Origin: Myxococcales bacterium
GTDB taxonomy: Bacteria; Myxococcota_A; Polyangia; Fen-1088
Assembly: GCA_003153015.1 (NCBI GenBank)
Contig: PMBS01000183.1
Location: 1 to 36,098, forward strand
Direction: 5' to 3'
DNA length: 36,098 bases
Each line of letters starts with the position of its first letter. The first letter of the stretch is position 1. The notes under the pieces were generated by a model. That model was not told where the DNA came from. It was given only the letters and a program-made list of their open reading frames with translations, and ran no database searches. This document shows positions 1 through 36,098 of the stretch, one piece after another. A program made the translations under genes and the position numbers.

Positions 1-40
1 GCCGCCTGCCCCAATGGCCGCCCTCAATTAGGGACACCCC

Positions 41-340
41 CTAGTTCCTTGATTCGTTCCACGGCGAAAGCGCCAGACGCCTCTCGACCACGATGGCCCG
101 CCACATGTGCATCTGGGCCGCAGTGAAGCCGCCGAAGGGCCGTCCCGTCCACTGTCGGATGCGCTGGTTGAGTCGCTCGCGCACCTCGCTCGCGCTGAGT
201 GGCTCCGTGTCGTCGTCATCAACAGGTGGATACTGCGACAGCAGTTGGCGGAACTCGTCCAGATTCTCCTGCCGGTTGAGTAGCGCCCGATACAGGCTGC
301 ACAGTTGTTCCTGCGGGTCAGTGTGAAGGACGGTTTCCAT
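41..340 (-). CDS. hypothetical protein (99 aa)
   Basis: ORF with plausible acidic/helical composition (METVLHTDPQEQLCSLYRALLNRQENLDEF...); competing overlapping ORFs look like shadow frames. No family recognised. Confidence 0.45.
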   Translation of the reverse strand: METVLHTDPQEQLCSLYRALLNRQENLDEFRQLLSQYPPVDDDDTEPLSASEVRERLNQRIRQWTGRPFGGFTAAQMHMWRAIVVERRLALSPWNESRN

Positions 341-786
341 GCGACGGTTTCCGGCTGCTTGCCCCCGCGGTTGGGTCCGGCATACGCAAAGATATGCCGG
401 CAGTTATAGGAATAGATATCGTCAGATCGTACCCTTTGCTTAAGCCGGAAGGGTGAAAATTGGCAGGTCCTTCTTCCAAACTGCCGGGTAGGCGTTGTCG
501 GCGCGTGCGTGCGGATCTGCGACAATGTGGACCGGAAGAGTACTCATCATTTCCCCTTCCGCGGGCTCGCGTGGGGGAACGCGCTCCGGCTACAGACACA
601 GCGCGGTTCTGCCGAGCACAATGGCCGACGTGACATGCGTCCTGGCGACCGTGGTGCAGCCTGTCACACCCAGCCGAGCCACCCCGGGTTCGGATCGACA
701 GGTCCCTCCTGGCAATGCGGCGAAGACCGCACGCAACAGGTTGAGGACTAGCTTGCTCGCGCCGCTCGGCGGGGGAGGGTGCCGCC

Positions 787-3700
787 TTGGCTGATCCGCT
801 TCGCGTCCTTGAGGACTTTCACAACCTGCTGGAGATCTCGCCCTTCGCGGCGGTTGTGTTCGATGAGCGGGGCTTGCCCATCTATGCCAACCGCCAGTTT
901 CTCAACTTGTTCGGCTACCGTTCGGGCGAACCGGCCACGGTGGACGATTGGTGGCGTCTGGCCTATCCCCAAGTGGACTACCGGGAACGCGTCCATGCCG
1001 ACTGGATGGCGCGCTTGTCCGACGCTGCCCACAAGGGAACCCCCATGCGTCCCATGGACGCCGTGATCACCTGCCAGGACGGCTCGCTTCGCCATGTGGA
1101 GTTTCACGCCGCGCGCGTGGGGGATCGCCTGCTTATCATCACCGTCGACTTGACCGAGCAGGAACGCGCAGAGGCGGCGCGCCGGGCGGGCGAGGAACGC
1201 TACCGTCGCTTCGTACAGATGAGCGGGGAGGGGGTGTGGCGCTACGACCTGCTGCCGCCCGTGCCCGCCGATTTGCCCGAGGACGCGCTGGTGGCTGCTC
1301 TGTTCGAGCGCGCACGCGTGGGCGAGTGCAACGACGAGTTTGCCCGGCAGCATGGCTACAGCCGGGCACCGGATGTGTTGGGCCGGCGCTTGTCTGAGCT
1401 GATGCAAGGGGCAGAGACGGAGCAGCTAGAGTTTCTGCGTTGCTTTGTTCGTAGCGGATTCCGGGTTGCCGACCTGGCGACGTCGGGGAGCGGACCCGAG
1501 GGACAAGAAACCTGGGCGCTGAACAGCCTGGTGGGAATCATCGAAGAGAACTGGGTGGTTTGCATCTGGGGCACCCGTCGCGACATCACACCCCAACGGC
1601 ACGCCCAGCTTGCCCTGCAGCGTAGCGAGGCAGAGTTTCGCGCCATCTTCGACCGCGCGCCCGTGGGCATCATGCTGGTGGACGCCGACGGACGACCGCT
1701 CCGTTGCAACGGTACATTGCGGGAGATGCTGGGCTACGGCGAAGAGGAGATCGGGCAGGCTCCTTTCAGCGAGTTCGCCCACCCTGAAGACCGCGAGCGC
1801 TTGGCGGCTGCGCACGCGGAGCTGGCCTCGGGCGGGCGAGAGTGGGTTCAGGTTGAGGCGCGTTTTTTGTGCAAAGACGGCGCCGTCGCCTGGATCAACC
1901 TGGTCGCATCAGCCATTCGCGACGACAAGAGTCAGTTCGTGCAGGGCATCTGCGTCTTGCACGACATTACCCGGCGCCGGATCGCGGAGCGCGACCAGGC
2001 CCAACACCAACAGGAACTGGCCGCGCTCAATGAGATCGTCACCGCCACGACATCCACTCTCGATCCTCGCCAGATCCTCGACAGCGTCCTGCACAGCGTG
2101 CGCAAGATGTCGCGGGTCGACCGGACCAGCATCATGCTGCTCGATCGCGAAACCGACCTGCTCGAGACCGCGGCGGTGATTGGTCCCGATGGCTCCATAC
2201 CCGCCAACCTTCGTCTGTGCCGGGGCGAGGGCGCAGCGGGGCGGGTGCTCAGTGATCTCAAGCCCCTGGTCATCTCAGACGTGCGCAAGTCTTCCCAGTT
2301 CGTCGCGCCTCAGGATGGCGATTCTGGGTGGAGCACCACTGGGCAGAACGCCCTGGGCTACGCGGGGTTCCCCTTGGTTTCCCGGGGCAAGGTGATCGGC
2401 GTCCTCTCCCTGGTCACCACCAAGCACCGGGATTTCTCTCCCGCTGAAGTCGCGTTTCTTCAGGCCATCTGCGGGGCTGCTGCGGTCAGCATCGACAACG
2501 CGCTCATCCACCAGGACATTCAGCGGCGCGCGGAGAAGCTGGCAGGCGAGATCGCCCTGCAGAAACAGTATGCGGAGAACGTGGTCCGCAGCATCACCGA
2601 CGGCGTGTTTACCGTCGATACCGACAACCGCATCGTGTCCTGGAACCGAGGGGCCGAGGCCATCACCGGCTATGGCGCAGAGGAGGCGGTTGGCCGCCTG
2701 TGCAGTGAGCTGGGACGTCCCTTCGACCCGGAAGGCAAGATGCTCTGCTTTGGCGAGGGGTATCCCTTCGAGGAGATCCGGCGCGCTCGTTTGCCGCTCA
2801 GCGCGCGGGAGGTGTCCGCCTATCACCGCGACGGACGGCACCTGACGGTCAGCATCAGCGCGGCACCGCTTTTCGACGACAAGAACGAGTTTCAGGGGGT
2901 GGTCACGGTGTTCCGCGATGTCTCGCGCGAACGCGATCTCATCGACGGCATCCAGCGAGCTGACCGGGCGAAGAGCGCGTTTCTCGCCAGCATTTCCCAC
3001 GAAATCCGTACCCCGATGAACGCCATCTTAGGTTTTACCCAGCTCCTGCTGCGCGATTCCTCTCTGAGCGCGGGCCACCGCCAGTATCTGGAGACCATAG
3101 GGCGCAGCAGTGAACATCTGCAGGCACTCATTGACGACGTACTCGAGATGTCCAAGATCGAGGCCGGGCGAGTGGCCGCGCAGCCCTCCAGCTTTGACCT
3201 ACGTGTTCTGGCAGCTGACTTGACCGGCATGTTCCGCCTGCGCACCGAAGCCAAGAAGCTGCGCTTTGAGGTCGAGGTGGACGACGGGGTGCCAGAAGCG
3301 GTGGTGACCGACGAAAAGAAACTGCGTCAGATCCTCATCAACCTACTGGGCAACGCCATCAAGTTCACCGAGCAGGGGCACGTGTTGTGGCGTGCGTGGG
3401 TGGAGCACGCCGACACGCTCGCCTCTCGGCTTCTCATCGATGTAAAGGACAGTGGACCGGGAATCCCGGTCGTGGACCGCGAGCGGATCTTCAATCCCTT
3501 CGAGCAAGCTGCCGCCGGGGCACGCGCCGGGGGCACCGGCCTGGGGCTGGCGATCAGCCGGCAGTTCGCGCGCCTTCTGGGCGGCGATGTCACGGTCGCA
3601 AGCGAGGTGGGCCGGGGCAGTTGTTTCCACGTTGAGATATCTCTCGGCAAGGGTGAATCGGATCGACCGCACCTCGAAGCGCCGTCGCGACGGGTGATCG

Positions 3701-4353
3701 GGATCAAACCGACCGCAGATCCTTGTCGGGTGTTGGTGGTCGACGACCAGCCCGAGGCGCGCAAGCTTATGTCGCAGATGCTGGTAGCGGTCGGATTCCA
3801 CATTCGCGAGGCAAACGATGGAACTGAAGCGGTCGTCGGCTTTGCCGGGTGGAGCCCGCACGCCATTCTGATGGACATGCGTATGCCAAAGATGGGAGGC
3901 GCCGAGGCGATACGACAAATCCGTGCGACGGCAAGCGCGCAGAACCCCTTCATCCTGGCAGTGTCGGCCAGCGCTTTTGCCGAAAACCGGCAACAAGCAT
4001 TGGCCGCGGGAGCCGACGACTTCCTCAGCAAACCATTTCGTGAAGCAGACCTGCTGGAGCGGTTGCGCGTGCGTCTGGGGGTCGAGTACATCTTTGTCGA
4101 CGTGCCGACCTCGAGAACCCCAGGGGCGATGCTGGTCCAAAACAACGGCCTCACGCTCGCGCGGCTTCCTTCTACCTTGCGGGATGAACTGCACACCGCC
4201 GCCATCCACGCCGACTATGATCGGCTCATGGCCCTCGCCGACCAGCTCGCCGGGCTGGACGCCGAATTGGCGCGGGTTCTGCGCCAGACGGTGGAGCGAT
4301 TCGACTACCAGAAGCTCATCGATTATGTACAAGGGGTACAGGGGCATGTCTGA
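787..4353 (+). CDS. multi-PAS/GAF hybrid sensor histidine kinase with C-terminal receiver domain
   Basis: Several PAS-like segments, GAF-like segment (LDPRQILDSVLHSVRKMSRVDRTSIMLLD), H-box SHEIRTPMNAILGF, N/G boxes (NLLGNAIKF, DSGPGIP, GGTGLGLAI), REC (VLVVDDQPEARKLM...ILMDMRMPKMGG). TTG start preceded by a GGGGGAGGG purine run. Confidence 0.93.
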   Translation: MADPLRVLEDFHNLLEISPFAAVVFDERGLPIYANRQFLNLFGYRSGEPATVDDWWRLAYPQVDYRERVHADWMARLSDAAHKGTPMRPMDAVITCQDGSLRHVEFHAARVGDRLLIITVDLTEQERAEAARRAGEERYRRFVQMSGEGVWRYDLLPPVPADLPEDALVAALFERARVGECNDEFARQHGYSRAPDVLGRRLSELMQGAETEQLEFLRCFVRSGFRVADLATSGSGPEGQETWALNSLVGIIEENWVVCIWGTRRDITPQRHAQLALQRSEAEFRAIFDRAPVGIMLVDADGRPLRCNGTLREMLGYGEEEIGQAPFSEFAHPEDRERLAAAHAELASGGREWVQVEARFLCKDGAVAWINLVASAIRDDKSQFVQGICVLHDITRRRIAERDQAQHQQELAALNEIVTATTSTLDPRQILDSVLHSVRKMSRVDRTSIMLLDRETDLLETAAVIGPDGSIPANLRLCRGEGAAGRVLSDLKPLVISDVRKSSQFVAPQDGDSGWSTTGQNALGYAGFPLVSRGKVIGVLSLVTTKHRDFSPAEVAFLQAICGAAAVSIDNALIHQDIQRRAEKLAGEIALQKQYAENVVRSITDGVFTVDTDNRIVSWNRGAEAITGYGAEEAVGRLCSELGRPFDPEGKMLCFGEGYPFEEIRRARLPLSAREVSAYHRDGRHLTVSISAAPLFDDKNEFQGVVTVFRDVSRERDLIDGIQRADRAKSAFLASISHEIRTPMNAILGFTQLLLRDSSLSAGHRQYLETIGRSSEHLQALIDDVLEMSKIEAGRVAAQPSSFDLRVLAADLTGMFRLRTEAKKLRFEVEVDDGVPEAVVTDEKKLRQILINLLGNAIKFTEQGHVLWRAWVEHADTLASRLLIDVKDSGPGIPVVDRERIFNPFEQAAAGARAGGTGLGLAISRQFARLLGGDVTVASEVGRGSCFHVEISLGKGESDRPHLEAPSRRVIGIKPTADPCRVLVVDDQPEARKLMSQMLVAVGFHIREANDGTEAVVGFAGWSPHAILMDMRMPKMGGAEAIRQIRATASAQNPFILAVSASAFAENRQQALAAGADDFLSKPFREADLLERLRVRLGVEYIFVDVPTSRTPGAMLVQNNGLTLARLPSTLRDELHTAAIHADYDRLMALADQLAGLDAELARVLRQTVERFDYQKLIDYVQGVQGHV

Positions 4354-5485
4354 GGACTCGTCACGTCTGGACGGCAGCGCCAGCATCCTGGTGGTTGACG
4401 ACACGCCGGCCAACCTGCAGGTGTTGGTCGGGATGCTGAAGGAGCACGGACATCGCGTGCGCCCGGTGTTGGAAGGCCGCCTGGCATTGCGGGCGGCGAA
4501 GGCCGAGGTGCCTGACCTGGTTCTGCTTGACATCAACATGCCCGACATGAACGGCTTCGAGGTATGCGAACAACTAAAGGCTGATCCCAAACTAGCTGAC
4601 ACCCCGGTGATCTTCATCAGCGGCAACACCGAGACGGTGGACAAGGTGAGGGCATTCTCCGTCGGGGGCGTGGACTACGTCACCAAACCGTTTCAGATGG
4701 CGGAGGTGGAGGCGCGCGTGGCCACGCACCTGGAACTCCGGCGCAAGCGGCGCGAGTTGCAGGAGAGCCTCGAGGCCTTGCGACGCCTGGAGACCCTGCG
4801 GGACAGCCTGGTGCATATGGTGGTGCACGATCTGCGCTCGCCGCTGGCTGCCATCTCAGCCTGCCTGGAGGTCATCAAGTGGGACGCGGATGAGCAACAT
4901 CGTGTCGAGCTGGCAACCGACGTAGAAACGGCATTGCACGCCACCCGCACCATCATCCGCCTGGTCAACTCGGTTCTCGATGTGAGCAAGATGGAGGGCA
5001 CCGAGATGCGTCTGCAGCTCGTCCCTGCCGACATCGCCGCGGTGGCACGGGAGAGCGTCGACGAACTGGAATCTCTGGTAGGGACGCGACAGCTTGTGCG
5101 AGATTGGCCTGACGATCCCGTCATGGCGGTGGTGGATCGGGATGTAGTGGCGCGGGTCATGCAGAACCTACTGGGCAATGCGCTCAAGTTCACGCCCGCT
5201 ACCGAAGCCATCACTGTGACGGTTGAGGCCAACGACGACATGGTACGAGTGGCGGTGTCGGACACCGGGCCCGGCATCCCCCGGGAATACCGCGAACGGG
5301 TGTTTGAGAAGTTCGGTCAGGTTGAGGCGCTTTCGCATGGCCAGAAATTCTCCACCGGACTCGGCCTCACTTTTTGTAGACTGGCGGTGGAGGCGCATGG
5401 TGGCCGCATCGGGGTGGACAGCGAGGTCGGCCGGGGGAGCACTTTCTGGTTCGTCCTGCCCCGCAACGGCCCCACGCCGAAGTGA
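4346..5485 (+). CDS. REC-HisKA-HATPase response regulator/histidine kinase
   Basis: ATG at 4346 overlaps the upstream stop by 8 bp (ATGTCTGA). REC (ILVVDDTPANLQVL...LLDINMPDMNGFEVC), H-box HMVVHDLRSPLAAIS, HATPase boxes (NLLGNALKFTP, DTGPGIPREYRERVFEKF, STGLGLTFC). The listed ORF start at 3923 is inside the upstream gene. Confidence 0.92.
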   Translation: MSEDSSRLDGSASILVVDDTPANLQVLVGMLKEHGHRVRPVLEGRLALRAAKAEVPDLVLLDINMPDMNGFEVCEQLKADPKLADTPVIFISGNTETVDKVRAFSVGGVDYVTKPFQMAEVEARVATHLELRRKRRELQESLEALRRLETLRDSLVHMVVHDLRSPLAAISACLEVIKWDADEQHRVELATDVETALHATRTIIRLVNSVLDVSKMEGTEMRLQLVPADIAAVARESVDELESLVGTRQLVRDWPDDPVMAVVDRDVVARVMQNLLGNALKFTPATEAITVTVEANDDMVRVAVSDTGPGIPREYRERVFEKFGQVEALSHGQKFSTGLGLTFCRLAVEAHGGRIGVDSEVGRGSTFWFVLPRNGPTPK

Positions 5486-5499
5486 CCGGCAGCTGGGGG

Positions 5500-5572
5500 T
5501 GGGAACCGGAACCGGGGCCGAAACCGGAGCCGGATTCGGTTCCGGCCACCGGCCACCGGCCCGCCGCCGCGG
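5500..5572. repeat. GGNNCC-type hexamer array, intergenic between convergent genes
   Basis: gtgggaaccggaaccggggccgaaaccggagccggattcggttccggccaccggccaccgg; about 6-bp periodicity. Confidence 0.75.
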
Positions 5573-5580
5573 CGGCGGTG

Positions 5581-6954
5581 CTAGTTTCCTGATTCGCCGC
5601 TCGCTCGCTTGAGCTTATCCAGCAGAGTGGTCCGGCTCAGCCCCAGCAGCTCGGCTGCGCGGGTCTTGTTCCCACCCGAGGTGCGCATGGCCCGGTCGAT
5701 GAGCGCGGCCTCGATGCGCGCCAACGTCGCCACCAGGTCGATCGCCTCGGTGGACGAACTGTTCGCGGTGGCGGCCGCGAAGTCAGCCGACGGGCTGCGC
5801 ACCCCCGCGGGCAGGTCCTCGAAACCGATGACCCCGGTGCGATTGAGGATGACCAGCCGTTCGATCAGGTTTTCCAACTCGCGGACGTTGCCCGGCCAAG
5901 TATAGAGCTGAAGGGCGAGCAGGGCGGCTTCGGATAGGTTGATATTCTTGTGGCCGCGCCGATTGGCCGACGCCAGAAAATGGTGGGCCAGCGGCGCCAC
6001 GTCCTGTGCGCGCTCACGCAGAGCCGGAAGGATGATCGGCACGACGTTGAGGCGGAAGAAGAGATCGCTGCGGAACTTGCCCTCCTTGACCAGCGTCTCC
6101 AGATCCTGGTTCGAGGCCGTCACCACCCGCGTGTTCACCGATCGCGTTTTGGATTCGCCCACGGGCGTGACCGTCTTGTCCTGCAGAACGCGCAGCAACT
6201 TGACTTGGAGCGCCAGGGGTAGCTCACTGATCTCGTCGAGAAACAGGGTTCCGCCATCGGCCTCAACGAACTTGCCGGCGCGGGCGTCGGTGGCGCCGGT
6301 AAACGCCCCGCGGGCATGACCGAAAAGCTCGCTTTCGACCAGGCCTTCGGGAATGGCGCCGCAGTTGACGGCCACAAAGGGGTTGCCCAAACGGGGAGAG
6401 AAGGCGTGGATGAGGCGCGAGACGACCTCTTTGCCCGTGCCGCTTTCTCCTAGCAGCAGCACGGTCGCGTCAGTCGGGGCAACCTGACTGACGATCTCGA
6501 TCACACCGCGCAAGGCAGGCGAATCGCCGACCAAGATCGCTTGCGGCTCGGCAAGGTCACTGCTGCGCGTGGCCGACGAGCGCGGGCTCGGCCGTCCCTG
6601 GGCGAGGGCGGCCTCCACCACCGACTTCAACTCCTCCCCGTTGCAGGGCTTGACCAGGAAGTTGAAGGCGCCGAAACGCATGGCCTCCACGCACTCCGAG
6701 ATGAGGGTACTTGCGGTGAGGATAATCACCGGTGTGCGCAACGCGGGCTCCTGAGCCTTGCGCAAGACCGCGAATCCGTCAGCGTGAGGCATGCGCAAGT
6801 CGCTGACCACCAGGTCGAAGCCGCCCCCATCCAGGGTCTTGATGGCCTCGTGTCCGTCAGACGCCTCGGTCACTCTGTGCCCCAGACGTTCGAGCGCACG
6901 TCTTACCACCTGACGAACTTCTGGCTCGTCGTCGACGACTAGGACACGTGACAC
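5581..6954 (-). CDS. sigma54-dependent response regulator (NtrC family, REC-AAA+-HTH)
   Basis: REC (VSRVLVVDDEPEVRQVVRRAL...LVVSDLRMPHADGF), Walker A GESGTGKEVV, GAFTGA loop (GHARGAFTGATDA), Walker B GGTLFLDEI, Fis-like HTH (NKTRAAELLGLSRTTLLDKLK). GTG at 6954 preferred; ORF upstream overlaps mutL. Confidence 0.93.
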   Translation of the reverse strand: MSRVLVVDDEPEVRQVVRRALERLGHRVTEASDGHEAIKTLDGGGFDLVVSDLRMPHADGFAVLRKAQEPALRTPVIILTASTLISECVEAMRFGAFNFLVKPCNGEELKSVVEAALAQGRPSPRSSATRSSDLAEPQAILVGDSPALRGVIEIVSQVAPTDATVLLLGESGTGKEVVSRLIHAFSPRLGNPFVAVNCGAIPEGLVESELFGHARGAFTGATDARAGKFVEADGGTLFLDEISELPLALQVKLLRVLQDKTVTPVGESKTRSVNTRVVTASNQDLETLVKEGKFRSDLFFRLNVVPIILPALRERAQDVAPLAHHFLASANRRGHKNINLSEAALLALQLYTWPGNVRELENLIERLVILNRTGVIGFEDLPAGVRSPSADFAAATANSSSTEAIDLVATLARIEAALIDRAMRTSGGNKTRAAELLGLSRTTLLDKLKRASGESGN

Positions 6955-6961
6955 GGGGACG

Positions 6962-6970
6962 AGTGTATCA
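6962..6970 (-). promoter_or_regulatory. putative extended -10 (TGATACACT), 7 nt upstream of GTG 6954
   Basis: Minus strand reads TGATACACTCGTCCCCGTG. Confidence 0.45.
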
Positions 6971-7029
6971 CACACGACGATGTTCATTCGCTGGCCCTGC
7001 AGTATGTCGTTTTCGTACGCGCGGCTCCC

Positions 7030-7038
7030 TGATACGCT
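7030..7038 (+). promoter_or_regulatory. putative extended -10 (TGATACGCT) for mutL
   Basis: TGATACGCT ends 13 nt before the ATG at 7052, in the short divergent intergenic region. Confidence 0.35.
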
Positions 7039-7051
7039 CACCTCGAAAAGC

Positions 7052-8857
7052 ATGCAGCCTGAAACCCCTGCGCCCCGCATTCACGTCCTGCCGCCTGCGC
7101 TGGCGGACCAGATCGCTGCCGGCGAGGTCGTCGAGCGACCCGCGTCGGTGGCCAAGGAGCTGTGCGAGAACGCGGTCGACGCGGGCGCCCGTCGCGTCGA
7201 TGTGGAGATCGAAGCCGGGGGCCGGCGGCTGATTCGCGTGGTGGATGACGGCTGCGGCATGACGGCCGAGGAGGCGCGCCTGGCGCTACAGCGCCATGCC
7301 ACTTCGAAGATCGCCTGCGCCGACGATCTGTGGGGGCTGGCTACCTTCGGCTTTCGTGGGGAAGCGCTGCCCTCCATCGCTGCGGTTTCACGTCTCACCC
7401 TGCGCACCAAGATGACCGGTGCCACTGCCGGCTTCCGTCTGCTGGTCGAGGCTGGGGTCGAGACCGACGCGGGAGAAGTCGGCATGGCCGAGGGAACCCA
7501 GATGGAGGTACGTGATCTCTTCTTCAACACGCCCGCGCGCCTGAAGTTTCTCAAGTCCGAGTCGACTGAGGCCGCCAATGTTTCTGAGTCGGTTCTGCGT
7601 CTGGGTTTGGCCCATTCTGAGGTCCACTTCCGCCTACGCAGCAACGGCCGCGTGGCGCTTGATCTGCCGCCCCACCGGGACATGGCCGAGCGGGTGCGCG
7701 CGGCGCTTGCTCGGCGTGGCGCCAAGGTGTTGCACGAGGCCGCGGGCGAAGAGGGCGGGATCAGGGTGCGCGCCTTTCTGGCTTCGCCCGAGGAGGCGGC
7801 GCCGGCCGGGCGTTCGACCTTCCTCTTCGTTGGGCGCCGCTTCGTGCGTGATCGCGCCCTGCTGCACGCGCTGGCCCAGGGCTACGGTGAATTGCTGGAA
7901 AAGGGGCGCTACCCGCTGGCCGCGCTCTTTGTCGACGTCCCTGGCCAGGAGCTGGACGTCAACGTTCATCCGCAAAAACTGGAGGTGCGTTTCGCGCGGC
8001 CGCAAGAGGTCTATGCGGCGGTCCGGCATGTGGTGGGTCGGGCGGTGTCGCGGGCACCGTGGTTGGCGGTGTCGCCCATCCGTGCCTACACCCTGCCGCC
8101 CGAGGGCGTCGGCGAGAGAGAGGCGGACCGCCCGCTTCCGCCTAGGCCGGCGCGGGACCGGCAAGGATCCTTCTCAGCTGTGCGATCGCCTCGGCCCGAC
8201 GACAAGCCGCTTCCGACCCTGCTGCGCGACGAGGCGCTGCCAGCGGCCGCCCAGCCCGCGGCCATGGGTTTCTTCGGGAGACTCGAGTACATCGGCCAGC
8301 TTCGTCGGACCTATCTCGTGTGCGAAGGCCCGTCAGAGTTGGTGCTGGTCGACCAGCACGCGGCGCACGAGCGGATCATGTTCGAACGACTGCGCGTGGC
8401 GCATCGACAGCGAGCCGTGGTTCGCCAGCGCCTCCTCTTCCCCATTCCCATCGAGCTGGACGAGGTTGCGGCTGCGGCGGCACACGAAGCGGCGACGCTA
8501 GAAGCGCTGGCCGGACTTGGCTTCGAGGTCGAGGCTTTCGGGCCGAGCACCATGCTCCTGCGCGCAGTGCCCGATCTGCTGAAAGACGTGGATCCCAAGC
8601 CCCTGCTGCGCGACGTTTTGCACCGGGTGGCCGAGGGGGATTCCTTGCGCCGGGCCGAGGAGAACTTCGAGCAGGTGTTCGCGACCATGGCATGCCACGG
8701 GGCTTTGCGCGCGGGCGACATCGTGGCGCGTGACGCGGCGGTTACCCTCCTCGGCCAGCTTGATGCTGTGGACCTGCATTCGCACTGCCCGCACGGCCGC
8801 CCGGTGCTTCTGCGTATGTCCATCGCTGAGATCGAACAGCGTCTGGGACGGACGTAG
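7052..8857 (+). CDS. mutL: DNA mismatch repair protein MutL
   Basis: GHKL motifs IAAGEVVERPASVAKELCENAVDAGA, DDGCGM, HATSKI, TFGFRGEALPSIAAVS; C-terminal DQHAAHERIMFE and HCPHGRP. ATG at 7052. Confidence 0.97.
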   Translation: MQPETPAPRIHVLPPALADQIAAGEVVERPASVAKELCENAVDAGARRVDVEIEAGGRRLIRVVDDGCGMTAEEARLALQRHATSKIACADDLWGLATFGFRGEALPSIAAVSRLTLRTKMTGATAGFRLLVEAGVETDAGEVGMAEGTQMEVRDLFFNTPARLKFLKSESTEAANVSESVLRLGLAHSEVHFRLRSNGRVALDLPPHRDMAERVRAALARRGAKVLHEAAGEEGGIRVRAFLASPEEAAPAGRSTFLFVGRRFVRDRALLHALAQGYGELLEKGRYPLAALFVDVPGQELDVNVHPQKLEVRFARPQEVYAAVRHVVGRAVSRAPWLAVSPIRAYTLPPEGVGEREADRPLPPRPARDRQGSFSAVRSPRPDDKPLPTLLRDEALPAAAQPAAMGFFGRLEYIGQLRRTYLVCEGPSELVLVDQHAAHERIMFERLRVAHRQRAVVRQRLLFPIPIELDEVAAAAAHEAATLEALAGLGFEVEAFGPSTMLLRAVPDLLKDVDPKPLLRDVLHRVAEGDSLRRAEENFEQVFATMACHGALRAGDIVARDAAVTLLGQLDAVDLHSHCPHGRPVLLRMSIAEIEQRLGRT

Positions 8858-8985
8858 TTAGCTTTTTCACCGCAGAGAGCACAGAGAACACAGAGGTCGG
8901 ATGAGGGTCTCGGAAACGGATCGACGTTGTCACCCTAAAGGCGGTGGCTTGGTGTCCTCTGTCACCTCTGTGTGAACTAGCTAAC
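8857..8985. repeat. CACAGAG-arm interspersed inverted-repeat element (copy A)
   Basis: Left arm gttagctttttcaccgcagagagcacagagaacacagagg; right arm cctctgtcacctctgtgtgaactagctaac. Confidence 0.8.
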
Positions 8986-9005
8986 TTCATTCCACGGTCC
9001 ACGAG

Positions 9006-9920
9006 ATGCTGGATAGGATGGTCATTGCGATTTTGGGCCCAACCGCCTCGGGCAAGAGCGAACTTGGGCTGGCGTTGGCCGAACGACTTTCTGGCGAGAT
9101 CGTCTGTTGCGACTCGATGCAGGTCTATCGCGGCATGGATATCGGCACCGGCAAGGCCACGCGGCAGGAGCAGACGCGCTGCCCGCACCATCTGCTCGAC
9201 CTCGTCGATCCGGGCGAGCCGTTCCACGCTGCTGCCTGGGCCACGCGGGCGCGCCTATCCATCGATGACATCCACACCCGCGGCTGCCTTCCCATCATTG
9301 TGGGCGGCACCGGGCTGTATTTTCGCGCTCTGCGCGCGGGCCTTTTCGACGCGCCTCCGCCCGATCCGGCGATCAGGGCGCGCCATCAGGCCGAGGCTGC
9401 GGCCCTCGGAGTCCCCGCCCTGCACCGCCAGCTCCAGGAGATCGATCCTGAGGCAGCGGCGCACATCCGGCCCGGCGATCTGGTTCGCACCAGCCGCGCG
9501 CTTGAGATCTACGAGCAGACTGGGGTTCCCATCAGCGAGCTGCGCCGGCGCGCGGCCCCGCAGCAGCTCCCGTGGCGCCTCTTCGTCGTCATCCTCGACT
9601 ACCCGCTCGACAAGTTGCGTCCGCTCATTCACGGCCGGGTCGAACGCATGATGACAGCCGGTTTTCTCTCCGAGGTCGAGGCGCTGCGCAGGCGCGGTTT
9701 CGGCCAATCCCGCGCCTTGGCGTCCCTAGGTTACAAGCAACTCGGCCAGCATCTTGACGGCCTTCTGACTTTGCCGGAGGCCGTGGCCCAGACCAAGGGC
9801 GCGACCTCAGGCTATGCCCGGCGCCAGCGGACCTGGTTTCGACGCGAGCAAGCCCAAGTGCGGGCCACTGCGCCTCTGGATCCGGACGCCCTTGCCCAGG
9901 ACTTGTCGGCGAGCCTCTGA
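9006..9920 (+). CDS. miaA: tRNA dimethylallyltransferase MiaA
   Basis: P-loop AILGPTASGKSELGLALAERL, CCDSMQVYRGMDIGTGKAT, PHHLLDLVDP, GGTGLYFRAL. Start could be ATG 9021. Confidence 0.96.
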   Translation: MLDRMVIAILGPTASGKSELGLALAERLSGEIVCCDSMQVYRGMDIGTGKATRQEQTRCPHHLLDLVDPGEPFHAAAWATRARLSIDDIHTRGCLPIIVGGTGLYFRALRAGLFDAPPPDPAIRARHQAEAAALGVPALHRQLQEIDPEAAAHIRPGDLVRTSRALEIYEQTGVPISELRRRAAPQQLPWRLFVVILDYPLDKLRPLIHGRVERMMTAGFLSEVEALRRRGFGQSRALASLGYKQLGQHLDGLLTLPEAVAQTKGATSGYARRQRTWFRREQAQVRATAPLDPDALAQDLSASL

Positions 9921-10058
9921 CACTTTCGGTCAGCCGACTCTGTGTCCGCTCCTCTCACCTCTGTGTTCTCAGCCGCGGCGACTTTGGCGAACCAGGGTTT
10001 CTCCTCTCACAGATGTCTTGCTACCGTTCGAAATCCGAAACAGGATGGTCCCCCGCAC

Positions 10059-11054
10059 ATGCCACACCGGAAGGAAAAACCCAGGGAAGCCCCGGTGCTC
10101 GATTTCGAGCGACCGATTGTCGACCTGGAGCGCAGGATCGATGATCTCAAGCAGCGTACGCGTCTGTCAGGGGAGATACGTCGCGATATCGAAACCCTGG
10201 AGACGCGGGCGCGCGAGCTGCAGCAGCATATCTTTTCCGGCCTGACACCCTGGCAGAAGGTGCAGCTTGCCCGGCACCCAGCCCGACCCTACACCCTCGA
10301 CTATATCAGCCGGCTCTTCACCGATTTCACTGAGGTGCATGGGGATCGCCGTTTCGCAGACGACGCGGCCATGATCGGCGGCATAGGCTTCTTCGAAGGC
10401 GTGCCCATCCTGTGCCTGGGCCAGCAAAAGGGGCGTACCACCAAGGAGAAGCTGGCGCGCAACCTGGGCATGGCCAAGCCCGAGGGCTATCGCAAGGCCA
10501 TGCGCCTAATGGACCTGGCCGCGCGTTTCGGCAAGCCCATCATCTGTCTGCTCGACACGCCGGGTGCGTTTCCCGGAATTGACGCCGAGGAGCGCGGGCA
10601 GGCTGAGGCGGTGGCCAAAAACCTCGAGGTCATGGCCGGGCTGCCGGTTCCCATCATCGCTGTGGTCATCGGCGAAGGCGGCTCGGGTGGGGCGCTGGGT
10701 ATCGGGGTGGCAGACCGCATCCTGATGCTGGAATACTCGATCTATTCGGTGATTTCGCCGGAGGGCTGCGCCTCGATTCTCTTTCGCAGCGACGCACGCA
10801 AGGCCGAGGCAGCCGAGGCCATGAAGATCACCGCACCCGATCTGGCCCGACTGGGCATCATCGACGAGATCGTGCCGGAAGCGCCGGGTGGCGCGCACCG
10901 CAATTTCGACCTCACCGCGCGCAACCTCGCCGCGGCCCTGCGCCGCCATCTGGCCGATCTGCTGCCGCTTCCGCCCAGCCTGCTCAAGGATCTGCGCTAC
11001 CAGAAGTACCGGCGCATGGGCGCCTTTGTCGAGGCGGGCGGTCTGGCCTCGTGA
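10059..11054 (+). CDS. accA: acetyl-CoA carboxylase carboxyltransferase subunit alpha
   Basis: LDFERPIVDLERRIDDL, DYISRLFTDFTEVHGDRRFADD, PIICLLDTPGAFPGIDAEERGQAEAVAKNL, GEGGSGGALGIGVADRILMLEYSIYSVISPEGCASIL. ATG 10059 preferred over the 9942 ORF start. Confidence 0.97.
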   Translation: MPHRKEKPREAPVLDFERPIVDLERRIDDLKQRTRLSGEIRRDIETLETRARELQQHIFSGLTPWQKVQLARHPARPYTLDYISRLFTDFTEVHGDRRFADDAAMIGGIGFFEGVPILCLGQQKGRTTKEKLARNLGMAKPEGYRKAMRLMDLAARFGKPIICLLDTPGAFPGIDAEERGQAEAVAKNLEVMAGLPVPIIAVVIGEGGSGGALGIGVADRILMLEYSIYSVISPEGCASILFRSDARKAEAAEAMKITAPDLARLGIIDEIVPEAPGGAHRNFDLTARNLAAALRRHLADLLPLPPSLLKDLRYQKYRRMGAFVEAGGLAS

Positions 11055-12091
11055 GCGTCGGCAAGGAGGGCACGGCTGTGGCGGATTCCGACTTGCAGAA
11101 CAACACAAAGCGAACGGTCAGCCCGGGCGCCGAGGAGATCCTGGGGCTCTACTTCCCAGTGCTCGACCATGGCTTTGTCGCCTTGGTTGACTACATGGGC
11201 AGCGACGAGGACATCGAGCGGGCGGCGCGGGTCAGCTACGGCTTTGGCACGCGCAAGCGCAGCCAGACGCGCGGGCTGCTGCGCCACCTGCACCGCCACG
11301 GACACACGACTCCCAGTGAGATGGTGGAACTGAAGTTCCACTGCTGCATGCCCATCTTTGTGGCCCGCCAGTGGATTCGCCATCGCACCGCCAACGTCAA
11401 CGAACTATCGGGGCGCTACAGCCTGGTGCCCATGCTGTTCTATACCCCGCCTGACGATCAGTTGCAGGCGCAGAGCACGCAGAACCGCCAGGGACGCGCC
11501 GGCCAGCCTTTGCCGGCCGGGCTGCGCAACCAGGCCAAACAACGCTGGCAGGACAGCCGGGCCAGCGCCAGCGCGACCTACGAGTGGCTGACCAGCCACG
11601 AAGTGGCGCGCGAGTTGGCGCGCATCGACCTGCCGCTCTCGACCTACACCCAGTGGTACTGGAAGATCGATCTGCACAACTTGCTGCACTTTCTCACCCT
11701 GCGGGTGGACGCGCACGCGCAGTGGGAAATCCAACAGTACGGCCACCTGATGGCGGGCATGCTCAAACGGGTAGCGCCGCTCTCCTACGAGGCGTGGATT
11801 GACTATGACGTCTGCGGAGCCCGGTTCTCGCGCATGGAACTGGATGCGCTGCGGGGGCTGCTTTGCGCCACCCAGGATGGCATCGAGGGGCAGGGGAAGC
11901 GACTCGGTCGCGAGGCGCTGGGCGCACTCGGCCTGAGCAGCCGCGAGGTGGACGAGTTTCTCTCGACCTTGGGTGGTAGCGAGGTTCCTGATTTCGAGCT
12001 GGACCTGGCCAGTGCACGCCCGGCGGCTAGCTTTGCCGAGCGCTTCGCCGCTGCTGTGCCGCGGGGTGAGCGAGAGCCTGGGGAAGGGTAG
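11051..12091 (+). CDS. thyX: FAD-dependent thymidylate synthase ThyX
   Basis: ThyX motif RQWIRHRTANVNELSGRYS; GTG start overlaps accA stop (GTGA). Confidence 0.93.
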   Translation: MSVGKEGTAVADSDLQNNTKRTVSPGAEEILGLYFPVLDHGFVALVDYMGSDEDIERAARVSYGFGTRKRSQTRGLLRHLHRHGHTTPSEMVELKFHCCMPIFVARQWIRHRTANVNELSGRYSLVPMLFYTPPDDQLQAQSTQNRQGRAGQPLPAGLRNQAKQRWQDSRASASATYEWLTSHEVARELARIDLPLSTYTQWYWKIDLHNLLHFLTLRVDAHAQWEIQQYGHLMAGMLKRVAPLSYEAWIDYDVCGARFSRMELDALRGLLCATQDGIEGQGKRLGREALGALGLSSREVDEFLSTLGGSEVPDFELDLASARPAASFAERFAAAVPRGEREPGEG

Positions 12092-12104
12092 GGCACCTAG
12101 ATCG

Positions 12105-12132
12105 CGAAAGCCGCTCGTCAGAGCGGCTTTCG
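12105..12132. terminator. hairpin between convergent thyX and VWA lipoprotein gene
   Basis: cgaaagccgctc-gtca-gagcggctttcg: perfect 12-bp stem, 4-nt loop; no long T run. Confidence 0.6.
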
Positions 12133-12155
12133 TGGTCGGTCAGAGAATCAGGTGG

Positions 12156-14102
12156 CTATTGGTGCAACGGGGGACAGTCTTGGGTTGACTTTGCGCAGGT
12201 CAGACACTTCATTGCCAGCAGTGTACCTGCGGGCGCTGTCTGTCCATTTCTGCGCAGGACGGTGATCCTTTGGCCCCTATATGAGTTCGGACAACCTGCC
12301 GCGCTGGTGTCGTAGTAGAGGAACCAGCAAGGCCGAGCGGCGTCCGTGTCCGGTATTAGGTTGGTGTTGTTTTGCGCACCTGCCGGATTGAGAGGTGCTC
12401 CCGTAGCGGGATCAATGCACTCGGGGCGGGAATACTCCTCATACCCGCTGCCAAGGCAATTAGGTGGGGTGCCCGGGGTGTCGCACGCTATCTTGTCGGT
12501 AACCTGGCATTCGGGCTGGACAGGGCCGCGTTGCGCCCCGGCGGCCGGAGCCGGCCCTGCGTCGATCAACGGGAAGTCGACACAGCCGGGCTTCAACACC
12601 TGGACGATAGCGTCGGCGATCTGTTGCATCGCGGGTTTGAAGTCCTGGTTGCACAGGCTGAAGGTGTTAACAACAGGACCAGTAATCGGATCGGTCTTCT
12701 GGAAGGCATCGAGGAACTTCTTCAGGCGAAGTCCACCATATGCCTTGTAAATGTTATTGTCGCTTGTGGCCTGGATCGAAGGAATCCTGCAAATGGGCAT
12801 GTAGTCCCAAAGAGTTTCCTGGGGGTGGGGAAGCGAGGTGGTGTCTATCCCAATCTGGTATTGGTCACTGACTGTGACACCGCTCAAGGCAGTGTCCGGG
12901 GGCCAGCCGATGATGCCTGACACGAGAATCTTGGCGGCGGTTTTCTGCATGTAGACGTGATTGCCATTTGCATCGAAGACAGGGTTGCCGTTTGCGTCGA
13001 AGACCCAGGCACTCACCCCGTTGACGCTGTCGATCATGTCCTGGACTCTGATGAGAGGAAGATAGTGGTGGTCCGGGCTGCCTGGGTTGGGCTGGTCCTT
13101 GGGTGCGCAGTTGGCAAAAGCGGTTGTGAAGCCAACGTTGGGCGCCGGGAGGGGGTTGGGCGGCTGAAAGCCTATCGACGGGTCCTCGTAGCCAGTAATT
13201 GGCTGGCCGTTGCACACATGGCCACGCGCCGCACATTTCAGGCTGGCGGTTTCGGTTAGGGGATTCTGGGCCTGCAAGAACATTGAGTCGTTGACATTGT
13301 CGTCGGGATCAGCAGAGCAGTCATCCTCGTCGGTAATGAGCACAATCGCCAGGTAGCCCTTGGGCCGCAAGAAGCCGATGTTCTCTGGGTTGATCTGATT
13401 GGGGGCATCTTTGGGATTAGCGGGATAATCAGCAGTCAGTGCCACGCGAACCGATTGCAGTGGATGCTCGTACCCGCAGCCCTTGGTTCCCACGGCCGTG
13501 GCCAGGCAAGCGAAGACGTCCTGGATGTTTCCGTCGTAGTTCTTTATCCGCCCAGTTCCATTTGGATTCGCGATATCCGAGATCCAGCGCTGGCCCTCGT
13601 GCAGGCCGCATCCATTGGCTACTGGGTGACCTCCCAGGGTTGGATCAGCATTGGGGTTGACCGACGCGAGCGGATTGCTGGGATCGTTCCCATACAGGAG
13701 TCCCCGGTCGCCCAGCACCCTCTTGCAGTTTTCCCCGATGGGCTCCGACCCAGACCCCATGTCGCTGCTGATCACGCCGATGTGGACGTCAGGTAAGCTG
13801 ACACCGCCACTAGGGTCTGGAATTTGCTGCAACACCTGGATCATGCTTGGGAAGTTCTGAGCCAGGCGAGTCTGCTTGGGGTCCATGGACGGGGAGTTGT
13901 CGATCATGAACAAGATGTCGACCTCACGCTCCGGGCTGACCAGAATCGTGAAGTCGGTTTCCATCTGTGGGTTCGGCAAGGGCTCTTTCAGGGGGTGCCC
14001 ATTGCAAGCCCATAGGGCAAAGGGCAGGGCAGGGAGCAGCAGCCCCAAACGCAGGTACTGCCAACGAACAAGCGGCAAGAGCCTTGAAAGATGACGGGCC
14101 AT
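12156..14102 (-). CDS. von Willebrand factor A-like lipoprotein
   Basis: Signal peptide with lipobox-like ALWAC; MIDAS-like ILFMIDNSPSM; ITDEDDCS; Cys-rich C-terminus. ATG 14102 has GAGGAGGG upstream. Confidence 0.82.
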   Translation of the reverse strand: MARHLSRLLPLVRWQYLRLGLLLPALPFALWACNGHPLKEPLPNPQMETDFTILVSPEREVDILFMIDNSPSMDPKQTRLAQNFPSMIQVLQQIPDPSGGVSLPDVHIGVISSDMGSGSEPIGENCKRVLGDRGLLYGNDPSNPLASVNPNADPTLGGHPVANGCGLHEGQRWISDIANPNGTGRIKNYDGNIQDVFACLATAVGTKGCGYEHPLQSVRVALTADYPANPKDAPNQINPENIGFLRPKGYLAIVLITDEDDCSADPDDNVNDSMFLQAQNPLTETASLKCAARGHVCNGQPITGYEDPSIGFQPPNPLPAPNVGFTTAFANCAPKDQPNPGSPDHHYLPLIRVQDMIDSVNGVSAWVFDANGNPVFDANGNHVYMQKTAAKILVSGIIGWPPDTALSGVTVSDQYQIGIDTTSLPHPQETLWDYMPICRIPSIQATSDNNIYKAYGGLRLKKFLDAFQKTDPITGPVVNTFSLCNQDFKPAMQQIADAIVQVLKPGCVDFPLIDAGPAPAAGAQRGPVQPECQVTDKIACDTPGTPPNCLGSGYEEYSRPECIDPATGAPLNPAGAQNNTNLIPDTDAARPCWFLYYDTSAAGCPNSYRGQRITVLRRNGQTAPAGTLLAMKCLTCAKSTQDCPPLHQ

Positions 14103-14277
14103 GGAAACCCTCCTCATGGACGAACGAGTGGTCAGAACTCGTGGCTACCCTACAGCAAGATACGGGCCGATGGGAATCTTAGTTAGTTGTTGGAAGAACA
14201 GGGGTTGTTCAGAATCGTGCGCCAATCTAGTTGGCAAGTATGCCATGACTGTTGGCAGGAGTCATTGACGCTGATTG

Positions 14278-15408
14278 CTAGTCAGGTCCAGGTCTCGCCA
14301 ACGCAGGCGGCCCAGAACCAGCGTCTTGATGCGTTGGCAGAGGTGCGCCGTCGGGGATCGCGGCCAAGCCAGCGGGGATGGGTGGCCCCTGAACCACGGA
14401 CGGGGCGGTCAGCCTGTGCGTGACCAGCCAGTCGATCACCCGCGCCACATCGCCGAAGCGGGTGAGCTTGCCCTCGGTACCCAGCAGGGACATGCCGTAG
14501 CTGCGACCATCGATGCGAATGGCGATGACCAGGCAGTAGCGGGCGGCATCGTTGTACCCGGTTTTGCCACCAAGAATCTGCACGCTGGACCGGGCCGCGG
14601 GTCGGTGCGTGCTGACATACCTGATGGGCGGGCGGCCGACCGGGTGGGCCTCGTATTCTGGCTTGCGCACAATGGGTCCAAGAACCGGGTGGGACATGGC
14701 GGCGCGCAGGAGCTGGAGGATCTCGCGCGGGGTGGACAGGTTTTCCGGGGAGAGCCCGGTCGGTTCGCGGAAGCGCGTCCCGCGCAGCCCCAGGGACGCC
14801 GCCTTGTTGTTCATGGCGTTGGCGAGCTGGGTTGTGGTGAGCCCGACCGCGCGGCCCAGGGCGGACACCGCCCGGTTGTCCGATCCAAGCAGGGCCGCGT
14901 GCAGCAGATCCCGGTTGGATAGGGTCATGCCTTCGAGCAGGCGCGAGGGCGCTCCGCCGCGGGCGACCTCTGAGTCGATCTTCTTCATCGTGGTCAACCC
15001 ATCGAGGTCTAGGTTGTGGTCCATCACGACTAGGGTTGCGGCCAACTTGGAGATCGAGGCAATCGCGCGCGGCTGGTCGGGCTTGCGGGCGAAGATCTCA
15101 CGCCCGCTGTCCATGTCCACCACCAGCGCGCCCAGCGATAGCACATTGGGCAGGTTGCCTTTGACCGCCACCACATGCTTTTCCAGAAGCGCCTTCTTCT
15201 TGGCAGCGGGCTTCTTGCCGCCGCGGATCTTCTTCGCCGCCTTGCCCTTGGGCTTGCCTTTGGCGTTCTTCTTGGATGCCGGCTTGCCCTTGCCTTTCGA
15301 CTTGCCCGGGGCTGGCTTGGCCGCGGCCGCGCCCACGGCTGCGGCCGGCGCAAAGAGCGGCATGCAGAACGCTGCAACCAGCAGCAGGAGTTTGGGGGCG
15401 GACGGCAC
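14278..15408 (-). CDS. D-alanyl-D-alanine carboxypeptidase, S11 family (PBP5/6-type), with Lys-rich N-terminal linker
   Basis: SISK (SxxK), GSDNRAVSALGRAVG (SxN), GGKTGYNDAARYCLVI (KTG); signal peptide then KGKGKPASKKNAKGKPKGKAAKKIRGGKKPAAKKK. Confidence 0.9.
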   Translation of the reverse strand: MPSAPKLLLLVAAFCMPLFAPAAAVGAAAAKPAPGKSKGKGKPASKKNAKGKPKGKAAKKIRGGKKPAAKKKALLEKHVVAVKGNLPNVLSLGALVVDMDSGREIFARKPDQPRAIASISKLAATLVVMDHNLDLDGLTTMKKIDSEVARGGAPSRLLEGMTLSNRDLLHAALLGSDNRAVSALGRAVGLTTTQLANAMNNKAASLGLRGTRFREPTGLSPENLSTPREILQLLRAAMSHPVLGPIVRKPEYEAHPVGRPPIRYVSTHRPAARSSVQILGGKTGYNDAARYCLVIAIRIDGRSYGMSLLGTEGKLTRFGDVARVIDWLVTHRLTAPSVVQGPPIPAGLAAIPDGAPLPTHQDAGSGPPALARPGPD

Positions 15409-15465
15409 GGACGCTGCAGGTTAGTCAGGACCGCGGCGATGAGCAACTGATCCCGACAATCCCCC

Positions 15466-15503
15466 GATAGCCGCAAGAGGTCGTGACCGTGGTCGTGGCC
15501 GGA
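15466..15503. repeat. GATAGCCGC-AGGTCGTG-(GTGGCC) family repeat, short copy
   Basis: gatagccgcaagaggtcgtgaccgtggtcgtggccgga resembles 26477-26524. Confidence 0.55.
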
Positions 15504-15524
15504 CGCTTCTCACTTCCAGGCTCT

Positions 15525-15533
15525 TGCTACACT
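15525..15533 (+). promoter_or_regulatory. putative extended -10 (TGCTACACT), 6 nt upstream of mqnD ATG
   Basis: TTGCTACACTGGAACCATG. Confidence 0.45.
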
Positions 15534-15539
15534 GGAACC

Positions 15540-16388
15540 ATGCCCATCTCGCTGGCCTACTCGGTCGATGCTGACGATGCGTTCATGTTCCACGCCCTGC
15601 GCGCAGGTGACGTGGACACGCGAGGGCTGGCCTTCACCCATCGGCGCGGGGATACGTCGGAGTTGAATGCACTGGCTCTGGCCGGTGAAATTGACGTGGT
15701 GGCGATCTCCGCGGGTGCCTATCCTGCGGTGGCGGGCAAGTACCTGCTGCTTCCGCATGGCGCTTCAGTGGGGCGAGGTTTTGGGCCGGTGCTGGTGGCA
15801 CGGCAGCCGATGGCCTTGGCAGAGCTAGCTGGACGGCGTGTCGGCATTCCGGGCCTGTCCACCACGGCGTGGTTGGTGCTGCGCCAGATGCAGCCGGGGC
15901 TTCTGCCCGTGGTTGTGCCGATAGCGCCCTTTGGCCGTATCTTCGAGTGCCTGGATGCGGGCAGCATCGATGCGGCCTTGTTGATTCACGAGGGCCGGCT
16001 CATCTACCAAAGCCGGGGCTATGCGCGCATCGCTGAGATCGGACAATGGTGGCAGGCCACGACCGGGCTGCCCTTGCCCCTCGGGGTGAATGTCATTCGG
16101 CGCGGGCTTGGGGCCGAAACCATCGCTGCGGTATCCGCTGTCCTGCGCGATTCGATCGCCTATGCACTCGACCACCGCGACGAGGTGATCCGGGTGCTTG
16201 CCGCCGAGAAACGCGGCGAGCCTGCCCTGGCCGAGACCGCGCTGCTTGACCGCTACCTCGGCATGTATGCCAACCAGGACACGCGCGCGATGGCGCCTGA
16301 CGTCCGCCGCGCCATCGAGGTTCTGTTCGAGCGCGCAGCCAAGGGCGGGTTGCTGCCCGCCGGGTGCCCGATCGATTGGGCACCGTGA
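15540..16388 (+). CDS. mqnD: 1,4-dihydroxy-6-naphthoate synthase (menaquinone futalosine pathway)
   Basis: MPISLAYSVDADDAFMFHALRAG..., DVVAISAGAYPAVAGKYLLLPHGASVGRGFGPVLVAR, RVGIPGLSTTAWLVLR, LIHEGRLIYQ, LPLPLGVNVIRRGL: MqnA/MqnD fold with MqnD-type signatures. Confidence 0.9.
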   Translation: MPISLAYSVDADDAFMFHALRAGDVDTRGLAFTHRRGDTSELNALALAGEIDVVAISAGAYPAVAGKYLLLPHGASVGRGFGPVLVARQPMALAELAGRRVGIPGLSTTAWLVLRQMQPGLLPVVVPIAPFGRIFECLDAGSIDAALLIHEGRLIYQSRGYARIAEIGQWWQATTGLPLPLGVNVIRRGLGAETIAAVSAVLRDSIAYALDHRDEVIRVLAAEKRGEPALAETALLDRYLGMYANQDTRAMAPDVRRAIEVLFERAAKGGLLPAGCPIDWAP

Positions 16389-16401
16389 AATCGCGGCATC
16401 G

Positions 16402-16540
16402 GTTAGCTAGCTTTCTCACCACAGAGAGCACGGAGGCCACAGAGCCGGACCGGAAAAGGGAAGGGTTGGGTGCGGTCCAAGCTTCCTCTTCCCATCCGAT
16501 CTCTGTGTGCTCTGTGCCCTCTGTGGTGAAAAAGCTAGCC
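16402..16540. repeat. CACAGAG-arm interspersed inverted-repeat element (copy B)
   Basis: gttagctagctttctcaccacagagagcacggaggccacagagccgg ... atctctgtgtgctctgtgccctctgtggtgaaaaagctagcc. Confidence 0.85.
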
Positions 16541-16578
16541 CCTTCCCGAGTCCGGACGCTTCGCGAAAAGGGTTCGCG

Positions 16579-17265
16579 CTAGCGGCGGACGGTCGCTCTT
16601 TCGATCATTTTGAGGGCGGCGCGGCAGGCGGCGGCCGCGGCGCGGGTCGCGTTGCGCTTCCAGGCCGCGTGCGCGGACGAACCCACGGCATTGCTGATGC
16701 CCAGGATGGCCGCGAAAGGCAGCCCAGCCGTCGCTGCGGCACGGGCGACTGCGAAGGCTTCCAAATTCTCGACGTCGCAGGCCGGGGTGCGGGCGCGATG
16801 CCCGAGCGCGGCGGACCGGGACGTGATAGCGAGCGGACATGCCACGTCTGCCATGAGCAGTCCAGCAGCCGCAGCGACTCGGCGGAGGGTGAGTGTGGTT
16901 TCCTGCGTGGCCGGCAGTCTGGGTGGCAGATAGGCGTCGCCGGTCGCCACTCCATCAGCCGACAGGAGCAGACGCCGTGCTGCCACCACGCCGGCCAGGG
17001 CAAGGTCGGGACGCAGGCCCGGATAGCTTCCGGCCGTGCCGACGAACATGACGGCGTCGGGTTTCACCTCCGCGATGGCGGAGGTGGCGCCGATGGCCGC
17101 CTCGACCAGTCCGACGCCCGCGGCCCGCGCAACCACGCGCAGCCCAGTATCAGACCTGTGCCTGAGCAGGCGGCGAAGCTCGGCTAGTTCCGGCGGCCAG
17201 GCCGCCAGCACCAGCCAGCGCCTGAGCGCGTGTCTCTGGTCAGTCTGGTCGGTTCGCGAGCGCAA
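16579..17265 (-). CDS. mqnB: futalosine hydrolase / nucleoside phosphorylase-like protein (MqnB-like)
   Basis: VMFVGTAGSYPGL, ACDVENLEAFAVARAAATAGLPFAAILGISNAVG typical of PNP/UDP family nucleosidases; convergent neighbour of mqnD. TTG start uncertain. Confidence 0.75.
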   Translation of the reverse strand: MRSRTDQTDQRHALRRWLVLAAWPPELAELRRLLRHRSDTGLRVVARAAGVGLVEAAIGATSAIAEVKPDAVMFVGTAGSYPGLRPDLALAGVVAARRLLLSADGVATGDAYLPPRLPATQETTLTLRRVAAAAGLLMADVACPLAITSRSAALGHRARTPACDVENLEAFAVARAAATAGLPFAAILGISNAVGSSAHAAWKRNATRAAAAACRAALKMIERATVRR

Positions 17266-17460
17266 TCCGAAATGATCCTGTTAGGTCTGATGAGGCCACT
17301 TGGGCGTTGGCCAGGGGCTTGGTATACCTCGGCGTCTGCGAATAGATCCATGGGCCAGAGGATCACAACCATGCCGGCATTGCGCCAAGCTGCCCCTAGG
17401 GCACCGAACGGTTTGCGTGTTGGGCAGAATCGAGAGCTTGCGGGCGTCCAGGAAACTCGC

Positions 17461-17575
17461 CTCGCCCCGCGCAGCGGGGAGAGGCCGACGCGCGAAGCGC
17501 GGCGGGTGAGGGGCTCGGCCGCGAGAAAGTGCGCCTGCCCCTCACCCTCGCCCTCTCCCCGCTGCGCGGGGCGAG
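17461..17575. repeat. inverted-repeat element with perfect 24-bp arms upstream of sppA
   Basis: ctcgccccgcgcagcggggagagg (17461-17484) and its exact reverse complement cctctccccgctgcgcggggcgag (17552-17575). Confidence 0.85.
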
Positions 17576-17586
17576 GGAATCGGACA

Positions 17587-20061
17587 GTGCCCGGGCGTCG
17601 CAACAGCGCCTGGTTGATTCTGGCAATGGTCGTGGGCGTTGCCCCAAGCGCCCGCGCCGCCGACGTTCCTTCCTCTCCCTTTCGCGGCGTGAAGGTGCCA
17701 GGCAGCGGCGTAGCTGGCGACGCGGACGGAACTTCGGTCGAGCTCAACCCAGGGCAATTGGGCGTCCTTGCGGGAGCATCCAGCGCGCTGGTGGTCGACT
17801 ACTGGGGACATGACGTCCAGCGGCCCGGTCGCGGTGGCGCTCTCATGCTGGGAACGCCGCTGGTTTTTGGCACAGCGCTGGGGGCTGGCTTCCAGTGGCT
17901 GCGTCCGACGTTGCCCGGGATGCCGGGCGACTACCAGAAGCTGCAACTCGGCCTCGGCGTGCGGCTGGGTCGTGGTGCCGGGTTTGGCATGTCGTGGGAA
18001 CACATCTTCAGCACGGGCCTGGCGACGACCAACAGTCTCACCTTCGGGTTGGGCGTGCGGCTCCTGTCCAGCTTGGCTGCGGGCGTGGCGGTGCGCGATG
18101 TGGGGCGTCCGAATAACCTGCCCCGAGAGTGGGATTTCGAGGCGGTCCTGCGTCCCCTGGCCAGCGACCGTCTGGAGATCGCCGGGGGCGTGCGCCTGTT
18201 GCAGGGCGACGAGACGACGGCGCTGCCACGGGCGCGGGTTTCCGCGCGGCTGGCTCGCGGCTTGCTGATTTTTGGCGAGATAGATTGGCCGCGCTACCGC
18301 ACGGCGGAGCCGCAGGTAGGCAGTACGCTGGCGCCGCCGGCGGACTACGCCGCCCTGGTCGGTCTAACCATCGAAGAGGAACGACTGGGCGTGACCGTGG
18401 CGGGTGTGGGCAACTGGCGCGCTGGCGACGAGAACGGCGCTGCTCTGGGCCCGGGCGGTTCAGTCATGCTGCGCTCCTTTGCTACCCGACATGCGCCGCT
18501 TTGGGCCAGATCCTACGTGGCGCGGGTGAAGGTGAGCAATCTGGAGGCGGACCGGAGTTTCCTGGCGCTGGTGGTACGTCTGCGCCAGCTCGGTGACGAC
18601 CCGGCAGTGGCCGCGGTGTTGCTCGACATCGAAGAGCCTGATCTGGGCCTGGGCCGCATCGAGGAGTTGCGCGCGCTGGTTGCGGACCTTCGGCGGCGCA
18701 AGCCCGTGCTCGCGCGCCTTACCCAGCCCGATACCCGTGCCTACTACCTGGCCAGCGCTTGTGACCGCGTGTTCATCGATCCGGCGGTGGGTCTCAACTT
18801 CGGCGGATTCGCGCAGACCGTGACCTTCTACAAGAGCGCGCTTGACCGACTGGGCGTCGAGGTCGATCTGGTGCGCATCGCCGAGTACAAGGGTGCCATG
18901 GAGCCCTTCGTGATGAACGGTCAGTCGGCTCCGGTGGCCGCAAACCGCAACGCCATCTTGGACGACAATTTCGGCAGGCTGCTGGCCGGCGTGGCTGGGG
19001 GGCGCTCGGCGCAGGGGCTCGACCAGGCCAAGGTGCGCGGCTTGGTCGATCAGGCCATGTTCTCGTCGGCGCAAGCGCTGCAGGCCGGGCTGGTGGACAT
19101 GGTCGCAGACGACGACGAGCTGAAGACGGCCGTGGAGCAGAGCCTGGGCCCGCTGCGCGACGCCGACCCGCATCCACGGGATGTGGGCCGTTGGCGTCCC
19201 AGCCGGGTTGCGGTGGTCCTGGTGGACGGGACTTTGATGGACGGCGAAGGCAGCGACTTTCCCTTCCCGTCGAGCGAGATTGCCTGGTCCGATCGAATCA
19301 TCGCCGCCTTGGAGGAGGCGGGCAAGGATCCCTCGGTGCGCGCGATTGTCCTGCGGGTCAACAGCCCGGGCGGCTCGGCCTTGGCTTCTGATCGCATCGC
19401 GCGCGTGCTGGTGCGTTTGCGCAAGTCGGGCAAACCTGTGCTGGCCTCGCTAGGCGACGTGGCGGCATCCGGGGGTTACTACGTGGCGGCGCCGGCCAGT
19501 GAGATCTTTGCCTCGCCTTCGACCCTGACCGGATCGATCGGCATCTTTGGCTTCAAGGTGAACCTGCAGGGGCTGCTCGGCCATCTGGGCATTGCCCGCG
19601 AGACCTACAAGCGCGGGGCCTACGCAGATTTGTTGTCGGTCGGGCATGGCTGGAATGACGAAGAACGAGCCCTCATCTCCAGCCGCATGGAGCAGATGTA
19701 TCGGCGATTTCTCGACACGGTGGCCGAGGGGCGCACAAGCCACGGCGTGAACGCCACGCGCGCCGACGAGCTGGGCCGCGGGCGGGTGTGGACCGGCGCG
19801 CAGGCCGCGGGCGTGGGTCTGGTCGATCGCATGGCCGGGATCAGCGCAGCGATTGACGAGGCCGCTCGGCGCGGCGGCGTGCCGGCGGGCCCGGGCGGCC
19901 TGCCCGAACTGGTGGTGTTGCCGCGGCCCGCGCCGTCGGTGCTGGGCGCGCTTGCCCGTGTCCCGGGCGGTCGCGCGGCGGTGCGCTTGCTGCTGCCACT
20001 TCTGGCCGAGGGCGGTACCGGCATCCTGGCGCGCTTACCCTACGAGATCGAGACTCGGTAG
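17587..20061 (+). CDS. sppA: signal peptide peptidase SppA (67K-like) with N-terminal outer-membrane beta-barrel-like domain
   Basis: Signal peptide after GTG 17587 (VPGRRNSAWLILAMVVGVAPSARA); barrel-like alternating strands; Lys motif IAEYKGAMEPF; Ser motif GDVAASGGYYVAAPAS; TGSIGIFG. ORF-track start 17230 runs through a repeat and is likely wrong. Confidence 0.9.
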   Translation: MPGRRNSAWLILAMVVGVAPSARAADVPSSPFRGVKVPGSGVAGDADGTSVELNPGQLGVLAGASSALVVDYWGHDVQRPGRGGALMLGTPLVFGTALGAGFQWLRPTLPGMPGDYQKLQLGLGVRLGRGAGFGMSWEHIFSTGLATTNSLTFGLGVRLLSSLAAGVAVRDVGRPNNLPREWDFEAVLRPLASDRLEIAGGVRLLQGDETTALPRARVSARLARGLLIFGEIDWPRYRTAEPQVGSTLAPPADYAALVGLTIEEERLGVTVAGVGNWRAGDENGAALGPGGSVMLRSFATRHAPLWARSYVARVKVSNLEADRSFLALVVRLRQLGDDPAVAAVLLDIEEPDLGLGRIEELRALVADLRRRKPVLARLTQPDTRAYYLASACDRVFIDPAVGLNFGGFAQTVTFYKSALDRLGVEVDLVRIAEYKGAMEPFVMNGQSAPVAANRNAILDDNFGRLLAGVAGGRSAQGLDQAKVRGLVDQAMFSSAQALQAGLVDMVADDDELKTAVEQSLGPLRDADPHPRDVGRWRPSRVAVVLVDGTLMDGEGSDFPFPSSEIAWSDRIIAALEEAGKDPSVRAIVLRVNSPGGSALASDRIARVLVRLRKSGKPVLASLGDVAASGGYYVAAPASEIFASPSTLTGSIGIFGFKVNLQGLLGHLGIARETYKRGAYADLLSVGHGWNDEERALISSRMEQMYRRFLDTVAEGRTSHGVNATRADELGRGRVWTGAQAAGVGLVDRMAGISAAIDEAARRGGVPAGPGGLPELVVLPRPAPSVLGALARVPGGRAAVRLLLPLLAEGGTGILARLPYEIETR

Positions 20062-20073
20062 GAAGATGGAAGT

Positions 20074-20262
20074 GCTTTTTCACCACAGAGAGCACAGAGG
20101 CCACAGAGCCGGAGCGGAGGGGAGAATAGCTTTTTCACCACAGAGGGCACAGAGGTCACAGAGCCGGAGCGGAGATAGGAAAGGGTCAGCTCTCCGATCC
20201 GAACCCCTTCTTCCTTTCCGACCTCTGTGTCCTCTGTGCTCTCTGTGGTGAGAAAGCTAGCC
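20074..20262. repeat. CACAGAG-arm element (copy C) with duplicated left arm
   Basis: Left arms at about 20074-20118 and 20127-20172; right arm about 20219-20262 (gacctctgtgtcctctgtgctctctgtggtgagaaagctagcc). Confidence 0.85.
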
Positions 20263-20264
20263 AA

Positions 20265-21353
20265 ATGGTGAGCAAGGTGATCGATAGCCAGAGGCGCGTG
20301 CTGGTTGCCATGAGCGGCGGGGTCGATTCTTCGGTGACGGCCGGGCTGCTGCGCGATGCGGGTTTTGCGGTGACGGGCGTGTTCATGTGTCTGGGCACGG
20401 CCGGCGATCCGGACAGCGATTCGCGCGGATGCTGCTCGCCCCAGGATGCGGCCGATGCGCGCGCGGTGGCGCACAAGCTGGGCATCGAGCTCTATGTGCT
20501 CAATCTCGCCGACGCGTTCCAGCCCATCATCGAGTACTTCGTCGACGAATATCGTCATGGCCGCACGCCCAATCCGTGCATTCCCTGCAACGCCCAGATC
20601 AAGTTCGGGCGGCTCATTGGTCATGCCGACTCGTTGGGGATTCCCTGGGTGGCCACCGGCCACTACGCGCGCATCGCGCCGGTGGGCGGTCGCCTAGCCA
20701 TCTTTCGCAAGTCGCCGCGGCACAAGGACCAGTCCTATGTGCTGTTCGGAATTGCGCGCGAGCTGCTGGGGCGCATTCTGCTTCCCCTGGGCGACATGCC
20801 CAGCAAGGAAAATGTGCGTGCCAAGGCCCGCGTCATGAGCCTGCCGGTGCATGACAAGCCCGACAGCCAGGAGATCTGTTTCGTTCCGGACAACGACTAC
20901 GTCGCCTATCTGAGCCGGCGCTGTCCCGAGACTTTGCAGCCCGGCCCCATTGTTGATTCCGGCGGCAAGGTTTTGGGCCGACATCGCGGCATAGCGGCTT
21001 TCACTGTCGGCCAGCGCAAAGGACTGGGTGTCGCGGGCAAGATTCCTCTCTTCGTCACGCATCTGGATGCGGCCACGGCTACCATCACGGTGGGCCCGCG
21101 CAGCGAGATCCTACACCGCCATTTGCGGGCGACGCAGGCCAACTGGCACTGTGACTTACCGGAAGAATTCGAGGCCACGGTTCAGGTACGCTACAACCAT
21201 GCCGGCAGTCCTGGTCGCGTGCGGGTGACTGGCGCCGCCGCATTCGAAGTCGATTTCGCCGAGCCGGTCATGGCCGTGACCCCGGGCCAGGCTGCTGTGT
21301 GCTACGACGGCGATCGCCTGCTGGGCGGCGGCTGGATCCAGTCGGCGTCGTAG
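20265..21353 (+). CDS. mnmA: tRNA-specific 2-thiouridylase MnmA
   Basis: VLVAMSGGVDSSVTAGLL, GRTPNPCIPCNAQIKFGRL, ATGHYARI, KDQSYVLFG, DSQEICFVPDNDY, GQRKGLGV. Confidence 0.97.
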   Translation: MVSKVIDSQRRVLVAMSGGVDSSVTAGLLRDAGFAVTGVFMCLGTAGDPDSDSRGCCSPQDAADARAVAHKLGIELYVLNLADAFQPIIEYFVDEYRHGRTPNPCIPCNAQIKFGRLIGHADSLGIPWVATGHYARIAPVGGRLAIFRKSPRHKDQSYVLFGIARELLGRILLPLGDMPSKENVRAKARVMSLPVHDKPDSQEICFVPDNDYVAYLSRRCPETLQPGPIVDSGGKVLGRHRGIAAFTVGQRKGLGVAGKIPLFVTHLDAATATITVGPRSEILHRHLRATQANWHCDLPEEFEATVQVRYNHAGSPGRVRVTGAAAFEVDFAEPVMAVTPGQAAVCYDGDRLLGGGWIQSAS

Positions 21354-21392
21354 CTCGCGCTGGTACCGATTTTTGGAAGTCCGTGACTAGTT

Positions 21393-21500
21393 GTCGGTTC
21401 CGGGGCCGGGACCGGCCGCCGGATCGGGTTCCGAATCCGGCCGCCGGATCCGGCACCGGCCACCGGCACCGGATCCGGCACCGGCCACCGGCTCCGGAGA
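21393..21500. repeat. GGNNCC-type hexamer array, intergenic between convergent genes
   Basis: ggttccggggccgggaccggccgccggatcgggttccgaatccggccgccggatccggcaccggccaccggcaccggatccggcaccggccaccggctccgg. Confidence 0.85.
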
Positions 21501-21501
21501 T

Positions 21502-22551
21502 CTAGGGCTTGCCGCCCACCAGTTTGACGCCCTCGGTGACCAGCGAGTCGGTGTCGCCGGTCAGTTTCACCCAACCCAGGGTGGATTCGCTGCGCGCGTA
21601 GAAAACCTTCTTAGGTGCTGACGTCGCACTCGACACGCTCTCGCCTGCTGGGACAGGGGCTTCGGCGACAGCGAGCCAGCCCAGGCTGCGGCCACGCGCG
21701 AAGTAGTCCAGCCGCAGCCTTGCTTGCGGCTCGCCTTCTGCGGGAATCTCACCCTTGCCCAGAGATTCGCTCGGCCAAAGACCGAAGGCGCGCTCGTGCC
21801 AGGTGCGCGCAGCCGGGTCGGGTTTGTCAGGCGCCCCGGTCGAAGCAATTTCCACTCCCCGTCCGTCGGTCGCGCGGGCCACGCGATACTCTTTCTTGGC
21901 CGAGCCGGCGGCCAGCGACACGCGATCGGCATCCTCCAGGCGGAACCCATGCAGATGGCGCTCGACCAGAGCGGTGGCCGCACCCTGGAAATCGCTGAGG
22001 ATGGATCGCGAAACCACGAACACCCGACCGTCGGTCTGGTCGCGCAGGTAGGGATCAGTTCCGCCCACGGGTGCGGGTGCGAGGTCAAAGACACGCCGGC
22101 CAGAACGGGTCACCACGGTGATGTGCTTTTTCGTGGCGACAAGGCCCAGGTCTTTCAACTTGGCCGCGTCCAGCACGCCGAGGGCACGGGTGGCGCGTAG
22201 GGGAGCAAAGCGCTGGTAGAGGGTCTTGGCCGTGTCGCTGCCACGTACCACCCGTTCCGGGGTGGGCTTGCCTGGGGTCGGCGCAGGCGTTGGCTTCTTT
22301 GCTTCCGGTGCCGCGCGACTTGAGAGACGAAGCACAACGAAGCTGCCATTCTCGTCGCTGTCGAGCTGCAGCTCGGCCCAGGTCTTGGCATCCTCATCGT
22401 CGAATCTGACCTTCTCTAACTCGTTCTTGGTAATGTCGAGGACGAACACCTCGCCCGCCTGCAACTCAGGCTGACGCTGCCAGGTCAGGTACGCCGCTGC
22501 CAGGCCCAATAGGGCCAAACCGCCTTGCAGCGCGACCGCCTTGCCGGTCAT
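21502..22551 (-). CDS. DUF4340-type membrane-anchored protein
   Basis: N-terminal TM (ALLGLAAAYLTWQ), VFVLDITKNELEKVRF, DAAKLKDLGL, YLRDQTDGRVFVVSRSILSDFQ; last gene of a Gld-like cluster. Confidence 0.75.
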   Translation of the reverse strand: MTGKAVALQGGLALLGLAAAYLTWQRQPELQAGEVFVLDITKNELEKVRFDDEDAKTWAELQLDSDENGSFVVLRLSSRAAPEAKKPTPAPTPGKPTPERVVRGSDTAKTLYQRFAPLRATRALGVLDAAKLKDLGLVATKKHITVVTRSGRRVFDLAPAPVGGTDPYLRDQTDGRVFVVSRSILSDFQGAATALVERHLHGFRLEDADRVSLAAGSAKKEYRVARATDGRGVEIASTGAPDKPDPAARTWHERAFGLWPSESLGKGEIPAEGEPQARLRLDYFARGRSLGWLAVAEAPVPAGESVSSATSAPKKVFYARSESTLGWVKLTGDTDSLVTEGVKLVGGKP

Positions 22552-24416
22552 GACGAGCCCTCCGAGGTTGGCGCGGGCGGCGGGGTGGGTGCGGCTTTTC
22601 GTCGCGAGGCGCGTCGCCGGACGGCGTAGCCGATGCCCAGCAGCAGAGCTGGCGCGGCGAACACGCTGGCGTAGAACCAGGCCACATCTTGTTTGCGGGT
22701 GTGGCGGACCGGAACGTCCTCCTCGTTGTTGATGGTGCCTGCCAGGCGTTCGTCGCCAGCCAGCCAGCGCACCAGGTTGAGCGCGAATAGGCTGTTGGCC
22801 CGGTTGACGATCAGCTCGTCAGCCAGGGCATCTGAATCAGCCAGCACTAGGGCGCGCCCTTCCTCTTCGGGCGTGGTCCCTTTGCTTACCGCGGCTGCCA
22901 ACTCGTAGGCCTTGCGGGCCTCCTTGCCACCGTCAAATTCGAAGTTGCCGTCGAGGTCGTTCCAGGTGCTGGCCTCGGCGTGAACCACGAAGTTTACGCT
23001 GGGGGCATCGGGCGCAGGTTTGTCCGGCCGGGTGAGCGAGCCCGCCCCGAGGAGAACCAGCGGCAGGCGCAGACCGAACTGGTTGAGCGTCGCCACCGAG
23101 GCGTGGCTGGAGTAGCTACCGGTGGCGATGCCGATGCGGTCAGTTTTCTGCCGGGTCCGTGCCCAATAGATCTGGTCGTTGGCCAGGGTCGTGGCATTGA
23201 AACGCAGAGAAAGCCCGTCGAGCAGCGCGGCCGCAGTATCGCCGCTTTCTGGATCCAGGGCGACTAGCAAGCGTCCTTTGTGGTCGAAGTAGCGCAGCAA
23301 GGAATCCGTCTCGGCCGGCATGATCGGCCGTCTGGGACCCAGCATGAGCAGCAGGCCGGCATCGGCCGGCACCTCATGGCCCAGCCCCTGGGCCAGGCCC
23401 AACTCCTTGGCTTGGAAGCCCAGCTCAGACAAGAGATCGCGCAGCAGGCGCACGCTGGCGCGGCGGTCGGTTTCGCCGATGGGGTCGAAGGAGCGCTCCT
23501 CGTGCCCCTGCACGAAGTAGGCGACGCGGGTGCCGCGCGACACGGTCACCAGGCGTTTGTACACTTCCTGATCGAGAATGCGTAGCTTGCCGCGGGCGCT
23601 TTCCAGTTTGACTGGCACCGCGATCTGTTCCCGCCGTTTGTCGCGCGCCACGAGGATCACGCCGTTGCCCGATACGCCCAGCTCGTGCGCCCGCGCGGGC
23701 TCGACCGCCTGATCGAGCCGGCTCACGCTCAGTTGCGACGACGCGTGGGTCAGATCGGCGAAGTAGTTGGCCACCTCCTCGGCCACTTCATTGGCCGGCG
23801 GAAAGAACAGGTACACCTGCACCGGTTGATCGAGCGCCGCCACCAGTTTCTTGGTCGCGGTTCCCGCCCGGGTGCTGCGGAAGTAGGCCAGGTCGACCTT
23901 CAGGTTGCGCTCGGCAGCGACATAGGCGACGGAAAAGCAGAACACCAGGGCCAGGGCGGTGCCCAGCCCAGACAGCATCGCAGCCCGCACCCGGCGGGTG
24001 TCGAGCACTGGTGCGTGCGCCATGCCGGCCAGCGAGAGTTCGACCAGAAGCACGGGCAGCGTGCCGGCCAGCATGAGCGCCGGCCACAGCACCGCCAGGG
24101 CGCCAGCCAGGCGGGGCATGAGCAGATCCAGGGGACGACCGAAGAGGCGCGCGCCCAGATCCCCGCCGGCAAAATGCAGGACGAGGGCGAGGGCACCGAA
24201 TCCGTAAAGGAGAAGGAGCGTGCGTGCGGTACTGCGAACCCCGGCTTGCGCCTTGCGCGCGCCCAGCCCGCACCACACGGCGGCTCCCAGCACAGAGGCT
24301 ACGCCCACCGCGGTCAGAACCGCGCTGGTTCGCCCAGCGGCAAGGATGCGCTCGCCGACGTAGATGAAGAGCAGGCCAGCGGCGTAGCCCAGCGACGGCC
24401 AGGGTCTTATTGCCAT
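22548..24416 (-). CDS. GldG-like ABC auxiliary protein (ABC_transp_aux family)
   Basis: Multiple TM helices, KVDLAYFRSTRAGTATKKLVAALDQPVQVYLFFPPANEV, AYFVQGHEERSF, LLMLGPRRPIMPAETDSLLRYFDHKGRLLVALDPE, C-terminal TM. ATG 24416 preferred. Confidence 0.83.
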   Translation of the reverse strand: MAIRPWPSLGYAAGLLFIYVGERILAAGRTSAVLTAVGVASVLGAAVWCGLGARKAQAGVRSTARTLLLLYGFGALALVLHFAGGDLGARLFGRPLDLLMPRLAGALAVLWPALMLAGTLPVLLVELSLAGMAHAPVLDTRRVRAAMLSGLGTALALVFCFSVAYVAAERNLKVDLAYFRSTRAGTATKKLVAALDQPVQVYLFFPPANEVAEEVANYFADLTHASSQLSVSRLDQAVEPARAHELGVSGNGVILVARDKRREQIAVPVKLESARGKLRILDQEVYKRLVTVSRGTRVAYFVQGHEERSFDPIGETDRRASVRLLRDLLSELGFQAKELGLAQGLGHEVPADAGLLLMLGPRRPIMPAETDSLLRYFDHKGRLLVALDPESGDTAAALLDGLSLRFNATTLANDQIYWARTRQKTDRIGIATGSYSSHASVATLNQFGLRLPLVLLGAGSLTRPDKPAPDAPSVNFVVHAEASTWNDLDGNFEFDGGKEARKAYELAAAVSKGTTPEEEGRALVLADSDALADELIVNRANSLFALNLVRWLAGDERLAGTINNEEDVPVRHTRKQDVAWFYASVFAAPALLLGIGYAVRRRASRRKAAPTPPPAPTSEGSS

Positions 24417-25135
24417 CGTCGCGCCTCCAGCACACGGGTGGCCGCGAACAGGGCGAAGTAGGTCACCAGCAGGTAGTAGGCCACGTCGCGCAGATTGATC
24501 ACGCCAGCCTGAAAGGGCGGGAAATGCCGGCCCCACAGCGCCAGGGCGAGGAATACATCGTTGAGCGGCCGCTCGCTCACCGCGGCCAGCAGCCAAACCA
24601 CGATCAGCCCCACCAGCATGGCGCCCGAGATAATGGCCGCCAATACCTGCGAGCGCGCCAGGGCCGATCCGAGCGTGCCGATGGCCAAGGCGGCGCTGCC
24701 CAGCAGCAAGAGCCCCAGATAGCCAGCAGCCACCTGACCAATCGACAACTTGCCGTTGACCATGATTAGGGCGGGCATGAAGGCGGTGGCTAGGGTGACC
24801 ATGGCCAAAAAGGTGAACGCGGAAAAGAACTTCCCCAAGATGATCTCGCGGTCACGCACCGGGGACGAGGTGAGCAGGACCAGGGTGCCGTTTTGGCGTT
24901 CTTCGGCGACCAGCCGCATGGCGAGAAACACCGCTGCGATCATGGTCGTCCCGCTGGAGAAGTAGAAGAAGTCGCTCAGCACCTCAGCCGAGTGCTTGTC
25001 TTGTTGGGCCCCCAGGGCGAAGGCATTCCACAAGATGCCATCCACCAGCAACACCGCGGCGGCGATGATGTACCCGCTCATGGTGCGCAAGTACGACCCC
25101 AGTTCCCGGCGGGCGATGAGCAGGGTGGCTCTCAT
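24407..25135 (-). CDS. ABC-2 type permease (GldF-like)
   Basis: IARRELGSYLRTMSGYIIAAAVLLVDGILWNAFAL, EERQNGTLVLLTSSPVRDREIILGKFFSAF; hydrophobic; overlaps both neighbours. Confidence 0.88.
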   Translation of the reverse strand: MRATLLIARRELGSYLRTMSGYIIAAAVLLVDGILWNAFALGAQQDKHSAEVLSDFFYFSSGTTMIAAVFLAMRLVAEERQNGTLVLLTSSPVRDREIILGKFFSAFTFLAMVTLATAFMPALIMVNGKLSIGQVAAGYLGLLLLGSAALAIGTLGSALARSQVLAAIISGAMLVGLIVVWLLAAVSERPLNDVFLALALWGRHFPPFQAGVINLRDVAYYLLVTYFALFAATRVLEARRWQ

Positions 25136-26067
25136 GACAGCCTCTCGCGGTGGGACAGCTCGATGAAGATGGACTCCAGGCGCGAAGCGCCGCGGTCCAG
25201 ACGCAGCAGTTGATGCCCTGCCAGTACCAGAGCGCGCGCAATCTCGGGACGACAGTCTTCCCGCGCCCGGATCTTGAGCACGGTTTCATGGGCGGCGGAA
25301 TGCGCGATCTGCGCATCCAGCACGCCGGGCACCTTGCGGGCCACTTCGAGTGCCGTGGCAGCGGGCCCGCGCAGCGCCACCTCGATCTCGCCGGCCGTGC
25401 CCAGAGAAGCCGCAAGCTCTTCCTCGGTTCCCTGGGCCACGATCTCGCCTGCCTGAATGACCAGTAGCCGATCGCAGGTTTGGCTGATCTCGGCAAGGAA
25501 GTGACTGGAGATGAGCACGGTGTGCTCGCCGCGCAGGCGCCGGATCAGATTGCGCATCTCAACGATCTGGACCGGGTCCAGTCCGGCGGCGGGCTCGTCC
25601 AGAATCAGCAGGCGAGGGCGGTGAACCAGCGCCTGCGCCACGCCCACCCGCTGGCGATATCCATACGACAAGGTGCTGATGATTTCGTCGTGCATGTCGC
25701 GCAGGGCGAGCTTGTCCTCGCTCTCTTGCACGCGCGCCGGGGCGTCTCGACCGCTGACGCCGCGCAGACGGGCGGCGAAAGCCAGGTACCCGCCCACTGT
25801 CATTTCGTCGTAGAGAGGCGGCACATCGGGCAAGAAACCGATCTTGCGGCGCACCTCGTGTGGCTCGGCCGTCACCTCGAGCCCGTCGACGCGTACCTGA
25901 CCTGAGCTGGGCAGCAGCACGCAACCCAGGATCTTGAGCGTGGTGGTCTTGCCCGCGCCGTTGAGCCCGACAAAGCCGACGACCTCGCCCGGCCGAATGT
26001 CGAAGTTCAGCTCGCGGATCGCCGCACGCGCGCCGAAGTACTTGGTTAGCTCTCGCACCTCAATCAT
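25132..26067 (-). CDS. ABC transporter ATP-binding protein (GldA-like)
   Basis: Walker A GLNGAGKTTTLKIL, signature LSYGYRQRVGVAQAL, Walker B LLILDEPAAGLDP. Confidence 0.95.
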   Translation of the reverse strand: MIEVRELTKYFGARAAIRELNFDIRPGEVVGFVGLNGAGKTTTLKILGCVLLPSSGQVRVDGLEVTAEPHEVRRKIGFLPDVPPLYDEMTVGGYLAFAARLRGVSGRDAPARVQESEDKLALRDMHDEIISTLSYGYRQRVGVAQALVHRPRLLILDEPAAGLDPVQIVEMRNLIRRLRGEHTVLISSHFLAEISQTCDRLLVIQAGEIVAQGTEEELAASLGTAGEIEVALRGPAATALEVARKVPGVLDAQIAHSAAHETVLKIRAREDCRPEIARALVLAGHQLLRLDRGASRLESIFIELSHRERLS

Positions 26068-26242
26068 GATGAAGCTCTACAACTACACAGGGCGGGCTCG
26101 CGGCTGCAACAAGAAATGGGCGAGTTCACCTTCGGCGGGGTAGGTGGGAGGTTGAGATTTGAGGCTGAAGTCGTGCCGCGACATGCGCTCTTCAAACCTC
26201 GGCTGGCCCGAAAACATTCCCAAGGAAACCCGAAATTTCGCG

Positions 26243-26272
26243 ACGGCCGCAGAAGGTCGTAGACGTGGCCCA
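26243..26272. repeat. degenerate copy of AGAAGGTCGTGG-family repeat
   Basis: acggccgcagaaggtcgtagacgtggccca resembles 26477-26524. Confidence 0.4.
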
Positions 26273-26330
26273 CCGCATAGGTGCTAGCCACGGTTTTCTG
26301 GGGATTTGACGGGCAGATGTGCGATCCGGA

Positions 26331-26590
<260 letters not shown>

Positions 26591-26704
26591 GGGGCGGACT
26601 CGCGGGAGACGGTGTGGTTGGCACCCATGAGTGATCACTGCGGCACACGGCCACGAAAACGGCCACGACGACGTCCACGACCACCACCGATCGCTCCGAT
26701 TGGG

Positions 26705-26713
26705 TGCTATAAT
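26705..26713 (+). promoter_or_regulatory. putative extended -10 (TGCTATAAT), 8 nt upstream of GTG 26722
   Basis: gggTGCTATAATtccgcaaaGTG; exact TGN-TATAAT. Confidence 0.6.
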
Positions 26714-26721
26714 TCCGCAAA

Positions 26722-27825
26722 GTGCGGGCACGATTTGCGCTTCTCGTCCTCTTGCTGGCTGCGGCCTGTGCAGAGACCGAAGAAAGTCCGCAAGGGGACG
26801 CTGCGGTCGACCGCCGGGGTGCCCCGGCCGCGGATGTGCAGGGCAGCGAAGTGGGTAGGGAGTGCGTGGCCCCAGACCCGGTGAGGCTGAACGCCAGCGC
26901 AGCGGACGTCCTCATCGTGTTCGATGCGTCGGAATCCATGGGAATCGCTTTTGGCGCGGGCACGCGCTACACCGTCCTGGCCGACCTGCTTGCGAACCTG
27001 GTCGACGCCTACCAGCAGTGGATTCGTTTCGGCTTTGCCCAGTTCCCCGTGGCAGATGCGCTGTGCCCTGGCCAGCCCGTCGCGGGGTGTTGCGCCGGAG
27101 CTCCTTCAGTTGGGGTCGCGCCAGCCAATAGCGTGGCGGTGGGGGACGCTATTGGGAACGTGCTGCCGCTCGTCGGCAATACCCCCACGGCTTTGGCATT
27201 GCAGCGCGCGCATGACTACTACGCGGGACTTGAGGACGGGGTTGCCGACCGTTACGTGTTGTTGGCCACCGACGGTCTGCCGAGTTGTACTCTCTTGGGC
27301 AACCTTTCGGCGGGTCAGCCCGCCGAAGGCGAGGAGGGCCTTCCCAGCGCATGCCAGGATGCGGTTGACCAGGTGAACGCTCTGGCCGGCGACCATATCA
27401 AGGTGCTGGTCTTGGCAGTGGGAGCTGAGTTGAATGACGATCCAACCGGGCCGCCAGACTGTCTGGGCCAAATGGCCGGGGCGGGCGGGATGCCGTCGCC
27501 AACTGGGCCAGGGTACTATTCGGCAGCTAGCCCCGAGTCTTTGCAGTCAACCATTGAATACATCTTTGGCGGGGTGGAGCGAACCTCCTGTTCGTTCGCG
27601 CTGGACCCGAAGCCGGCTCCGCGTACCCTGGTCACAGTGTATCTGGACGGAGAGCCGATTCCCCGGAGCCGCGACGACGGCTGGGACTTCGACCGGCCCG
27701 GAGAAATGGGGCATATCGGCTTCTTTGGTGAATACTGCGACCGCATTCAGCACTTCCGCTACTCGACCATCGAAGCGCACTTCGACTGTCCGCCGTCATG
27801 CGGGGGCGAGATCGTCTGTCAGTGA
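26722..27825 (+). CDS. von Willebrand factor A domain lipoprotein
   Basis: Lipoprotein signal MRARFALLVLLLAAACAETEE; MIDAS VLIVFDASESM; LLATDGLPSC; HIKVLVLAVGAE. Confidence 0.87.
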   Translation: MRARFALLVLLLAAACAETEESPQGDAAVDRRGAPAADVQGSEVGRECVAPDPVRLNASAADVLIVFDASESMGIAFGAGTRYTVLADLLANLVDAYQQWIRFGFAQFPVADALCPGQPVAGCCAGAPSVGVAPANSVAVGDAIGNVLPLVGNTPTALALQRAHDYYAGLEDGVADRYVLLATDGLPSCTLLGNLSAGQPAEGEEGLPSACQDAVDQVNALAGDHIKVLVLAVGAELNDDPTGPPDCLGQMAGAGGMPSPTGPGYYSAASPESLQSTIEYIFGGVERTSCSFALDPKPAPRTLVTVYLDGEPIPRSRDDGWDFDRPGEMGHIGFFGEYCDRIQHFRYSTIEAHFDCPPSCGGEIVCQ

Positions 27826-27840
27826 CGACAGCTTCCCATC

Positions 27841-28090
27841 TCACGGCAGCACGTAGTGCCGGTCGTGGCTGATGACTGAGCCGAGACTGTCGCTGGTGTA
27901 GTGCATGGCGTGGACCGCACCGTTTGGGTCGACCGCGAGAGAAATGTAGACGCGGTCGCCTTGGTAGGGCTCGCTGTGCAAGGTTGACCAGGTCTTGCCC
28001 GCGTCGCTGGTCAGTGGATCTCCAGGTACCGGTTGTTGCCGGCGTCTGCGAAGATCCCACACACATAGACCGAGGGCAAAGCACAACGAT
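27841..28090 (-). pseudogene. remnant of a BNR/sialidase-like repeat protein
   Basis: One frame gives VYVCGIFADAGNNRYLEIH*, an adjacent frame gives TSDAGKTWSTLHSEPYQGDRVYISLAVDPNGAVHAMHYTSDSLGSVISHDRHYVLP*; together they resemble an interrupted Asp-box (SxDxGxTW) domain. Confidence 0.6.
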
Positions 28091-28120
28091 ATACGGCGCA
28101 ATCCTGCGATCTAGTACGGA

Positions 28121-28825
28121 CTAGAACAGGCGCATCTGGCTGATTCGTGGGGGAGCCAGACACTCGGGATCGTCGTTGCGGACCGAGTTCACACGCAGGG
28201 AGACGGGTGTTGCCACCAACAACTCGTCAGGTGCTGGGCGCAAGAGCTTCTGCGCTGGTTGCTCCAGCCAACTCGCGGCGTCCGAGGCGGACAGCAGCGC
28301 CGGCATGCGGTCGTGAACCGTGGCCAAGAGGCGGTTGGGTGCGGTGGTCAGCACAGCGAAACGGGTGTGTGCCGGTTGTTTCGCGGTGGTCGGCTCTTCG
28401 TCGAAGAGCCCGGCCAGCAGGAGCAGCTTGCCGTCAGACCGGTGGAACCACAGTGGCTGACGCCCTCCCGGGCCGGTCTTCCACTCGAAGAAGCCATCGG
28501 CCGGGACCACGCAGCGCCTGCTCACGAACGCCTCCTGGAAGGCCGGCTTGAACGGCGCGGTCTCGGCGCGCGCGTTGATGGCAGGTGGTTGGCCTCGCCG
28601 GCGCGCCAGCAGTCCCCAGAGGGCGAAGCCCAACCTCGCGTGCCCACCCACGTTGCGCAGAACCGGGTGGGGCTGGGCCGGCGCTACGTTGTAGCGTGGT
28701 CGGTACAGCACTGCCGATCCCTCGTCCGCGCTGATGCGCCCCACGCCCGCATGCGCGAGGGCCTCGGTCAGCTCGTCGAGAAGCTGGTCCCAATCAGGGC
28801 GGGTGAGGGTCATTCGGCCACACAT
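28121..28825 (-). CDS. SOS response-associated peptidase (SRAP/YedK/HMCES family)
   Basis: MCGR N-terminus (Cys2), RYNVAPAQ, WGLLARRRGQPPAINARAET, RRCVVPADGFFEWK, LTTAPNRLLATVHDRMPALL. Confidence 0.95.
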   Translation of the reverse strand: MCGRMTLTRPDWDQLLDELTEALAHAGVGRISADEGSAVLYRPRYNVAPAQPHPVLRNVGGHARLGFALWGLLARRRGQPPAINARAETAPFKPAFQEAFVSRRCVVPADGFFEWKTGPGGRQPLWFHRSDGKLLLLAGLFDEEPTTAKQPAHTRFAVLTTAPNRLLATVHDRMPALLSASDAASWLEQPAQKLLRPAPDELLVATPVSLRVNSVRNDDPECLAPPRISQMRLF

Positions 28826-28839
28826 GCGACTCCTTCACT

Positions 28840-31800
28840 CTAGCGAAAATCGTGCGAGATTTCCGCGCGAATTTCCGGGCTTGGCAAGGGGGAAAAGTGA
28901 TCGGCGCGCAGGGAGACGACGCCCTCATGGCTTTGCACAATTCCCTCGAGAATGAGCCCTTGGGCGCCAACCAGCAAGCGACGATGGTGCTCGAAATCTG
29001 CGGCCGTGACCAAGGCGTTGGCAAAGCCGGTCTCGTCCTCGAGGGTGAAGAAGACCAGGCCCTTCGCGGTGAGGGGGCGCTGGCGAACGATGACCAGACC
29101 AGCGACACGCGCACGGCGACCGTCAGGCACGCATGCCAACTGGTCGGCGGGGACGATCCGCTCGGCCGCAAGTCTCTTCCTGAGGAAGGATAGCGGGTGT
29201 GGGCCGGTGGAAACTCCGGTGAAGTGGAAGTCTGCGGCCACCTCTTCCCCGACACTCATCTCGGGCAGGGGATTTTGCGCCGCCGCTCTCCCTGTCGGCA
29301 CATCATCCACCGCCGATCGGTCGTAGAGTTCCCCTGATCGTCCGAACGCCGCCACTTGCCACATGGCCTGCCGGCGGCTTCCACCTAAACCGGAAAAAGC
29401 ACCGATTTCAGCCAAGGTCGTCCGTTCTGCGGCATTCAGCTCGACCCGGCGGCAAAGCTCCGCCAGCAAGGCGAAGGGCCGTGTGCCGACGATCTGCTCG
29501 GCCGTGCTTCTGCGCAACCCGCGCACGAATTTCAGCCCCAGGCGTACCGCGTACGGCTCTGGCTTGGTTCTTTCCAGCGTGCATGCCCAATCCGAGCAAG
29601 TCACATCCACCGGTAACGTGTCAATGCCATGGCGGGCGGCATCTTTGATGATAGTGGCGGGGTGATAAAAACCCATGGGCTGGTTGTTGAGCAAGGCACA
29701 GGCAAAAGCGGCCGGGAAGTAGGCTTTGAGATAGGCCGAGGCGTAAGCGATGAGCGCGAACGAAGCGGCGTGGGATTCCGGAAACCCATAGAGCGCGAAC
29801 GACTTGATGCCCTGGACGATTTCCGCTTGCGCCTTGCGGGCAATTCCCTTGCGGGACATGCCGGCGTATAGCTCTGCTTCGATTGCCCGCATGCGCTCGA
29901 CCGAGCGCTTGAAACCCATCGCCCGCCGCAGCTCTTCCGCCTGGCCTCCCGAGAACCCAGCCGCAGCCATGGCCATGCGGATGAGCTGCTCCTGGAACAG
30001 CGGCACGCCCAGGGTGCGGCGTAGGATCGGTTCCAGGCAAGGGTGGGCGTAGGTGACGGCTTGCTTGTGATTGCGCCGAGCCAAGTACGGGTTCACCATC
30101 TTGCCGACAATGGGGCCAGGCCGAATGATGGCCACCTCGACCACCAGGTCGTAAAAGCGTTCGGGGCGCATGCGGGGCAGCGTCGCCATCTGCGCACGGG
30201 ATTCCACTTGAAAGACGCCCACTGTGTCGGCGGCGCGAAGCATCTCGAACACACGCGCGTCGTCGGGCGGCAACTTGGCATAGTCGATGGTGACGCCGTG
30301 GTGATTGTGGATGAGCGTGGCCGAATCCTCCAGCACGGCCAGCATCCCCAAGCCGAGCAGATCGACCTTGATGATGCCGAGATCGGCACAGTCGTCCTTA
30401 TCCCACTGTACGACCGCGCGGCCTGGCATGCTGGCCGGTTCGATGGGAACCACCTCGTCCAGCCGCCCTGACGCCAGCACCATGCCGCCTGAATGTTGGC
30501 CGAGATGTCGGGGCAGGTTGAGCAACGAGGTGCCGAGCTTGGCCAATAACCGAGTTCGCTCGTCGGTGTCAGGAAAGCCCGCCTCGGCCAAGAAAGCCGA
30601 CAGCGGTTTGTCGTCGGGAACGACGAATCCGGGCAGAAGCTTGCTCATACGCCCAAGCTGTTCCTCGGAAAAGCCGAGCGCGCGCCCGCAGTCCCGCACC
30701 GCCAGGCGCGGGCGATAGGTGATCACATTGGCGGTCATCGCGGCCCCGGCGGCGCCGTATTTTCGGTAGACATGCTGGATGACCTCCTCACGCTTGGCAC
30801 CGGAGGGCAGGTCGAGATCGATGTCAGGCATGCGGTCCGCAATGCTGCAGGCACTCTTCACCCGCTCTTCGGATAGGAAGCGTTCGAACAGCAGCTCCAT
30901 GCCCACCGGATCGACCGCAGTGATGCCCAGGGCGTAACAGGTGGCGCTGTTGGCGGCTGAGCCGCGCCCTTGCACCATGATGCCGCGGCTGCGGGCGAAC
31001 CCGACGATGTCCCAGACCACCAAGAAATAGCCTGCCAGATCCAGCTTGCCGATGACGTGAAGCTCGTGCGCAAGCTGGGCCCGCGCTTTGTCGGTCATGG
31101 GCTGATAGCGGGCGGCGGCGCCCTGCCAGGTCATCGCCTCGAGAAAGCTCTGCTGGGTTTCACCGTCGGGAACCGGGTAACTGGGAAAGCTGTAACCGAG
31201 ATCGGAGAGCGTGAATAGGCAGCGCTCGGCGATCTCGTGGCTGCACGCAACCGCGGCGGGCAGGTCGGCAAACCGGGCGGCCATTTCTGCCGGTCGCTTG
31301 AGAAAGCGTTCGGCGTTGCGGGGTAGTCGACGTCCGATCTCGTCGACCGTGACCCCGGCACGAATGCAGGTGAGCACGTCATGGGTGGGGCTTCGATCCA
31401 TGGTGGCGTAGCGCACGTCATTGCTGGCGACCACCGGGAGAGCGCAGGCGGCGGCCTGGGCGAGGACAGCGCGGTTTTGCCGCTCCTCCTCGGCGTCGAG
31501 GTGTCGCTGCACTTCAAGGAAGGCGCGGCCGCGTCCAAACAACGCCGCCAGATCCGCGGCATCGGCGCGCGGGGCAGGGCCGAGCAGCGCAATCAAGCCT
31601 GCGGCGTGCTCCGCCAGCATGTCGATGGTCGCGGCCCCTTCGCCCTTGCATCGTCCCTGCTTCATGCGGGTGATGAGCCGGCACAGGTTGCGGTAGCCGC
31701 GTCGGTCTTCCACCAAGAGCAGCACGGGCGGCGGTGTGTTCGATGGACTTGCGGCCAATGCGATCTCCGCTCCCACGATGGGGCGCAGCCCGGCCTGGCG

Positions 31801-32058
31801 CGCGGCCGCGAAAAACCGTGGCGCACTATAGAGCCCGCCAAAGTCAGCGAGCGCTAGGGTTTCATGGCCACCAGCCACCGCCGCGGCCACCAGGTCCTCG
31901 GGCAGCGATGCACCGTCGAGAAAGCTGAAGGCCGAGCGACAGCGAAGCTCGACATATAAATGGGAACCCTGGGAGGGTTCCCAAACCCTCCCGCGATGGT
32001 GCGCCGCCGGCAAAGCCGGCGGGCTCCCCACGCGACTATGTTTAGTCGTAGTAGCCAT
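28840..32058 (-). CDS. dnaE2: error-prone DNA polymerase III alpha DnaE2 (ImuC)
   Basis: PHP N-terminus YVELRCRSAFSFLDGAS; VQGRGSAANSATCYALGITAVDP; MPDIDLDLPSGAKREEVIQHVYRKYG; FPESHAASFALIAYASAYLKAYFPAAF. ATG 32058 (MATTTKHS) overlaps the imuB stop by 17 nt. Confidence 0.95.
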   Translation of the reverse strand: MATTTKHSRVGSPPALPAAHHRGRVWEPSQGSHLYVELRCRSAFSFLDGASLPEDLVAAAVAGGHETLALADFGGLYSAPRFFAAARQAGLRPIVGAEIALAASPSNTPPPVLLLVEDRRGYRNLCRLITRMKQGRCKGEGAATIDMLAEHAAGLIALLGPAPRADAADLAALFGRGRAFLEVQRHLDAEEERQNRAVLAQAAACALPVVASNDVRYATMDRSPTHDVLTCIRAGVTVDEIGRRLPRNAERFLKRPAEMAARFADLPAAVACSHEIAERCLFTLSDLGYSFPSYPVPDGETQQSFLEAMTWQGAAARYQPMTDKARAQLAHELHVIGKLDLAGYFLVVWDIVGFARSRGIMVQGRGSAANSATCYALGITAVDPVGMELLFERFLSEERVKSACSIADRMPDIDLDLPSGAKREEVIQHVYRKYGAAGAAMTANVITYRPRLAVRDCGRALGFSEEQLGRMSKLLPGFVVPDDKPLSAFLAEAGFPDTDERTRLLAKLGTSLLNLPRHLGQHSGGMVLASGRLDEVVPIEPASMPGRAVVQWDKDDCADLGIIKVDLLGLGMLAVLEDSATLIHNHHGVTIDYAKLPPDDARVFEMLRAADTVGVFQVESRAQMATLPRMRPERFYDLVVEVAIIRPGPIVGKMVNPYLARRNHKQAVTYAHPCLEPILRRTLGVPLFQEQLIRMAMAAAGFSGGQAEELRRAMGFKRSVERMRAIEAELYAGMSRKGIARKAQAEIVQGIKSFALYGFPESHAASFALIAYASAYLKAYFPAAFACALLNNQPMGFYHPATIIKDAARHGIDTLPVDVTCSDWACTLERTKPEPYAVRLGLKFVRGLRRSTAEQIVGTRPFALLAELCRRVELNAAERTTLAEIGAFSGLGGSRRQAMWQVAAFGRSGELYDRSAVDDVPTGRAAAQNPLPEMSVGEEVAADFHFTGVSTGPHPLSFLRKRLAAERIVPADQLACVPDGRRARVAGLVIVRQRPLTAKGLVFFTLEDETGFANALVTAADFEHHRRLLVGAQGLILEGIVQSHEGVVSLRADHFSPLPSPEIRAEISHDFR

Positions 32059-33547
32059 CGAGATACCACCGGCTGGTCTCGCGATCCTGATGGACGCGGT
32101 AGAGCGCGCCGTCGGAAGCGTGAACATCCCAATACTCGCGACAGAATCCGCCACCCGCCCACCATTCGCCGTTTATGCGGTAGGGTCCTGCGGCGACGAG
32201 AATGCGCGCCGTGGTTTCCTTTCCGCGTAGCGCCGCTGGTCCGCTTGGTCCGATCAACACTTCTATGTCGCGCGGTGGACGAAACCTGCGGATGCCCAGC
32301 GTGGCTTGGGCCTGGTGCCCGGTGCTGCTATTTGCCAGCGGTTCTCCTTGATTTGCAGGCCTTGGGGCGGGCTCGACCATTGCGGGATCGAGCGCCATCA
32401 CCTCTTCCTTCCAATTATCGACCATGCGGGGCGCGCCCACGTGCTCAGGACCAACCAAGGCCGACAGTCGGGCGATGGTTGCGGCCAACCTTTCCGGTGC
32501 CGGACCGGCCGGGCGAAACAGGTCGAGTTGGGTGGAACGGACACGGGCCGGGCGGATGAGGACCGTCATGCCCACCACGCCGGTGTCCGGGGGTCGTCGT
32601 TCGAGATCCAGACGGACAAGTTGCAGCAGGATGCTCGCCTCGCGCGTGGGGCTGGGCAAAGCGATCTCACGCAAGTCAAAGCCACGCGGAGCGAGCTTTA
32701 GTCGCAGGATCAACCCGGCGCAAGCCAGACTTCGGCAAGCCAGCCGCTGCAGCGCCCGGTCGAGTAATCCGCGCAACAGGAAGGAAAGCGGCTCCCACGA
32801 CTCGATCGGGTAATCCACCTCGGTACCTTCCTCGATGGCATCCGCGGGCGGCTGTGGCAGGAAGGGCTCAGCATCGATGCCATTCGCGAGTCGATGAAAG
32901 TGTGCCGCCCCCAGGCGCAGGGTGACCTCTGGTCCTGGCAGGCTGGCTAGCTCACCCACGGTCTTGATGCCCCAATGCTGCAGGACTTGCCGGGTTTCTT
33001 CATCCAGGTCGAGTACAGTGAGGGGCAATCCCGCCAACCTGGCTTTCGCCGCTCCTGCCGTTTCAGGAAGAATGACGATCTCGCCGGCCCGCGTACCCAC
33101 GCGTGCCAAACCCTTGGACGAAGCAATGGCGACCCGCACCGCCAATCCGAGCTGGGTCGCTCGGGCTTGGATGGCTTGGCTCATGGCCTGCTCGTTTGGG
33201 TAAAGCGATCCGAGATCACCCACCTGGAAAAAGACCCGCCCCGACTCCGCCTCAATGCGGGGAGCGAAACTCAACCCGAGATCTTGCAATGCCGCCTGGG
33301 CGGCATCCCCATCGGCCGGGCGCGCCCGCATCACCCGCAGCGAAGGCACCATGGCGCGCGCCTGGGTCACGGTCATGCCCAGACATGCTCCGGCCAAGCG
33401 CGCGCTTCGAGTCAACCCGAGCAGGAGCGCGCGTTCCCCCGGCCCGGCTGCAAGCGCGATGGGTGCCTCGCGTTCGTGTGGCTCGGTGAGGCCGCGCAGC
33501 ACGGACTGCAAAGCGATCTGCGGAGCATGAGCACAGGCGATGCGCAC
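32042..33547 (-). CDS. imuB: ImuB, inactive-type Y-family DNA polymerase
   Basis: Y-family-like fold (VMRARPADGDAAQAALQDLGLSFAPRIEAESGRVFFQVGDLGSLYPNEQAM, LQHWGIKTVGELASLPGPEV), C-terminal RINGEWWAGGGFCREYWDVHASDGALYRVHQD; between imuA and dnaE2. Confidence 0.93.
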   Translation of the reverse strand: MRIACAHAPQIALQSVLRGLTEPHEREAPIALAAGPGERALLLGLTRSARLAGACLGMTVTQARAMVPSLRVMRARPADGDAAQAALQDLGLSFAPRIEAESGRVFFQVGDLGSLYPNEQAMSQAIQARATQLGLAVRVAIASSKGLARVGTRAGEIVILPETAGAAKARLAGLPLTVLDLDEETRQVLQHWGIKTVGELASLPGPEVTLRLGAAHFHRLANGIDAEPFLPQPPADAIEEGTEVDYPIESWEPLSFLLRGLLDRALQRLACRSLACAGLILRLKLAPRGFDLREIALPSPTREASILLQLVRLDLERRPPDTGVVGMTVLIRPARVRSTQLDLFRPAGPAPERLAATIARLSALVGPEHVGAPRMVDNWKEEVMALDPAMVEPAPRPANQGEPLANSSTGHQAQATLGIRRFRPPRDIEVLIGPSGPAALRGKETTARILVAAGPYRINGEWWAGGGFCREYWDVHASDGALYRVHQDRETSRWYLDGYYD

Positions 33548-33581
33548 AGGTGACCACCGCCTTCATGTCCCCTCGGCCCTA

Positions 33582-33741
33582 GTGCCACCGGTCAGAATTT
33601 CGGGCATGTTCTGGCTGCCGATCCATCCCGTCCGGCTGCGGTTGCTCCTCGGTCACATAGGTCGACTATGCTCCCTCGTCGCGCCTTGCCGGCCGGGCGC
33701 CTCGTCACCCAGAACATGCCCGCTCTTCTGACCGGAGGCAC
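33582..33741. repeat. 160-bp inverted-repeat element overlapping the imuA 3' end
   Basis: Arms gtgccaccggtcagaatttcgggcatgttctgg (33582-33614) and ccagaacatgcccgctcttctgaccggaggcac (33709-33741) match at 29/33 in inverted orientation. Confidence 0.85.
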
Positions 33742-34468
33742 CTGCGCGCTCGCGCGCTTGGAAAACCAATGAACAGTGTGCGGCTTGCTCGGCGGTTCGA
33801 CGTCCACGCTCCAGTGAAACCGAGCTCGCCAAGGCCGTGACCAGCGGGGGATGCGCGACGACTCGTGCCGAGGCGTGGTCGTCTACGCCAAACCGCGGGC
33901 GAAATCGTGCGCAGGCCTGCCGTCCGAAATCGACGTTCTTCTGCTGCAGATGCACCGATGTGGCTGAACACGATCCTGCGAGCGGAAAACCAGCAGCGAG
34001 CAAGACCACGGTTCCCTGTCGCTGCGCGACCTGGCGCAAGCGTATCCACGCCGTCGTGGGCAGGTGTGGCACCGAGTCGCCCAGATCCAACGCCACCAGC
34101 TCGAATCCCCCTGCGGAGACCAGCAGCTCAGTTGATTTGAGCGTCTGGCCCTGGCCTGCGCACACCCACAGCAGTTGTCGCAACGGGATGCCGGCCTGTT
34201 CCGCTCGCCGTGCATCGAGGGCCGATTCCGCATCCACCAATGCCGCCGCCGCCCCCTTTTGCAGCACTGCTCCCAGCGAGGCATAAAGCACCGAGGTGCG
34301 CCCCGACGATCGCGGCCCGTAGACTTCGCTCAACCCACCCCGCGGCCAACCGCCGCCAAGCATTTCGTTTAGCGCTGGCCAAGGGGTAGGCAGATGCCCG
34401 CGTTTCGCTTCCAGCCGTCGTGCTGGAATCAGGAACGAAGAAAGTTGCTCAAGCGCCGGGACGGACAC
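33653..34468 (-). CDS. imuA: ImuA, RecA/SulA-like mutasome accessory protein
   Basis: LPTPWPALNEMLGGGWPRGGLSEVYGPRSSGRTSVLYASLG; first gene of the imuA-imuB-dnaE2 cluster. GTG 34468 preferred from promoter placement; alternative GTG 34516. Confidence 0.85.
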   Translation of the reverse strand: MSVPALEQLSSFLIPARRLEAKRGHLPTPWPALNEMLGGGWPRGGLSEVYGPRSSGRTSVLYASLGAVLQKGAAAALVDAESALDARRAEQAGIPLRQLLWVCAGQGQTLKSTELLVSAGGFELVALDLGDSVPHLPTTAWIRLRQVAQRQGTVVLLAAGFPLAGSCSATSVHLQQKNVDFGRQACARFRPRFGVDDHASARVVAHPPLVTALASSVSLERGRRTAEQAAHCSLVFQARERAGASGQKSGHVLGDEAPGRQGATREHSRPM

Positions 34469-34475
34469 ACGCTCA

Positions 34476-34503
34476 AGCGTAGCTGAACGTTTGTTCAGGT
34501 CAA
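34476..34503 (-). promoter_or_regulatory. putative imuA promoter with LexA-like operator in the spacer
   Basis: Minus strand: TTGACC-TGAACAAACGTTCAGC(16 nt)-TACGCT-TGAGCGT-GTG. Palindrome CTGAAC-N4-GTTCAG at 34483-34498. Confidence 0.7.
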
Positions 34504-34863
34504 GATCAAAATCCACATTCGCAGGGAAGCCTCACTGCCGCAACGGGTGAGGTGATTCATCTCGTCAGCCGCCCGCTGCGGCTGCCTTCCAGGAACGACA
34601 GTCACATCTCGATCGCCTGCGCGCCGGCGAGATTAACCCAGCGATGCGGGCGGACCAGGCGCTGGCCCCGACGTACCGCAGGCAAACGCCATAGAGTTCG
34701 CCTTTACCAGCCGGCCGACAAGCCGGAGCGTATGGCGCAGCCGCGCCGAGAACCGCACCGGAGCATACTTGGGTATGTGAGGAGCGGAAGCGCAGGCGCG
34801 GCAAGCCAGACGCCCGGATCGTCGGCCGGCGGTGCTTCGAAGAGATACGGTCACTCCAAGAAC

Positions 34864-34867
34864 AAAA
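34864..34867 (-). terminator. short U-run directly after the rnpB P1 helix
   Basis: Minus strand ...CGGGAAGCC-TTTT-GTTC. Confidence 0.4.
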
Positions 34868-35284
34868 GGCTTCCCGTTGGAGTCCGGCTGTAAGCCGGGT
34901 TCTGTGCCCGCGTCCGTTGCCTCGCGCGGGTGATGGTCATTCCTCTAGGCCGCTCGTTGCCGAACGGCTCGTGCGACCAACTTGGAACCTGGTGTCGACG
35001 CGGGCCACGTCGGCGGGGAAACCCCGCGGCTCCGATTCGGTCTTGCTCCAGGTGGGGTTTGCCGTGCCCCTCCCGTCACCGGGAGAGCGGTGTGCTCTTA
35101 CCACGCCGTTTCACCCTTGCCTGACCACGCGGTTGCCCGCGCGCTCAGGCGGTTTGCTTTCTGTTGCACTTTCCTTCGAGTCATCTCGACTGGCCGTTAA
35201 CCAGCACCCTGCCCAGGGAGCCCGGACTTTCCTCGACGGCGGCAAGCGCCGTCGCGACCATCCACCGAACTCCAGCGGGAAGCC
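34868..35284 (-). ncRNA. rnpB: RNase P RNA (bacterial type A)
   Basis: Minus strand has GAGGAAAGTCCGGGCTCC, GGGTGAAACGGCGTGGTAAGAGCACACCG, AGAGGAATGACCAT, ACAGAACCCGGCTTACAG; ends pair as P1 (GGCTTCCCGCTGGAGTTCGG with CCGGACTCCAACGGGAAGCC). Confidence 0.96.
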
Positions 35285-35290
35285 GCCCCA

Positions 35291-35296
35291 AGTATA
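35291..35296 (-). promoter_or_regulatory. putative -10 (TATACT) of rnpB
   Basis: TATACT lies so that the seventh nucleotide downstream is the first base of the P1 helix (35284). Confidence 0.6.
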
Positions 35297-35321
35297 GCGC
35301 GCTTGCGACGCGCGCCTTGCC

Positions 35322-36059
35322 CTATTCTGCTGACGAGGAGGCCCCTTGGTCTTTCATAAGGTCCTCCCAGTAGACGATGCGATGGCAGTAAGGGCAGGTT
35401 TCCAGGGTGTTGCCCCGTTGCAGGGTGTTGAAGAGCTGGGGCGGAACGTTCATGTTGCACCCGAGACAGGTGCCGTTGCGGACCGTGGCCACGGCCATGC
35501 CCCGGCGCATGCGGATGGCGCCGTAGCGCTTGAGGTAGTCGGGGCGAATCCCGGCGGCGATCTTGTCCCGCGCGGTCTGTAGGGTGTCTATCTTGCTCTG
35601 CACCTCGGCCATCTTAATGCGGGCGACTTCACCGTCTTTCTCTATCGAGGAACGCAGGCCCTTCAACTCGTCGGCCCGGTCGGCAAGAAGCTTCTCCTTG
35701 GCCTGGATGGCTTCGACCAGCTTTGCGACTTCGGCTTCGCGCGCCTGTACGCTGTCGCGGGTCTGTTCGATTTCACGCTGGGCGGCTACGTATTCCTTCG
35801 AGTTCTTGGCCAGCGACAGTTTGTGCTTGGCGCCGCTGACCGTGGCCTCCTCGGTCTCAAGCTGGCCCTTTTGTTCGCTGTAGTAACGTTGAGTTTCGGT
35901 CAGTTGCGTGCGTTCGGTGTCCAGCAGGGCCTCCACCCGGGCGAGGTCGTTCTGCGAAGCTTGCAGTCTTGCTGGGATGGCTTTGAGCGCGTTGTTAAGT
36001 TCCTGAATCTGGGCGTCGAATTTCTGGAGTTCTTCCAAACGCTTAAGCTGGTCGCGCAA
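35322..36059 (-). CDS. coiled-coil C4-type zinc-ribbon protein (DUF164-like)
   Basis: Long heptad-rich N-terminus then C4 ribbon GTCLGCNMNVPPQLFNTLQRGNTLETCPYCHRIVYW; TTG start with AGGAGGT upstream. Confidence 0.9.
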   Translation of the reverse strand: MRDQLKRLEELQKFDAQIQELNNALKAIPARLQASQNDLARVEALLDTERTQLTETQRYYSEQKGQLETEEATVSGAKHKLSLAKNSKEYVAAQREIEQTRDSVQAREAEVAKLVEAIQAKEKLLADRADELKGLRSSIEKDGEVARIKMAEVQSKIDTLQTARDKIAAGIRPDYLKRYGAIRMRRGMAVATVRNGTCLGCNMNVPPQLFNTLQRGNTLETCPYCHRIVYWEDLMKDQGASSSAE

Positions 36060-36098
36060 CTGTACCTCCTGAGCTCTTGATCGAGCTGCTCATGCTGC

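Follow-up and report, generated by a model that had tools for sequence, protein, structure and literature searches.

A perfect palindrome of the type CTGAACN4GTTCAG lies between the −35 and −10 hexamers of a predicted promoter that precedes an imuA-imuB-dnaE2 operon in the window, by which we mean the whole 36,098-nt stretch of DNA that was analysed. From the sequence itself, its conservation in relatives, the presence of LexA in the same genome and related boxes at other genes, all of which were directly observed, we infer LexA binding, repression, induction by damage and the position of the transcript 5′ end. It is very probable that LexA represses the imuA operon from this spacer operator until DNA damage derepresses it, and that imuA has a leaderless start at GTG 34468, the ORF-track start at GTG 34516 being wrong.

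A predicted LexA operator in the promoter of a mutasome operon

The genes for ImuA, ImuB and DnaE2 follow one another in that order on one strand and thus form an imuA-imuB-dnaE2 mutasome cassette (Table 1), with ImuA scoring 52 bits against the NCBIfam equivalog, below its cut-off of 150. The dnaE2 start at 32154 is probably too far upstream, since the profile match begins within the frame and the 5′ part of the frame overlaps imuB; translation probably begins a good way further downstream. The SRAP/YedK gene is probably the fourth and last gene of the imuA operon. A palindromic repeat element occupies the 3′ end of imuA (window 33570-33741, arms 33582-33621 and 33702-33741); it is missing from a 91%-identical relative (L017) and recurs as roughly 15 complete or partial copies in the rest of the genome. 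The element alters the ImuA C-terminus and shifts imuB about 165 bp further off.

Table 1. Genes and promoter elements of the imuA locus (window coordinates).
Feature	Position	Strand	Evidence
imuA, RecA-like mutasome gene, 271 aa from GTG 34468	33653..34468	-	Pfam RecA; partial NCBIfam ImuA_translesion match
imuB, Y-family-polymerase-like	32042..33547	-	Pfam IMS; alignments
dnaE2, error-prone polymerase	28840..32154 (ORF track)	-	NCBIfam NF004225, 1209 bits, match from residue 66
SRAP/YedK-family gene	28121..28825	-	Pfam SRAP; 14 nt after dnaE2
-35 hexamer TTGACC	34498..34503	-	sequence; TTG 5-6 nt before box in 13/13 family imuA promoters
Predicted LexA operator CTGAACAAACGTTCAG (CTGAAC-AAAC-GTTCAG)	34483..34498	-	palindrome, position, family conservation
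-10 hexamer TACGCT	34476..34481	-	first T 11/13, A 13/13, last T 10/13 in family
Probable true imuA start codon GTG	34466..34468	-	7 nt after -10; in-frame family starts
ORF-track imuA start GTG, probably unused	34514..34516	-	not in two closest relatives L017, L018

When the minus strand was re-read, the succession of TTGACC, TACGCT, 7 nt and GTG 34468 proved to be as the first-pass annotation had described it. The operator has perfect 6+6 arms around a 4-nt centre and reads CTGAACGTTTGTTCAGG on the plus strand; a single C separates it from the −10 hexamer, and the 7 nt TGAGCGT separate the latter from GTG 34468, which has a common reading frame with GTG 34516. The palindrome had also been said to fill the whole −35/−10 spacer, and this holds for 15 of its 16 bases, which lie inside the 16-nt spacer (34497-34482), whereas its first C belongs also to the −35 hexamer. 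The predicted operator at imuA is thus situated between recognisable hexamers, its first base doubling as the final one of the −35.

Conservation of the predicted operator at imuA

The source genome is a Myxococcota MAG (incomplete, 87%), and the exact CTGAACN4GTTCAG motif occurs once in the window and once in the entire 5.84-Mb assembly. Sites with at most one mismatch were not in excess in this single genome (9, versus 12 for the reversed control), so the significance of the box rests on its position and conservation and not on single-genome counts. None of 400 dinucleotide shuffles of the 246-nt region surrounding the imuA start yielded a perfect match. The half-site pattern ACRTNYGTTCAG was not above control in this genome and was not used as a statistic; five of its six matches are at imuA, lexA, cinA-recA2 and two DUF222-HNH genes. 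The sixth (L189, C20:5446) was rejected as a chance match, since it lies within a long coding frame.

We located imuA in relatives and compared the upstream sequences, which gave 13 family imuA promoters; one genus contributed six of these and another three, which makes the 13 loci less than fully independent. The box was present in all 13 (nine perfect, three matching at 11/12 positions and one at 10/12), with no variation in CTGAAC, in the G that follows the centre or in the closing AG. Every member has the TTG of the −35, which ends in or just before the box, and in the −10 the A is invariant and the outer T's are mostly retained. Shuffled upstream regions equalled the observed match in 0-1.25% of cases per locus. 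The palindrome does lie inside the longest ORF, as would a chance palindrome within the imuA coding region drawn by the ORF track, but its spacing to the −35, the −10 and the start is fixed in 13/13 members, it is present in other families, and the exact motif was found 29 times in 18 family genomes versus once for a reversed-pattern control. We give such a coincidence practically no credence and regard it as already refuted in practice.

Predicted start of imuA and a probable leaderless transcript

All 13 family members have an ATG or GTG in frame at a distance of 13-16 nt beyond the box, versus 0.52 expected. In ten of them an in-frame stop is found at or downstream of the −35, so that translation cannot start upstream of the promoter there; the frame is open across the promoter in the remaining three, namely the window and the two relatives nearest to it, L017 and L018. 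GTG 34516 is missing from these two relatives, indicating that the imuA start should move to 34468. With a counterpart in all members, stops in most and no conservation of GTG 34516, the earlier proposal that 34468 is the likely true start is well supported.

A different arrangement, in which the LexA operator and its promoter are real but a second, upstream promoter gives a leadered imuA mRNA with its start at 34516 or 34468, is unlikely. It would be compatible with the open frame, which in the window reaches back beyond 34516 and in the two nearest relatives spans the promoter, but it is opposed by the absence of GTG 34516 from those same relatives, by the stops in 10/13 members, and by the DNA similarity between the window and L017, which is unbroken only from a point shortly upstream of the −35. 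Under the preferred reading, that of a start at 34468 served by the operator-bearing promoter, the 7 nt between the −10 and GTG 34468 would place the transcription start at or beside the start codon. Transcription would then begin no more than one or two bases from GTG 34468 and produce a leaderless or near-leaderless imuA mRNA. The start codon lies a few nt from the predicted +1, which leaves no space for a Shine-Dalgarno sequence. These distances, together with family starts 13-16 nt after the box, agree with the earlier prediction of little or no 5′ UTR, and imuA is probably translated from a leaderless or near-leaderless mRNA.

LexA and related boxes in the same genome

A canonical LexA is encoded in the same genome (C262:11414-12019; TIGR00498, 230 bits versus a cut-off of 111), and it aligns along its length with solved LexA structures. 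The lexA promoter reads TTGACA-CGGGACATATGTTCCG-TACCAT and is accompanied by a second box, CCATACGTTTGTTCAG. Both lexA boxes are degenerate (9/12 positions each) and the perfect CTGAACN4GTTCAG was not found at lexA, but all six family lexA promoters compared, from three genera, keep the layout. On the opposite strand CCATACGTTTGTTCAG becomes CTGAACAAACGT, the same 12 bases as in the imuA box. No box was found at recA1. The cinA-recA2 promoter consists of TTGACG-17 nt-TAAGGT-9 nt-ATG, with CTGAACGAATGTCTAT across the start codon (9/12 positions; L188 / L194; G000:C14, about 1899-1910); this box is kept in genera g1, g5 and g7 and was not seen in other genera. The cinA-recA2 promoter looks leaderless, and its weaker LexA-like half-site is no more than suggestive. 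Of the genes upstream of which a search for CTGAACN4GTTCAG had been proposed, imuA therefore has it exactly, lexA has it in degenerate form, cinA-recA2 has a candidate degenerate copy and recA1 has none. The absence of the motif from lexA and recA, which had been named as evidence against a LexA box, is not what we found, since lexA carries related boxes and cinA-recA2 a candidate one, though all of these are degenerate.

The SOS box of Myxococcus xanthus is CTRHAMRYBYGTTCAGS (Campoy et al. 2003, as given in PMC9705874), and the plus strand of the imuA site fits it at 17/17 positions. M. xanthus LexA gel-shifts the copies of this box at lexA and recA2 (PMC9705874). These data bear on the idea that another dimeric repressor, not LexA, binds the palindrome. 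The degenerate state of the lexA copies would be in its favour, but the 12-base half common to the imuA and lexA promoters, the occurrence of several sites at SOS genes and the fit to a box that M. xanthus LexA gel-shifts make it very unlikely. We thus retain LexA as the predicted regulator: the box is family-wide at imuA, divergent at lexA and matches the M. xanthus consensus, all of which favours the earlier suggestion that this lineage uses a LexA box of the CTGAACN4GTTCAG type.

Boxes in other families and at other genes

Boxes matching at 10-12 of 12 positions were found near the imuA start in families f3, f4, f10, f13, f20, f22, f23 and f24 of the same class. In f4, f20 and f23 the start codon follows 12-14 nt after the box. 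In f3, as in a few others, the imuA start codon lies under the box or borders on it. At two f3 loci (L033, L034), two boxes flank the imuA −10 and the second contains the ATG. The imuA pattern recurs, to some degree, in seven families outside that of the window, and the predicted leaderless arrangement is retained in several families of the class. Five imuA loci from two families (L150-L154) had no box. The acidobacterial and verrucomicrobial imuA loci had no such box either, and we therefore confine our claim of a footprint to Myxococcota.

Within the family, the exact-box sites examined lie before imuA, dnaE2, DUF222-HNH genes and a radical-SAM gene, as well as in several further places. Two DUF222-HNH genes, one apparently truncated, have CTGAACGTATGTTTAG 9 nt before the ATG (L007:1114-1129, L009:1501-1516), and perfect boxes occupy the corresponding position in relatives L080 and L082. 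In relatives L083 and L089, dnaE2 has its own box immediately before a close start codon. The box at the radical-SAM gene (L075, L084; two genera) comes directly after TTGA.

A wider generalisation, that the LexA regulon of the class is largely leaderless (imuA operon, separate dnaE2, cinA-recA2, DUF222-HNH), with the operator either within the spacer or overlapping the start codon, is offered tentatively and falls somewhat short of being probable. If it were true for one class of Myxococcota, damage-induced mutagenesis there would depend on leaderless translation.

Discussion

In the mechanism that we propose, a LexA dimer on the 34483-34498 palindrome would block RNA polymerase at the imuA-imuB-dnaE2-SRAP promoter. 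The position of the operator in the spacer would make binding of LexA and RNA polymerase mutually exclusive, as at Escherichia coli recA. Upon DNA damage, a RecA filament would lead to LexA self-cleavage and the operon would be derepressed. The recA mRNA of E. coli has a leader, unlike the mRNA predicted for imuA in the window. The E. coli recA promoter-operator is TTGATA-CTGTATGAGCATACAG-TATAAT (PMC8601168). Like imuA it has a 16-bp LexA operator in the −35/−10 spacer, but the operator sequence (CTGTN8ACAG) and the gene are different. The LexA (DinR) box of Gram-positive bacteria, CGAACN4GTTCG, has in common with the window box a GAAC-N4-GTTC core, whereas the outer bases differ (CT...AG in the window) and the phylum is another one.

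SOS control of imuA-imuB-dnaE2 cassettes is established, with examples in Caulobacter, Pseudomonas and Mycobacterium (PMC8072749). Those operons contain the same genes under operators whose type varies by phylum, and the window locus adds to them a predicted leaderless start and, probably, SRAP as a fourth gene. M. xanthus belongs to the same phylum as the window, and the lexA sites of both stand directly behind a TTGAC −35; compared with the M. xanthus SOS box, the window site is a perfect symmetric palindrome and is located at the imuA operon. The direct LexA targets reported in M. xanthus are lexA, recA2 and the weakly bound pafBC, many damage-induced genes being LexA-independent and few promoters directly bound (PMC9705874), and ImuB is lower, not higher, in a lexA mutant (PMC12288472); these observations speak against the control proposed here. 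Set beside the direct control of imuA predicted here, the small number of direct targets in M. xanthus (PMC9705874) suggests that the set of genes under LexA varies from one myxobacterial lineage to another.

None of the three components, namely the type of operator, the mutasome operon and the position in the spacer, is new in itself, and the motif was already known from the phylum. What is new is that the imuA operon is a predicted target in this family, that its start has been corrected and that the putatively leaderless arrangement, the less familiar part, is conserved; a literature search that covered few subscription papers returned no published account of them. With these findings the SOS box known from myxobacteria is carried over to an error-prone polymerase operon in a family without cultured members, and they provide a testable case in which genes for damage-induced mutagenesis would be made from leaderless mRNA.
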